Positions 1 to 64,000 of a stretch of DNA of 64,000 nucleotides are shown in pieces. The stretch is from contig NZ_CP021138.1 of the NCBI RefSeq assembly GCF_002162035.1, positions 2,356,001-2,420,000 of the forward strand. Reading direction: 5' to 3'. This DNA is from Sulfuriferula sp. AH1 (GTDB lineage Bacteria > Pseudomonadota > Gammaproteobacteria > Burkholderiales > Sulfuriferulaceae). A program made the translations under genes and the position numbers. How positions within the stretch are numbered: position 1 is the stretch's first letter; each line of letters opens with the position of its first letter. Below the pieces are notes generated by a model. That model was not told the origin of the DNA. It did no database searches and saw only the letters and a list, made by a program, of their open reading frames with translations.

Positions 1-909
1 ACCGAAGTGCGTTTTCGCGACAGCCGGGCCGTGCACCAGTTTTTATATCACGCCATCAACAAGGCCTTGGCCGGATGCGCCGGTGACAACCCGGCGGCAC
101 ACGCGCAACTGGCAGGTACATCCGGTCATGCAGCGCAGCCGGCCGGCAATCCACCCGTTGCGCAACCGGCATTTGCCGCTCGCACGGCATACAACCCGCC
201 CCATCAGACCAATATGCCGTTAGGCATAGCGCAACCGGCCGGATTCTACGAGATGATGACGCGCGACATGCCGTCGCCGCATGCCGCGCCGGCCATTCCG
301 CCAGTCGATGTTGCCGCCACCCGACCTCATCCCCTGGGTTACGCCATCGGGCAGATCCACGGCGTTTATATCCTCGCGCAAAATCAGGAAGGGTTGGTGC
401 TGGTGGACATGCATGCGGCGCACGAGCGCATCATGTACGAGAAGCTCAAAACCGCGCTCGATCAACAAGCTATCGCCAGCCAGCCATTGCTCATTCCGGT
501 TGCGATCAGCGCCGATGCGCTGGACGTGACCGCCGCCGCTGAACACGCCGATACCTTGGCGGCGATGGGTTTTGAGATCGCACCACTGTCGCCTGCCAGT
601 CTGGCTATCCGTGCCGTGCCGCAACTATTGCAGAACGCCGATCCGGCGCAGCTTGCGCGCGATTTGCTGCGCGAACTGCGCGAATCCGGCGCCAGTCACG
701 TCCTTACCGAACAGCGCAATGAACTGCTCGGTACGCTGGCCTGTCATAGCGCCGTGCGCGCCAACCGCCAACTGAGCATCACCGAAATGAACGCACTGCT
801 GCGCGATATGGAAACCACCGAACGCGCCAATCAGTGTAACCACGGTCGCCCGACCTGGTTCCAGATCAGTCTGGCAGAGCTGGACAAGATGTTTATGCGC
901 GGGAAGTAA
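1..909 (+). CDS. mutL: DNA mismatch repair protein MutL, C-terminal part (5' end outside window)
   Basis: The reading frame is open from the first base and ends in TAA at 907-909, so only the C-terminal half is present. It begins in the end of the ATPase/transducer region (RFRDSRAVHQF), passes through a low-complexity linker (about bases 60-330) and enters the dimerisation domain. Bases 406-441 encode DMHAAHERIMYE, which fits the DQHA(X)2E(X)4E metal motif of endonuclease-active MutL. ACHSAVRA and CNHGRPTW near the end are the other conserved metal-site motifs. By family knowledge this MutL should nick DNA itself, unlike the E. coli protein. It converges with the next gene with only 4 bp between them. 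Confidence 0.95.
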   Translation, partial: TEVRFRDSRAVHQFLYHAINKALAGCAGDNPAAHAQLAGTSGHAAQPAGNPPVAQPAFAARTAYNPPHQTNMPLGIAQPAGFYEMMTRDMPSPHAAPAIPPVDVAATRPHPLGYAIGQIHGVYILAQNQEGLVLVDMHAAHERIMYEKLKTALDQQAIASQPLLIPVAISADALDVTAAAEHADTLAAMGFEIAPLSPASLAIRAVPQLLQNADPAQLARDLLRELRESGASHVLTEQRNELLGTLACHSAVRANRQLSITEMNALLRDMETTERANQCNHGRPTWFQISLAELDKMFMRGK

Positions 910-913
910 CGAA

Positions 914-1444
914 TCAGTAACGCTTGTCGATGTGCGGCGCATCCGTCGCCGCACCCGGTATGAGGAAATGAGCGCTGCCGGCCGGGCTGGCATAGCGCAC
1001 AGCGAGTTTCCAGCCCTCTCCGGATTTCTTCCAGACGTCCACCATGTAGATATCACCCGACGCCTTTTTAGCCTTATCCTGTTTCAGCAGGAAACTGACG
1101 ACAGCGACGACGTCGTAATCATGCACTGCCATTTGCCGGATATCGCAAGCTGCAGTACCGCGATTATCAGACCGATATCGATCTAACCATTGCGCACGCG
1201 GTATCGGGTTGCCGGGCATGGCGCCCACCCGCATTTCGAAATCGTCAGCCAGCAGTGTGTCTATGGTACCGCCATCGCCCTTGCGGATATGCTGGTCCAG
1301 ATCACATTCAAGCCCGCTGAAGATCTTTACCAGCCGCGTGACTGTGGGGATGGAAACCTGCACACCACCGGGTTGCGCAGCAAACGTCGCTGTGCTCGAC
1401 AAGGCGACCGCAAGTATCGCCAATAATGAAACGTATTTTTTCAT
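914..1444 (-). CDS. Secreted NTF2-like (SnoaL/DUF4440-type) protein
   Basis: A 176-residue protein with a clear Sec signal peptide (MKKYVSLLAILAVALSSTATFA, cut after about residue 22). The rest resembles the NTF2/DUF4440 fold: an early helix, a DDFEMRVG strand, then MVDVWKKSGEGWKLAVRYAS, the usual end of these alpha+beta barrels. The ATG at 1444 is chosen because AAGGTGG sits just upstream and the signal peptide starts there; the frame is open further upstream without a ribosome site. It lies 56 bp after the EXORDIUM-like gene on the same strand and may be co-transcribed. No enzymatic role can be assigned from sequence. Confidence 0.7.
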   Translation of the reverse strand: MKKYVSLLAILAVALSSTATFAAQPGGVQVSIPTVTRLVKIFSGLECDLDQHIRKGDGGTIDTLLADDFEMRVGAMPGNPIPRAQWLDRYRSDNRGTAACDIRQMAVHDYDVVAVVSFLLKQDKAKKASGDIYMVDVWKKSGEGWKLAVRYASPAGSAHFLIPGAATDAPHIDKRY

Positions 1445-1500
1445 TGCAACCACCTTATGGCCCGACCGCATGCATTCCCCAGCATAAGCGCCAATGCGCG

Positions 1501-2451
1501 CTAATACGCTAATGTGCACAAGCCGCCCGAAGCATTAAGCCAGTTCTGCTGAATCAGAAAATCGCGCGCGCCCAGCTTCATATTGGCTTGCGAGCCATTG
1601 CTGACGGTATAGGTGGTGCCGAATTTCCACGCGCATTTATCAGCGTTTTCCTGTCCCAACGTGTCATACCAGGCATTCAGATCAGGATCCGTCACCGCCT
1701 CTTCCAGCTCATGAGCAAGCACGCTGGCCATGCCATCCGCCCCCGCATTCCCGTTAGGACTGGTGGTTTGCGCTTCACACGCACTCGGGCAGCGATCAGG
1801 ATTGCCCACGAATGAATATTTGATATCCTGGCCCGCTATCGAACCATGGGTATGCCATCCGCAGTAGGAAGTACAAAAACCGGAAGTCTCATTGACGTCA
1901 GCGGAGGTCAGGACAAAATAGACTGCATTGGGATCTGCCGGCAAGGCGCCGCTGGTGATGGCGTTGCTCACCACCGCGGTCACATCGGCATCAGCCAGCG
2001 CAGTGCCATGTGAATAGTTATCGGTTACGCTTTGCTTGAACAGCGTCGCATTGGTTACTGCAACCGAGCTGCCGTTGTAATAAGTAGTGTTGATATTGTA
2101 ATAGGGCGATCCGCTCAAACCGGTCGCCAGATCGGGCAATATGCTGGTCGCGGTATTGCCGGCCCAGTTGCCGTACCAGATATAATAAACATTCGTCGTG
2201 CCCAGTATTAGCGGACCGCCGTGATAATTGATGCCGTTGGCGCCCTGCTTTTTCCTGCCGGTCGCTACTGCATAACCCTGCCCGGCTGGCGGCTTTTCTC
2301 CCCAGCCCTTGCCGGTCGGCCTATTATCGACTTCCCATGATTTATGCGTATCTTGCAAAATCGCCCCGCGAACCAGTTCGGCATTTGCGGAAGGCGGGGC
2401 CATCAAACCCAGCATTGCAATACAAATAACATTAGCGGTTTTGTAACACAT
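1501..2451 (-). CDS. Secreted EXORDIUM-like (Phi_1 family) protein
   Basis: A 316-residue protein with a signal peptide (cut near ANA-EL, residue 24). The motifs YHGGPLILGTTNVYYIWYG, then YFVLTSADVNETSGFC with SYCGWH, and a run of cysteines near NPDRCPSAC match the plant EXORDIUM/phosphate-induced protein 1 family (PF04674), which also occurs in scattered bacteria. In place of the plant ASLLAGTVTNP segment it has LAHELEEAVTDPD, which resembles a metal-binding HExxE-like site. AAGGGGAG precedes the ATG. In plants the family is extracellular and growth-related; the bacterial function is unknown. A cell-wall or polysaccharide-related extracellular role is a guess. Confidence 0.75.
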   Translation of the reverse strand: MCYKTANVICIAMLGLMAPPSANAELVRGAILQDTHKSWEVDNRPTGKGWGEKPPAGQGYAVATGRKKQGANGINYHGGPLILGTTNVYYIWYGNWAGNTATSILPDLATGLSGSPYYNINTTYYNGSSVAVTNATLFKQSVTDNYSHGTALADADVTAVVSNAITSGALPADPNAVYFVLTSADVNETSGFCTSYCGWHTHGSIAGQDIKYSFVGNPDRCPSACEAQTTSPNGNAGADGMASVLAHELEEAVTDPDLNAWYDTLGQENADKCAWKFGTTYTVSNGSQANMKLGARDFLIQQNWLNASGGLCTLAY

Positions 2452-2795
2452 ACGGTGCTCCCCTTTATAATCGTGATTTTTAAACTGTTGTTCGGCAAGT
2501 TATTATTTTTATAGACTTCTTCAGCGTCTTCATCAGCGTAGATCATGCCTTAACTACCGTCAAGGTCTGCTTCAATCAGAATATCCGTCTTATGTAATCG
2601 CGCCATGTGCGACGCCAATTCCACTGACACTGCATGATTTTATTATTCTGTCCCGGCTTTCTGTTACAATGCGCGCTCTCGTTATGCATGCTCCAGTCCT
2701 CGTGTAACGATTCTGGTTTATTCTCTTCATCTGCCTGCCCTAGACTGGCGTTACGCACAACGTAACGACAGGCCGATCTGTTTTTCAGGAAATTT
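2452..2795. promoter_or_regulatory. Divergent intergenic region and rhlE leader with a hairpin
   Basis: The 344 bp between the EXORDIUM-like gene and rhlE contain no credible gene. A -10-like TACAAT lies at 2665-2670 on the plus strand, with a poor -35. A perfect 7-bp inverted repeat (CGTTACG, 5-nt loop, CGTAACG) occupies 2749-2767, about 28 nt before the rhlE start. If transcription starts near 2677, rhlE has a leader of roughly 120 nt. Long structured leaders are common on cold-inducible DEAD-box helicase mRNAs; its use here is inference. Confidence 0.35.
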
Positions 2796-4097
2796 ATGTC
2801 TTTTGCTACCCTGGGCTTGTCCGAAGCCATCGTTCGCGCTGTTACTGAGCGCGGTTATACCGAACCTACCCCTATTCAGGCGCAAGCCATTCCCGTCGTC
2901 CTTAACGGCGGCGATCTGCTGGGCGGCGCCCAGACCGGCACCGGCAAGACCGCCGGATTTGTATTGCCGATATTGCACCGCTTGTCCACTACGCCAGCCA
3001 AAGCTGCCGGCCGCGCACCGATCCGTGCGCTGATCCTGACCCCGACCCGCGAACTTGCGGCCCAGGTCGAAGAAAGCGTACGCGAATACGGCAAATACCT
3101 GCCGCTCAATTCAATGATGATGTTCGGCGGCGTCAATATCAATCCGCAGATACAGAAACTGCGCGGCCGTGTCGATATTCTGGTGGCAACGCCGGGACGA
3201 CTGCTCGACCACGCCCAGCAAAAGACCGTCGATCTGTCGCAAGTCGAGATCCTGGTGCTGGACGAAGCCGACCGCATGCTCGACATGGGTTTCATCCGCG
3301 ACATCAAGAAAGTCATGGCGCTCATCCCCAAACAACGCCAGACATTGCTGTTCTCGGCGACGTTCTCGGATGAGATCAAAACGCTGGCAGACAGCCTGCT
3401 GATCAAGCCCGCCACTATCGAAGTGGCACGCCGCAACGCCACCAATACACTCATCGCTCAAAGAGCCTACGCTGTCGACCGTGAGCGCAAGCGCGAGCTG
3501 CTCACCAAACTGATCAAGGATAACAACTGGTTTCAGGTACTGGTATTCACCCGCACCAAACACGCGGCGAACCGCCTGGCCGAAAACCTCGACAAGGACG
3601 GCATCCCCGCGATGGCGATCCACGGCAACAAGAGCCAGGCCGCGCGTACCCGTGCGCTGAAAACATTCAAGGACGGCACTCTGCAGGTGCTGGTGGCGAC
3701 CGACATCGCTGCGCGCGGTATCGACATCAGCGAACTGCCGCACGTCGTCAACTTCGAACTGCCCAACGTCGCTGAAGATTATGTGCACCGCATCGGCCGG
3801 ACCGGACGTGCAGGCAGCGAAGGCGAAGCCACCTCGCTGGTGTGCGTCGACGAACTCAAGCTGCTCACTGCCATCGAACGCCTGACCAAGACCCAGATCA
3901 TCGCCGAAGTATTCCCCGGCTTCGAAGTCGACCCGCGCATCAAGGCCGAACCGATACTGAATGGCAGCCAACGCGGCGGCAATCAGAGTGGTCAGAACCG
4001 CCGCCCTGCTGCAGGCAACGCCGGCAATCGTACCGCAGCCAAACCGGCGGCACGAGCCCCGAGCAGCCCGCATCGCAGCGGCGGGCGCGGACGTTAA
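2796..4097 (+). CDS. rhlE: DEAD-box ATP-dependent RNA helicase RhlE
   Basis: 433 residues. All superfamily 2 DEAD-box motifs are present in order: Q motif ([10 protein letters not shown]), Walker A AQTGTGKT (Lys 51), [17 protein letters not shown] in [15 protein letters not shown] in [16 protein letters not shown] and [10 protein letters not shown]. The tail from about residue 390 is a basic Gly/Arg/Asn/Pro-rich extension (ending SGGRGR) typical of RhlE. It would remodel RNA in ribosome assembly and mRNA decay, especially in the cold. AGGAA lies just before the ATG. The core is conserved, so the helicase assignment is firm; RhlE rather than another paralogue is judged from the domain layout and tail. 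Confidence 0.93.
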
Positions 4098-4148
4098 ATC
4101 GCGGTATAATCCGGCCATTGATACTCATAATGGTCATATAAGCCACAC

Positions 4149-5987
4149 ATGGTCTCCCGATTCAACTCGCGCATTGCGCTTGCCATTGCACACGACATCA
4201 TCGCAGCCGGCCTGGCCTGGCTGCTAGCCTACTGGCTGCGCTTCAACCTGAGCATTCCGGCCGAATACTGGCCCAGTGCAATGAGTACGCTGGCCTGGGT
4301 AGTACCGGTGCAGGCGCTTGCATTCTGGCGCTTCGGCCTGTATCGGGGGATATGGCGTTTTGCCAGCCTGCCGGATCTGCAGCGCATACTGGCAGCGGTA
4401 GGCGTGGCAGCATTGCTGATTCCGCTGGCATTATTCATGTTCCAAATCAAAGCCATCGTGCCGCGCTCGGTATTGGTGCTGGATCCGCTATTGCTGCTGC
4501 TCATCATGGGCGGCAGTCGCCTGCTGTACCGGGCATGGAAAGAACATCGTTTCGGTTCACTCTGCAGCGACCGTAATCCGCTGATTATATTGGGGGCAGG
4601 CGGGGCTGCGGCTTCGCTGGTGCGCGAACTGGCGTACAGTAACGAGTGGCGTGTCGTGGGCTTGCTGGATGACATGCCCACCAAGCAGAGCCGCGATTTA
4701 TATGGCATTCCCGTCTTGGGCAAGCTCGATAGCCTGCCAGTCCACGCTGCGAAACTCGACGTCAAGCACGCCGTCATCGCGATGCCATCAGCCGGCCACA
4801 GCGTGCGTCGTCATGCCGCACAGATTTGTGCCGATGCCGGCGTCAATGCACTGACGGTACCCGCCTTTGACGACCTGGCGAGCGGCAAGGTGACAGTATC
4901 CGCGTTACGCAAAATAGAACTGGATGATTTATTGGGGCGTGACCCGGTGCAGCTCGACGATGCCGGTCTGCATGGCTTGCTTACCGATCAGGTGGTGCTG
5001 GTGAGCGGTGCCGGTGGCTCGATAGGCTCGGAACTCGCCCGCCAGATCGCTCACTTCCAGCCCAAGCTGCTGATTCTGTTTGAAATGAGCGAATTCGCCC
5101 TGTACAAAATCGAACAGGAATTCACCACCAATTTCCCCGCAGTAAAAATCCTGTGCGCAATCGGCGACGTCAAGCATCGTGCGGTCGTCGACAATCTGCT
5201 AAGCCAACACCATCCTGCCATTATCTTTCATGCCGCGGCCTACAAGCATGTGCCGCTGATGGAACAAAGCAATGCCTGGCAAGCCATGCGCAACAACGTG
5301 CTCGGCACCTATACCCTGGCCAGCGCGGCACAGCGTCATGGCGTCGCCAAATTCGTGCTCATTTCCACCGACAAGGCCGTCAACCCCACCAATGTCATGG
5401 GCGCATCGAAACGTCTGGCAGAAATGGTGTGCCAGAGCCTGCATGCAACGCCCGCAGACACCCCGCGCACGCGCTTCGTTGCGGTGCGCTTCGGCAATGT
5501 ACTCGGCAGTTCCGGCAGCGTCATTCCGAAATTCCAGGAACAGATTGCCCACGGCGGACCAATTACGGTCACCCATCCGGATATCACCCGCTACTTCATG
5601 TCCATCCCCGAAGCCTGCCAGCTGGTGCTGCAAGCCGGCCTGATGGGTGACGGCGGCGAAATTTTCGTACTGGATATGGGCGAGCCGGTGAAAATCGCCG
5701 ACCTCGCCCGCGACATGATCCGCCTCTCCGGATTCAGCGAGAACGACATCAAAATCGTCTATTCCGGCTTGCGCCCGGGCGAAAAGCTGTATGAAGAATT
5801 GCTCGCCGACGACGAACACACCCTGCCTACCCCGCATCCCAAACTGCGTATCGCTCAGGCCCGTCTGGTGGACGATGCCTGGCTGGCCCTTGCAGTGGAA
5901 TGGCTCACTCAGGACAGCATCATCAGTGAAGCCGAAGTAAAGCAGAAACTCAAGGCATGGGTGACGGAATACACACCTCAGTCATAA
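4149..5987 (+). CDS. Membrane-bound nucleotide-sugar 4,6-dehydratase (WbpM/CapD/FlaA1 family)
   Basis: 612 residues. The N-terminal 130 or so hold four hydrophobic segments. A CoA-binding-like Rossmann domain follows (ILGAGGAA near residue 146), then the catalytic SDR domain with GAGGSIGSE near residue 287. The catalytic stretch ISTDKAVNPTNVMGASK has Met where other SDR enzymes have Tyr, as in WbpM-type UDP-GlcNAc 4,6-dehydratases; the Lys is near residue 419. Members convert UDP-GlcNAc to a 4-keto-6-deoxy sugar for O-antigen, capsule or glycan synthesis at the inner membrane. It starts 51 bp after rhlE without other polysaccharide genes beside it, so the exact product is unknown. Confidence 0.88.
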   Translation: MVSRFNSRIALAIAHDIIAAGLAWLLAYWLRFNLSIPAEYWPSAMSTLAWVVPVQALAFWRFGLYRGIWRFASLPDLQRILAAVGVAALLIPLALFMFQIKAIVPRSVLVLDPLLLLLIMGGSRLLYRAWKEHRFGSLCSDRNPLIILGAGGAAASLVRELAYSNEWRVVGLLDDMPTKQSRDLYGIPVLGKLDSLPVHAAKLDVKHAVIAMPSAGHSVRRHAAQICADAGVNALTVPAFDDLASGKVTVSALRKIELDDLLGRDPVQLDDAGLHGLLTDQVVLVSGAGGSIGSELARQIAHFQPKLLILFEMSEFALYKIEQEFTTNFPAVKILCAIGDVKHRAVVDNLLSQHHPAIIFHAAAYKHVPLMEQSNAWQAMRNNVLGTYTLASAAQRHGVAKFVLISTDKAVNPTNVMGASKRLAEMVCQSLHATPADTPRTRFVAVRFGNVLGSSGSVIPKFQEQIAHGGPITVTHPDITRYFMSIPEACQLVLQAGLMGDGGEIFVLDMGEPVKIADLARDMIRLSGFSENDIKIVYSGLRPGEKLYEELLADDEHTLPTPHPKLRIAQARLVDDAWLALAVEWLTQDSIISEAEVKQKLKAWVTEYTPQS

Positions 5988-6025
5988 CCGGACCAGGCAT
6001 TATCAAGCGGTAGATGCAGGACAAA

Positions 6026-6070
6026 AACGGCCCCTGACGGCTTATTTCAAGCCGGGTTTCAGGGGCCGTT
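6026..6070 (-). terminator. Strong intrinsic terminator of the SYLF gene
   Basis: A perfect 12-bp stem (6026-6037 with 6059-6070) encloses a second 6-bp stem (CGGCTT 6038-6043 with AAGCCG 6049-6054). On the minus strand the stem ends in TTTTTG, giving the U-tract, right after the stop of the SYLF gene at 6077. On the plus strand there is no U-run, so it would stop the convergent upstream gene less well. Confidence 0.85.
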
Positions 6071-6076
6071 CCGGTA

Positions 6077-6640
6077 TTAACGCTTGATATGGGAAATTTT
6101 GGTACCTTCGATACTGAGGCTGGCCATCAATCCCTGCTGATCGAAGATAAAGGCGTAAGCATCGTCTTTCAATGTCGACGTTGACAGATTCTTGGCGATA
6201 CCTTCATTCACCACGACCACCGTCGGCCCCACGCCGATTTCCCAGCCTTTGGTTTTCGCGAGATATTTCACCGCTTTGTCGTTCATGAGAAAGACCGCAT
6301 AGCCGTATGACTGGGCACCTGCCTGCAAACCCCATGATGCCGAAACCGAATTATAGTAACCGTCGACTCGCGAACCCTTGAACAGCACCCCCTCGCCATA
6401 GCTTCCGCCGAATACCAGCCCGGCTTTAACTATGTTGGGGAAAACCAGCACCGCTTTGGCCTTTTTCGAAATATCCTCTGCGAGCGGGTTGCTCTTATAC
6501 AGGATTTGCAGGGCTTGGGCAGCATCCCGATTCAGATCTTCTGCGGTTGCCGCATACACCTGACTGCTAATTGCACCCAGAGATAATGTTGTAGCGGTGA
6601 CGAGTATGAATTTAAGTAAAGCACGTCGTATATTAATCAT
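6077..6640 (-). CDS. SYLF-domain (Ysc84-related) lipid-binding protein
   Basis: 187 residues with a Sec signal peptide cut after VYA (about residue 30). The remainder matches the bacterial SYLF/Ysc84-like family: AKAVLVFPNIVKAGLVFGGSYGEGVL, then SASWGLQAGAQSYGYAVFLMN, then WEIGVGPTVVVVNEG and a C-terminal YAFIFDQQGLMASLSIEGTKISHI. Members bind phosphoinositides or lipids in eukaryotes; bacterial ones are periplasmic or envelope proteins of unknown role. A strong AGGAGGT precedes the ATG. It is downstream of hypE on the same strand with a 184-bp gap, so probably transcribed separately. Confidence 0.85.
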   Translation of the reverse strand: MINIRRALLKFILVTATTLSLGAISSQVYAATAEDLNRDAAQALQILYKSNPLAEDISKKAKAVLVFPNIVKAGLVFGGSYGEGVLFKGSRVDGYYNSVSASWGLQAGAQSYGYAVFLMNDKAVKYLAKTKGWEIGVGPTVVVVNEGIAKNLSTSTLKDDAYAFIFDQQGLMASLSIEGTKISHIKR

Positions 6641-6824
6641 TATCCACCTCCTGATAAATTACGGTTTTAAGAATCGAAGCGCAGTAACCAAAAACTGCCT
6701 GGAAGGCCTCGAGCATTCATCATCCGCTTATAAATTGATTTGTTCTGTATGCTGCCGCACATAACTCGATTAATCTGCAAAGCTATCCTATCTGCCTGAT
6801 TTTTATCGTTGTTATGGATACTTG

Positions 6825-7829
6825 TTAACAGATTCGCGGCAAGGGATCGTCTTCGAGCTCGTCCAGCATGCGCGTACCGCCCAGCGGCGTATGCAGCACC
6901 ACCTGTGGCCGCCCCGCTTGCATGTGACCGATCAGCGCCGCATCCTGCCCCTCAGGCAACGCCTGCCATGCAGCCAGTGCCAGCGCCGCATCGGCTGCTG
7001 CCACTATCGCCACTACCCGGCCTTCGCAGGCCAGATAATAGGGATCGTAACCCAGAATTTCACAGACTGCTTGCACCTGCTCGCGCACCGGGATGTCGGC
7101 CTGCTGCAGACTGGCCTGCAGCCCGGTGGCGCGACTGATTTCATGCGCGACGGTAGCCAGACCGCCACGCGTCGGGTCGCGCATGAAGCGCAGCCCCGGC
7201 AGGCCCAGCAACGCTTTGGTCAATGGCAACACGCTCGCACTGTCCGAGGCCAGCTCGCCCTTGAGTCCGAACTGCTCACGCGCCAGCATCACTGCGATAC
7301 CGTGATCGCCTACCGGCCCGGACACCAGGATCGCATCGCCCGGCTGGATAGTCTGCATGCCGAGTTCGATGCCCGGTACGCGCACGCCGATGCCGGCCGT
7401 CGCCAGATACAGCCCGCCGCCCTCGCCGCGCCGCACCACTTTGGTATCGCCCGCCGCTACTGCTACGCCCGCCGCCTTCGCAGCGCATGCCAGACTGGCG
7501 ACGATGCGATCCAGCCGGGCCAGCGGCATACCTTCCTCGATGAACGCATTCAGCGATAGATAACGCGGTATCGCACCCGCTACTGCCAGATCGTTGACGG
7601 TGCCATGCACCGCCAGACTGCCGATATCACCGCCGGGAAACTCCAGCGGCTGAACCGTAAAGCCGTCGGTGGTAAACATCAGTTCGCCCGCATCCCACGG
7701 CAATCGCGCCGCATCGGCATTGACATCCAGCAGCGGGTTACCGAGATGGCGGGCAAAGACCTCCTCGATCAGCTCGCGCATATAGCGGCCGCCATTGCCG
7801 TGTGCCAGCGTGATATACGTTTCAGTCAT
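6825..7829 (-). CDS. hypE: Hydrogenase maturation protein HypE
   Basis: 334 residues, PurM/AIR-synthase-like. TTDGFTVQPLEFPGGDIG and VNDLAVAGAIPRYLSL near the N-terminus and GDTKVV form the ATP site. The C-terminal tail ends PRIC, whose Cys is carbamoylated by HypF and then dehydrated to thiocyanate, the source of the active-site cyanide. The ATG at 7829 (MTETYITLAHGNGG) is chosen because family members begin there; it overlaps the hypF stop by 8 bp, indicating translational coupling. Last gene of hypCABDFE. Confidence 0.96.
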   Translation of the reverse strand: MTETYITLAHGNGGRYMRELIEEVFARHLGNPLLDVNADAARLPWDAGELMFTTDGFTVQPLEFPGGDIGSLAVHGTVNDLAVAGAIPRYLSLNAFIEEGMPLARLDRIVASLACAAKAAGVAVAAGDTKVVRRGEGGGLYLATAGIGVRVPGIELGMQTIQPGDAILVSGPVGDHGIAVMLAREQFGLKGELASDSASVLPLTKALLGLPGLRFMRDPTRGGLATVAHEISRATGLQASLQQADIPVREQVQAVCEILGYDPYYLACEGRVVAIVAAADAALALAAWQALPEGQDAALIGHMQAGRPQVVLHTPLGGTRMLDELEDDPLPRIC

Positions 7830-10041
7830 GTCGATGCCCCATTTCCACAATCTGGCCGAAGCTGATACCGCCGTCATTGACGGGCACCTGTTGCGCCAAT
7901 CGAACCTGCAAGCCAGCCGCGGTAAGTAAATCAATAACCAGCCCGGTCAGCCGGCGATTCTGGAACACGCCGCCCGCCAGCCCGATGCATTGCACCGAAT
8001 GGGTGCTCTGCACCGCTCGTACCTGCGCCAGCAGCGCATGGGCGAGGCTGTTATGGAATATCTCCGCCCGCCGGCGCGCGCTCAGCATGGCGTCCGTCAG
8101 CATCGTCACCAGCGGCGCCCAGTCGCTGCGCCATACGCCCTCCTCATCGCGATTCAGCGGCAATGCGATGGCATCTTCCGCGCTGTTGCTGCACATGGCC
8201 TCCAGCCACATCGGCCCCTGCCCCTCGTAACTCGCATGGCTGAGCAGTCCCGTAAACGCCGCAGCGGCATCGAACAGACGTCCGACCGCGGAAGTCTGCT
8301 GCGTATTCATGCGCCGCTGCCAAACCGTATGCACCAGCTCGCTGTTCGCGGGCAGATCCGGCCAGGTTATGCCGGTCTCCCATGCCAATGCTGCCGCAGC
8401 GCGCCATGGCTCGCGTCCGACCGCATCACCGCCGGGCAGATAAAACGGCCGCATGCTGGCTGCCCGCATCCAGTTACCGGGCTTGCCCAGCAACGCTTCG
8501 CCGCCCCACATCGTGCCGTCCTCGCCATAACCCACACCGTCCCAGGTGAATACCAGCCAATCGCTGATATCCGGATATTCCCCGGCCAATGCCGATGCAT
8601 GGGCATGATGATGGAATACCGTGTTCAGCGCCAGGCCGCTGGCACGCGCCCAGCGGCTGCTGGCATAACCGCTGTGCGCATCGCACACCACGCGACTGGC
8701 CATGACGTTGTACAGCTTCTGCAAATCTGCAATGACCTGTTCGAACACCGCCATCGCCCGCTGCGAGCCCAGATCGCCGATGTGCGGCGAAATCACCACG
8801 CGCCGCTCCCAGGCCAGTGCGATGGTGTTTTTGGTATGCCCGCCGACGGCCAGCAGCGGCGTCTCCAGCGCAAACGGCAAGCTCAGCTCCACGGGGGCGC
8901 AGCCGCGTCCCAATCGCAGTGGCCGCGGCGCGCCTGCGCTGAAACGAAATACCGGGTCGTCGGCGGGACGCACGATGGGCCGGTCGTGATGCAAAAAGGC
9001 ATCGGCCACTCCAGCGAGGCGGGCTTCCACTTCGGCATTATCGGTCAGTACCGGTTCGCCGCTGATATTAGCGGAAGTCGCCACCAGTGGCGCGGCGAAA
9101 TCGGCCAGCAGCAAATGATGCAGCGGGCTATACGGCAACAGGACACCGATTTCCGTCAGTCCCGGCGCAACTTGCACGCACAGCGGACTATCGGCACGCT
9201 GTCGGAGCAGCAATACCGGACGCAGCGGACTTGACAGAAAAGCCGCTTCGTCGTCCGTCATCTCAGCGGCATGCCGCACGCTCGCCAGATTGGGGAACAT
9301 CACCGCCAGCGGCTTGTGCGGCCGCGCCTTGCGCTCACGCAATCGCGATACCGCAATAACGGAACGCGCATCGCACAGCAGGTGATAGCCGCCCACGCCT
9401 TTCACCGCCACGATCTGGCCGACACGCAACGCCGCGACCGCAGCTGCCAATACGCCTTCACCGGCCAGCGTCAGCCTGTCGTTCCTGAACAATAATTGCG
9501 GACCGCACTGCGGGCAGGCTATCGGCTCGGCATGAAAACGCCGGTTCAGCGGGTTGTCATATTCGGCGCGGCACGCCGGGCACAGTGCGAAATCGCGCAT
9601 GCTGGTCGCGGCGCGATCATAAGGCAAGGCTTCGATCAGCGTATAGCGCGGGCCGCACTGGGTGCAGTTGATGAACGGGTAACGGTAACGGCGGTCATGC
9701 GGGTCGAACAGTTCGCCCAGACAATCGTCACAAATGAAGTAATCCGGCGGCACATGAATATCGGGCCGCGCGTCGCTGACACTGGGACGGATGGCGAAAC
9801 CGCTGGCACCGGTGACCGATGTTTGCATCTGCCCGAGTATCTGCGGCTGCGCCAGCGGCGGCGCTTCGTCCACCAACGCCGTAGCAAAAGCCGCCAGATG
9901 TTGCGGGCTGCCTTCGACCTCGATTTCCACCAGCCCCAACCGGTTCTGTACCCAGCCGCTCAGCTCGAAACGCTGAGCCAGACGATATACAAAAGGCCGG
10001 AATCCCACGCCCTGCACCCGGCCCGACACCACAAAATGCAT
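7822..10041 (-). CDS. hypF: Carbamoyltransferase HypF
   Basis: About 739 residues. It opens with an acylphosphatase domain (VSGRVQGVGFRPFVYRLA). Two zinc fingers follow (CDDC with CTQC, and CPAC with CPQC), then a YrdC-like domain (VAVKGVGGYHLLCDA, LLPYSPLHHLLL). The C-terminal half is a Kae1/TobZ-like domain with HHHAHASALA (metal site) and GLAGGVFQNRRL. It makes carbamoyl-adenylate from carbamoyl phosphate and transfers the group to the HypE C-terminal Cys. The ATG at 10041 is preferred because the acylphosphatase domain begins there; a GTG 63 bp upstream would overlap hypD, and neither has a strong ribosome site. Confidence 0.95.
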   Translation of the reverse strand: MHFVVSGRVQGVGFRPFVYRLAQRFELSGWVQNRLGLVEIEVEGSPQHLAAFATALVDEAPPLAQPQILGQMQTSVTGASGFAIRPSVSDARPDIHVPPDYFICDDCLGELFDPHDRRYRYPFINCTQCGPRYTLIEALPYDRAATSMRDFALCPACRAEYDNPLNRRFHAEPIACPQCGPQLLFRNDRLTLAGEGVLAAAVAALRVGQIVAVKGVGGYHLLCDARSVIAVSRLRERKARPHKPLAVMFPNLASVRHAAEMTDDEAAFLSSPLRPVLLLRQRADSPLCVQVAPGLTEIGVLLPYSPLHHLLLADFAAPLVATSANISGEPVLTDNAEVEARLAGVADAFLHHDRPIVRPADDPVFRFSAGAPRPLRLGRGCAPVELSLPFALETPLLAVGGHTKNTIALAWERRVVISPHIGDLGSQRAMAVFEQVIADLQKLYNVMASRVVCDAHSGYASSRWARASGLALNTVFHHHAHASALAGEYPDISDWLVFTWDGVGYGEDGTMWGGEALLGKPGNWMRAASMRPFYLPGGDAVGREPWRAAAALAWETGITWPDLPANSELVHTVWQRRMNTQQTSAVGRLFDAAAAFTGLLSHASYEGQGPMWLEAMCSNSAEDAIALPLNRDEEGVWRSDWAPLVTMLTDAMLSARRRAEIFHNSLAHALLAQVRAVQSTHSVQCIGLAGGVFQNRRLTGLVIDLLTAAGLQVRLAQQVPVNDGGISFGQIVEMGHRHD

Positions 10042-10055
10042 CGCAAGCAGAGGAT

Positions 10056-11156
10056 TCAAGCGACTTTTGCCTCCCGGATGCCGCTGGCCCACCAGATACG
10101 GCACGCGCCTTCATCGGACACCATGCACGGCCCCACCGGCGAGCGCGGGGTACAGGCACGGCCGTACAGACGGCACTGATCGGGGTATATCCTGCCCAAT
10201 ACGACCTTGGCGCAATCGCAGCCCGGCGGCATTTCCCCGGCGCGTTTGCGTGCAGGGTCGTCGTAAGCCGGAAAACGCAATCTGGCATTATGCGCTGCCA
10301 GCGCCGGCTTGATACCGAAACCGGAAGCGGCAATCACGCCCACGCCGCGCCAGTTGGCATCGACCACATCCATGGTCTGCGCCAGCTGTCGCCGCGCGCT
10401 GACATTGCCGCCGGGACGCACAAGTTGCGGATAGCAGTTATCGAGAAAAGGCCGTTCGCCCTGTAATTGGCGCAATACCGAATAGGTCGCCGCCAGCAGC
10501 GATTCCGGCGTGAATCCGGCCACGGCGGCGGGCAGACCGTGCCTGGCAGTGACGAAATCCCATTCTTCCGGCCCCATGACCGTGGCCACATGCCCGGGCG
10601 CAATGAGCGCATCGAAACCCGGCTTGCCCGCCTCCAGCAACATGGCCACGGCGGGCCAGGTAAGGCGCCCGGACAACAATACCGACAGATTCGATGGCAC
10701 GCCGGCGGCCAGCATCGCCGCCACCGGCGCAGTGGTGGTCTCGAAACCGGCGGCGAAAAACACCACCGCGATGTCCGGGTTATCGCGCGCTATCTGCACC
10801 GCCTCGGTAGGGCTGGCGATCGGACGGATATCCGCGCCCGCCGCACGCGCCGCATCCAGCGAACGCGGCTCGTTCCTGGGTACGTTGACCGGCACCCGCA
10901 GCATGTCGCCAAACGCGACCAGAATGATTTTTTCGTTCAGAGCCAGCTGTATCGCCTGGTATACGTCCTCTTCCGGACACACGCATACCGGGCAGCCGGG
11001 GCCGGGGATCAGCTCAATATTGTCCGGCAAAGCACCGCGCAATCCGGCCAGCGTGATCGAGCGCTCGTGACCGCCGCACACGTTCATGATCTTGACGCGC
11101 GCCGGCAAATCCAGCGCACGGATTTTCTGCAACCAGTAAGCGGCGTCGTGGCTCAT
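10056..11156 (-). CDS. hypD: Hydrogenase maturation scaffold HypD
   Basis: 366 residues, normal length. Conserved features are CGGHE (residues 27-31), GPGCPVCVCP (52-61), FFAAGFETTTAP, and a Cys-rich C-terminal region (PPGCDCAKV, QCRLYGRAC) that holds the 4Fe-4S cluster. HypD and HypC together form the scaffold on which Fe(CN)2CO is built before transfer to the large subunit. The ATG overlaps the hypB stop by 4 bp. Confidence 0.97.
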   Translation of the reverse strand: MSHDAAYWLQKIRALDLPARVKIMNVCGGHERSITLAGLRGALPDNIELIPGPGCPVCVCPEEDVYQAIQLALNEKIILVAFGDMLRVPVNVPRNEPRSLDAARAAGADIRPIASPTEAVQIARDNPDIAVVFFAAGFETTTAPVAAMLAAGVPSNLSVLLSGRLTWPAVAMLLEAGKPGFDALIAPGHVATVMGPEEWDFVTARHGLPAAVAGFTPESLLAATYSVLRQLQGERPFLDNCYPQLVRPGGNVSARRQLAQTMDVVDANWRGVGVIAASGFGIKPALAAHNARLRFPAYDDPARKRAGEMPPGCDCAKVVLGRIYPDQCRLYGRACTPRSPVGPCMVSDEGACRIWWASGIREAKVA

Positions 11157-11968
11157 ACACTGACCTCGGCGTGAGCGTGAAGGCTGGCGCCGTCAAGCTG
11201 GATAAAGGGTTTGGCGGTTTTTCCGAGTGCTACCCGCGCACGCTGGGCGGCAAGCTCGCTGCGCAGCCAATCGTACCAGGCGGTCATACCCTGCCCCTTG
11301 CGGGCCGACACCGGCAGCAGCGGCACCGTACTCGCCAGCTGGCGCAAACACAGCTCAGCCCGCGCAGGATCGAAATCGTCCAGCACCGGCAACAGGTCGA
11401 CCTTGCTCAGCACCACCGCATCGGCGGCGCGGAACATGACCGGGTATTTGGCGGGCTTGTCATCGCCTTCTGTCACTGACAGCAGCGTGACATTGCGATG
11501 CTGCCCCAGATCGAAGCTTGCCGGACACACCAGATTGCCGACGTTCTCGACAAACAGGATATCCACTCCGGAGAGATCGAGCTGATGCAGTGCCTCGTGC
11601 ACCATGTGCGCATCGAGATGGCAGGCGCTGCCGGTGGTGATCTGGTGCGCCGGCACGCCGCGGGCGCGGATGCGCGCGGCATCGTTTTCCGTTTCCAGAT
11701 CGCCTTCGATCACCGCCAGGCCAAATTCATCCTTGAGCGCATCGATGGTCGCTTCCAGCAAGGCCGTCTTGCCGGAGCCGGGGGAGGACATCAGGTTGAT
11801 GGTGAGGATGCCGCGGGCATCGAAGTGCGCACGATTGTGCGCGGCCTGATCGTCATTGTGCGCCAGCAGCTTTTTCAACACGGAAACCGCGCTGGTACCG
11901 GCCTTCACCGGCTTGTATGCCAGATGCCGGTTACCGGATGTCACGTTGCAGCCGCAACTATCGCACAT
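11153..11968 (-). CDS. hypB: Nickel-inserting GTPase HypB
   Basis: 271 residues. The N-terminus CDSCGC (Cys 2, 5, 7) is the high-affinity nickel site. The SIMIBI GTPase domain has the P-loop SSPGSGKT (residues 61-68), EGDLETENDA, a second metal site around GSACHLDAHMV, FVENVGNLVCP and LSKVDLL as the guanine-specificity motif. The usual long His-rich nickel-storage stretch is reduced to scattered His residues. It acts with HypA to load Ni into the large subunit. Coupled to hypD by ATGA. Confidence 0.96.
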   Translation of the reverse strand: MCDSCGCNVTSGNRHLAYKPVKAGTSAVSVLKKLLAHNDDQAAHNRAHFDARGILTINLMSSPGSGKTALLEATIDALKDEFGLAVIEGDLETENDAARIRARGVPAHQITTGSACHLDAHMVHEALHQLDLSGVDILFVENVGNLVCPASFDLGQHRNVTLLSVTEGDDKPAKYPVMFRAADAVVLSKVDLLPVLDDFDPARAELCLRQLASTVPLLPVSARKGQGMTAWYDWLRSELAAQRARVALGKTAKPFIQLDGASLHAHAEVSV

Positions 11969-11991
11969 GGCAAATCCTTATACGAGATTGG

Positions 11992-12336
11992 TTATGTGAT
12001 CAATTCCAGATTGACCAGCAGCATTTCGTCGCCGCTGACCAGTTGGGTATGGTAATCCCCGCATACCCCGCACAGCAAGCGGTTGGGCGTCGCCTCACTA
12101 TCGGCGCCGCACGTCTTGCAGCGCACCCGCACCGGCTGCGGCGTAATCACCAGCTGCGCTGCCGCAGCCAGCGTTCCCGCCGCTGCCAGCGGGAAAGCGC
12201 TCTGCAATAACGCCGGTTCCACGCCCGAGAGCGGGCCGATATGCAGGCGGATTACCGCAACGCCGAGCGCCGCGTGCTGCTGGGCTATGTCGATCGACTG
12301 AGCCACCAGCGCCTGACATACTGCCAGTTCATGCAC
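11992..12336 (-). CDS. hypA: Nickel metallochaperone HypA
   Basis: 114 residues. It starts at GTG (12334-12336), giving fMet-His2-Glu-Leu; His2 is the nickel ligand in all HypA proteins, so this start is functionally required even though the frame stays open upstream. The zinc motif is CKTC with CGVC. The start overlaps the hypC stop by 8 bp. HypA passes Ni to the HypB/large-subunit complex. Confidence 0.95.
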   Translation of the reverse strand: MHELAVCQALVAQSIDIAQQHAALGVAVIRLHIGPLSGVEPALLQSAFPLAAAGTLAAAAQLVITPQPVRVRCKTCGADSEATPNRLLCGVCGDYHTQLVSGDEMLLVNLELIT

Positions 12337-12571
12337 GGTGGATAACCGGCTCGAGCGCCAGCATTTCGTCGTAAAGTTCCCATGCGCTCTGCGCCTCTGC
12401 AGCACTCATGGTCTGAATGGCGTATCCCACATGCACCATCACGTAATCGCCTACAGCAGGCATTTCATCCTGCAACAGGAACAGGCTGACCTCGCGCGCC
12501 ACCCCCTTGGCAGCGGCTTGCGCAACAAAACCATCGATCGCGGTTATTTGCATGGGTATGGCTAGACACAT
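12329..12571 (-). CDS. hypC: Hydrogenase maturation chaperone HypC
   Basis: 80 residues, beginning MCLAIPMQI. Cys 2 is the essential ligand that holds the Fe(CN)2CO group with HypD and contacts the large-subunit precursor. The C-terminal half (VGDYVMVHVGYAIQTMSAAEA) is typical. GCGAGGTGC lies upstream of the ATG. First gene of the minus-strand hyp operon, divergent from the structural operon. Confidence 0.96.
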   Translation of the reverse strand: MCLAIPMQITAIDGFVAQAAAKGVAREVSLFLLQDEMPAVGDYVMVHVGYAIQTMSAAEAQSAWELYDEMLALEPVIHRA

Positions 12572-12722
12572 GATGCACCTCGCTTAGTTCAGCATAGTAT
12601 AAACCCGGATTGGAATTCCGCCACTACAACCAGGCGGGCCAAAATACCCTACCAATTCAGTTGGTTGTTATTTGAATTTGGCGTGCTAGTATTAAAACAG
12701 TCTCGTACCTGATATAACTTCA
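12572..12722. promoter_or_regulatory. Divergent promoter region between hyp and hyn operons
   Basis: 151 bp with no gene. On the minus strand a -10-like TATACT (12596-12601) precedes hypC, but no convincing -35 is visible. On the plus strand TTGTTA (12665-12670) and TAGTAT (12687-12692) with 16-bp spacing could drive hynD. No clear sigma-54, FNR or other known operator was identified, so the regulation of the hydrogenase cannot be read from sequence. Confidence 0.3.
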
Positions 12723-13190
12723 ATGACTACTCTGGTGCTCGGTATAGGCAACACCCTGCTCTGCGACGAAGGCGTGGGCGTCCACACGATACGCGCACTC
12801 GCACAGAATCATCCCGACCTGGCCGACGTCGAATTCATGGATGGCGGCACCCTCAGCTTTTCCCTTGCCGGCGATGTCGAAGACGCCACCCAGCTCATTG
12901 TCATCGACGCTGCCGAGCTCGACAGCGCTCCCGGTACGGTACGCGCTTTTGTCGGCGCAGACATGGACAGTTTCCTTGGCGTCAACCGCAAGCGCAGCGT
13001 GCATGAAGTCGGCCTGCTCGATCTGATGGCGGTCGCGCATCTTGCCGGACACCTGCCGGAACGGCGTGCGCTGATCGGCATTCAGCCTGACATCGTGGAT
13101 TGGGGCGATGCACCCACCGCAGCCGTCGCGCAGGCCATTCCGCAAGCCTGTAACCTTACCCTCGACCTGATTGCAGCGTGGCGCACATGA
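12723..13190 (+). CDS. hynD: [NiFe] hydrogenase maturation endopeptidase (HupD/HyaD family)
   Basis: 155 residues with VLGIGNTLLCDEGVGVH at the N-terminus (the Glu is a nickel-sensing ligand), DGGTLSFSL, IVIDAAELDSAPGTV and SVHEVGLLDLM, all hallmarks of peptidase family M52. After Ni insertion it cleaves the large-subunit C-terminal extension; here the substrate is HynL, with 15 residues removed after His 571. First gene of the structural operon, coupled to the next by ATGA. Confidence 0.93.
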   Translation: MTTLVLGIGNTLLCDEGVGVHTIRALAQNHPDLADVEFMDGGTLSFSLAGDVEDATQLIVIDAAELDSAPGTVRAFVGADMDSFLGVNRKRSVHEVGLLDLMAVAHLAGHLPERRALIGIQPDIVDWGDAPTAAVAQAIPQACNLTLDLIAAWRT

Positions 13191-13612
13191 GCGGCCTGAA
13201 CGATATCGGCGTCAAAGTGGTCAACCCGCTGCCTGCCGGGGAGGATGGCCTGTCCGGCAATGCCGACGCCATCCTGCATGAAATCGTCGCGCTGCTGGAA
13301 ACCTACACGACCTCCGGCGAGATGGGCGCAATCGACCTGCATAGCCTGCCGCTGACCCCGACCGATTATGAATTGCTGCGCAGCACGCTGGCCGAAGGCG
13401 AAGTGCATGCGCAGATCAATGTGATCGGCAATACCGAGGTACGTGAAACGCTTTATCCCGGCGTATGGTGGCTGACTTATTACAATGCGGAAGGCGATAT
13501 CGTTGCCGACCTCCTGGAAATCACTGCAGTTCCCGAAATACTGAAAGCGCCGGAAGAAGACATACGCGACGGGCTAGTCCGTCTGCGCGATCTGTTAACG
13601 CAAGCTGAATAG
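13187..13612 (+). CDS. HupH/HyaF/HoxQ-like hydrogenase assembly protein
   Basis: 141 residues from the ATG that overlaps the hynD stop. The C-terminal half LYPGVWWLTYYNAEGDIVADLLEI, followed by VPEILKAPEEDI, matches the conserved region of HupH/HyaF/HoxQ proteins. It is only about half their usual length and carries a single such domain. Homologues act as chaperones of the small subunit or its Fe-S clusters during assembly. The position just before hynS fits that role. Confidence 0.8.
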   Translation: MSGLNDIGVKVVNPLPAGEDGLSGNADAILHEIVALLETYTTSGEMGAIDLHSLPLTPTDYELLRSTLAEGEVHAQINVIGNTEVRETLYPGVWWLTYYNAEGDIVADLLEITAVPEILKAPEEDIRDGLVRLRDLLTQAE

Positions 13613-13630
13613 CATTCAAGGGGAGTAGCA

Positions 13631-14689
13631 ATGGACGAATTCGACACTCTGGGCGCAGGTCTGGCGCGTTCCGGCATCAGCCGTCGTTCCTTTCTCAAAT
13701 TCTGCACGGCCATGGCCTCGCTGATGGCGCTGCCCCCCAGCGCCGCTTATGCGATGGCCGATGCGCTTAAACGTGCGCAGCGCCAGTCGGTGATCTGGCT
13801 GTCGTTTCAGGAATGTACCGGCTGCGTCGAATCGCTGACCCGCTCCTTCGATCCGACGCTGGAACAGATGATATTCGAGATGATCTCGCTGGATTATCAG
13901 CACACCCTGCAAGCCGCCTCGGGCACAGCGGCAGAATCGGCGCGCGAACAGACGATGAAGTCATCCTGGGGCAAATACGTGCTCATCGTCGATGGCTCCA
14001 TTCCGACCAGGGACGGCGGCGTGTATTCCACGGTGGCGGGCATTTCCAACCACGACATGCTGGTCGAAACGGCCAAAGGCGCAGCGGCCATCGTCGCTGT
14101 GGGTACCTGTTCTGCATACGGCGGCATTCCCCATGCCAACCCCAATCCCACCGGCGCAGTGTCGGTATCAGACATCATCAAGGACAAGCCAATCATGAAT
14201 GTGCCGGGCTGTCCGCCCATCCCGTCAGTTATTGCCGGCGTGCTGGCGTATTTCGTCACCTACGGCAAACTGCCAGAACTGGATCATCTCAACCGACCCA
14301 AAGTGTTCTTTGCCGACACCATCCACGACCGCTGCTACCGGCGGCCATTCTACGATCAGGGCAAGTTCGCCAAGACCTTTGACGACGAAGGCGCGCGCAA
14401 TGGCTGGTGCCTGTATGAACTCGGCTGCAAGGGCCCGACCACTTACAATGCCTGCGCCACGATAAAGTGGAACGGCGGCGTCAGCTTCCCGATCGAGTCC
14501 GGCCATGGCTGCCTGGGCTGCTCCGAACCAAATTTCTGGGACAAAGGCAGCTTCTACAAGCCTTTACCGATGCCGCTGGCAACCAATAACCGGGTCATCG
14601 CTGCCGCCGCAATCGGCGGTATCGCAGCAGGCGCGGCAGCCGCCGTGATATCGCGCAAACACCAGGCCGACATCAGCAAGGAGAATTAG
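13631..14689 (+). CDS. hynS: [NiFe] hydrogenase small subunit, Isp-type (group 1e)
   Basis: 352 residues. A Tat signal (SRRSFLKF, Arg 18-19) is followed by a hydrophobic stretch and cleavage near residue 41. Proximal cluster ligands are Cys 62, 65, 160 and 194. Gly 64 and Gly 165 occupy the two places where oxygen-tolerant enzymes have extra cysteines, so this is a standard proximal cluster. Distal cluster: His 232, Cys 235, 260, 266. Medial 3Fe-4S: Cys 275, 294, 297. A C-terminal hydrophobic helix (VIAAAAIGGIAAGAAAAV) would anchor it to the periplasmic face. GGGGAG precedes the ATG. The order hynS-isp1-isp2-hynL is that of Thiocapsa/Allochromatium Hyn enzymes. Confidence 0.95.
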   Translation: MDEFDTLGAGLARSGISRRSFLKFCTAMASLMALPPSAAYAMADALKRAQRQSVIWLSFQECTGCVESLTRSFDPTLEQMIFEMISLDYQHTLQAASGTAAESAREQTMKSSWGKYVLIVDGSIPTRDGGVYSTVAGISNHDMLVETAKGAAAIVAVGTCSAYGGIPHANPNPTGAVSVSDIIKDKPIMNVPGCPPIPSVIAGVLAYFVTYGKLPELDHLNRPKVFFADTIHDRCYRRPFYDQGKFAKTFDDEGARNGWCLYELGCKGPTTYNACATIKWNGGVSFPIESGHGCLGCSEPNFWDKGSFYKPLPMPLATNNRVIAAAAIGGIAAGAAAAVISRKHQADISKEN

Positions 14690-14955
14690 AGCCGCTTTCA
14701 ATAGGCTTCATACCTCGCGCCTGTACTCTGTGGAGTGCAGTACAAGGCGCGAGTTGCGCAGTTTGGCATTCCAAACAAGCGACGAGTAACGCAGTAATGC
14801 GCTCCACAGAGTACAGGCCCTCCGGGTTGAGTCAGACAAGCGCGTCTGCAGCGTTGTCCGGCTTGTGAATGGAACTGCCATTCACTGCGCCGCACGCCTT
14901 GCATCCATCGCTAGCCTGACTCAACGCGAGGTATGAAACCTATTGAAAGAGGCTC
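14689..14955. repeat. 267-bp nested palindromic element between hynS and isp1
   Basis: Outer arms 14689-14719 and 14925-14955 are 31-nt inverted repeats with two mismatches. Inside are two side-by-side palindromes of about 100 nt, each with concentric stems. Branch A has a perfect 16-bp stem 14720-14735/14802-14817 and an apical 6-bp stem GTTTGG/CCAAAC at 14761-14776. Branch B has a perfect 10-bp stem 14826-14835/14916-14925 and an apical 8-bp stem GTGAATGG/CCATTCAC at 14865-14885. As RNA this folds as a Y. The left arm begins at the last base of the hynS stop and the right arm ends 4 bp before the isp1 ATG. It could be a palindromic mobile element (MITE/REPIN-like) or an intercistronic RNA structure. 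Confidence 0.85.
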
Positions 14956-14959
14956 TTAC

Positions 14960-15613
14960 ATGGACTTGCTGCAATTTGCCCGTGGCCCGGCACTGACCTG
15001 GGCCTTTGCGATTTTTGCTTTTGGCATGGCCTGGCGCCTGCTCGGCATCCTGTTGCTCAAACGCCGCCCTGATTACTCGGAACCGCGTCATGCCAGCAGC
15101 TGGCCGGGTGCTGTCAAACTGATCATCACCCGTTCCTGGCCGCGCCGCGAGTTCAGGCAACGTACCATTTTCGGTCAGGCCGTGGGCTATATTTTCCATA
15201 TCGGGCTGGCAATCGTGGTGTTCGGTTTCGCGCCCCACATCCTGTTTTTCAAGGGACTCACCGGGCTGGATTGGCCCGGCCTGCCCAATGCCGTCGTTTA
15301 CCTGAGCGGCGCTATCACCATCGCCGCGCTCATCGTCGTGCTCGGGCGGCGCCTCAGTCATCCGGTGCTGCGGCTACTGTCCAATTTCGACGACTATTTC
15401 AGCTGGCTGGTCACCTTCACCCCGGTCGCTACCGGCATGCTGGCGGTGGCCCATCTGGGGGCACGCTACGAGACGCTGCTGGCTATCCATATCCTGTCGG
15501 TCGCTGTGTTACTGATCTGGTTTCCTTTCGGCAAGCTCATGCATGCAGCGCTGGTCTTCGTGTCGCGCGGCAGCACCGGCGCCTTATTTGAACGCAAGGG
15601 AGCATCGATATGA
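14960..15613 (+). CDS. isp1: Isp1, cytochrome b-type hydrogenase membrane subunit
   Basis: 217 residues, resembling NarI/DsrM. About five hydrophobic helices are visible (for example WAFAIFAFGMAWRLLGILLL, IFHIGLAIVVFGFAPHILFF, VYLSGAITIAALIVVLG, ETLLAIHILSVAVLLIWF). His residues in FHIG, APHI, IHIL and MHAAL are candidate haem ligands. It should take electrons from HynS and pass them to Isp2 or quinone. The ATG at 14960 has AAAGAGG upstream, inside the palindromic element; an in-frame ATG at 14933 would add nine residues encoded by the element. Coupled to isp2 by ATGA. Confidence 0.9.
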   Translation: MDLLQFARGPALTWAFAIFAFGMAWRLLGILLLKRRPDYSEPRHASSWPGAVKLIITRSWPRREFRQRTIFGQAVGYIFHIGLAIVVFGFAPHILFFKGLTGLDWPGLPNAVVYLSGAITIAALIVVLGRRLSHPVLRLLSNFDDYFSWLVTFTPVATGMLAVAHLGARYETLLAIHILSVAVLLIWFPFGKLMHAALVFVSRGSTGALFERKGASI

Positions 15614-16971
15614 GCACCGCGGATATTGACAGCACATACCCACTCGAACTCGATCAGCCGCGTTTTTCGGTGAAAAACCCCGAGCTGCGTTACGACAAGC
15701 AGGGCGACATGCCGGACGCACAGCGAGTGGAAACGGCGATGCGTCATTTCGTCAAGGATTTCGGTGCTGTCGCAGCCACCTATATGGAATCCTGCATCCA
15801 TTGCGGCATGTGTGCCGAAGCCTGTCACTTTTACGTGGCCACCGAAGACCCGAAATACACGCCGATCTGGAAACTGGAACCATTCAAGCAAGCCTACAAG
15901 CGCGAAGCCGGGCCGTTCGCCGCGATCTACCGCGCGCTCAACCTGAAGAAAAAAGTCACCGTGGAACAGCTGGAAGAATGGCAGGAGCTGCTCTACGACA
16001 GTTGCACCCTATGCGGACGCTGCACCCTGATCTGCCCGATGGGTATCGACATTGCATCGCTGGTCGGGCTGGCGCGTCACGGCATGAACCAGGCCGGACT
16101 GGTGCCGCATGAACTGTGGGCGGTAGCGGAGCGTGCCAAACGCGAAGGCAGCCCGCTCGGCGCGACGCCCAAGGTGTTCAAGGAACGCTGCGAATGGCTG
16201 GCCGATGATAATGAGGTCGAAATCTTCGTCGACAAGCCGCAGGCCGATGTCATCGCCGCGATGTCATCCATCGAAATCATGAAATACCCGGAATCCATCG
16301 TCGCCACGGCGAAAATACTCAACCACCTCGGGCTCAACTGGACATTCCGCACCGATGGCTATGAAGCCACCAACTTCGGCATGCTCTCCGGCAACAGTGC
16401 CTGGCAAAAAGACATGAGCATGAAGCTCATCGACGCCACCATCGCCGCCGGTGCGAAACTGCTGATACTGCCCGAATGCGGCCACGCCTACGGTGCGATG
16501 CGCTGGCAGGGCGCAAATATTTACGGCAAACCGTTACCATTCCGGGTGCTGCACATATCCGAATTTCTGGCCGAGAATACCAAAAACGGCGCGCTCAAAA
16601 TCAAGCCGCTGGGCAAGACGCTGACCTTTCACGACCCATGCCAGGTATCGCGGCGCGGCGGTGCCATCGAGGCGCCGCGCGAGGTCATCGACGGCCTCGG
16701 TGCTGAGCTCATCGAAATGCACGACACCAAGGGCCTGAACTGGTGCTGCGGCGGCGGTGGCGGCGTGGTCACCATCCACCGCGCCGACCCTATCCGTTAT
16801 CAGGCATTCCAGATCAAAATGAAACAGGTGGATGACACCGGTGCGGAGATGCTGGTGTCCAGCTGCTCCAACTGCCGGCAGACATTTGATGATGGCCAGG
16901 ATCACTTTCACTGGGACAAAACCATGCTCAGCCTGCTGGAGCTGGTCGCTGACAATCTGGAGGATAAATGA
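15610..16971 (+). CDS. isp2: Isp2, HdrD/DsrK-like iron-sulfur protein
   Basis: 453 residues. Two 4Fe-4S motifs (Cys 62, 65, 68, 72 and Cys 132, 135, 138, 142) are followed by two CCG-type regions. The first is degenerate (PECGHAYGA, then HDPCQVSRRGG), and the second contains WCCGGGGG and SSCSNCRQ. The CCG domains hold the noncubane cluster in heterodisulfide reductase HdrB/D. No signal peptide, so it is cytoplasmic, docked on Isp1. The electron acceptor (quinone, disulfide or sulfur-linked carrier) cannot be told from sequence. Overlaps hynL by ATGA. Confidence 0.93.
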   Translation: MSTADIDSTYPLELDQPRFSVKNPELRYDKQGDMPDAQRVETAMRHFVKDFGAVAATYMESCIHCGMCAEACHFYVATEDPKYTPIWKLEPFKQAYKREAGPFAAIYRALNLKKKVTVEQLEEWQELLYDSCTLCGRCTLICPMGIDIASLVGLARHGMNQAGLVPHELWAVAERAKREGSPLGATPKVFKERCEWLADDNEVEIFVDKPQADVIAAMSSIEIMKYPESIVATAKILNHLGLNWTFRTDGYEATNFGMLSGNSAWQKDMSMKLIDATIAAGAKLLILPECGHAYGAMRWQGANIYGKPLPFRVLHISEFLAENTKNGALKIKPLGKTLTFHDPCQVSRRGGAIEAPREVIDGLGAELIEMHDTKGLNWCCGGGGGVVTIHRADPIRYQAFQIKMKQVDDTGAEMLVSSCSNCRQTFDDGQDHFHWDKTMLSLLELVADNLEDK

Positions 16972-18728
16972 ACGCACCTGTCAACCGGGTCATCATCGAC
17001 CCGATTACCCGTATCGAAGGCCATCTGCGTATCGAGGCGGAAACCGATGCCGATGGCATGATTACCCGTGCTTCCAGTGCCGGCACCATGGTGCGCGGTA
17101 TCGAGATCATCCTGCGCGGCCGCGACCCGCGCGATGCCTGGGCTTTCGCCCAGCGCATCTGCGGCGTGTGCACGCTGGTGCACGGCATCGCCTCGGTGCG
17201 TGCGGTGGAAGATGCGCTGAAATACGAGATCCCGGCCAACGCGCAGCTGATCCGCAACCTGATGATCGCGGCGCAGTTCGTCCATGACCATGTCATGCAC
17301 TTCTATCACCTGCACGCGCTGGACTGGGTGGATGTCGTCTCCGCGCTCAAGGCCGATCCCAAAGCCACTTCCGAACTGGCGCAGAGCATTTCCGGTTATG
17401 CCAAATCGTCACCCGGCTATTTTTCCGACGTGCAGAAAAAGCTCAAGGGCTTCGTCGAAGGCGGCCAGCTGGGCATCTTCGCCAACGGCTACTGGGGCCA
17501 CCCTGCTTACAAATTGCCGCCCGAAGCCAATCTGATGGCCGTCGCCCACTATCTGGAAGCGCTGTCCTGGCAACGCAATGTGGCGCAGTTGCACACTATC
17601 TTCGGCGGCAAGAATCCGCATCCCAACTTTGTCGTCGGCGGCGTGCCCTGTGCGATCAGCATCCATCCCGGCCATGAAGACCAGGGCGCCAGCTCGGGCG
17701 CTACCTCGCTGAACATCGTCGGCCTGCAGAAAGTGCAGGACATCATCCACCAGATGCGCGATTTCGTCGATCAGGTGTATGTGCCGGACACCCTGGCCAT
17801 CGCCGGTTTCTACAAGGACTGGTTCAAGCAGGGTGAAGGTGTCGGCAACTTCATGACCTACGGCGACTTCCCGGAAAAAGGCATGTCCGACCCCGGCAGC
17901 TTCCTGATCCCGTCCGGCGTCATCCTCAACCGCGATCTCTCCACCATCCACGCTGTCGACCTCAATGCCGACGACCAGATCCAGGAATACGTCGCGCACT
18001 CCTGGTACGACTACAAGGACGGCAAAAACAAGGGGCTGCATCCTTACGTCGGCGAAACCGAGCTGAACTACACGGGGCCCAAACCGCCTTATGCCCAGCT
18101 GGACGTGGACCAGTCCTACTCATGGCTCAAATCGCCACGCTGGAAAGGCCATGCGGTAGAAGTCGGGCCGCTGGCACGGGTGCTGATGTTATATGCAAAA
18201 GGCCACGAACAGACCAAGGAACTGGTGGGCATGACGCTGAAAAAACTCGACCTGCCGGTTACCGCGCTTTACTCGACATTAGGTCGCACCGCAGCGCGCA
18301 CCCTGGAAACCAAGATCATTGTCGATGCGATGCAGACCTGGTACGACAACCTGATCGCCAACATCAAGGCCGGCGACGTCAGAACCTTTAATGAGAAGAT
18401 GTGGGAGCCATCGCAATGGCCTTCTACCGCCAAGGGCGTGGGCTACATGGAAGCGCCACGCGGCGCGCTGGCGCACTGGATCGTGATCAAGGACGGCAAG
18501 ATCGACAACTATCAGGCTGTCGTCCCCAGCACCTGGAATGCCGGCCCGCGCGACTCGGCAGGTCAGGAAGGCCCCTACGAAGCCGCGCTTAAAGGCCATC
18601 AGCTGCATGACCCCAAGCAACCCATAGAGATACTGCGCACCATCCACAGTTTCGATCCATGCATCGCCTGCGCGGTACACGTCACCGACCCGGCAGGCGA
18701 AGAACTCATCAAGGTTAAAGTCCGATAG
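16968..18728 (+). CDS. hynL: [NiFe] hydrogenase large subunit
   Basis: 586 residues. The L1 motif RICGVC has Ni ligands Cys 65 and 68 (followed by TLVHG). The L2 motif DPCIACAVH has Cys 565 and 568. His 571 is followed by a 15-residue extension (VTDPAGEELIKVKVR) that HynD should remove. Both Cys pairs and the intact extension show a functional Ni-Fe site. It is exported with HynS through its Tat signal. Separated from hynS by isp1 and isp2, as in group 1e enzymes; 10 bp before hupE. Confidence 0.97.
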   Translation: MNAPVNRVIIDPITRIEGHLRIEAETDADGMITRASSAGTMVRGIEIILRGRDPRDAWAFAQRICGVCTLVHGIASVRAVEDALKYEIPANAQLIRNLMIAAQFVHDHVMHFYHLHALDWVDVVSALKADPKATSELAQSISGYAKSSPGYFSDVQKKLKGFVEGGQLGIFANGYWGHPAYKLPPEANLMAVAHYLEALSWQRNVAQLHTIFGGKNPHPNFVVGGVPCAISIHPGHEDQGASSGATSLNIVGLQKVQDIIHQMRDFVDQVYVPDTLAIAGFYKDWFKQGEGVGNFMTYGDFPEKGMSDPGSFLIPSGVILNRDLSTIHAVDLNADDQIQEYVAHSWYDYKDGKNKGLHPYVGETELNYTGPKPPYAQLDVDQSYSWLKSPRWKGHAVEVGPLARVLMLYAKGHEQTKELVGMTLKKLDLPVTALYSTLGRTAARTLETKIIVDAMQTWYDNLIANIKAGDVRTFNEKMWEPSQWPSTAKGVGYMEAPRGALAHWIVIKDGKIDNYQAVVPSTWNAGPRDSAGQEGPYEAALKGHQLHDPKQPIEILRTIHSFDPCIACAVHVTDPAGEELIKVKVR

Positions 18729-18738
18729 GAGTATCACC

Positions 18739-19320
18739 ATGCATAACCGTAATTCAGCAGTACTGGCCATTAGTCTTGCGCTGATTTCAGCGCCCGCCTC
18801 CGCGCATCTGCTCGGCATGCATGGCGCCGGATTTGAAGCCGGGGTAGCCCATCCGTTCACCGGCCTCGATCACCTGCTGGCCATGCTCGCCGTCGGCATG
18901 TGGGCCACGCAGCTGGGCGGACGGGCATTATGGGCGATACCGCTGGTATTTGTCGGCATGATGTCACTGGGCGGCATGCTGGCTCTGGCAGGAATGCAAC
19001 TGCCCATGGTCGAAACCGGCATCGCGACATCCTTGCTGGCACTGGGTTTGCTCGTGGCATTTTCCGCGCGCCTGCCAATTGCAGCGGGGACAACACTGGC
19101 AGGCCTTTTCGCGCTGTTTCATGGGTATGCGCACGGCTCCGAAATACCACTGGCCGCTTCACCGGCAGGTTACGCACTGGGATTCATGGCGGCCACCGCC
19201 GCTCTGCATGGTACCGGCATCGCGCTGGGCAAGTACATGAAACATGGCGCACTGCCGTGGCTGCAGTTATCCGGTACCACGGTAGCGGCAACCGGCGTCT
19301 GGTTCATGCTCGGCAACTGA
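18739..19320 (+). CDS. hupE: HupE/UreJ-family nickel transporter
   Basis: 193 residues with a cleavable signal peptide (cut after ASA, residue 22) and about six hydrophobic helices. The family motif HPFTGLDHLLAML follows the signal, and FHGYAHGSE and ALHGTGIALG are the other conserved His-bearing stretches. Known members are nickel or cobalt permeases supplying metal for hydrogenase or urease. GGAG lies before the ATG, and it follows hynL by 10 bp, so it belongs to the operon. Confidence 0.92.
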   Translation: MHNRNSAVLAISLALISAPASAHLLGMHGAGFEAGVAHPFTGLDHLLAMLAVGMWATQLGGRALWAIPLVFVGMMSLGGMLALAGMQLPMVETGIATSLLALGLLVAFSARLPIAAGTTLAGLFALFHGYAHGSEIPLAASPAGYALGFMAATAALHGTGIALGKYMKHGALPWLQLSGTTVAATGVWFMLGN

Positions 19321-19351
19321 ACGACGATACCGGTTAGCACCTGAGGGAAAC

Positions 19352-19369
19352 CCTGCGCAGTACCGCAGG
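19352..19369. other. Small hairpin downstream of hupE, upstream of the GGDEF-EAL gene
   Basis: CCTGCG and CGCAGG form a perfect 6-bp stem with a 6-nt loop in the 121-bp gap. There is no U-run, so it is a poor intrinsic terminator. It could be the 3' end structure of the hyn mRNA or part of the leader of the next gene. No known riboswitch consensus was recognised. Confidence 0.3.
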
Positions 19370-19441
19370 ATAAGGGAGTTTGTCACCAAAAACGACGTGG
19401 GACGACGACACAGCCATAACGCATAATGCTATAGTCTCGCC

Positions 19442-22400
19442 ATGATTTCATCATTCCGCACATCACCTTTTTCCCGTTATATATGGTTAACGCTAGGCAT
19501 GTACCTGCTGCTTGCCGTCACTTTCACAATCTATGTAAAGGCTGAAAAACGGATTGACCGTGCTAATGAATTGCGCCTGCAATCCTACCTGCTGGCCGAC
19601 GAACTGCGCCAGTCTTCCGACGACCTCACACGCATGGCGCGTGCCTATGCGGTCACCGGCGAACCGGTTTACAAGCAGCGCTATCAGGAAATTCTCGATA
19701 TTCGTAACGGCAAATTGGCAAGGCCGGTCGCATACGAGAACATCTACCGGGATCTGGTGCCGCTCGACAATCAGCGACCGCGCCCCGGCAGCCACCGGAA
19801 AATCGCCTTGCTGGATTTAATGCGGCAGGCGGGTTTTACCGATGCAGAATTTGACAGGCTGGCGCAAGCCAAGACGAATTCCAATGCGCTGACTCGTACC
19901 GAATTCGCCGCAATGAAGCTGGTAGATACGGATAAGCAGCCTGTCGGAACCATTCATATAGACGCGCTGAAATTACTGCAGAGTACACAATATTATCAAG
20001 CCAAGGCAGGCATCATGGGTCCCATCAATGAATTTCAGCAAATGATGGAACAACGCACACTGGCAACCGTACAAAACACCAGAAACACGGCCACCCTGTT
20101 ACGCGTGATATTCATTCTGTTAGGCATCGTCTTGCTGTACATGCTATGGCGCACTTATCGAGCCTTGCATCAAATACTGGGTAGCCCGGTTGATACGCTC
20201 TATGCGCATATCAACCGCCTAGGAAACGGCGATTTTTCTACTCACATCCCCATCGCGCCAGGCATGAAAAACAGCATACTGGGCTGGCTGGCAGCAACGC
20301 AACTCAAATTGAACAGGTTAAATCATGAGCGCAATACAGCCGAAGCAAAAATACTGCGCCTGAGCAAACTCTATGCCGCCCTGAGCCAATGCAACCAGAC
20401 CATCATCCGCAGCACCAGCGAGGCTGAACTATTTCCGCAAATCTGCCGTGTCGCAGTGCAATTCGGCGGCATGAAAATGGCCTGGATAGGGCTGGTGAAT
20501 GATGCAAGCAAACAGGTTGAAGTGGCTGCCAGCCACGGCGAAGGCATCAATTATCTGGAAAATGTCAACATTACGATAGCCCATGACAACCCCAATGGAC
20601 GCGGCCCGACAGGCACCGCAATACGCGACGACAAGCCATTCTGGTGTCAGGACTTTCAGCATGACCCGCACACTGCACCCTGGCATGAACTGGGCACGCA
20701 TTACGGCTGGGGGGCTTCGGCAGCCTTGCCTCTGCACCGCAACGGCAAAGCAATCGGCGCTCTAACCATGTATAGCGATAAAACCGGCGCCTTTGATGCG
20801 GCAGCGCAAAGCCTGCTCATCGAAATGGTCATGGATGTTGATTATGCGCTTGCCGGATTTGTTAGCCTGGCTGAACAACATCATGCACAACACATGGAAA
20901 TCCAACGCAATTTCATGCTGGAACATATCACCAGCGATGCACCGCTCAAGCTCATCCTGGAAAAAATCGCCCTGAGACTGGAAAACCTGAAACCCGATAC
21001 CCTGTGCAGCATCCTGCTGCTAGATGAAGACAAACAGCATCTGCACATTGGCGCCGCCCCCAGCCTGCCCGATTTCTATAATGCAGCGATCGAAGGCACA
21101 CAGATCGGGCCTGGTATAGGCTCCTGCGGCAATGCCGCCTACACCGGCAAACGCACCATCATCGAAGATATTGCGCACCATCCTTACTGGGAACAGTATA
21201 AGTCCATCGCAGAGCGAGCCGATCTGCATGCGTGCTGGTCGGAACCCATTATCTCTGCGGATAATAAGGTGCTGGGCACTTTTGCGATCTATCATCACAC
21301 CACCGCCCTGCCCAGTCAGCATGATATCCAGCTGATCGAAATGGCCGCGCACTTCATCGCCATCGCAATCGAACGCAAGCAGGCCGAAGCGCATATTCAC
21401 CAGCTCGCGCATTTCGACCCGCTTACCAACCTGCCGAACCGCCTGTTGCTTGATAAGCGTGCCCACGAGGCAATCAGCGCCGCACAACGAACCGGTACGT
21501 CGCTGGCAGTATTGTTCCTCGACCTCGATCACTTCAAGAATATCAACGATAACCTGGGGCACCGCATCGGCGATGAGTTGCTGATCGCACTAACCCGCCG
21601 CCTGCAATCAGTGATGCGCGACGAAGACACCGTTTCCCGTTTGGGGGGTGACGAATTCATTTTCGTCCTGCCCGACACCGGTGTCGGTGAAGCTGCCAAT
21701 GTAGCGGAAAAGCTGCTCCCGCTGGTTGCTCAGCCCTACCATCTTGGCAGCCACGAGTTGACCATTACCTCATCCATCGGCATCGCCATGTACCCGGAAG
21801 ACGGCGCAGATTTCGATACGCTGATCAAAGCAGCCGATGTCGCGATGTATCGCGCCAAACAGGCCGGTCGCAACGGCCATTGCTACTTTACCAACGAAAT
21901 GCAGGTACGCTCGGCCCGCGCCCTGACGCTGGAAAATGCGCTGCGCCGGGCGCTCGAGCGCAATCAGCTGAAAGTTTATTACCAGCCGCAAATATCCATG
22001 CAGGATAATCGGATTATTGGTGCGGAAGCGCTGGTGCGCTGGCATCATCCGGAACTGGGCGTGATTTCACCCGCCGAATTCATCCCTATCGCAGAAGACA
22101 GCGGCCAGATCTATCAAATCGGAGAGTGGGTATTGCGCACCGCCACACACCAGCTAAAAGCATGGATGAATGCAGGCATCGCGCCGATGATGGTTGCGGT
22201 GAATCTTTCCGCGATCCAGTTCCGTCACTCACGCTTGCCTGAGCTGGTCACGGCCATACTCAAAGAGGCGGCGCTGCCGCCGCAGTATCTGGAACTGGAG
22301 CTGACGGAAGGAGTTGCCATGGACGATCCGCTGGCAGCCATTGCGGTGATGGACAACCTGGACAGCCGCGGAATACGCATGTCGATCGACGATTTCGGCA

Positions 22401-22693
22401 CTGGCTATTCCTCGCTCAACTATCTCAAGAAATTCAAGGTCTACAAACTCAAGATCGATCAGTCCTTTGTACGCGACATCGGCAGCGACCCGGAAGACAA
22501 GGCTATCGTCGTCGCCATCATCAGCATGGCCCAGAGCCTGGGCTTCCAGACCATCGCGGAAGGTGTGGAAACCGCAGGACAATTGGCCTTCCTGCGCGAA
22601 CAGGGCTGCGATGAAGTGCAAGGCTATTATTTCAGCCAGGCCTTGCCTGCCGACCAGTTCGAACTGTTTATCCGAGATTGGCAATCCGCCTGA
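19442..22693 (+). CDS. Membrane-bound GAF-GGDEF-EAL cyclic-di-GMP protein
   Basis: 1083 residues. One membrane helix at about 12-32, a periplasmic helical sensor region, and a second helix near 220-240 lead into the cytoplasm. A GAF domain (about 325-480, QICRVAVQFGGMKMAWIG) and a second GAF domain (about 495-650) follow. The GGDEF domain (about 660-815) has an intact RLGGDEF. The EAL domain (about 830-1075) has an intact EALVRW and DDFGTGYSS. Both cyclase and phosphodiesterase active sites look complete. The signal is unknown. Its place beside the hydrogenase operon may be chance, since it has its own 121-bp upstream region. Confidence 0.92.
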   Translation: MISSFRTSPFSRYIWLTLGMYLLLAVTFTIYVKAEKRIDRANELRLQSYLLADELRQSSDDLTRMARAYAVTGEPVYKQRYQEILDIRNGKLARPVAYENIYRDLVPLDNQRPRPGSHRKIALLDLMRQAGFTDAEFDRLAQAKTNSNALTRTEFAAMKLVDTDKQPVGTIHIDALKLLQSTQYYQAKAGIMGPINEFQQMMEQRTLATVQNTRNTATLLRVIFILLGIVLLYMLWRTYRALHQILGSPVDTLYAHINRLGNGDFSTHIPIAPGMKNSILGWLAATQLKLNRLNHERNTAEAKILRLSKLYAALSQCNQTIIRSTSEAELFPQICRVAVQFGGMKMAWIGLVNDASKQVEVAASHGEGINYLENVNITIAHDNPNGRGPTGTAIRDDKPFWCQDFQHDPHTAPWHELGTHYGWGASAALPLHRNGKAIGALTMYSDKTGAFDAAAQSLLIEMVMDVDYALAGFVSLAEQHHAQHMEIQRNFMLEHITSDAPLKLILEKIALRLENLKPDTLCSILLLDEDKQHLHIGAAPSLPDFYNAAIEGTQIGPGIGSCGNAAYTGKRTIIEDIAHHPYWEQYKSIAERADLHACWSEPIISADNKVLGTFAIYHHTTALPSQHDIQLIEMAAHFIAIAIERKQAEAHIHQLAHFDPLTNLPNRLLLDKRAHEAISAAQRTGTSLAVLFLDLDHFKNINDNLGHRIGDELLIALTRRLQSVMRDEDTVSRLGGDEFIFVLPDTGVGEAANVAEKLLPLVAQPYHLGSHELTITSSIGIAMYPEDGADFDTLIKAADVAMYRAKQAGRNGHCYFTNEMQVRSARALTLENALRRALERNQLKVYYQPQISMQDNRIIGAEALVRWHHPELGVISPAEFIPIAEDSGQIYQIGEWVLRTATHQLKAWMNAGIAPMMVAVNLSAIQFRHSRLPELVTAILKEAALPPQYLELELTEGVAMDDPLAAIAVMDNLDSRGIRMSIDDFGTGYSSLNYLKKFKVYKLKIDQSFVRDIGSDPEDKAIVVAIISMAQSLGFQTIAEGVETAGQLAFLREQGCDEVQGYYFSQALPADQFELFIRDWQSA

Positions 22694-22706
22694 AATCCGC
22701 AAACAA

Positions 22707-25239
22707 CTACGGCATTCCCCTGGATCCCCGCCATTTCACGCTTTCAAACACAATGAACGAGGCGGCCCCGATGCCGAATGCGGTCAGCCAATATCCCCAG
22801 GCGAGCGGCGCAAAAGCAAATACCTGTGCAACAGCCGGTACCCAGGTGACAACAACCAGTGCAAGCAGCGTACCGGCCAGCACCCAGCAGGTGGCCCGAT
22901 TGCCGCCGCGTAACGCCCGCCACGGCCCGGGCAGCAGCGAACGGCTACTCAATATCAGGACGGCATTGGCGGTTATCAGTGCGACGAAAGTCATGGTGCG
23001 CGCCTGTGCCGTATCGATTCCGGCAGCAAGGGCTGCCCAGTAAAGCGATATCACCACAAGCGTGCTGCCCCCCCCAGCAGCATGCTCAGCACTATCTGAC
23101 GCCCGGTCAGCAAGCGCTCTGTCGGCTTGCGCGGCGGACGGCGCATCACTTCATCGTCAGTCGCTTCCTCTTCGAACACGATCGAACAGGCAGGGTCGAT
23201 CACCAGCTCGAGGAAGGCGATATGTATCGGCGCCAGCACCAGTGGCCAGCCGAACAGCAACGGTAAAATGGACAGGCCGATAATCGGTACATGCACAGCC
23301 AGGGTGTAAATCATGGCCTGACGCAAGTTGGCATAAATCCGCCGGCCCAGCGTGACAGCCTTGACGATGGCGCCGAAATCGTCATCCAGCAGCACCAGCG
23401 CGGCTGCTTCGCGCGCCACGTCAGTGCCGCGCTTGCCCATCGCAATGCCGATATGGGCTGATTTGAGTGCCGGTGCATCATTCACCCCATCGCCGGTCAT
23501 CGCCACGATCTCGCCCTGCGCTTTCAAAGCCTCGACGACAGCCAGCTTTTGTTGCGGCGTCACCCGCGCGAATACGCAAGTGTCAGCCATCTGCGCAACC
23601 AGACTGGCGGATGTGCGCTGTTGCAGCTCCACACCCGTCAATATGCGCGTATTGTCGATACCTGCGCTGCCCGCAATCGCCAGCGCAGTACGCGGATGAT
23701 CGCCTGTTATCATCACCACGCGGATGCCCGCCCGCCGGCATTCCTCGACGGCTGCAGGCACTTCCACCCGCAATGGGTCTGCCAGCCCGACCAGTCCGAG
23801 CAACTCGAAATCGAAATCATGCTGGATCGCAGGCCATTCGTCCCCTGCATGCACGGCCTTGGCGATTCCCAATACCCTGAGACCGCGATCGGCCATGGCT
23901 GCTGCCTGTTGCAGGACCTGCGCACGCGCAGCCTCTGCAAGATGGCACAGATCGGCTATCGCCTCCGGCGCACCTTTGGTTGCCACGGCGTGATGGGCGT
24001 GCGCGGGAATGCGCCACAAATGCGACATCGCCAGCATCTTCGGCGTCAGCTCGTATTCGTGTGCCAGCTCCCAATCGGCATGCAGATGTTCGGTATTCGC
24101 CAGATAGGCCCGTGCCAAACGGTGGAATGCCTGTTCCATGGGATCGTGCGGCTCAATCTCGCTGGCGAGCACCGCGTATTCGAGCAATTCATGAAACTGC
24201 CCGGGCAGCTCGGCGGTGCTGTCCTGCTCGAACCGGGCAACGTCCAGCCATGACTCCCCTACCGCCAGCGCCGCTACTGCCATGCAATTCCGGGTCAGCG
24301 TGCCGGTCTTGTCGACGCACAGCACAGTGGTTTTCCCCAGCGTTTCAATGGCGCTGAGGCGCTGGGGCGCTGGGTCAATACCCGCTGTCGCGCTATCCGG
24401 CGTGCGCCGAGCGCCAGAAATATGATCAGGATCACCGGGAATTCCTGCGGCAATATACCCATCGCCAGCGTAATGCCGGCGAGCAGGCCATCCAGCCAGC
24501 CCCCGCGAAATAATACGAAGAGCGCGGTGACTAGCGCGCACAAACCGATGCCGATGATTGCCAGGCGCTTGGTCAGCGCGCCGATTTCGCGCTGCAATGG
24601 CGAAGATTCGGTGGTGATGGTTTGCAGGGATTTGCCGATTTGACCCAACTCTGTCGCCGTGCCGATAGCGGTGACGCGCGCCAGCCCCTGACCGCTGGTC
24701 AGCAGCGTACCGGCATAGACGCGATTGGCCGGGCCGGGCTTTGCCGTTGCCACAGTCTTGACCACGGCCACCGACTCCCCGGTCAGCAGCGATTCGTCGA
24801 CTGCCAGCTCATGCGCAGTAAGGATCAGTGCGTCCGCAGGCACTCTGTCCCCTTCACTCAGCACCAGCACATCGTCGCGCACGACTTCCCGTCCGGCGAT
24901 ACGCATCGGCTTGCCTTCCCGAATCACCAGCGCCCGCGGACTGGCCAGATCACGCAAAGCAGCCAGCGCCTGTTCGGTGCGGCGCTGCTGCAACACGGTA
25001 ACACTCATGATGACGAACACGAAACCAAGCAGTATCAGCGCTTCATGCACATCGCCCAGCAGCGCATAAATCGATCCCGCCCCCAGCAGCAGAAGAAACA
25101 TGGGCTCGCGAACGACTTCCAGCACAGTCCTGCGCAAACCATGTTCCTGATCGACCGCCAGTTCATTGCAGCCCTCGGCCAATTGCCTGGATTCCACCTC
25201 GGCGACTGTCAGACCGTAAGGAAATTCATTGTTGTCCAT
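22707..25239 (-). pseudogene. Cation-translocating P-type ATPase, broken by two frameshifts
   Basis: Three frames together give one P2-type ATPase of about 840 residues, the normal size. The N-terminal part has the A-domain TGES and the M4 motif PQEFP; the middle has DKTGT, TGDGVNDAP and most of the P and N domains; the last 116 residues are the final membrane helices. The first break lies at 24349-24372, where NGGCGCTG is present three times in tandem; two copies would restore the frame. The second is at a run of eight C (G on the coding strand) at 23068-23075; six or nine would restore it. All catalytic motifs are otherwise intact, which suggests a recent lesion, a phase-variable gene or sequencing error. 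The ion is unknown (Ca, Mg or Mn are possible). Confidence 0.85.
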
Positions 25240-25580
25240 CATCGCCCATATCCGCAAAGAGATAACGCATCGCTGCATCAAATCCGGGGTGTATTGCAAA
25301 TCGCAATTCATCAACTTGATGGCAGGCCTTATTTATTATGGCACCTGTTTTATTCGCCATCACTGGAAAATCCATATTTCATGCCAATATATCACTCGCA
25401 CTTTGCCGGATGTACATTTGCTGGCTTAGCGCCAATCGAATGAATTTCGTTTGACATCCTTAAAGATGTATATACAATACATTTTATTGGGTTTGCTTCA
25501 ACCGACACGGCAGACCATCCTGACGGTTTCCTTCGCGTCTGAACGAGGGGGACTATTGATTTGCATGAGGAATAGCGGAC
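25240..25580. promoter_or_regulatory. Intergenic region between ATPase and globin genes
   Basis: 341 bp without a credible gene. The right part holds the globin promoter and operator (listed separately). An 11-bp palindrome ATCAACTTGAT lies at 25310-25320. About 100 bp lie between the promoter and the globin start, so the mRNA has a leader; GAGGAA is its ribosome site. Confidence 0.4.
25451..25485 (+). promoter_or_regulatory. Globin promoter overlapped by an NsrR-like operator
   Basis: TTGACA (25451-25456) and TACAAT (25473-25478) with 16-bp spacing form a good sigma-70 promoter. A 23-bp palindrome-like sequence at 25463-25485, AAGATGTATAT-A-CAATACATTTT, matches the published 11-1-11 NsrR consensus at about 19 of 22 positions and covers the -10. 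NsrR is a nitric-oxide-sensing repressor with an Fe-S cluster, so repression in the absence of NO would be expected. The nsrR gene is not in the window. Confidence 0.65.
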
Positions 25581-25988
25581 ATGACTGATAGCATTCTTGG
25601 CAAAAACCGGCAGCGTGACTTATATGCTGCCATCGGCAGCGTAAAAATCGCTGCCATAGTGGATGACTTCTACGGGCGCGTGCAGCAACACCCCACCTTG
25701 TCCAGGCCATTCAGTATCGTTCAGGACTGGGATGAACATAAACGACACCTCGCCCATTTCTGGTGGATTAGCCTGGGCGGCCCTACCTACCGGCCGGATA
25801 AATACCGGGTTGCCGATAAGCACGTCCCGTTGGGCATCACCGCGGAACTGGTCGACGATTGGCTCACGCTGTTCAAAGCCACTTTACAGGATCATTTACC
25901 AAGCGAGTTAGCGGAACCGTGGCTGGCCAGGGCAAGCTCAATGGGTGAATCAATCCGCCTGATGGCGGATTTCTATCAGGATCAGTAA
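25581..25988 (+). CDS. Truncated haemoglobin (group III-like)
   Basis: 135 residues. The N-terminal LYAAIGSVKIAAIVDDFYGRV is typical of trHb; Tyr 31 is the likely B10 residue. HKRHLAHFWWISLGG and KHVPLGI follow, with His 81 the probable proximal haem ligand. Truncated globins bind O2 and NO and commonly serve in NO dioxygenation or in protecting respiration. The group assignment is tentative. The NsrR-like operator upstream supports a role in nitrosative stress. The small membrane protein that follows may be co-expressed. Confidence 0.8.
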   Translation: MTDSILGKNRQRDLYAAIGSVKIAAIVDDFYGRVQQHPTLSRPFSIVQDWDEHKRHLAHFWWISLGGPTYRPDKYRVADKHVPLGITAELVDDWLTLFKATLQDHLPSELAEPWLARASSMGESIRLMADFYQDQ

Positions 25989-26052
25989 CCGCGCAGAACA
26001 AGCCGGATGATCGCCCTATTGCATTTTTAATCCAGGCAAGGAGGATAAGTAC

Positions 26053-26427
26053 GTGGATGAAAAATTGATTATTTCAGGCAAGGATTCATGCCGTGCAGCA
26101 CAAATGTTTAATTTCGGCAGCATCATCGCTGTGCTGATCGCACCTTTGCTGATGATCTGGATCGCTGCATCGATCTTCGTTTACGCGTCGATAGCGCACC
26201 ACCCGAACGCAAAAGTGGCCAAATACAATCAATGGGCCGGTTACCGATTTTACGGTGCAGCCGGGTCAATGATGGTATTCGGTACGCCGATCTATCATAT
26301 CTTCAATGACTGGCACGGGCTGCTCGCCATATGGACGATCATGTTTGTCATTGTTGTCCCCGCCGGCATTCGGTCGATCATCAAAGCATATAAAGAGCAA
26401 TGGTCTGCGATGCAGGTCGCCGCGTAA
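26053..26427 (+). CDS. Small membrane protein of unknown function next to the globin
   Basis: 124 residues from a GTG with AAGGAGG 9 nt upstream. I do not recognise the family. There is a hydrophobic helix at about 20-43 (FGSIIAVLIAPLLMIWIAASIFVYA), a second at about 89-110 (LLAIWTIMFVIVVPAGIRSII) and a possible third between (FYGAAGSMMVFGTPIYHIF). His residues cluster in SIAHHP and YHIFNDWHG, so metal or haem binding is conceivable. It lies 64 bp after the globin with no terminator between, so it may share the NO-responsive promoter. Confidence 0.65.
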   Translation: MDEKLIISGKDSCRAAQMFNFGSIIAVLIAPLLMIWIAASIFVYASIAHHPNAKVAKYNQWAGYRFYGAAGSMMVFGTPIYHIFNDWHGLLAIWTIMFVIVVPAGIRSIIKAYKEQWSAMQVAA

Positions 26428-26452
26428 ACAACGCCGACACCAAGGCGAAGAA

Positions 26453-26474
26453 AAGCCCCTGCAAACAGGGGCTT
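26453..26474 (-). terminator. Intrinsic terminator after ssb
   Basis: AAGCCCCTG (26453-26461) pairs with CAGGGGCTT (26466-26474) across a 4-nt loop. On the minus strand the stem runs into TTTTC, so it ends ssb transcription. It may also act weakly on the plus strand for the globin/membrane-protein mRNA. Confidence 0.8.
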
Positions 26475-26511
26475 AAAATTAAAACTTTACAGAACTAGTC
26501 GCAGATACCCT

Positions 26512-26985
26512 TTAGAACGGGATATCATCGTCCAGGTCATCGAAACTGTTGCCGCCGGATTTAGGCTGGCTGGCATTCTGTGCCGGTGCACCTGGCTTGC
26601 TGGGGCGGCTCTCATACTGGCTGCCGCTGTCCATGCTGGCGGAAGAAGCCCCGCCGCGTCCGCCGAGCATCTGCATCTTGTCGGCGACGATTTCGGTAGT
26701 GTACTGATCCTGACCTTCCTTGTTGGTCCATTTGCGTGTTTTCAGGCTGCCTTCGAAATATACCTGCGAACCTTTTTTCAGGTATTCACCGGCGATTTCA
26801 GCCAGCTTGCCGAATATGACTACTCGATGCCATTCGGTGCGCTCCTGCTTTTCGCCATTTTTATCTTTCCAGTTATCGGTAGTCGCCAATGTCAGGTTCA
26901 CCATGGCATCGCCGCTCGGCATGTAGCGTATTTCAGGATCCTTGCCGAGATTACCTATCAAAATCACTTTATTTACTGATGCCAT
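26512..26985 (-). CDS. ssb: Single-stranded DNA-binding protein
   Basis: 157 residues. The OB-fold ([51 protein letters not shown]) occupies the first 110. A Gly/Ser/Gln/Pro-rich linker leads to the acidic tail DDLDDDIPF that recruits repair and replication proteins. GAGGAGAG lies before the ATG. The start overlaps the end of the upstream transporter gene by 17 bp, so the two are probably co-transcribed. Confidence 0.97.
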
Positions 26986-28375
26986 GTTTACTCTCCTCTA
27001 TCAATTTTGTCGCAGCAGCTTCATCCCAGCCTTGCTGGGCAACTTTCAGTATGGCGATACCCTCGTCCGCAACAACGGCGGACTCATATACGCCTTCAAC
27101 ATCACGCAACCGCGTGTTTAACAGCAGCGCCTGGTCAGCCGCAATTGCCCCCAGATGGAACATGCGGGTTTTGACTGCAGGCGGCGGACGCATGCCTGAA
27201 GCGGCAAGCAGCCAGATAGTCATCAGGCTGGCGCTGAACATGAATACCGCAGGAAACCCGTAGTTCTGCGACAGCCAGCCGCCTAGCGCACCGCCGAAGA
27301 ACAGGCCGATGGATTGGGAGGTATTGTACACACCCATCGCGGTACCTTTGGCGCCGACCGGCGCGATCTTGGAGATGAGCGATGGCAGCGTCGCTTCCAG
27401 AATGTTAAAGGCGATAAAATATGCGGTCAGCGCGGCCACGATGCCCCAGAAATGATGCATGCTTGCCGCCATGCCCAATTGCGCCATCAGCATCAATCCT
27501 ACCGCAGCGACGAACACCTGCTTCAGTTTGGCGCGCTTTTCGCCATAAATAATCGCCGGCACCATCACTATGAAAGCGATCGTCACCACCGGCAGGTACA
27601 CTTCCCAATGGTGGTTGATATCGAGATTGCCGGTGCTGCGCAAGGCGAACGGAATGACTACGAACATCGCCATTTGTGCTGCATGCAGCGAGAAAATGCC
27701 GAAATTCAGGCGCAACAACTGGCTATTGCGCAATACATCACCAAGTTTGGCGGGGCTGGCTTCGGCATCGCTGTGAAAATGGCTGGCCAGCGGATTGGGG
27801 ATATACCATTTCACTACCGCGATGGCGGTAAGCGACAGGACGCCGGTCATCGCAAAGATACCGTGCATGCCGATGTATTGGTACAGCGCAGGTCCGATTA
27901 CCAGCGAAGCCGCAAAGGTCACGCCTATCGTGCCGCCTATCATCGCCATGGCGTGAGTGCGGTGCTCTTCACGGGTGGAATCGGCCAGCAACGCGGTCAC
28001 CGCAGCGGAAATCGCGCCGGCACCCTGAATTACCCGGCCAAGAATGATAGTCTCGATGGTGGTCGCGCTGGCCGCAACGAAGCTGCCGATAGCAAATAGC
28101 AGCAGGCCGAAATAGATGACCCGCTTGCGCCCGAACTTATCGGATGCCATGCCGAAAGGCAATTGCAGCATGGCCTGGGTCAAACCATACGCGCCCAGAG
28201 CCAATCCGACCATAGTATGGTTGCTGCCGCCTGGAAGATGTTCTGCATAGAGTGCAAACACCGGCAAAATCAAGAACATGCCTAGCATTCGCAAACCGAA
28301 AATACTCGCCAGACCCACGCTGGCGCGCATTTCTGTCGCGGTCATTTTATCTGCATACGCTTCAGTTGTACTCAT
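26969..28375 (-). CDS. yajR: MFS transporter, YajR-like
   Basis: 468 residues with about twelve hydrophobic helices. The MFS signature [16 protein letters not shown] lies between helices 2 and 3, and [13 protein letters not shown] is in helix 4. The C-terminal 65 residues (from about 400) form a soluble domain, [31 protein letters not shown], matching the YAM domain that follows the MFS core in E. coli YajR. The substrate is unknown; a proton-driven drug or metabolite exporter is likely. It lies between divergent uvrA and the coupled ssb. Confidence 0.85.
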
Positions 28376-28440
28376 TTGCTTGGGAACATTCGCAAAAAAC
28401 GGTATATTAACAGGTTAGCCCATTTTAGAGTATTCTCGGT

Positions 28441-31248
28441 ATGGACATTATCCGCATTCGCGGCGCACGCACGCACAATCTCAAGGACATCAATCTCGAT
28501 TTACCGCGCAACCAGCTTGTCGTGATTACCGGCTTGTCCGGCTCGGGTAAATCCTCGCTGGCATTCGATACGCTTTACGCCGAAGGCCAGCGGCGCTATG
28601 TCGAATCGCTATCGGCGTATGCGCGGCAGTTTTTGCAGCTGATGGAAAAACCCGATGTCGATCTGATCGAAGGGCTATCGCCCGCCATCTCGATCGAGCA
28701 GAAAGCCACCAGCCATAATCCGCGTTCTACCGTTGGCACCGTCACCGAGATACACGACTATTTGCGCCTGCTGTTTGCGCGGGTAGGCACGCCGCACTGT
28801 CCCGATCATCACATCAAGCTGACGGCACAAACCGTATCGCAGATGGTCGATCATGTGTTGGCATTACCGGAAGATACCAGGTTGATGATACTCGCGCCTA
28901 TCATCGTCGGGCGCAAGGGCGAACACACGGACTTATTCGGGGAGCTGAGAGCACAGGGCTTTGTCCGCGTACGCATCGATGGCAACGTGCATGAAATGGA
29001 TGTATTGCCGAAGCTGGACAAGAACAAGAAACATACCATCGAGGTGGTGGTCGACCGGCTCAAGGTGCGTGCCGATATCAAACAGCGTCTCGCCGAATCG
29101 TTTGAAACCGCATTACGCCATGCCGACGGGCGCGCATTGGCGGTAGAGATGGATAGCGGTCACGAGACGCTGTTCTCGGCCCGCTTCTCCTGCCCGGTGT
29201 GCGATTACTCACTTGCCGAACTCGAGCCGCGTTTATTTTCGTTCAACAATCCGATGGGTGCCTGTCCAAAATGCGACGGCCTGGGGGTTATCCAATATTT
29301 CGACCCGAAACGGGTGGTGGCTTTTCCGCATTTGTCGCTGGCAGCTGGCGCCATCAAGGGCTGGGATCGGCGCAACCCGTTTTATTTCCAGCTCCTGCAA
29401 AGCCTCGCCCTGCATTACGGTTTCGATCTGGACACGCCGTTCGAAAACCTGCCGGAGACCGTGCGCGGAGTGATACTCAACGGCAGCGGCAAGGAACAGA
29501 TCGCGTTTCATTATCCCGGTGAACGCCGCCCACGCATGCACGCTTTTGAAGGCATCCTGACGACGCTCGCGCGGCGCTACAAGGAAACCGATTCCAGCAC
29601 CGTACGCGAAGAGCTGGCAAAACACCTCAACAGCCAGCCCTGCCCCAGCTGTGAAGGAACCCGATTACGCCGCGAAGCGCGGCATGTGTTTGTCGCCGGA
29701 AAGACCATCTACGCATTATCTGCATTGCCATTGAAGCAATCGCTCACTTTTTTTGAATCACTGGAACTGTCTGGCAACAAGCAGGCGATTGCGGATCGCA
29801 TCGTCAAGGAAATCGCAGCGCGCCTGCAATTCCTCAACAATGTCGGCCTGGAATATCTGTCATTGGACCGCTCTGCGGAAACCTTATCGGGCGGCGAAGC
29901 GCAACGCATCCGTCTGGCCTCGCAAATCGGTTCCGGCCTGACCGGCGTGATGTACGTGCTCGACGAACCCTCGATCGGCCTGCATCAACGCGATAACGAC
30001 AGGCTGCTGGCAACCTTGCGCCGACTGCGCGACCTCGGTAATACGGTAATCGTTGTCGAGCATGACGAGGATGCAATCCGCACTGCCGATTATGTCGTGG
30101 ATATGGGGCCTGGTGCGGGAGTGCATGGCGGCCATGTCGTCGCCATGGGCACGCCAGCCGACATCCTCGCGAATGCCGATTCGCTCACTGGTCAATATTT
30201 GTCCGGGCGGCGCAAAATAGCTATCCCAGCCAAACGTCGCCAGCCTGACCCAACGCGTGAGCTAGTGCTCACTGGCGCATCCGGCAACAATCTCAAAAAT
30301 GTTACCTTGACGCTGCCGGCGGGGCTGCTGGTGTGTGTCACCGGCGTATCGGGCTCGGGAAAATCGACGTTGATCAACGACACGCTGTATGCAGCCATGG
30401 CACGGCATTTATATGGTTCTGCAGCCGAGCCCGCACCTTACACATCCATAACAGGCCTGGCCCTGTTCGACAAGGTCATTAATGTCGACCAGAGTCCGAT
30501 CGGACGCACCCCGCGTTCCAATCCGGCGACCTACACAGGGTTATTTACCCCGATACGCGAATTATTTGCCGGCGTCCCCGCCGCCCGCGAACGCGGCTAT
30601 AGCCCAGGACGTTTCTCGTTCAATGTCAAAGGCGGCCGTTGCGAAGCCTGTCAGGGTGACGGCGTCATCAAGGTGGAAATGCATTTTCTGCCGGACATTT
30701 ACGTACCGTGTGATGTCTGCCACGGCAAGCGCTATAACCGGGAAACGCTGGAAATCCAGTACAAAGGCAAAACCATCGACGAAGTATTGGCGATGACGGT
30801 AGAAGATGCCCATGCATTCTTTAATGCGGTCCCTGTCGTCGCGCGCAAACTGCAAACCCTGCTTGACGTCGGCCTAGGTTACATTCAGCTGGGGCAGGCC
30901 GCTACCACGTTATCCGGCGGCGAAGCCCAACGGGTGAAACTGTCGTTGGAATTATCCAAACGCGATACCGGTCGCACCTTGTACATCCTTGACGAACCTA
31001 CCACCGGTTTGCATTTCCATGATATCGACATGCTGCTCAAGGTCATCCACCGTCTTGCCGATCAGGGCAATACCATCGTTGTCATCGAACACAATCTGGA
31101 TGTCATCAAGACCGCAGACTGGGTGATCGATATCGGTCCCGAAGGTGGCGACGGCGGCGGTGGAATTGTCGCCTGCGGCACACCGGAACAGGTGGCTGCG
31201 AATCCGGCCAGCCATACCGCTACCTATCTGAAGCCTTTACTTGCCTAA
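28441..31248 (+). CDS. uvrA: Excinuclease ABC subunit A
   Basis: 935 residues, full length. Two ABC ATPase modules have Walker [14 protein letters not shown] and [15 protein letters not shown], and two LSGGEAQR signatures. The zinc fingers are CPVC with CPKC and CEAC with CDVC. UvrA dimers load UvrB onto damaged DNA in nucleotide excision repair. It is divergent from the yajR/ssb operon across a 65-bp gap. No good LexA box is visible there. Confidence 0.98.
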
Positions 31249-31266
31249 ACCACACACCAATACACC

Positions 31267-34200
31267 ATGCATATTCAGTACACGCTAGCCGATATCAAAA
31301 AGACGTTTCCCGCTGTGTTTTTCGAGCGCGGTTTAGCGATTTACAATCAACATAAGATTACCCATGTCAATCTTGACGATACCGATAATGCGCTGGTATC
31401 TGAAGTGCAAGGTAGCCGCGCACTGCCTTATCATCAGCGTATTTTCTTGCAAATGCGCAACAGCAAACTCATTATCGACGGCTCTTGCGACTGCCCGATA
31501 GGGCGGAACTGCAAACATGTCATCGCGGTACTGATACATGCGTTGCATATCCCCCCCAGCCTGGTACAGGCGACCCAGCCGGTCATGCACACACCGTCCC
31601 GATCGACCAGCCCCACCAAGGCCTACCCTGCGTTAAGCTGGCTGGAGCAGATCAGCGAGGCGCTTGCCGAAATCGATGCGCCCGCCTATCCGCCCACTGA
31701 AGCCTATCGTTTGCTGTATGTGCTCACCCCTGCCTATTATGGCGTTGGTCTGGATGTACGTCTGATGCGCGCGCGCCTCAAGAAAGACAATACGTTCGGC
31801 AAAGCCATGCGCTATACCCAATTTTTTGAAGTGGCGATGGGGCGCGGCGGTAACGTTGCCAGTAATCTGGATCGGACTTTATGTGCCCGTATTCTGCAGT
31901 GCAACCCGCAATCGCAATCCGACCCCAAAATCAGCGGTACCGGCAGCGGCGCAGTTTTACATGACCTGATCGCTACGGGACGGACATTCTGGTGCGACAG
32001 CGATGCACCGCCATTAACGCTGGGTGAATCACGCGAGTGCCAGCTGACCTGGATTGCAGATGACGAAGGCAACCAGCAACTGGGGGTTCCCCTCAGCGAG
32101 CATGAACAGGTGCTGTCCGTTTCGCCTCCCTGGTGGCTCAATACCCGCACTCGTCAGTGCGGCGCATTGCAAACCGGCGTGCCGGATACTGTGGCCAGCA
32201 TTCTCATGCTCTCCCCGGCCATTCCCTGCGAATTACTGCCCGAGGTGACGGCGACGCTCAGCCATCAACTGCCGAATATAACACTGCCTGCACCACAAAT
32301 GCTGGAAACCAGACACCTGGAGAACGTTCCGCCAAATCCGATACTGATATTGAGTGAAATCCCGGTCAGTCTGAGCGATCACTGGAAACGCCGCGACGAC
32401 ACCAGCACGCATTACCTGCCTGCTGCCCAAATCGCTTTTGATTATCACGGCATCCGTGTCAACAGCTACGCGCCCAATAGCGCCATCAGCCAGCGTCGGG
32501 ATCATATTCGCTACGTAACCAGCCGTGACCCGGCACAGGAATCCCATTTCACCGAACAGATACTTACGCATACCGATTTGTCGCTTATCCAGCAAATCTT
32601 TCCTGCGGTAGCCGTTACGCCGGAACAGGCCACAGCCTACAGTCTGGCGCAACCGAGCGACTGGCTGGATTTCATGATTGAAGACATCCCCAGACTGCGT
32701 GACCTGGGCTGGGAAATCGAAATTCAGGCTGACTTCCCTTACCGGGTAGCTGAAGTGGGCGAAGATATCAGCGCCGAAATTGAGGAAACTTCCGGGAATG
32801 ACGGGAATGACTGGTTTAGTCTGGATCTCGGCATAGATGTAGACGGCGAACGCATTAGTTTGCTACCCATACTCGCCCATACTTTCCAGCAATACTCGCC
32901 TGAACAGATACGAGCTTTAACCGACCCGAATATCGACCCCAAACGCAAGCTGGTCTGCATGTTGCCGGACAAGCGCATGCTGGCGCTGCCATTACGGCGT
33001 ATTCAGGGCATATTATCGGTACTGGTCGAGTTATTCGATAGCAATAGCGGCCTGACCCCGGATGGCAAGCTCGAGTTATCCTCACTGCATGCCACACGCC
33101 TCGCCGAACTGGAAGCCAATGCCCGGCCTCGCTGGCTGGGTGGCGAACGCCTGCTGGCGCTAGGCCAGAAGCTGAAAAACTTCAGCGGCATCACCCCGGT
33201 TCCGGTACCCGCGGGGCTGAATGCGACATTACGTCCTTATCAGCAGGAAGGATTGAACTGGCTACAGTTTTTACGCGAATATGGTCTGGGTGGCGTGCTG
33301 GCAGATGACATGGGGCTAGGCAAGACTTTGCAGACCCTCGCGCATCTGCTGGTTGAAAAACAATCCGGGCGTGCCGACCGACCCAGTCTGGTCATTGCGC
33401 CAACCAGCCTGATGTTCAACTGGCAGGCGGAAGCAGCCCGATTTACACCTGAATTGCGTGTCCTGCTGTTACACGGCTTCGACCGCAAGCAATACTTTGA
33501 ACAGATTAATGACTATGATCTGGTATTGACGACTTATCCGCTGCTGGCCAGAGACAAGGAATTCCTGATCGCTCAGCCTTTTCACCTGCTCATTCTGGAT
33601 GAAGCGCATGCCATTAAAAATCCGAAAGCGCTTTCTACCCAAATCGTGCACCAGATTCAGGCCCGCCATCGTCTCGCATTAACCGGTACGCCGATGGAAA
33701 ACCATCTCGGCGAACTATGGTCGCTGTTCCATTTTCTGCTGCCAGGCTTGCTGGGCAGCGCCGAAGCCTTCAAACGGCAGTTCCGCACCCCTATCGAAAA
33801 ACACGAAGATAACCAGCGCAGCGTCGCGCTCGCGCAGCGTGTCAAACCATTCATGTTGCGCCGCACCAAAGTTCAGGTTGTTACCGAGCTCCCGGCTAAA
33901 ACCGACATAATTCGCAGCTGCGAATTAGTTGGCGCCCAACGCGACCTTTACGAATCCGTTCGTGCAGTTATGCAGGACAAGATTCGCCGTGAAATCGATG
34001 CAAAAGGCTTTAAGAAAAGCCAGATCGTCATTCTCGATGCTTTATTGAAATTGCGACAGGTTTGTTGCGACCCCCGCTTGCTCAAGCTGCCAGCGGCCCG
34101 CAAAGTGCATCAGTCTGCCAAGCTTGACATGCTGACTTCCCTGCTGCCGGATATGATAGAAGAAGGCAGGCGCATTCTGTTATTCTCGCAATTCACATCA

Positions 34201-34626
34201 ATGCTGGATTTGATTGAGCCGGAGCTGAACGACCTTAAAATTCCCTTTGTTCGTCTCACCGGCGATACCCAGGATCGCGCCACACCGGTCAAGCAATTCC
34301 AGAATGGCGATGTCCCCTTATTCCTGATCAGTCTTAAGGCTGGCGGCGTCGGGCTGAATTTAACCACCGCGGATACGGTAATCCATTATGACCCTTGGTG
34401 GAATCCGGCTGTCGAAGATCAGGCAACCGGGCGGGCGCACCGCATCGGGCAATTGAATCCGGTATTTGCGTATAAATTAACTACCCTGGGAACGGTAGAA
34501 GAGAAAATCATCAAGATGCAGGAAAAGAAGCGCGCATTAGCACAGGGTATACTGGGTGATGCGGCGATAGGTGTCGGCGCATTCAGTCCTGATGAACTCA
34601 TCAGCCTGTTTGAACCACTGCAATAA
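31267..34626 (+). CDS. SWIM zinc-finger SNF2/RapA-family DNA-dependent ATPase
   Basis: 1119 residues. The N-terminus carries a SWIM zinc finger (Cys 74, Cys 76, Cys 82, His 84: CDCPIGRNCKH). A long middle region of about 550 residues has no clear domain. The C-terminal 480 residues are a complete SNF2 motor: RPYQQEGLNWL, ADDMGLGKT (Walker A near 680), ILDEAHAIKN (near 777), LLFSQFTSMLDL, LISLKAGGVGLNL and QATGRAHRIGQ. Bacterial members remodel DNA- or RNA-polymerase-bound complexes; the specific role is unknown. It follows uvrA by 18 bp and may be co-transcribed. Confidence 0.9.
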   Translation: MHIQYTLADIKKTFPAVFFERGLAIYNQHKITHVNLDDTDNALVSEVQGSRALPYHQRIFLQMRNSKLIIDGSCDCPIGRNCKHVIAVLIHALHIPPSLVQATQPVMHTPSRSTSPTKAYPALSWLEQISEALAEIDAPAYPPTEAYRLLYVLTPAYYGVGLDVRLMRARLKKDNTFGKAMRYTQFFEVAMGRGGNVASNLDRTLCARILQCNPQSQSDPKISGTGSGAVLHDLIATGRTFWCDSDAPPLTLGESRECQLTWIADDEGNQQLGVPLSEHEQVLSVSPPWWLNTRTRQCGALQTGVPDTVASILMLSPAIPCELLPEVTATLSHQLPNITLPAPQMLETRHLENVPPNPILILSEIPVSLSDHWKRRDDTSTHYLPAAQIAFDYHGIRVNSYAPNSAISQRRDHIRYVTSRDPAQESHFTEQILTHTDLSLIQQIFPAVAVTPEQATAYSLAQPSDWLDFMIEDIPRLRDLGWEIEIQADFPYRVAEVGEDISAEIEETSGNDGNDWFSLDLGIDVDGERISLLPILAHTFQQYSPEQIRALTDPNIDPKRKLVCMLPDKRMLALPLRRIQGILSVLVELFDSNSGLTPDGKLELSSLHATRLAELEANARPRWLGGERLLALGQKLKNFSGITPVPVPAGLNATLRPYQQEGLNWLQFLREYGLGGVLADDMGLGKTLQTLAHLLVEKQSGRADRPSLVIAPTSLMFNWQAEAARFTPELRVLLLHGFDRKQYFEQINDYDLVLTTYPLLARDKEFLIAQPFHLLILDEAHAIKNPKALSTQIVHQIQARHRLALTGTPMENHLGELWSLFHFLLPGLLGSAEAFKRQFRTPIEKHEDNQRSVALAQRVKPFMLRRTKVQVVTELPAKTDIIRSCELVGAQRDLYESVRAVMQDKIRREIDAKGFKKSQIVILDALLKLRQVCCDPRLLKLPAARKVHQSAKLDMLTSLLPDMIEEGRRILLFSQFTSMLDLIEPELNDLKIPFVRLTGDTQDRATPVKQFQNGDVPLFLISLKAGGVGLNLTTADTVIHYDPWWNPAVEDQATGRAHRIGQLNPVFAYKLTTLGTVEEKIIKMQEKKRALAQGILGDAAIGVGAFSPDELISLFEPLQ

Positions 34627-34704
34627 AGCCGCACAGTACGTTTTATGCATTACAAATTTCCATAAACCACTCTGACCGCATCTGCTGATGCAGGATGCGG
34701 TCAT

Positions 34705-34735
34705 AAAAAAAGCCGAGCTAAACTCGGCTTTTTTT
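34705..34735. terminator. Bidirectional terminator between the SNF2 gene and rplQ
   Basis: GCCGAG (34712-34717) and CTCGGC (34723-34728) are flanked by seven A and seven T, giving a stem with a U-tract on both strands. It ends the SNF2 transcript on plus and the alpha ribosomal operon on minus. Confidence 0.95.
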
Positions 34736-34748
34736 ATGTCTCTGAGAA

Positions 34749-35141
34749 TTATTCAGCTGTATCTTCAACCATTTCTGCGTCAGCCGGACGATCAACCAGT
34801 TCGATTAACGCCATAGGTGCATTGTCACCATTACGGAAACCAAATTTGAGAATACGCAGGTAACCGCCGTTGCGTGCAGCAAAACGCGGACCCAATTCAT
34901 CAAAAAGCTTGACTACCATTTCACGATCACGCAAACGACTAAAGGCCAGACGGCGATTAGCCAAGCTAGGCTTTTTGCCGAGAGTGATCATCGGTTCAGC
35001 AACGCGACGTAATTCCTTGGCTTTAGGCAACGTGGTCTTAATGACCTCGTGACGCAACAGCGCATTAGTCAGGTTACGTAACAAAGCAGCACGGTGACTG
35101 CTAGTACGATTTAATTTACGATTGGCGAGACGGTGACGCAT
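34749..35141 (-). CDS. rplQ: 50S ribosomal protein L17
   Basis: 130 residues, beginning [20 protein letters not shown], with the usual [22 protein letters not shown] core. It sits at the polypeptide exit side of the large subunit. Last gene of the alpha operon (rpsM-rpsK-rpsD-rpoA-rplQ), 21 bp after rpoA and followed by a strong terminator. Confidence 0.98.
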
Positions 35142-35162
35142 CGTTATATTCCTTCTACTTAA

Positions 35163-36146
35163 TTATGGCTTCTCAAGCCCAACTGGAGGCCAGTTTTCGA
35201 GTTTCATACCCAAGCTGAGTCCTTTAGAAGCCAGCACATCTTTAATTTCATTCAATGATTTGCGCCCTAAATTAGGGGTTTTCAGCAATTCATTTTCGCT
35301 ACGCTGAATTAAATCACCGATATAGAAAATGTTTTCAGCTTTCAGGCAATTCGCTGAACGGACAGTCAATTCCAAGTCATCAACCGGACGCAGCAACATA
35401 GGGTCAACTTGCGGCGCTTTTGGTGATTCGGCTGCAACAGGCGTGCCTTTCAGATCGGCAAACAGCGCTAACTGCTCAACCAATACACGTGCAGCATAAC
35501 GCACAGCTTCTTCCGGATCTATCGTGCCGTTAGTTTCAACGTCAAGAATCAGTTTGTCCAGATCGGTACGCTGTTCAACACGAGCGCTCTCAACCGAATA
35601 AGCAACCCGTCGTACCGGACTAAACGAAGAATCAACCTTGATCGCCCCCAGAGTCTGGGTATCGTCAGCCTGACGACGTACCGACACCGGCTGGTAGCCA
35701 CGGCCTTGCTGAACCTTGATCTCCATGTCGATCTTGCCACCTTTGGTAAGGTGCGCAATGACATGCTCAGGATTTACGATTTCAACATCGTGACCAACTT
35801 CAATATCACCGGCGGTCACTACACCTTCAGTAGCCTTGCTCAATTTGAGCGTAACTTCGCTACGATCATTCAACTTTAATGCAATACCCTTGAGGTTGAG
35901 AAGAATATCAACCACGTCTTCCTGCACGCCTTCCAGCGTTGAATATTCATGCAATACGCCACTGATACTGACTTCAGTAGGTGCCGCACCGGGCATGGAC
36001 GACAACAGGATACGACGTAAGGAGTTACCTAGTGTATGGCCATAACCACGCTCGAACGGCTCCATAATGACACGAGCACGAAGCGGTGACACAGTTTCAA
36101 CGTCAATGATGCGTGGCTTCAATAAATCCGCAGTACTGCTTTGCAT
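35163..36146 (-). CDS. rpoA: RNA polymerase alpha subunit
   Basis: 327 residues. The N-terminal dimerisation domain ([26 protein letters not shown]) leads by a linker to the C-terminal domain ([31 protein letters not shown]), which contacts UP elements and activators. Normal length for a betaproteobacterium. Between rpsD and rplQ, as in the standard alpha operon. Confidence 0.99.
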
Positions 36147-36175
36147 AAATGGTTTCCCTCTTAAATGCGTCGGGA

Positions 36176-36805
36176 TTACTTGGAATACAATTCAACAACG
36201 AGATGCTCGTTGATCGTTGCAGGCAACTCAGCGCGTTGTGGACGAGCCTTATAAGTACCCTTCATATCTTTTGCGCTAACCTCAACCCACTCCGGAAAGC
36301 CGCGCTGTTCAGCAGCTGCCAAAGCAGCTTTGATACGCAATTGCTGTTTCGATTTCTCGGAAACTTCAACTACATCACCAGGCTTAACCACGTAAGACGG
36401 GATGTTGACACGCTTGCCATTAACCAGAATGCTGTTATGGCGCACAACCTGACGGGATTCAGCACGCGAAGCGCCAAAACCCATACGGAATGCAACCGTA
36501 TCCAAACGACTTTCCAACAGTTGCAGCAGATTTTCACCGGTAACACCACGCTGGCGATCTGCTTCTTTGTACATATCACGGAACTGGCGCTCTAATACGC
36601 CGTACGTACGGCGCAGTTTCTGTTTCTCACGCAGTTGCACGCCATAGTCAGACAGGCGAGTGTTTTTCTTTTGCCCATGCTGACCTGGTGGATAGCTGCG
36701 ACGCTCAATTGCACATTTATCGGTGAAACACTTTTCACCCTTCAAAAACAGTTTCTCGCCTTCACGACGGCACTGGCGGCATTTTGGATCTAGATTTCTG
36801 GCCAC
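36176..36805 (-). CDS. rpsD: 30S ribosomal protein S4 (zinc-binding form)
   Basis: 209 residues. The N-terminus holds Cys 9, 12, 26 and 31, the zinc-ribbon (C+) version that E. coli S4 lacks. The S4 RNA-binding domain is [22 protein letters not shown]4 starts 30S assembly, and in E. coli it represses the alpha operon by binding the rpsM leader. Confidence 0.98.
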
Positions 36806-36819
36806 TTTAAAACTCCTGC

Positions 36820-37209
36820 TTAGATACGACGTTTCTTAGGCGGACGGCAACCGTTGTGCGGCACTGGCGTCACGTCAGAAATGCTGGTGATTTTAAATCC
36901 AGCGTTATTTAATGCGCGAACCGCAGATTCGCGACCAGGACCTGGTCCCTTGATACGAACTTCCAGATTCTTGACACCACATTCCTGTGCCAGCTTGCCT
37001 GCATTCTCAGCAGCAATCTGTGCAGCAAAAGGCGTGCTTTTGCGGGAACCCTTAAAACCAGCACCGCCTGAAGTTGCCCAGGATAAGGCATTACCTTGAC
37101 GGTCAGTAATGGTGACGATGGTGTTATTAAAAGAAGCATGGATATGAGCGATGCCTTCCGCCACATTCTTCTTAACTTTTTTACGAACTCTGATATTAGC
37201 CTTAGCCAT
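36820..37209 (-). CDS. rpsK: 30S ribosomal protein S11
   Basis: 129 residues with [33 protein letters not shown] and the C-terminal [18 protein letters not shown]. It is part of the platform near the mRNA exit. It lies 14 bp after rpsM. Confidence 0.99.
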
Positions 37210-37223
37210 AACTTATCTATCCT

Positions 37224-37586
37224 TTATTTCGTCGCACGAACGGCTTTTTTCGGGCCTTTACGTGTACGTGCATTGGTACGTGTACGCTGGCCACGCAAAG
37301 GTAAGCCACGACGATGACGCAGACCACGATAGCAACCCATATCCATCAAACGTTTGATGTTCATCGTAACTTCGCGACGCAGATCGCCTTCTACCGTGTG
37401 CTTAGATACGCCTTCACGGAGTTTTTCCATATCCGCGTCAGTCAGATCCTTAATCTTTGTAGTTGTATTTACACCCGCATTCGCACAAATCATGCGTGCC
37501 GTGGTGCGACCGATGCCATAGATAGCGGTTAACGCTATTTCAGCATGTTGGTGGTTCGGGATGTTTACCCCAGCAATACGGGCCAT
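37224..37586 (-). CDS. rpsM: 30S ribosomal protein S13
   Basis: 120 residues: [20 protein letters not shown], then [12 protein letters not shown] and the basic [25 protein letters not shown] tail that contacts the P-site tRNA. First gene of the alpha group. The 57-bp space before it, after rpmJ, is where an S4 operator would lie, but no structure was resolved. Confidence 0.99.
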
Positions 37587-37643
37587 CTACTTACTCCGGA
37601 TTCAAAACGTTAAATTTTAACATGTAACACATAATCAAGACAA

Positions 37644-37757
37644 TTAACCTTGACGTTGCTTGTGACGTGGATCTTCACAGATCACACGAACCACACCCTT
37701 GCGGCGCACAATCTTGCACTTACGGCAGATTTTTTTTACAGACGCCTGTACTCTCAT
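37644..37757 (-). CDS. rpmJ: 50S ribosomal protein L36 (zinc-binding form)
   Basis: A 37-residue protein, [20 protein letters not shown] onward, with the zinc ligands Cys 11, Cys 14, Cys 27 and His 32 of the C+ type. ATG at 37755-37757 is preceded by AGGAG; TAA at 37644-37646. It sits between infA and rpsM as in other proteobacteria. Confidence 0.97.
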
Positions 37758-37798
37758 GAGGAACTCCTTTTTATTACCGTATTAGACGGAAAAATGAC

Positions 37799-38017
37799 TT
37801 ACTTGGCGCGGAAAGTAATCCGCGCCTTAGTCAAATCATACGGCGTTAGTTCAACCGTGACCTTATCACCGGGCAATATACGTATATAGTGCATACGCAT
37901 CTTTCCAGAAATATGACCTAATACAACATGACCATTTTCCAGTTTTACCCTGAACGTCGCATTTGGCAAAGTTTCTAGAACTTCGCCTTGCATTTGGATG
38001 GTATCTTCTTTTGACAT
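37799..38017 (-). CDS. infA: Translation initiation factor IF-1
   Basis: 72 residues: an S1/OB fold starting [20 protein letters not shown] with [21 protein letters not shown]. Located between secY and rpmJ; many betaproteobacteria carry infA here, sometimes with another copy elsewhere. Confidence 0.98.
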
Positions 38018-38037
38018 ACTATTGAGCCACCATCCGC

Positions 38038-39363
38038 TTATCGTGAAACAAAACCGCCGCCCTTGAAATTAGCTTTCTTGAGCAAACCTTCATACTGATG
38101 CGACATGATGTAAGCCTGTACTTGCGCCATAAAATCCATCGTAACCACAACAATAATCAACAATGAAGTGCCGCCAAAATAGAAAGGCACATTCCACTTA
38201 ACAATCAAAAATTCTGGTAACAAACAGACCAAGGTTATGTAAATTGCCCCTACCAAGGTCAACCGCCCCATGATCTTGTCTATATAACGGGCTGTTTGTT
38301 CACCCGGTCGAATCCCTGGAACAAAGGCGCCACTCTTTTTCAAATTGTCAGCCGTTTCTTTCGGATTAAATACTAAAGCAGTATAGAAAAAACAAAAGAA
38401 TATAATCGCCGTCGCGTACAACATCACATATATAGGCTGACCAGGCGACAAAGCAGTACCCACATCCTTTAGCCAGCTCATGCTGTCATGACTGCCAAAC
38501 CAGCCAGCCAAAGTCGCCGGAAACAGAATAATGCTGGATGCAAATATGGGCGGTATTACGCCAGCCATATTGAGCTTCAAAGGCAAATGAGAGCTTTGAC
38601 CACCGTATACCTTATTGCCGACCTGCCGCTTGGCGTAATTAACCAGAATCTTTCTCTGACCCCGCTCTACAAAGACCACCAGGGCGGTTACCAAAATCAC
38701 CGCAACAAACAGCATCAGCACCAATGGTATGGAAAAGGCTCCGGTACGCGTCAATTCCAGCGTGCCGCCGATCGCATGAGGCAAACCGGCAACAATACCT
38801 GCAAAAATAATCATCGAAATACCGTTACCGATACCACGCTCAGTGATCTGCTCACCTAGCCACATCAGGAACATCGTTCCTGCCACCAGTGTCATTACTG
38901 CAGTAATCCGGAATATAATGCCAGGGTCAACTACCAGACCAGGCTGCGCTTCAAGTGCGATAGCAATGCCAAGCGCCTGAAAAAATGCAAGCCCTACTGT
39001 TCCATAACGTGTATATTGCGTTATCTTTCGACGCCCCGAATCACCCTCCTTTTTCAGAGCTTCAAGCTGAGGAGAAACCACCGTGAGTAACTGCATGATA
39101 ATAGATGCAGAAATATACGGCATAATTCCCAAAGCAAAAACGGTAAATCGCGATAATGCGCCGCCGGAAAACATATTGAACATACCCAATATGCCGCCTT
39201 GCTGTGAACGGAACAGCTGCTCCAGTGCAACGGGATCAATACCCGGTACCGGAATATGCGCACCAATACGATAAACCACCAGCGCACCGATCAAAAACAG
39301 CAAACGTCGCTTCAGATCGCCAAACTTGTCGGCGCCGCCGACTTTTGTCTTGTTCGCAGCCAA
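38038..39363 (-). CDS. secY: Protein translocase subunit SecY
   Basis: 441 residues with ten hydrophobic helices. [20 protein letters not shown]-type N-terminus (here [20 protein letters not shown]), plug region [18 protein letters not shown] and the cytosolic loops [11 protein letters not shown] and [13 protein letters not shown] are present. Forms the protein-conducting channel with SecE and SecG. Three bases separate it from rplO. Confidence 0.98.
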
Positions 39364-39366
39364 GAT

Positions 39367-39801
39367 TTAATCCAGGAAACTTCCGCCAGCAGCTTCAATG
39401 GCGGCACGCGCAGCTTTGGTAGCAGTCAAGCCCTGCAGCTTGACTGCACGCTTAATCTCACCATTCAGCACAATCTTTGCCGTTTTAGCTCTAGCGGAAA
39501 TAACACCAGCCTGTTTCAAAACCAGAATATCGATCTGATCTACTGGAAGCTTATCAATAACAGACAATAAAACCTCAGCAGTATCACCTGCAGTCAAAGA
39601 CACAAATCCGCGCTTAGGCAAGCGGCGTTGTATAGGCATCTGACCACCCTCGAAACCAACCTTGTGAAAACCGCCTGCGCGTGATTTCTGACCTTTATGG
39701 CCACGACCAGCCGTTTTTCCCAAGCCACTGCCGATGCCACGACCTACGCGGCGACGCGCCTTGTTACTTCCTGCGCCGGGTTGAAGATTATTTAATTCCA
39801 T
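39367..39801 (-). CDS. rplO: 50S ribosomal protein L15
   Basis: 144 residues with the Gly/Arg-rich N-terminus ([20 protein letters not shown]) and [13 protein letters not shown]. Starts immediately after the rpmD stop. Confidence 0.98.
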
Positions 39802-39990
39802 TTAGCCCTCGCACTTAACGAGATAATATACTTTATTGATCATACCGCGATTTGAAGGCGTATCCAGCACTTCAACGGTATGATTCAAACGACGCAAGCC
39901 AAGACCTTGCACGCATGCGCGGTGTGATTGCTTGGTTCCAATGACACTCTTGACGAGAGTCACTTTAACAGTTTTAGTAGTAGCAGTCAT
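39802..39990 (-). CDS. rpmD: 50S ribosomal protein L30
   Basis: 62 residues, [20 protein letters not shown] followed by [22 protein letters not shown], the normal small bacterial L30. It lies between rpsE and rplO. Confidence 0.97.
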
Positions 39991-39993
39991 CGC

Positions 39994-40503
39994 TTACTCC
40001 ATGATTTCCGCAACAGATTTACCGCGTTTGGCAGCAATTTCTGATGGGGAATTGATTTGCATCAAACCATTAATGGTTGCGCGAACCACATTATAAGGAT
40101 TGGTCGAACCAATACATTTAGCAAGAATGTTATGCACGCCCATCACTTCGAACACGGCACGCATTGGACCGCCTGCAATAATTCCGGTACCTTCTGAAGC
40201 CGGTTGCATATAGACAACTGCCGCACCATGTTTGCCAATTACCGCATGATGCAAAGTGCCATTTTTAAGGTTGACCTTTTGCAGCTTGCGGCGCGCCTCG
40301 TCCATAGCTTTCTGAACCGCAACAGGCACTTCGCGAGACTTGCCCTTGCCCATACCTATTCCGCCGTCGCCATCGCCAACTACTGTCAGCGCTGCAAAGC
40401 CTAAAATGCGTCCACCTTTGACAACCTTGGTAACGCGGTTAACCGCGACCATCTTTTCACGTAAGCCGTCAGCGCTCTCTTGGTTTGTTTCAATTTTTGC
40501 CAT
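39994..40503 (-). CDS. rpsE: 30S ribosomal protein S5
   Basis: 169 residues from the second of two adjacent ATG codons (MAKIETN), chosen because GAGGTG is too close to the first. Contains [19 protein letters not shown], the decoding-fidelity loop [20 protein letters not shown] and [13 protein letters not shown]. Confidence 0.97.
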
Positions 40504-40515
40504 CATTCACCTCAA

Positions 40516-40869
40516 TTAGAAGCTCAGACCGTTTTCACGAGCTGCGTCTGCCAAAGCCTTAACCCGACCATGGTAACGAAAGCCGGAACGATCGAAAGCA
40601 ACTTCAGCGATACCTAATTGCTTCGCCTTGTCTGCAATTCTTTTACCAACCAAAACTGCCGCACTTAGATTGCCGCCGTTAGGCAGCTCTTTACGCACAT
40701 CAGCTTCAACAGTAGAAGCACTTGCCAGCACCTTACCACCACTAGCATCGATAATTTGTGCATAAATATTACAGTTCGAGCGGTACACCACGAGACGAGT
40801 GGCTTTTTGATCTGCAATGCGAGCACGGGTTTTGCGTGCTCTGCGCAGACGCGCAGTATTCTTGTCCAT
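40516..40869 (-). CDS. rplR: 50S ribosomal protein L18
   Basis: 117 residues: [37 protein letters not shown] and the C-terminal [20 protein letters not shown]. Binds 5S rRNA. In the spc order between rplF and rpsE. Confidence 0.98.
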
Positions 40870-40883
40870 GAGTCAGCCTTTAC

Positions 40884-41417
40884 TTATTTTTTCTTGGTTT
40901 CTTTGATAACAACCACTTCGTCAGAATAACGCACACCCTTACCTTTGTACGGTTCAGGTTTACGATAAGCACGCACGTCAGCAGCCACTTGTCCAACTTT
41001 TTGACGATCCAAACCCTTGATCAGGATTTCAGTCTGAGTAGGCGTTTCAACTTTAATACCATCAGGCATCTTATGCGCAACAGGATGCGAAAAACCCAAC
41101 GTAAGGTTTAAAGTATCTCCGGCTGCTTGCGCACGGTAACCAACGCCAACAAGCAATAATTTCTTCTCAAAACCTTTAGTAACGCCTTGAACCATATTTG
41201 CTAGTAACGCACGCATCGTTCCTGACATCGCATTTGCACGGATCGAATCATCAACTGGCGAAAAAACCAAAACGTCGCCTTCCTGTGCAATTACAACATT
41301 AGCATTAGCTGCTTGCGTTAACACGCCCAAAGGACCTTTTACAGCAATCACATTACTAGACAGTGTGATTTCAACACCAGCCGGCACGGCAACTGGATTT
41401 TTAGCTACACGAGACAT
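40884..41417 (-). CDS. rplF: 50S ribosomal protein L6
   Basis: 177 residues, starting [19 protein letters not shown]. The duplicated beta-alpha fold ends in [20 protein letters not shown], the conserved RNA-binding end near the sarcin-ricin loop. Confidence 0.98.
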
Positions 41418-41429
41418 TGCATTTCCTCA

Positions 41430-41825
41430 TCAAGCTACGATGCACAAGACTTCACCACCCACGCCATTGGCGCGAGCTTTGCGATCAGTCATTACACCAC
41501 CAGAGGTGGATATAATGGCGATACCTAGTCCGTTCATCACTTTTGGAAGTTCCTGGCTGCCTTTATAAATGCGCAAACCTGGGCGACTTACCCGCTCGAT
41601 TTTCTCTATAACGGGTCGACCTGCATAATATTTGAGACTGATATGCAACTCAGGCTTGCCTTCATTTTCGCCAATGGCAAAATCTTCAACATAACCTTCA
41701 TCTTTTAACACTTTTGCAATAGCCACTTTGACTTTAGAGCTAGGCATTACCACAGCAGATTTCTCTACACTTTGGGCATTACGGATACGCGTTAGCATAT
41801 CTGCAATTGGATCACTCATACTCAT
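41430..41825 (-). CDS. rpsH: 30S ribosomal protein S8
   Basis: 131 residues: [37 protein letters not shown], and [19 protein letters not shown] near the end. S8 is the regulator of the spc operon in E. coli, binding the rplX-rplE mRNA; whether that holds here is not visible. Confidence 0.98.
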
Positions 41826-41840
41826 TCGATACTCTCCCGC

Positions 41841-42146
41841 TTACCAGCTGGCCTTAACCATGCCTGGAACTTCACCACGCATTGCATGTTCGCGCAGCTT
41901 AATGCGCCCCAAACCAAATTTTCTGTAAACTCCACGCGGACGACCAGTTAACTCACACCGGTTTCGCAAGCGAACCGGGCTAGCATCTCGTGGTAATTTT
42001 TGCAGCTTGAGACGAGCGTCAGCCCGAGCCTCATCCGACAGTTTTTGATTACCAATAATCTCGATCAATTCAGCACGCTTTGCGGCGAATTTTTCTACCG
42101 TGGCGCGACGTTTCTTATCGCGGTTAATCAAAGCAAGTTTTGCCAT
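41841..42146 (-). CDS. rpsN: 30S ribosomal protein S14 (zinc-free long form)
   Basis: 101 residues from [20 protein letters not shown]. Ends [19 protein letters not shown] with only one Cys, so it is the C- (no zinc) form. The frame stays open upstream toward rplE, but the ATG at 42146 matches the family start and follows GAGGG. Confidence 0.98.
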
Positions 42147-42153
42147 GATGCCC

Positions 42154-42693
42154 TCAGTTCTTAAACGGAAACTTGAATGCGGCCAACAAAGCACGCGCTT
42201 CAACATCAGTTTTAGCAGTTGTAGTAATGGTAATGTTCATACCGCGCAATGCATCAATTTTATCGTATTCGATTTCTGGGAATATGATCTGCTCGCGCAC
42301 ACCCATATTATAATTTCCACGCCCATCAAACGACTTACCCGACAAACCGCGAAAATCACGAATACGAGGAATTGCCACCGTTACCAGACGATCCAGAAAC
42401 TCATACATCTGTTCACGACGCAAAGTAACCATGCAGCCTACAGGATAGTCATCGCGAATCTTGAAACCCGCAATCGATTTGCGTGATTTGGTAACAACCG
42501 GTTTTTGACCTGCAATTTTTTGCATGTCACCAACAGCGTGCTCCATCACTTTTTTGTCGGCAACAGCTTCACCAACACCCATATTAAGCGTGATTTTTTC
42601 AATGCAAGGCACTTCCATAACGGATTTATATCCAAACTGTTTGATCAAGTCCGGCATTACCGTCGTTTTATAAAAATCTTGTAAGCGAGCCAT
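42154..42693 (-). CDS. rplE: 50S ribosomal protein L5
   Basis: 179 residues from [20 protein letters not shown], with [20 protein letters not shown] and [20 protein letters not shown]. Binds 5S rRNA. The ATG at 42693 follows AAGGGGTGC; an in-frame GTG two codons upstream lies inside this ribosome site. Confidence 0.98.
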
Positions 42694-42702
42694 TTGCACC
42701 CC

Positions 42703-43020
42703 TTAAATATCAACGACTTCGTTGGTCGATTTGTAGACGCGCACTTTGCGACCATCTTCCAGAACCTTGAAACCAACTCGATCAGCGCGCTGGGTAGCCG
42801 CATTAAACAAAGCCACGTTCGAGATCTGGATTGGCATTTCCTTTACCACCACACCACCAGCATCACCCTTAACGGGATTGGGCTTAACATGTTTCTTAAC
42901 AGTATTAACACCCTCGACCATCAGACGATTGTCTTCACGCACAGCCAAAACCGTACCGCGCTTGCCTTTATCTTTACCGGTGGTAACGATAACGCTATCA
43001 CCCTTACGAATCTTGTTCAC
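42703..43020 (-). CDS. rplX: 50S ribosomal protein L24
   Basis: 105 residues with the KOW motif ([20 protein letters not shown]) and [19 protein letters not shown]. One of the assembly-initiating large-subunit proteins. Follows rplN by 9 bp. Confidence 0.98.
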
Positions 43021-43029
43021 GTAGCCCCC

Positions 43030-43398
43030 TTACAGAACTTCTGGCGCAAGCGAGACTATTTTCATAAATCTCTCTGTACGCAACTCACGAGTTACCGGGC
43101 CAAATATACGGGTACCGATAGGCTCGAGCTTGTTATTAAGCAATACTGCCGCATTGCCATCAAATTTAACCAGAGATCCATCAGGACGACGCACACCTTT
43201 TGCCGTACGCACAACCACCGCATTATAAACATCACCTTTTTTAACACGACCGCGAGGCGCGGCGTCTTTAATAGTGACCTTGATAATGTCGCCTATGCTA
43301 GCGTAACGACGCTTTGAGCCACCCAAAACCTTAATGCACATTACAGAACGCGCACCAGTATTGTCGGCCACATCAAGCCTTGACTGCATTTGTATCAT
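43030..43398 (-). CDS. rplN: 50S ribosomal protein L14
   Basis: 122 residues, [39 protein letters not shown] and the C-terminal [20 protein letters not shown]. It opens the spc group and is preceded by a 136-bp gap with its own promoter. Confidence 0.98.
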
Positions 43399-43534
43399 TT
43401 AACTCTCCAACTTAACCCGCCGAGCCAGGTTTCCCTGCCTAGACAGCTAGTTTTGGACCCGTACGGGAAGATTGCTGTTACCAGCAGGACGAAAGCAAAA
43501 AAGTATAACAGCACTTAATTAAAAGTGCAAGATA
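43399..43534 (-). promoter_or_regulatory. spc operon promoter and leader before rplN
   Basis: On the minus strand TTGCAC (plus 43525-43530) and TATACT (plus 43502-43507) with exactly 17 bp between them make a near-consensus sigma-70 promoter. The spacer includes a palindrome GCACTT/AAGTGC. The roughly 100-nt leader contains a TGCTG/CAGCA hairpin. This is the only wide gap inside the S10-spc-alpha run, which fits an internal promoter. Confidence 0.7.
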
Positions 43535-43804
43535 TTATACTGCGCGAGCTTTCGTAATTAATTTAGCAACACGCCATGTTTTGGTTTTGGCAATTGGCTT
43601 GCATTCTTCAATAAGAACGAGATCGCCCTCATTAAATTCGTTATTCTGGTCGTGCGCATGATACTTCTTCGAACGACGAATAACCTTTCCAATTACAGGA
43701 TGCTTCACTTTACGCTCAACCAAAACAGTGACAGTCTTATCCATTTTGTCACTAACAATACGGCCAGTTAGGCTACGGACAACTTTGTTTTCAGCTTCGC
43801 TCAT
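43535..43804 (-). CDS. rpsQ: 30S ribosomal protein S17
   Basis: 89 residues, [20 protein letters not shown], then [23 protein letters not shown] fold, binds 16S rRNA early in assembly. Its ATG overlaps the rpmC stop by 4 bp. Last gene of the S10 group. Confidence 0.98.
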
Positions 43805-44004
43805 TTGCTCACCGCTTTCAATTCATTTTCACGCAGCACTGTATGAACTCTAGCAATGCTTTTACGTAACTTGCCTAATTCGCTTGTCTTGTTGGTTTGC
43901 TGCGTAGCAACCTGCATACGCAGGCTGAACTGAGCTCGCAACAGTTCAATTAGCTCTTGTTTAATCTCTGCCGTGGATTTAGCACGCAATTCGCTCGCCT
44001 TCAT
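43801..44004 (-). CDS. rpmC: 50S ribosomal protein L29
   Basis: 67 residues forming a two-helix hairpin: [20 protein letters not shown] and [16 protein letters not shown]. Near the exit tunnel, where it contacts trigger factor and SRP. Starts 1 bp after rplP. Confidence 0.97.
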
Positions 44005-44005
44005 C

Positions 44006-44422
44006 TTAGCTACCTATCATTCTAGTTACAAAAGCGGTTTGAATCGGCAATTTTGCTGCAGCAAGACGGAAAGCCTCTCGCGCCAAAACCTCATCAACAC
44101 CATCCATTTCGTAAAGCATTTTACCCGGCTGAATTTCAGCAACATAGTACTCGGGATTACCTTTACCATTACCCATACGAACTTCCGCTGGCTTTTCCGA
44201 GATTGGCTTATCCGGGAATACACGAATCCAGATACGACCACCACGCTTGATATGACGAGTCATCGCACGACGCGCAGCTTCGATCTGACGCGCTGTCAAG
44301 CGACCACGACCGATGGCTTTTAATCCAAAATCACCAAAACTAACTTTGTTTCCACGGGTTGCAATACCAGTATTGCGACCTTTTTGTTCCTTACGGTATT
44401 TTCTTCTAGCTGGCTGTAGCAT
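44006..44422 (-). CDS. rplP: 50S ribosomal protein L16
   Basis: 138 residues, [40 protein letters not shown], and [20 protein letters not shown]. Overlaps the end of rpsC by 17 bp, implying coupled translation. Confidence 0.98.
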
Positions 44423-45116
44423 GTTTAGCTCCTGGCTTTCTTACCCGTTTTTCAGGCTCGGCTGGCGCAGCGGTAGGCTGCTCACCCTTTGCCAATGCGT
44501 CTCCTTTGTAGACCCAAACCTTAACCCCGATAATCCCGTAGGTAGTCTTAGCCTCAAAGAAACCATAATCGATGTCAGCACGCAAGGTATGCAAAGGCAC
44601 ACGACCTTCACGATACCATTCCGTCCGAGCAATTTCTGCTCCGTTCAGACGACCCGAGCTCATGATTTTTATACCTTGCGCGCCCAAACGCATCGCATTC
44701 TGCATCGCACGTTTCATCGCACGACGGAACATGATACGTTTTTCCAACTGACCGGCGATATTGGCAGCAATTAATTGCGCATCAATTTCCGGTTTGCGAA
44801 CTTCCTCGATGTTGACATGCACAGGTACGGCCATCATCTTTTGCAATTGAGATTTCAAAACCTCAATATCTTCGCCTTTTTTGCCAATCACCACGCCCGG
44901 ACGAGCACTATGAATAGTGATACGAGCATTCTTAGCTGGGCGTTCAATCACAATTTTACTAACCGAAGCATTAGCCAATTTCTTCTTAAGAAATTCACGA
45001 ACCTTGATATCTTCATTAAGCGTAGCTGCAAAGTCATGGTTATTTGCAAACCATTTCGAACTCCAGTTGCGCGTGACACAAAGACGGAAACCTATCGGAT
45101 GTATTTTCTGTCCCAT
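44406..45116 (-). CDS. rpsC: 30S ribosomal protein S3
   Basis: 236 residues: [20 protein letters not shown], the KH domain ([17 protein letters not shown]) and [20 protein letters not shown]. The mRNA entry-tunnel protein with helicase activity. The Ala/Pro/Lys-rich tail is slightly longer than in E. coli. Confidence 0.98.
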
Positions 45117-45125
45117 TACCGTTCC

Positions 45126-45461
45126 TTATTCGTCGCCGACTGTCACAGCAATATGACAAGTCTGTTTAATAATACGATTACCGCGACCTTTAGCACGGGC
45201 CATAAATCGCTTCATAGAAGGACCTTCGTCTACAGTGATGGTAGCGACTTTCAATTCATCGATGTCAGCACCGTCATTATGCTCAGCATTGGCTATCGCA
45301 GACTCTAGCACTTTCTTGATCACCGCAGCACCCTTTTTAGGGCTGAAAGCCAGAATATTCAGCGCCTGATCCACTGGCAGCCCGCGGATCTGGTCAGCGA
45401 CCAAACGCCCCTTCTGAGCTGACAAGTGCGTACCACGTAATACAGCAGAAACTCTCATCAT
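45126..45461 (-). CDS. rplV: 50S ribosomal protein L22
   Basis: 111 residues with [20 protein letters not shown] and the tunnel-lining loop [20 protein letters not shown]. No deletion of the macrolide-resistance type is evident. Confidence 0.98.
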
Positions 45462-45467
45462 GGGCTC

Positions 45468-45743
45468 CTATTTCTTAGCTTTCTTGTCAGCCGCGTGACC
45501 TTTAAAGGTACGGGTCAACGAAAATTCGCCCAATTTATGACCAACCATATTCTCGGAAACGAAAACCGGGATATGCTGTTTACCATTGTGAACAGCTATA
45601 GTCAGGCCAATAAAATCCGGCAAAACAGTAGAACGACGCGACCAAGTTTTAATCGGACGTTTATCATTACTAGCACGTGCTGCGTCCACCTTTTTTTGAA
45701 GGTGATCGTCAACAAACGGGCCTTTTTTAATCGAACGTGGCAT
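45468..45743 (-). CDS. rpsS: 30S ribosomal protein S19
   Basis: 91 residues: [40 protein letters not shown] and [20 protein letters not shown]. Head of the small subunit. Confidence 0.98.
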
Positions 45744-45755
45744 AACTCTTACCCT

Positions 45756-46583
45756 TTAACGTTGATGACGACGACGCACAATCATGCTGCTAGTGCGCTT
45801 ATTACGGCGTGTACGGAAACCCTTGGCTGGTACGCCCCATGGACTTACAGGGTGGCGACCTGCTGCAGTTTTACCTTCACCACCACCATGCGGGTGATCT
45901 ACCGGGTTCATTACCACACCGCGAACTGTCGGGCGGATGCCGCGCCAACGAGTTGCACCGGCTTTACCGATCGAGCGCAGCGAATGCTCTTCGTTGCCCA
46001 CTTCGCCAATCGTTGCACGACAGTCGACATGAACTTTACGAATTTCGCCGGAACGCAGACGTAACTGAGCGTATGCGCCTTCACGCGCCAGCAATTGCAC
46101 TGAAGTGCCAGCAGAGCGAGCAATTTGAGCACCCTTACCCGGCATCATCTCAACGCAATGAACCGTGCTACCTACCGGTATGTTGCGAAGCGGCAATGCG
46201 TTGCCTGTCTTGATCGGCGCATCGGAGCCATTCATTACCTGCATACCGGCAACAACACCTTTTGGCGCAATAATGTACCGACGTTCACCATCCGCGTAGC
46301 ATAGCAATGCGAGATTTGCGGAACGATTAGGGTCGTACTCAAGACGCTCGACCTTAGCCGGCACACCATCTTTGTTGCGCCGGAAATCAACTATGCGGTA
46401 ATGCTGCTTATGCCCACCACCCATATGACGGGTAGTGATATGACCGTTATTATTACGGCCAGCGGTTTTGCTTTTGCTTTCAACCAAAGCCGCTACCGGC
46501 TTACCTTTGTGCAAACCCGGCGTGACAACCTTGACTACGGCGCGACGACCAGGGGACGTTGGTTTAACTTTAATCAGTGCCAT
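45756..46583 (-). CDS. rplB: 50S ribosomal protein L2
   Basis: 275 residues. Contains [40 protein letters not shown] followed by HGGGEGK (the conserved His near the peptidyl-transferase centre) and the basic end [14 protein letters not shown]. Confidence 0.99.
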
Positions 46584-46592
46584 GCTCTACTC

Positions 46593-46904
46593 CTACTGGC
46601 CAGCCGCGAAATTGATCTCTTGCCCAGGTTTCAGGCAAACAAAGGCTTTTTTCCAATCGCTACGGCGACCCATAAAACGACCAAAGCGCTTTTGCTTACC
46701 TTTAACATTTGCAATCTGAACGCTATTAACTTCCACCTTGAACAACAGCTCCACTGCAGCCTTGATTTCAGGCTTGGTAGCATCCGGCGTTACACGGAAG
46801 ATAACCTGCTCATGCTTGTCCGCAACGTAAGTGCTCTTTTCAGAGATTTGCGGAGCCAAGATGATTTGAAGCAGGCGCGCATCATTATATTTTGCTGTAC
46901 TCAT
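46593..46904 (-). CDS. rplW: 50S ribosomal protein L23
   Basis: 103 residues, [20 protein letters not shown] and [20 protein letters not shown]. Exit-tunnel docking site for trigger factor and SRP. Its ATG overlaps the rplD stop by 4 bp. Confidence 0.98.
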
Positions 46905-47524
46905 GCCAACATCTCCTCAACCATCTTGACCGCTGCGCTGGTCATCAGCACACGACCATAACGAACCATGCTTACGGGATCAATATGGCGCGGCTCAACG
47001 ATCAATACATTTGGTAAATTACGCGACGACATCCAGAGATTATCATCCAGATTATCCGTAACGATCATGACACGATCCGAAAAACCCATGCCTTTTAGCT
47101 TATTGGCCAGCAACTTGGTTTTTGGCGCATCAACCACTAAAGAATCAACTACCGATAACCGACCTTCGCTAACCAGTTTCGAGAAGATCGAAGCCAGACC
47201 AGCACGATACATTTTACGGTTAACTTTTTGCGAGAAATTCTCATCAGGGCTGTTAGGAAATGCACGACCACCGCCACGCCAGATCGGGCTTGAAGTCATA
47301 CCTGAACGAGCACGGCCGGTACCTTTTTGACGCCATGGTTTCTTGGTACTGTGCTTGACCATTTCGCGGTCTTTTTGCGCGCGATTGCCGCTACGCGCAT
47401 TGGCCATATAAGCCGTAACCACCTGATGCACCAAGGCTTCGTTAAATTCGCGACCAAACAATGCGTCGGACGCAACAAGACTGCTAGCATCCTGACCCTG
47501 TTCGTTAATAATTTTGAGTTCCAT
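46901..47524 (-). CDS. rplD: 50S ribosomal protein L4
   Basis: 207 residues. The tunnel loop [20 protein letters not shown] followed by WRGGG is intact. In E. coli L4 also represses the S10 operon through its leader. It overlaps rplC by one base (TAATG arrangement). Confidence 0.98.
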
Positions 47525-48168
47525 TATGCACCTACCTTCACGCTTGGACGCACAACCACATGACCACCTTTAGAGCCCGGAACCGCACCCTTGACCAGAA
47601 TCAATTGACGCTCCGTATCAATGCGGACCACCTCAAGCTTCTGCACAGTGCGCTGCACCGCGCCCAACTGACCAGCCATACGCTTGCCAGGGAACACACG
47701 ACCAGGATCCTGAGCCTGACCAATGGAACCAGGGGTATTATGCGAACGCGAGTTACCGTGGCTAGCACGATTCGAGGAAAAGTGATGGCGCTTGATTACG
47801 CCAGAGAAACCCTTACCCTGGGTCGTTCCGGTAACATCAACCAGTTGGCCAGCCTGGAATATTTCAACACTGATTACACTACCGGCTGCCAGCGATGCCA
47901 AATCGGCAGACGCAAGGCGAAACTCCTTTTGAATCTCGCCTGCTTCAACACCAGCTTTCGCCAGATGCCCTGCAGCTGATTTATTCACACGTGAAGCACG
48001 ACGCGCCCCAAAAGCAACCTGAACCGCTGAATAACCATCAGTTTCAGGCGTCTTAACTTGAGTAACGCGGTTGTTTGACACATCCAGCACTGTGACAGGG
48101 ATAGTACTTCCATCCTCGGCAAAGAGACGGGTCATGCCAATCTTACGACCGACGAGTCCTAAACTCAT
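47524..48168 (-). CDS. rplC: 50S ribosomal protein L3
   Basis: 214 residues, [40 protein letters not shown], and [20 protein letters not shown], which keeps the Gln methylated by PrmB in E. coli. Early assembly protein near the peptidyl-transferase centre. Confidence 0.98.
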
Positions 48169-48250
48169 TTTTCTTTCCTTAACAAAAAGGCGCTGATTTC
48201 AATTGACCAGCATTTTTATCCCCAAGAAAACCGTCTTGGCGCGGTAAAAC

Positions 48251-48559
48251 TTAAACCTTGATTTCAACCTCGACACCAGCCGGCAAATCCAGCTTCATCA
48301 AAGCATCCACAGTTTTGTCTGTAGGATCGATAATATCCATCAAACGCAAATGGGTACGAATTTCGAATTGGTCACGCGACGTCTTGTTGACGTGTGGCGA
48401 GCGCAGCACATCAAAGCGCTCGATCGATGTAGGCAGAGGGACTGGACCTTTAACAACAGCGCCTGTGCGCTTAGCCGTTTCCACAATCTCAAGTGCGGAT
48501 TGATCTATCAGACGATAATCGAACGCCTTGAGACGAATACGAATTTTTTGGTTTTTCAT
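48251..48559 (-). CDS. rpsJ: 30S ribosomal protein S10
   Basis: 102 residues from [20 protein letters not shown], ending AGVEVEIKV. Also NusE in transcription antitermination. The ATG at 48559 follows AAGG; an adjacent GTG just upstream is less likely. First gene of the S10 operon, behind its own promoter. Confidence 0.98.
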
Positions 48560-48592
48560 CACAATACCTTAAAGAGCGGAGCATCAAATACG

Positions 48593-48631
48593 AAAGGGCG
48601 GAATTATACCGCCCTTTCAGGTTTATGGCAA
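48593..48631 (-). promoter_or_regulatory. S10 operon promoter inside a hairpin after tuf
   Basis: On the minus strand TTGCCA (plus 48626-48631) and a perfect TATAAT (plus 48603-48608) are 17 bp apart. The TATAAT is the loop of a 9-bp stem (48593-48601 with 48609-48617), which on the tuf transcript ends in UUUCGU and looks like a weak terminator. One short sequence may therefore stop most tuf transcripts and restart transcription for rpsJ. Confidence 0.65.
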
Positions 48632-48638
48632 GTACATC

Positions 48639-49829
<1,191 letters not shown>

Positions 49830-49854
49830 GATGTATATCCTTTAAATTCTGACG

Positions 49855-51945
49855 TTATTTTTTGTTGATAATAGCTTCAGCCACGTTCTTAGGTGCTTCG
49901 GAATAGTGTTTGAATTCCATGCTGTATGTAGCGCGCCCCTGACTCATCGAGCGCAGCGTCGTGGAATAACCAAACATCTCTGCCAAAGGCACTTCACATT
50001 TAATGACTTTCCCACTAGGAGTATCATCCATACCCTGAATCATGCCGCGACGAGACGAAAGATCACCCATCACATCACCCATGTAGTCTTCCGGCGTCTC
50101 CACTTCTACGGCCATCATAGGCTCAAGCAGAACCGGACTCGCTTTGCGCATACCGTCTTTGAAACCCATGGAAGCGGCCATTTTGAACGCATTTTCGTTC
50201 GAGTCCACATCGTGATATGAACCGTCAAACAAGGTAACCTTCACGTCGACAACCGGGAAGCCTGCCAGCACGCCGTTCGGCAATGTCTCACGCAAACCTT
50301 TTTCAACTGCTGGGATAAATTCGCGAGGAACCGTACCGCCCTTAATCGCATCGACGAATTCAAAGCCCTTGCCAGTCTCGTTGGGCTCCATCTTGAGCCA
50401 CACGTGACCGTACTGACCCTTACCACCGGACTGCTTGACGAATTTACCTTCGACCTCAACAGGTTTCCTGATAGCTTCTCGATATGCAACCTGAGGCGCA
50501 CCAACGTTAGCTTCAACACCGAATTCGCGGCGCATCCGGTCAACCAGAATCTCAAGGTGCAATTCGCCCATACCGGAAATAATGGTTTGGCCGGATTCTT
50601 CATCAGTACGCACTCGGAATGAAGGATCTTCTTGTGCAAGACGATTCAGCGCCATACCCATCTTTTCCTGGTCAGCCTTGGTTTTAGGTTCTACCGCGAC
50701 GTGAATAACCGGCTCAGGGAATATCATGCGTTCAAGAATAATCGTCTTATTCAGATCGCACAAAGTGTCGCCGGTGGTCGCTTCTTTCAAGCCCACTGCT
50801 GCAGCGATATCGCCAGCGCGAACCTCCTTGATTTCAGCGCGCTGGTTCGCATGCATCTGCAGAATGCGGCCAATACGTTCTTTTTTGCCTTTAATCGGGT
50901 TATAAATGGTATCACCCGAATTCATCGTGCCTGAATATACGCGGAAGAAAATCAGCTGACCGACAAATGGATCGGTCATGATCTTGAATGCCAATGCAGC
51001 AAATGGCTCGCTATCTTCCGCTTTGCGTTCACCAGCACTGCCGTCTTCCAACTCGCCCTTTACAGCCGGAATGTCCATTGGCGATGGCAAGTAATCGATA
51101 ACCGCATCCAGCATTGCCTGAACACCCTTGTTCTTGAACGCAGAACCACACAACATAGGCATGATTTCACTTGCAATAGTTCGAGCACGCAACGCCGTCT
51201 TGATTTCTGCAGCGGACAAATCCCCCTCTTCGAGGTATTTGTTCATCAACTCTTCGGTAGCCTCCGCCGCGGCTTCAACCATCTTCTCACGCCAAGAGGC
51301 GCATTCAGCCTGCATATCAGCAGGAATGTCGCGCTCTTCAAACTTCATGCCCTGAGTGGAATCGTCCCAGTAAATTGCTTTCATCTTTACCAGATCAACC
51401 ACACCTTCGAACTTATCTTCAGAACCGATAGGCAATTGTATAGGCACAACGTTTGCCTTAAGCCGTGTACGCATCTGATCGTACACTTTAAGGAAATTCG
51501 CGCCGGTACGATCCATCTTGTTCACAAATGCGAGACGCGGTACACCGTATTTGTTTGCCTGACGCCAAACAGTTTCGGACTGCGGCTGAACGCCACCCAC
51601 CGCACAGTAAACCATGCACGCGCCGTCCAGCACTCGCATGGAGCGCTCAACCTCGATAGTAAAGTCAACGTGGCCCGGGGTATCGATAATATTGATATGA
51701 TGCTCTGGATAGTTATTCTCCATCCCCTTCCAGAAACAAGTGGTAGCCGCAGAAGTAATGGTAATACCCCGCTCCTGTTCCTGCTCCATCCAGTCCATGG
51801 TCGCAGCACCGTCATGCACTTCGCCAATTTTATGGGAAACACCGGTGTAATACAGGATGCGTTCTGTAGTCGTAGTTTTACCAGCGTCAATATGTGCGCT
51901 GATACCAATATTACGGTAACGTTCAATAGGAGTTTTGCGTGCCAC
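49855..51945 (-). CDS. fusA: Elongation factor G
   Basis: 696 residues. GTPase motifs [18 protein letters not shown] and NKMDR are intact. Domains II to V are complete, with [20 protein letters not shown] and the C-terminal [20 protein letters not shown]. Catalyses translocation and, with RRF, recycling. Between rpsG and tuf as in the str operon. Confidence 0.99.
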
Positions 51946-51999
51946 TTTATTTACTACCCAGTTAGTGCTGGCGCGAATGCGCCAGTCTATTGATTGATA

Positions 52000-52470
52000 T
52001 TAGAAACGGAAATGCGAGAATGCCTTGTTTGCTTCGGCCATGCGATGCACTTCGTCACGTTTTTTCATTGCGCCGCCACGCCCTTCAGCCGCATCCATCA
52101 ATTCGCCCGCCAAACGAATGCCCATGGATTTCTCGCCACGCTTACGCGCAGCTTCTTTCAACCAGCGCATAGCCAGTGCAGAACGTCGAGTTGGACGAAC
52201 CTCCACCGGCACCTGGTAGTTAGCACCACCTACACGACGGCTTTTTACCTCAACTACCGGACGCACATTGCTTAAAGCAAGTGTAAAAATTTCAATCGGA
52301 TCCTTACCTGTTTTTTGGCCAATCTGTTCAAACGCACCATAAATAATGCGCTCGGCAACCGACTTCTTACCGCTTGACATCAATACATTAACGAACTTAG
52401 CGACATCCTGGCTTCCAAACTTTGGATCCGGCAACACATCGCGTTTAGGAACTTCTCTACGTCTTGGCAT
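52000..52470 (-). CDS. rpsG: 30S ribosomal protein S7
   Basis: 156 residues, [40 protein letters not shown] and the C-terminal [20 protein letters not shown]. Head assembly protein; the short C-terminal form. Confidence 0.98.
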
Positions 52471-52554
52471 AATTACCTCTCTAATGCTGCTTAATGCAGG
52501 GTTACGGCGCGCGTCGCGCTTTTACCGCAACTCAACACCAATTAAAAGCCAAAA

Positions 52555-52932
52555 TTAGGCTTTCTTAGGCCGTTTAGCACCGTACTTGGAACGGCTCTGT
52601 TTACGATCTTTAACACCAGCCGTATCCAGACTACCGCGAACGGTATGATAACGAACACCTGGCAAATCCTTGACACGACCACCGCGAATTAACACGACCG
52701 AGTGCTCTTGCAGGTTGTGACCTTCACCACCGATATAACTACTCACCTCAAAACCATTGGTTAACCGTACACGCGCCACTTTACGCAATGCCGAGTTTGG
52801 TTTTTTAGGTGTAGTGGTGTAAACACGCGTACATACACCACGCTTTTGAGGACAAGCCTCAAGCGCTGGCACTTTACTATTCACGCGCTTTGCGGCGCGC
52901 GGTTTACGCACCAGCTGATTGATTGTAGGCAT
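52555..52932 (-). CDS. rpsL: 30S ribosomal protein S12
   Basis: 125 residues. [20 protein letters not shown] and [20 protein letters not shown] carry the wild-type Lys and Pro residues at streptomycin-resistance positions, and the Asp modified by RimO. Decoding-site protein. First gene of the str operon. Confidence 0.99.
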
Positions 52933-53097
52933 ACTATCTCGTTTCCCAATTTAATTTTGCGCATAGCTCTGAATTAAGAGCCACTTAATACTGCGTGATG
53001 GCGCATTCACCATCACATAAACACTAACAATTACCGACAGAATCCAAAGTCGGTAAAAAAGACGATGGATTTTATAGGCTTACTGATACAGTGTCAA
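52933..53097 (-). promoter_or_regulatory. str operon promoter (overlapping rpoC stop) and structured rpsL leader
   Basis: On the minus strand TTGACA (plus 53092-53097) overlaps the rpoC TGA (53094-53096); a -10 TAAAAT (plus 53069-53074) is 17 bp away. The leader of about 130 nt has three hairpins: TACCGAC/GTCGGTA at 53032-53055, GTGATGG/CCATCAC at 52995-53016 and GCTCT/AGAGC at 52966-52981. No terminator follows rpoC, so read-through from rpoBC is also possible. Confidence 0.65.
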
Positions 53098-56000
53098 GCA
53101 GACTGCTCACTATCTACTGCTTCCGGTGCTTCAAAAATGTCCGATTCAGTTGCCATATCGAGACCCAGTTTTTGCATCCTGCGTGTATTGTGATAAGCCA
53201 ATCCTGTACCTGCCGGGATTAACCGACCAACAATGACGTTTTCTTTCAAGCCGCGCAGTTCGTCTTTCTTGCCCATGATTGCAGCTTCCGTCAACACCCG
53301 CGTCGTCTCCTGGAATGATGCCGCCGATATGAACGAATCCGTCGACAGAGAAGCTTTGGTAATACCGAGAAGCACATAATCAAAGGTTGCGGGCTCTTTC
53401 CCTTCGGCCAGCACTCGTTCATTTTCGATCAGCAACTCTGCACGCTCGACCTGCTCGCCTTGTATGAACTTGGTATCGCCTGCATCGACCACACTAACAC
53501 GGCGAAGCATTTGGCGTACGATAACCTCAATGTGCTTATCGTTAATCTTCACACCCTGCAAACGGTAAACGTCTTGGACTTCATCAGTAATATATCGCGA
53601 CAGCGCCTCAACACCTTTCAGTGCAAGTATATCGTGCGGATCCACTGGACCGTCCACGATCATTTCACCTTTATTCACTACCTGACCATCGTGTGCAGTT
53701 ACGTGTTTCTCTTTTGGAATCAGATACTCGTGCGCCATTCCATCCAGGTCGGTAATCACCAGGCGCTGCTTGCCTTTGGTATCCTTGCCGAACGAAACCG
53801 TTCCCGTGACTGGTGCCAGCACACCGGCATCTTTCGGTGAACGCGCCTCGAACAACTCCGCCACACGCGGCAAACCGCCGGTAATATCGCGAGTCTTGGA
53901 CGACTCTTGGGGAATACGCGCAAGTACTTCACCGACACCCACTTCCTGACCATCCTTGACCGTGATAATGGAACCGATCTGGAAAGTAATATTAACCGGC
54001 ATTTGAGTGGCTGCAACCTTGATTTCCATGCCGTTTTCATCCAGCAGCTTGACCTGAGGCCGCAAGCCTTTGCTTGCGGCACCCACGCGACGCTTCGGAT
54101 CGATAACCACCAGAGTCGACAAACCGGTCACATCATCGATTTGTTTGGCAACGGTAGCACCTTCTTCAACGTTCTCGAAGCGGACACGACCTGCGTACTC
54201 GGTGATGATAGGGCGCGTATGCGGATCCCACATCGCCATCACCTGACCAGCCTTGATCTTGTCGCCATCCTTAACCGTCAAGGTAGCGCCGTAAGGCACT
54301 TTGTGCCGCTCACGCTCACGACCGTTGTCACCGATGATGATAATCTCGCCGCTACGCGCAATCGCAATCGCTTCGCCCTTGGCGCTGGTCACATAACGCA
54401 TCGCAGTACTATAGGTTGCAACGCCGGCTGATTTCGATTCAAGCTGACTTGCAGCAGCCGAACGCGATGCAGCACCACCGATGTGGAAGGTGCGCATGGT
54501 GAGCTGAGTACCCGGCTCACCGATGGATTGCGCTGCGATTACACCGACGGCCTCACCCACATTAACCAGATAGCCGCGACCCAAATCGCGTCCATAGCAT
54601 TTTGCGCACAAGCCGTAGCGGGTGTCACAGGTCAAGGCAGTTCTGACTTTGACTTCATCGATATCCAGCGCTTCGATTTTCTCGACCATATTCTCGTCAA
54701 GCATGACGCCTGCTTCAATAACGGTTTCGCCGGTTTCAGGGTGAATCAGATCCAGCGCAGTAACACGCCCCAACACGCGCTCGCGCAACGGCTCGATAAC
54801 TTCACCACCTTCGACCAGGGCTTTTAGCACCAGGCCTTCACGCGTTCCGCAATCATCTTCAATCACTACCAGATCCTGGGTCACGTCGACCAGACGCCGG
54901 GTCAGATAACCGGAGTTAGCCGTTTTCAATGCCGTATCAGCCAGGCCTTTACGCGCACCGTGAGTCGAAATGAAGTACTGCAGAACGTTCAAACCTTCGC
55001 GGAAATTCGCAGTGATCGGTGTTTCAATGATGGAACCGTCAGGTTTTGCCATCAGACCACGCATACCTGCCAGCTGACGAATCTGGGCAGCGGAACCCCG
55101 TGCGCCGGAATCCGCCATCATATAGATAGCGTTAAAGGATTCCTGCGTGGTTGCGACTCCGTCGCGCGTGACAACAGGTTCGCTACCAAGCTGTGTCATC
55201 ATCGCTTTCGCTACCTGATCGCCTGCGCGACCCCAGATGTCAACAACCTTGTTATAACGCTCGCCTTGTGTAACCAGACCTGATGTGTACTGCGCCTCGA
55301 TTTCCTGCACTTCTTTCTCGGAAGCGCTGATGATGTCGTGTTTTTGTGTAGGCACCAGCATGTCGTCCACGCAAATCGACATACCGCCGCGGGTAGCGTA
55401 CGTGAAACCGGTGTACATCAGCTTGTCTGCCAGAATAACCGTTTCGCGCAAACCGCAACGACGGAAGCTCACGTTAATCAGCTTGGAAATTTCTTTCTTC
55501 TTCAATATCTTGTTGACGTGGGTAAACGACAAGCCGATAGGCAGAATCTCGGACAGCAGTGCACGACCGACAGTGGTTTCGTAGCGGGTCAATTTCTCCG
55601 CACGTTCGCCCTGCTCGTCGTAATAAGCTTCCTTGATCCGCACAGTCACTTTTGCATTCAGCTCAGCTTGGCGCGATTCATAAGCACGTGACACTTCGTC
55701 CACGTCGGCAAACATCATGCCTTCGCCCACTGCGTTCACTTTTTCGCGGGTCATGTAATACAAGCCAAGCACAATATCCTGCGACGGCACAATAATCGGC
55801 TCGCCGTTTGCCGGCGACAGCACGTTGTTGGATGCCAGCATCAACGTCCGCGCTTCCATTTGCGCTTCCAGTGATAACGGTACGTGCACTGCCATCTGGT
55901 CGCCGTCGAAGTCGGCGTTAAATGCCGCACAAACAAGAGGATGCAACTGGATCGCCTTGCCTTCGATCAGGATAGGCTCAAACGCCTGGATACCCAGGCG

Positions 56001-57290
56001 ATGCAGGGTCGGCGCACGGTTCAGCATAACCGGATGTTCACGGATGACGTCTTCCAGAATATCCCAGACCACCGGCTCTTCCGTTTCCACCATACGCTTC
56101 GCTGCTTTGATCGTCGTTGCCAGACCCATGACTTCAAGCTTGTGGAAAATGAACGGCTTGAACAGCTCAAGCGCCATCTTCTTAGGCAAGCCGCACTGAT
56201 GCAAGCGCAACTGCGGGCCCACAACGATAACGGAACGCCCCGAATAATCGACACGCTTGCCCAGCAAGTTCTGACGGAAACGACCGCCCTTGCCTTTGAT
56301 CATATCAGCCAGGGATTTAAGCGGACGCTTGTTCGCGCCGGTCATAGCCTTGCCGCGACGACCGTTGTCCAATAACGAATCAACCGCTTCCTGCAGCATG
56401 CGCTTTTCATTACGCACGATGATTTCTGGCGCTTTCAGTTCTAGCAAACGCTTCAGACGGTTGTTACGGTTAATCACACGGCGATACAAATCATTCAGAT
56501 CCGATGTCGCAAAACGACCGCCGTCCAAAGGTACCAGAGGACGCAATTCCGGCGGCAATACTGGCAACACTTCCAGCACCATCCATTCAGGTTTGATACC
56601 GGATTTCTGGAATGCTTCGATCACCTTCAGGCGCTTGGCCAGCTTCTTGATCTTGGTATCGGAACCCGTCTTTGCCATATCGGCACGAATGGTTTCCACC
56701 TCGGTCACGATATCGATACTCTTCAGCAGCTCGCGCACGCCTTCCGCACCCATACTGGCCTTGAATTCATCACCGTATTCTTCGACCTTGGCGAGGTAAT
56801 CATCCTCAGTCAGCAATTGTGAACGATTCAATGGCGTCATACCTGGGTCGGTCACCACATATGCCTCGAAATACAGTACGCGTTCAATATCGCGCAATGT
56901 CATATCCAGCACCATACCCAAACGCGAAGGCAACGACTTGAGGAACCAGATGTGCGCGACCGGGCTGGCCAGCTCAATATGGCCCATGCGTTCACGGCGC
57001 ACCTTCGACAAGGTTACTTCTACACCACATTTTTCGCAGATTACGCCACGGTGCTTCAGGCGCTTGTACTTGCCGCACAAGCATTCGTAGTCTTTCACCG
57101 GACCAAATATCTTGGCACAGAACAAACCATCGCGCTCCGGTTTAAAGGTGCGATAGTTGATGGTCTCCGGCTTTTTGACTTCGCCATAAGACCAGGTACG
57201 GATTTTCTCCGGCGACGCAAGACCAATCTTGATCGCGTCAAATTCTTCTTCTTGAGTGACTTGTTTAAATAAGTCGAGCAATGCTTTCAT
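53094..57290 (-). CDS. rpoC: RNA polymerase beta' subunit
   Basis: 1398 residues from [20 protein letters not shown]; the frame is open upstream, but GGAGAG lies just before this ATG. N-terminal zinc finger [19 protein letters not shown], catalytic [12 protein letters not shown] with three Mg-binding Asp, bridge and trigger regions, and the second zinc site ([17 protein letters not shown]). It forms the core enzyme with beta and alpha. Confidence 0.99.
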
Positions 57291-57347
57291 AGTTCTCTCC
57301 AATGAGGCGCGAGCAACAGAGGGGCGCGCCAATCACCCCTCATCGCA

Positions 57348-60300
57348 TCAATAACGCTCGAGATCAATATCAATTGCCAAGGAACGGATTTCTTTCACCA
57401 ACACGTTGAAAGACTCTGGCATACCTGCATCAATCTTATGCTCACCCTTAACGATGTTCTCATAGACCTTGGTACGACCATTCACGTCATCAGACTTAAC
57501 TGTCAACATTTCCTGCAGGATGTACGACGCGCCATAGGCTTCCAGCGCCCAGACTTCCATCTCACCGAAACGCTGACCACCGAACTGCGCTTTACCGCCC
57601 AATGGCTGCTGCGTGACCAGACTGTAAGGTCCGGTAGACCGCGCATGCATCTTGTCGTCCACCAGGTGATGCAGTTTCAGTACGTGCATGTAGCCGACCG
57701 TGACTTTACGGTCAAACGCTTCGCCCGTACGGCCGTCAAACAGGGTGATCTGTCCGCTGCGCGGCAAACCGGCCAACTCCAGCATAGATTTGATCTCTTC
57801 CTCTGCCGCGCCGTCGAATACCGGTGTTGCGAATGGTACGCCTTGCCGCAGGTTCCGCGCCAATTCGATCACTTCATCATCGCTGAAACTGGCGATATCT
57901 TCCTGCTTGCCGGTCGAGTTATAGATCTTGGTCAGGAATTCGCGCACTTCCGACACATGTTTCTGTGCCTGCAACATTTCGTCTATCTTTTTGCCCAGAC
58001 CCTTTGCGGCCCAACCCAGATGGGTTTCCAATATCTGACCGACGTTCATACGCGAAGGTACGCCCAGCGGATTCAACACGATATCCATAGGGGTACCATC
58101 TGCAGTGAAAGGCATATCTTCGATTGGCACGATCTTGGATACCACACCCTTGTTACCGTGACGACCGGCCATTTTGTCACCCGGCTGCAAGCGACGCTTG
58201 ACCGCAACATAGACCTTGACCATTTTTTGCACGCCTGGCTGCAATTCGTCGCCCGCAGTCAATTTTTTCTTTTTCTCTTCGAACATGGCGTCAAATTCCA
58301 GACGCTTCTGATCGAGACTGTCCTTTAGCGACTCCATCTGACGACTGGATTCGTCATCGGCCAGGCGGATGTCAAACCAGTCGTGACGGTTATTGCTATC
58401 CAGATAGTCCTGCGTAACCACACTGTCTTTGGCCAGCTTTTTCGGACCGCCTTTGGCAACTTTATTCAGCACCAGACGCTGCAAGCGAGCAAACGTATCG
58501 TTCTCAACGATACGCATACGATCGGCCATATCCTTCTTGTATTCGGCCAATTGATCTTCAATGATCTGCTTGGCGCGTGCATCGCGTTCGATACCCTCAC
58601 GGGTGAACACCTGAACATCAATCACCGTGCCGGCCATACCTGAGGGTACGCGCAACGAGGTATCCTTAACATCCGAGGCTTTTTCACCGAAGATGGCACG
58701 CAGCAGTTTTTCTTCCGGCGTCAGCTGGGTTTCGCCTTTCGGCGTCACTTTACCCACTAGCACATCGCCCGCTTCGACTTCCGCGCCTATGTAGCAGATA
58801 CCCGAATCATCCAGGCGACCTAACATGCGCTCGGACAGATTGGAAATATCGCGGGTAATCTCTTCCGCACCGAGCTTGGTATCGCGGGCGACAACTGTCA
58901 GTTCTTCGATATGAATCGAAGTATAGCGGTCATCGGCAACGACTTTCTCCGAAATCAGAATCGAATCCTCGAAGTTGAAACCGTTCCACGGCATGAACGC
59001 AACCAGCAGGTTCTGGCCAAGTGCCAATTCACCCATGTCGGTAGATGCGCCGTCAGCGATCACATCGCCGCGTGCAAGCCTGTCGCCGACTTTTACCAGG
59101 GGACGCTGGTTAATATTGGTGTTCTGGTTGGAACGCGTATATTTAATCAGCGTGTAGATGTCAACGCCAACTTCACCTACCTTGGTTTCATCGTCATTGA
59201 CGCGAACCACGACACGGCCTGCATCGACATAATCCACCACACCGCCGCGACGCGCTTGCACGGTAGTGCCCGAGTCCACTGCCGCAGTACGCTCAATACC
59301 GGTACCTACCAATGATTTTTCAGCGCGCAAGCATGGAACAGCCTGACGTTGCATATTCGAACCCATCAGTGCGCGGTTCGCATCGTCGTGCTCCAGGAAC
59401 GGGATTAATGATGCCGCTACCGAAACGATCTGGGAAGGCGCCACGTCCATGTATTCAATGCGTTCCGGGCTGGCCAGTTCGAATTCGTTCTTGAAGCGGC
59501 AAGACACGATCTCGCTGGTGAAACGACCTTCGCCATCCAGCTCGGCGTTAGCCTGTGCAATGACATATTTGCTTTCTTCGATTGCCGACAGGTATTCGAT
59601 CTTGTCGGTAACCTTGCCCGCTTCCACTTTGCGGTATGGCGTTTCCAGAAAGCCGTATTTATTGGTTTGCGCAAACAAGGCCAGAGAGTTGATCAGACCG
59701 ATGTTCGGACCTTCCGGTGTTTCAATCGGGCAAACCCGTCCATAGTGGGTAGGATGTACGTCACGCACCTCAAAACCGGCACGTTCGCGCGTCAAGCCGC
59801 CAGGACCCAAGGCCGATACACGACGCTTGTGCGTGATCTCGGACAATGGATTGGTCTGATCCATAAACTGCGACAGCTGGCTGGAACCAAAGAATTCCTT
59901 GATCGCTGCCGAAACCGGTTTCGCATTGATCAAATCGTGCGGCATCAGATTTTCTGATTCCGCTTGCGACAGACGCTCCTTGACCGCACGCTCGACACGC
60001 ACCAATCCGGCACGAAATTGATTCTCGGCCAATTCACCCACGCTGCGAACACGCCGGTTACCCAGGTGATCGATATCGTCAATCTCGCCGCGGCCGTTAC
60101 GCAACTCAACCAGAATCTTGATAACGGAAACAATGTCCTCAGTCGACAGTACAGCCGAACCTTCCAGCTCATCGCGTCCGATACGACGATTGAATTTCAT
60201 GCGGCCCACAGCCGACAAATCGTAACGCTCTTCACTGAAGAACAAGCCAGCAAACAGTGCTTCAACCGATTCCTCCGTAGGCGGCTCGCCCGGACGCATC

Positions 60301-61421
60301 ATTCGATAGATTGCAACGCGTGCAGCATATTGATCCGGCGTATCGTCCGTGCGCAAGGTAGCGGATATGTAGGCACCCTGATCCAGGTCGTTGACATACA
60401 GCGTATTGAGCTGCTCAACCTTGGCATCCACCAGCTTGGCCAGCAATGTTTCGGTTATTTCATCGTTTGCATTGGCAATGACTTCGCCGGTAGCAGTATC
60501 GATGACAGTCTTCGCCAATACTCGGCCCATCAGAAAATCTTCTGGCACAGCAATCTGCGTCAACCCCGATTCCTGCATCAGGCGAATATGCTTGACAGTA
60601 ATGCGCTTGTCTTTTGGCACAATAACTGCGCCTGTCTTGTCGACAATATCAAAACGGGCGATCTCGCCACGCATACGATCAGGCACCAATTCGAAACGAA
60701 TTACTTTCTCATTCAGCTGGAACGAATCGGTGGTAAAAAATTCGGACAGAATCTGCTCATTACTGTAACCCAGCGATTTCAGCAGGGTACTGACCGGCAT
60801 TTTTCGACGACGGTCGATACGGAAATAGAGGTAGTCTTTTGCATCGAATTCAAAATCCAGCCAGGAGCCCCGATAAGGAATGATACGGGCAGAGAACAAC
60901 AGTTTTCCGGAGCTGTGCGTTTTACCGCGGTCATGCTCAAAAAAGACGCCAGGCGAGCGATGCAATTGGGAAACGATAACACGTTCCGTGCCATTGATAA
61001 TAAATGAACCGGTAGGTGTCATCAGGGGCATCTCACCCATATACACTTCCTGCTCTTTGACTTCTTTCACAGTCGGCTTGGATGCCTCACGATCCATAAT
61101 CGTCAAGCGAACTTTTGCACGCAAAGGCGAAGCATAGGTCAGACCACGTTGCTGACATTCCACCATGTCGAATGCTGGTTCTCCCAGCACATAGCTAACG
61201 AAATCAAGCTTGGCATTACCAGAGTGGCTGGCAATGGGAAATATTGACGAAAATGCTGCCTGCAAACCTTCATTTGCACGATTCTCAGGCGCGACATCTT
61301 CCTGTAAAAAAGCACGAAACGAATCGATTTGTGTTGCCAACAAGAAAGGCACCTGGAGAATGTTTGCACGTTTTGCAAAACTTTTACGGATGCGTTTTTT
61401 CTCGGTGAAAGAATAGCTCAT
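57348..61421 (-). CDS. rpoB: RNA polymerase beta subunit
   Basis: 1357 residues from [20 protein letters not shown], preceded by AGGAG; upstream codons in frame are not used by the family. The rifampicin pocket [20 protein letters not shown] then [12 protein letters not shown] is wild type. [15 protein letters not shown] and the C-terminal [19 protein letters not shown] are intact. Downstream of rplL and 57 bp before rpoC. Confidence 0.99.
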
Positions 61422-61541
61422 GGAATCTCCTAGAGGGACCTGCGCAGAAGACAAAAGACAACGGACAGCTGAATGTTGCACCGCTGTCTTATGTTTTCTG
61501 CATTACCCGAGCCAGGCCCAGGTAATGACAGAAAGGCAAAC
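61422..61541 (-). promoter_or_regulatory. rplL-rpoB spacer with two hairpins (probable attenuator/processing site)
   Basis: The 120-bp spacer contains CATTACC/GGTAATG (61501-61507 with 61521-61527) and GACAGC/GCTGTC (61464-61469 with 61483-61488). Neither is followed by a good U-run. In E. coli this spacer holds an attenuator and an RNase III site that lower rpoBC relative to rplL; position and structure agree with that, but the mechanism is inferred. Confidence 0.45.
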
Positions 61542-61922
61542 TTACTTAATTTCGCAAGTTGCGCCAGCTTCAACCAATTGCTTTTGAATTGATTCAGCTT
61601 CGGCTTTAGCAACACCTTCTTTAACTGCTTTCGGTGCGCCGTCAACCAGATCTTTAGCTTCTTTCAAGCCCAGACCGGTAATGGTGCGAACAACCTTAAT
61701 GGTGTTGACTTTGTTATCGCCAGCGCCCGTCAGGATCACGTCAAATTCGGTTTTTTCTTCAACAGCAGCACCAGCTCCGCCAGCAGCTGGAGCAGCAGCG
61801 ACAGCGACAGCAGCGGCTGCAGAAACGCCAAATTTCTCTTCCATTTCCTTGATCAGTTCAGACAGATCAAGCACGGTCATGTTAGCAATAGCATCTAAAA
61901 TATCAGCTTTGGATAAAGCCAT
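61542..61922 (-). CDS. rplL: 50S ribosomal protein L7/L12
   Basis: 126 residues. N-terminal dimerisation part ([20 protein letters not shown]), an Ala/Pro/Gly-rich hinge at about 38-54, and the factor-binding C-terminal domain ([20 protein letters not shown]-type, here [20 protein letters not shown]). AGGAG precedes the ATG. Forms the stalk that recruits elongation factors. Confidence 0.98.
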
Positions 61923-61980
61923 AGTAATTCTCCTGATTGAAAAGTAAAAATATCACAACACAATTAACGTGCTGTCGGGT

Positions 61981-62502
61981 TTATGCTGCCTGCTTATCGC
62001 GGACTGCAGCCAAACCACGCACAAACTTGGTCGGAACTTCATTAAGCGTACGCACAAATTTTGCAACGGGGGCTTGCATGGTGCCCATCAGTTTCGCCAG
62101 CAACTCATCGCGGCTAGGCATATTGGCCAAGTTCGCGACGTCTTTTGCATTCATCACGAAATTAGGCATTGCGCCCGCCTTGATCACCAACTTGTCGTTG
62201 GTTTTGGCGAAATCAGCAAGCACTTTGGCCGCTGCGACTGGATCCTTGGAAATACCATAAAGCAAGGGACCAACCAATTGCTCAGTCAGGCCTTCAAAGG
62301 CAGTTCCGGCTACAGCGCGACGAACCAATGTGTTTTTCAACACACGCAGATACACCCCGTTAGCACGCGCCTTTGCGCGCAAGCCAGTCATGCCCACAAC
62401 TTCCATGCCACGGTATTCGGCGACAACGATAGTTTGTGCGCCAACCAGCTCTTCAGCCAACTCAGCTACAACTGCTTTCTTTTCCTCTAGATTCAGACTC
62501 AA
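61981..62502 (-). CDS. rplJ: 50S ribosomal protein L10 (TTG start)
   Basis: 173 residues. The start is taken as TTG at 62500-62502, giving [20 protein letters not shown], which aligns with the family start (E. coli MALNLQDKQAIVAEV). AAGGAGG lies 7 nt upstream. An ATG 24 bp earlier would place this ribosome site inside the gene. L10 anchors L7/L12 and represses its own operon. Confidence 0.95.
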
Positions 62503-62801
62503 GGTCTTACCTCCTTCTATTAACACCGAATGTCACCAGGGGAGAAACCCCGGTAACGCCCGAGAGTCGGCGACCTTTCATCAGGAGTACCATTGCTATG
62601 CAAAAGCTTATCCTGTTTCAGGGAACGCCATCTGCGTTGGGAGTGAAATTCCCGGCAATTGCCGGGAACAACAGATTAAATTTGGCAACCAGAATGAATC
62701 ACCAAACCCCAACGGTCTTTGACAACCTGCCGATACCGAAATATCAACAGCCCAAAGTGCTTTTTGCCTATAGGCCAAATCGTCTTTCGAGCGACATTGA
62801 C
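62503..62801 (-). promoter_or_regulatory. rplJL leader with L10-type hairpin and a 20-bp palindrome
   Basis: Nearly 300 bp between rplA and rplJ hold no gene. A perfect palindrome TTCCCGGCAATTGCCGGGAA (62649-62668) gives an 8-bp hairpin. Nearer rplJ, 62532-62557 forms a stem with GGGG/CCCC around a 5-nt loop, a bulged base and an outer 6-bp helix, which resembles the kink-turn region of L10 operators. A promoter for rplJ is expected here but I could not choose one. Confidence 0.55.
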
Positions 62802-63497
62802 TTATTGAGCGATACTATTACCATCAATCCGAATACCCACACCCATAGTGCTTGATACCGATATTTTTTTCATGTACACACCCTTGGCAGTAGTAGGTCG
62901 CGCTTTATTCAAAGCATCCACCAATGCGGCAAGGTTTTCGCGCAGTGCATCAGCGTCAAACGATGCACGGCCGATAGTACATTGCACGATGCCGCCTTTG
63001 TCTGTACGGTATTGCACCTGACCTGCGCGCGCATTCTTAACTGCGTTGGCCACGTCCGGAGTAACCGTACCCACCTTAGGGTTAGGCATCAAACCGCGAG
63101 GACCGAGTACCTGACCCAGCTGTCCGACAACGCGCATCGCATCCGGACTGGCAATAACCACATCAAAATCCATGCGACCGCCTTTAATTTCAGCTGCCAG
63201 ATCGTCAAAACCGACAATATCCGCACCAGCTTCCAATGCGGCTTTTGCAGCCTCGCCCTGTGCAAACACCGCAACGCGTACGGTCTTGCCGGTACCCCGC
63301 GGCAGCACTACTGAACCACGAACCAATTGATCGGATTTACGTGCATCGATACCCAGATTGACAGCAACGTCAACTGACTCGTCAAATTTTGCAGTCGCAG
63401 TTTCCTTAATCAAATTCAACGCATCGTTTACAGCGTATAATTTGGTACGATCAATTTTTGCGCTGATCGCTTGTTGGCGCTTAGACAGTTTAGCCAT
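62802..63497 (-). CDS. rplA: 50S ribosomal protein L1
   Basis: 231 residues: [60 protein letters not shown] and the end [15 protein letters not shown]. Forms the L1 stalk at the E site and represses the rplKA mRNA in E. coli. Starts directly after the rplK stop. Confidence 0.99.
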
Positions 63498-63929
63498 TTA
63501 TGCACCCTCCACTTCAATACCCATACTGCGTGCACTGCCGGCAATGGTCTTAACTGCCGCATCCATATCCGCAGCAGTCAAGTCAGGCATTTTCGCTTTG
63601 GCAATATCTTCTGCTTGAGCGCGCGTTAATTTGCCCACCTTGTCGGTATGCGGCTTAGGACTGCCTTTTTGTATACCAGCAGCCTTCTTGATCAGAATGG
63701 TCGCAGGCGGCGTCTTCATCACAAACGTGAAGCTCTTGTCTGCATATGCAGTAATTACTACCGGAATTGGCAAACCAGGCTCCAGACCTTGGGTTTGGGC
63801 ATTAAATGCCTTACAAAATTCCATGATATTCAGACCGCGCTGACCTAACGCAGGGCCAATGGGGGGGCTGGGGTTTGCTTTACCAGCCGGGACTTGCAGC
63901 TTAACGTAGCCAACGATTTTCTTTGCCAC
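63498..63929 (-). CDS. rplK: 50S ribosomal protein L11 (GTG start)
   Basis: 143 residues, [20 protein letters not shown] and [20 protein letters not shown], with the C-terminal [14 protein letters not shown]. The start codon is GTG at 63927-63929 with AAGGAG 9 nt upstream. Binds the GTPase-associated centre and is needed for RelA activation. Confidence 0.98.
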
Positions 63930-64000
63930 TAGAGTTTCTCCTTAAAATGGGTAATAACGGATCTCGCGAAAAATACTCACCGACCCTCCCCGTGAATTAC
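63930..64000 (-). promoter_or_regulatory. rplK leader, possible L1 operator
   Basis: On the minus strand, 63957-63993 begins ACGGGGAGGG, has GGTGAG in the middle and closes with CCGT, so an ACGG/CCGT stem could enclose purine-rich motifs similar to the 23S L1-binding site that L11 leaders imitate. The window ends before the upstream gene (expected nusG) is seen. Confidence 0.3.

Follow-up and report, generated by a model that had tools for sequence, protein, structure and literature searches.

The window, the 64,000-nucleotide stretch of Sulfuriferula sp. AH1 DNA analysed here, carries a NiFe hydrogenase locus in which the small-subunit gene hynS is followed by the membrane-subunit gene isp1, the remaining neighbours being genes for the iron–sulphur protein Isp2 and the large subunit (PF00374). 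The features at the hynS–isp1 junction are as follows, in window coordinates and with the basis of each assignment in brackets.

13631–14689, plus strand: hynS, NiFe hydrogenase small subunit, whose TAG stop codon takes the first base of the element (open reading frame; PF14720, PF01058)
14678–14683, plus strand: AAGGAG, which presumably served isp1 as its Shine–Dalgarno (SD) sequence until the insertion left 276 nt between it and the ATG (SD sequences of relatives)
14686–14688, no strand assigned: TTA flanking the element on the left, one copy of a presumed 3-bp target duplication (sequence, comparison of ends)
14689–14955, no strand assigned: the whole element, GAGCC...GGCTC (arms, folds, empty sites, flanking repeats)
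14689–14718, no strand assigned: left terminal inverted repeat, or outer stem (arm pairing)
14726–14813, plus strand: module A hairpin (covariance model R2, 89.0 bits for the same stretch in locus L001; the sequence is in the R2 training set)
14819–14825, plus strand: CC-TCC-GG mini-hairpin at the central junction, inside the 15-nt spacer between A and B (sequence, fold)
14829–14918, minus strand: module B hairpin, inverted relative to A (covariance model R1, 98.9 bits; the sequence is in the R1 training set)
14926–14955, no strand assigned: right terminal inverted repeat, or outer stem, with an in-frame ATG at 14933 (arm pairing, open reading frames)
14956–14958, no strand assigned: TTA flanking the element on the right, the presumed second copy of this 3-bp duplication (sequence, comparison of ends)
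14960–15613, plus strand: isp1, membrane subunit, matching no Pfam family at E 1e-5; the genes of relatives start at this ATG (open reading frame, relatives)

The 267-bp palindrome is real and lies where the first-pass annotation had placed it, running from the last base of the hynS stop codon, the final G of TAG at 14689, to 4 nt before the isp1 ATG at 14960. The outer repeats, which had been described as 31 nt long with two mismatches, were measured as arms of 32 nt (14688–14719 and 14925–14956) that are 94% complementary, again with two mismatches. Two perfect basal stems had also been reported; the second is indeed 10 bp long (14826/14925), while the first has 17 bp (14719/14818) rather than 16, and the apical stems of 6 bp (GTTTGG/CCAAAC) and 8 bp (GTGAATGG/CCATTCAC) are exactly as described. 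The RNA fold that had been foreseen was borne out by prediction: its energy is −158.2 kcal/mol, whereas shuffled sequences averaged −91.9 (z −13.1), and none of 200 shuffles folded as well; the z values were −13.4 for the element as folded DNA and −15.2 for the opposite strand as RNA. The element is non-coding, with no internal open reading frame of 80 amino acids or more; two neighbouring frames enter its right arm, and use of the ATG at 14933 would lengthen isp1 by 9 residues. A simple consensus scan of 14600–15050 found no intrinsic terminator (a stem followed by a T run). No Rfam 15 family matched the element at the gathering score in the window or in 17 other element loci, and a relaxed search gave chance-level matches only, the best (E 0.17) being to an animal microRNA family. 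Elsewhere in the window, at 37554–37658 on the minus strand, an Alpha operon ribosome binding site was detected (RF00140, 38.3 bits, cut-off 38).

The state of the junction in related bacteria was surveyed using the Isp1 protein as query, which gave the best 80 of 210 named loci together with places in 16 of 61 genomes (host included). The closest named relative among those best 80 of 210 was Sulfuriferula multivorans, with 90% identity over Isp1. The host genome itself holds a second isp1-like gene, 58% identical, at G000:C1:1401849-1402517 on the minus strand. Besides the window, the gap survey drew on 38 of the named loci and on 17 from the 61-genome search, 56 sources in all. Both genes were in line in 42 of them, two of these being the present element (the window and L142); the other 14 did not yield the two genes together and are uninformative. 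In all 40 remaining rows, three of which look like loci met twice (L146, L147 and L151), the hynS–isp1 gap was −4 to +5 nt, and the element was present at the junction in none. The eight closest distinct loci (L062–L068 and L145) each had a gap of a single base (AAATARCATGGA). The palindrome is thus an insertion between hynS and isp1. The inferred empty site of this strain (AATTACATGG) is one base shorter than the AAATARCATGG of close relatives, which would mean either the loss of a base or a different ancestral sequence.

These empty sites bear directly on the idea, also raised by the first-pass annotation, that the palindrome is an mRNA structure setting the ratio of small subunit to Isp. 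A conserved cis-acting RNA of the hydrogenase operon, acting in stability, processing or ratio control, would fit the very stable fold and the location between a stop and a start codon, but its absence from 40 of 40 other junctions largely refutes it, and the lack of any Rfam match at the gathering score, or better than E 0.17 on relaxed searching, also speaks against it. As a conserved function, ratio control was not supported.

The first-pass annotation had proposed a search for further copies in the host genome and in relatives, and the outcome was divided. In the host genome there is no second copy, the DNA search having picked up nothing beyond the element itself, its arms and matches of at most 22 bases; the module B model R1 gave two matches in the host genome, and its two matches in the window are the two modules of this element. 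In relatives, DNA matches at E 0.001 were found in 18 of 61 genomes (host included), and dispersed full-length copies are present in other Burkholderiales, those in genomes G051 and G059 at 67–76% identity. Full-length copies among 20 fetched stretches take the same Y fold; L059 and L060 have lost parts. With covariance models, whose E values rest on a short calibration, R1 matched 33 of 61 relatives (E 1e-3), 69 of 274 genomes of the class, taken on the basis of the genus as Gammaproteobacteria in GTDB's sense, and 47 of 299 genomes of the phylum (E 1e-5 for both), counts in which the host belongs to each set, some genomes fall in two sets and strict filters drop weak matches. Up to 65 module matches were present in one genome (G052, R1). 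The family also reaches plasmids: a copy from genome G507 matched four plasmid records (Azotobacter, Halomonas, Pseudomonas aeruginosa) over 86–96% of its length and one further record over 15%, and an incomplete table of coding genes only placed no annotated feature under these matches. The window element itself matched five plasmid records partially, over 13–25% of its length. No phage record and no E. coli record was matched.

Palindromes can be lengthened by templated repair, and it could be that this one arose by chance or was generated locally, without any mobility, a view to which the single copy in the host genome would lend itself. However, the same ends and core recur at many other loci and in plasmids, and these full-length homologous copies refute a local origin, to which we attach a negligible probability.

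The ends of the element were compared by eye in 47 rows, representing 44 distinct copies (L020 and L212 are repeat rows, and the end of L205 was badly called). Outer complementarity was seen in 47 of 47 rows, although weakly in L183 and L220, and the end sequences are of several kinds, at least GAGCCTATTTCAGTAGG, GAGCCTGTCGGACTTAA, GGGCTCGTTAATGAATAA and GGGCGTGTTAAC and others. Exact direct TTA or TAA repeats flank 13 of the 44 distinct copies on both sides, the present element (TTA/TTA) among them, and CTAG lies on both sides of a further nine; since CTAG is palindromic, whether these are direct or inverted repeats is ambiguous. Exactly inverted TAA/TTA flanks were observed for two copies and imperfect flanking repeats for 20. 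The copy at L057 in G059 interrupts purT: once the copy is taken out together with one CTAG, the PurT frame is open (read with 110 nt of upstream flank), whereas the occupied site runs into a stop. Paired ends define size classes of about 264–268 bp (both modules), 161–186 bp (one arm) and 46–53 bp (stem only), with intermediates of 80, 95 and 119 bp among the matches listed. Stem-only hairpins of about 46 nt with a common loop occur at four G004 loci (L330, L331, L333 and L334), and either these are mobile on their own or one deletion has been repeated.

The position of the element at a stop codon was placed in context by a comparison of copies with 545 control sites, TTA, TAA or CTAG, in the same loci. 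The sample omitted L020, L205 and L212 (repeat rows or a bad end) and L017, L039 and L219 (short flanks). An open reading frame of at least 120 codons ended at the boundary in 26 of 41 copies and at 51 of 545 control sites, and in 17 of 41 copies, compared with 6 of 545 control sites, a co-directional frame also started near the far side; some of these frames are spurious, and the control shares them. Copies therefore favour gene stops and intergenic gaps between co-directional genes, and this preference explains why the element fills the hynS–isp1 gap. TAA and TAG lie within the targets, and an insertion there can leave both genes readable. The P. aeruginosa plasmid copy likewise lies between an acyl-CoA dehydrogenase gene and a CoA-transferase gene, and the copy in purT shows that the preference is not exclusive. 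At locus L058 of G059, a copy occupies 971–1244, and 15 nt separate its end from a downstream NiFe hydrogenase large-subunit gene (PF00374, from 1260 onward); the membrane protein before the copy we take, by its look, to resemble HybB. This second encounter with a hydrogenase operon could be counted in favour of a cis-acting RNA, but it is probably a coincidence. The presence of copies at many unrelated genes counts against such an RNA.

Two recurring modules, A of about 89 nt and B of about 90 nt, are alike without being identical, and in the full copies examined the core consists of A and an inverted B around the mini-hairpin, enclosed in a stem with subfamily-specific ends. Both modules were found in 33 of 44 listed loci, on opposite strands in every case and with a spacer of 14–16 nt in 31 of the 33 (the exceptions being L025 with 263 nt and L054 with 32 nt); this spacer usually holds a CC-NNN-GG mini-hairpin. 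The 11 loci with a single module reflect in part the dropping of identical copies and in part a module lost or diverged. The same A–B layout was found again in other genera. In two copies from G051 (L047 and L048) an extra hairpin-rich insert is present in the apical part of module A.

While the stems of the modules vary, the letters of their internal loops stay constant. Covariation was measured for named structures in 32 copies of B and 29 of A, the structures and alignments being derived from the same, related sequences. In module B, 92.5% of cells were paired, 25 of 33 pairs showed double changes and covariation was 0.567, compared with 0.06–0.11 for slid partners; the corresponding values for module A were 85.6%, 30 of 38 pairs and 0.456, compared with 0.07–0.14. 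For neither module did any of 500 shuffles reach any of the five pairing measures. Compensatory changes confined to hynS–isp1 gaps had been put forward as the mark of an RNA element; the changes are strong, but they are spread across dispersed copies at unrelated loci. Mismatches of the G–T type exceeded those of the A–C type in module B (43 to 12; inner stems 27 to 3) and in module A (63 to 33), and this excess points to folding as a single strand, a reading to which the inner stems of A (16 to 15) give no such support.

The upkeep of pairing was followed in 29 copies from four subfamilies, giving 122 non-independent sequence pairs. Copies less than 4% divergent differed by a mean of 3.5 one-sided and 0.5 two-sided changes, and copies more than 16% divergent by 9.3 and 13.9, respectively, where 3.5 two-sided changes would be expected by chance. 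With divergence, one-sided changes rose weakly and levelled off near nine (rank correlation 0.35), while two-sided changes rose strongly (0.90). The orthologous pair L019/L020, which diverged in place, has two one-sided changes and no two-sided change. Comparison of the copies in this way suggests that pairing is maintained in the moving lineage and not after insertion; counter to a strict reading of this kind, some G051 copies only 2–5% apart already carry one to three two-sided changes. Note also that copying within the palindrome by templated repair would yield the same two-sided pattern as selection on the fold. For the cis-acting hydrogenase RNA, the strong family covariation is a point in its favour, but near-identical copies that differ mostly one-sidedly argue for little upkeep after insertion, and in sum we regard that explanation as very improbable.

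A partner that could move the element was sought among DDE transposase families, PF01609 in four genomes and PF05598 in 14, and the elements found have ends of a similar style but different sequence. G059 gave no match to PF01609 or PF05598, despite its near-identical copies, and the IS5-type elements of G000 and G054 have ends other than those of this family. Among the end matches listed there was no autonomous IS with the same ends and no pair at 1–2 kb stood out; inspection by eye of places where one end sequence matched alone also led to no recognisable transposase frame. In its short direct repeats and its CTAG/TTA-type targets the family is reminiscent of IS5-type transposition; as no partner was found, the enzyme is one that we infer. 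With no parental IS among the end matches listed, we call the element MITE-like rather than filing it as a proven MITE.

It could instead be that the element is of the REPIN type and was moved as single-stranded DNA by a RAYT, a Y1 tyrosine transposase that would recognise the folded hairpins rather than double-stranded ends. The G–T excess across the stems as a whole would suit such a route, as would the stem-only hairpins of G004 with their common loop and the inverted doublet of hairpins with compensatory changes, a feature also described for REPINs (PMC3116915). A Y1_Tnp domain was present in 13 of 14 element-bearing genomes and in 5 of 14 named controls, which are not an element-free set. 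However, the sole tested genome with no Y1 match, G052, is the one with the most module matches, and in 30 stretches containing 32 of 33 Y1 places, several of the stretches being cut by contig ends, R1 and R2 each matched just once, at distances of about 2.8 and 1.2 kb, respectively, from the Y1 match. With no modules beside the Y1 genes of these stretches, linkage to a RAYT was not supported. A GTAG (or related) tag beside a 20–40 bp REP hairpin was absent from the listed ends and flanks, and the inner stems of module A lack the mismatch bias. Direct 3-bp repeats, as seen in 13 copies, are to our knowledge not expected of Y1 transposition. Movement by a RAYT is therefore judged unlikely.

The hynS–isp1 palindrome is most likely one copy of a widespread proteobacterial family of Y-shaped palindromes, an inserted, non-coding mobile element and not a conserved control RNA of the hydrogenase. 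The earlier suggestion of an unrecognised MITE/REPIN-like mobile element is supported by 40 of 40 short gaps, dispersed copies, terminal repeats, short target duplications and the purT excision, and we hold it highly probable that, taken as a whole, this is a non-autonomous, MITE-like palindromic element inserted at the hynS stop codon. In such an element, module A and the inverted B around the small central hairpin would allow either DNA strand, or the RNA, to fold into a Y. Movement would occur in trans; the enzyme, probably an IS5-type DDE transposase, would recognise the ends and duplicate either 3 bp (TTA/TAA) or CTAG at the target. Pairing would be upheld in the moving lineage and would decay after insertion, and copies would persist mainly at stop codons and in gaps between co-directional genes. 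The window copy is single and probably immobile. Against this explanation count the missing partner, the missing second host copy, the imperfect or exactly inverted flanks of some copies and the short empty site; the stem-only copies of about 46 nt, if mobile, would be very short for a DDE substrate and would count against it too.

The core modules occur with several different terminal repeats, and a bolder interpretation is that they define a distinct proteobacterial superfamily of mobile DNA, in which a folded core of covarying, non-identical A and B modules on a central junction is either carried along by more than one transposase or, as a folded single strand, forms the structure that is recognised. 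This we put forward tentatively, as possible but rather doubtful. If the family is as proposed, a large palindromic mobile family, undescribed in the literature searched, would be present in about a quarter of the sampled genomes of the class (69/274), and its conserved folded core with differing ends would sit poorly with the usual view of MITEs as leftovers of IS elements. It would also illustrate how an insertion, by landing on a stop codon, can keep the genes on either side readable, and it would offer a giant hairpin separating a Shine–Dalgarno sequence from its start codon, a case open to testing.

That last point concerns the likely effect on isp1. In 11 relatives a purine-rich SD precedes the isp1 ATG, at 7 nt in nine of them and at 6 and 10 nt in the other two. 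The insertion would have moved the SD of isp1 276 nt away from the AUG, and the predicted fold would return a spacing of about 7 nt, as a structure including the A14688–T14956 pair leaves 4 + 3 unpaired bases. In the predicted structure the isp1 ATG is mostly unpaired, SD positions 14681–14683 are unpaired and 14679–14680 paired, a GAGG in the right arm is paired at three of its four bases and the ATG at 14933 is fully paired. According to this model the fold could restore the SD–AUG spacing of isp1, and translation of isp1 may be affected in this particular strain; a simple alternative to a bridged SD is that isp1 expression may be lowered.

Among known classes, bacterial MITEs such as MITEPsy1 of Pseudomonas syringae, which makes a 4-nt duplication (CTAG or YTAA) and is entered under 'IS5?' (PMC3189936), are likewise short, non-coding and bounded by terminal inverted repeats. 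The present element shares with MITEs its size below 500 bp and non-coding nature, terminal inverted repeats, target duplication, dispersed copies and empty sites. MITEs are described as derived from an IS with which they have at least the ends in common (PMC10969869); here, unlike that, it is the core that subfamilies have in common, their ends differ, and the end matches listed revealed no parental IS. REPINs and REP doublets, in which an inverted doublet forms a hairpin with compensatory changes, are similar in being dispersed inverted doublets of hairpin units, but the units here are about 90 nt rather than 20–40, the flanking repeats are direct, the ends bear no GTAG tag and no linkage to a RAYT was found. 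The nearest described layout is that of the CGTC dimers of H. neapolitanus, which lie inside 41-bp palindromes (PMC3733652): these too are heterodimers of palindromic units inside an outer palindrome, with no dedicated transposase known. CGTC-tagged REPs are described there as having stems of 8–9 bp that almost always begin with AT, loops of 4–5 nt and short CCA-like tails (PMC3733652), and by eye against that text modules A and B misfit the stem, loop and tail, though B' contains CGTC. No prior description of this core was found in the main text of the literature searched (as distinct from figures and supplements), nor were four short module strings found among sequences printed in papers. 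For the proposed bridging of isp1, the parallel is with the split ribosome binding sites of T4 genes 38 and 25, where RNA structure brings an SD and an AUG that are 22 and 27 nt apart to a working distance (PMC3014915). Those cases have mutational support and likewise place structure between SD and AUG, whereas at isp1 the bridging is predicted and the intervening structure would be an inserted Y of 270 nt.
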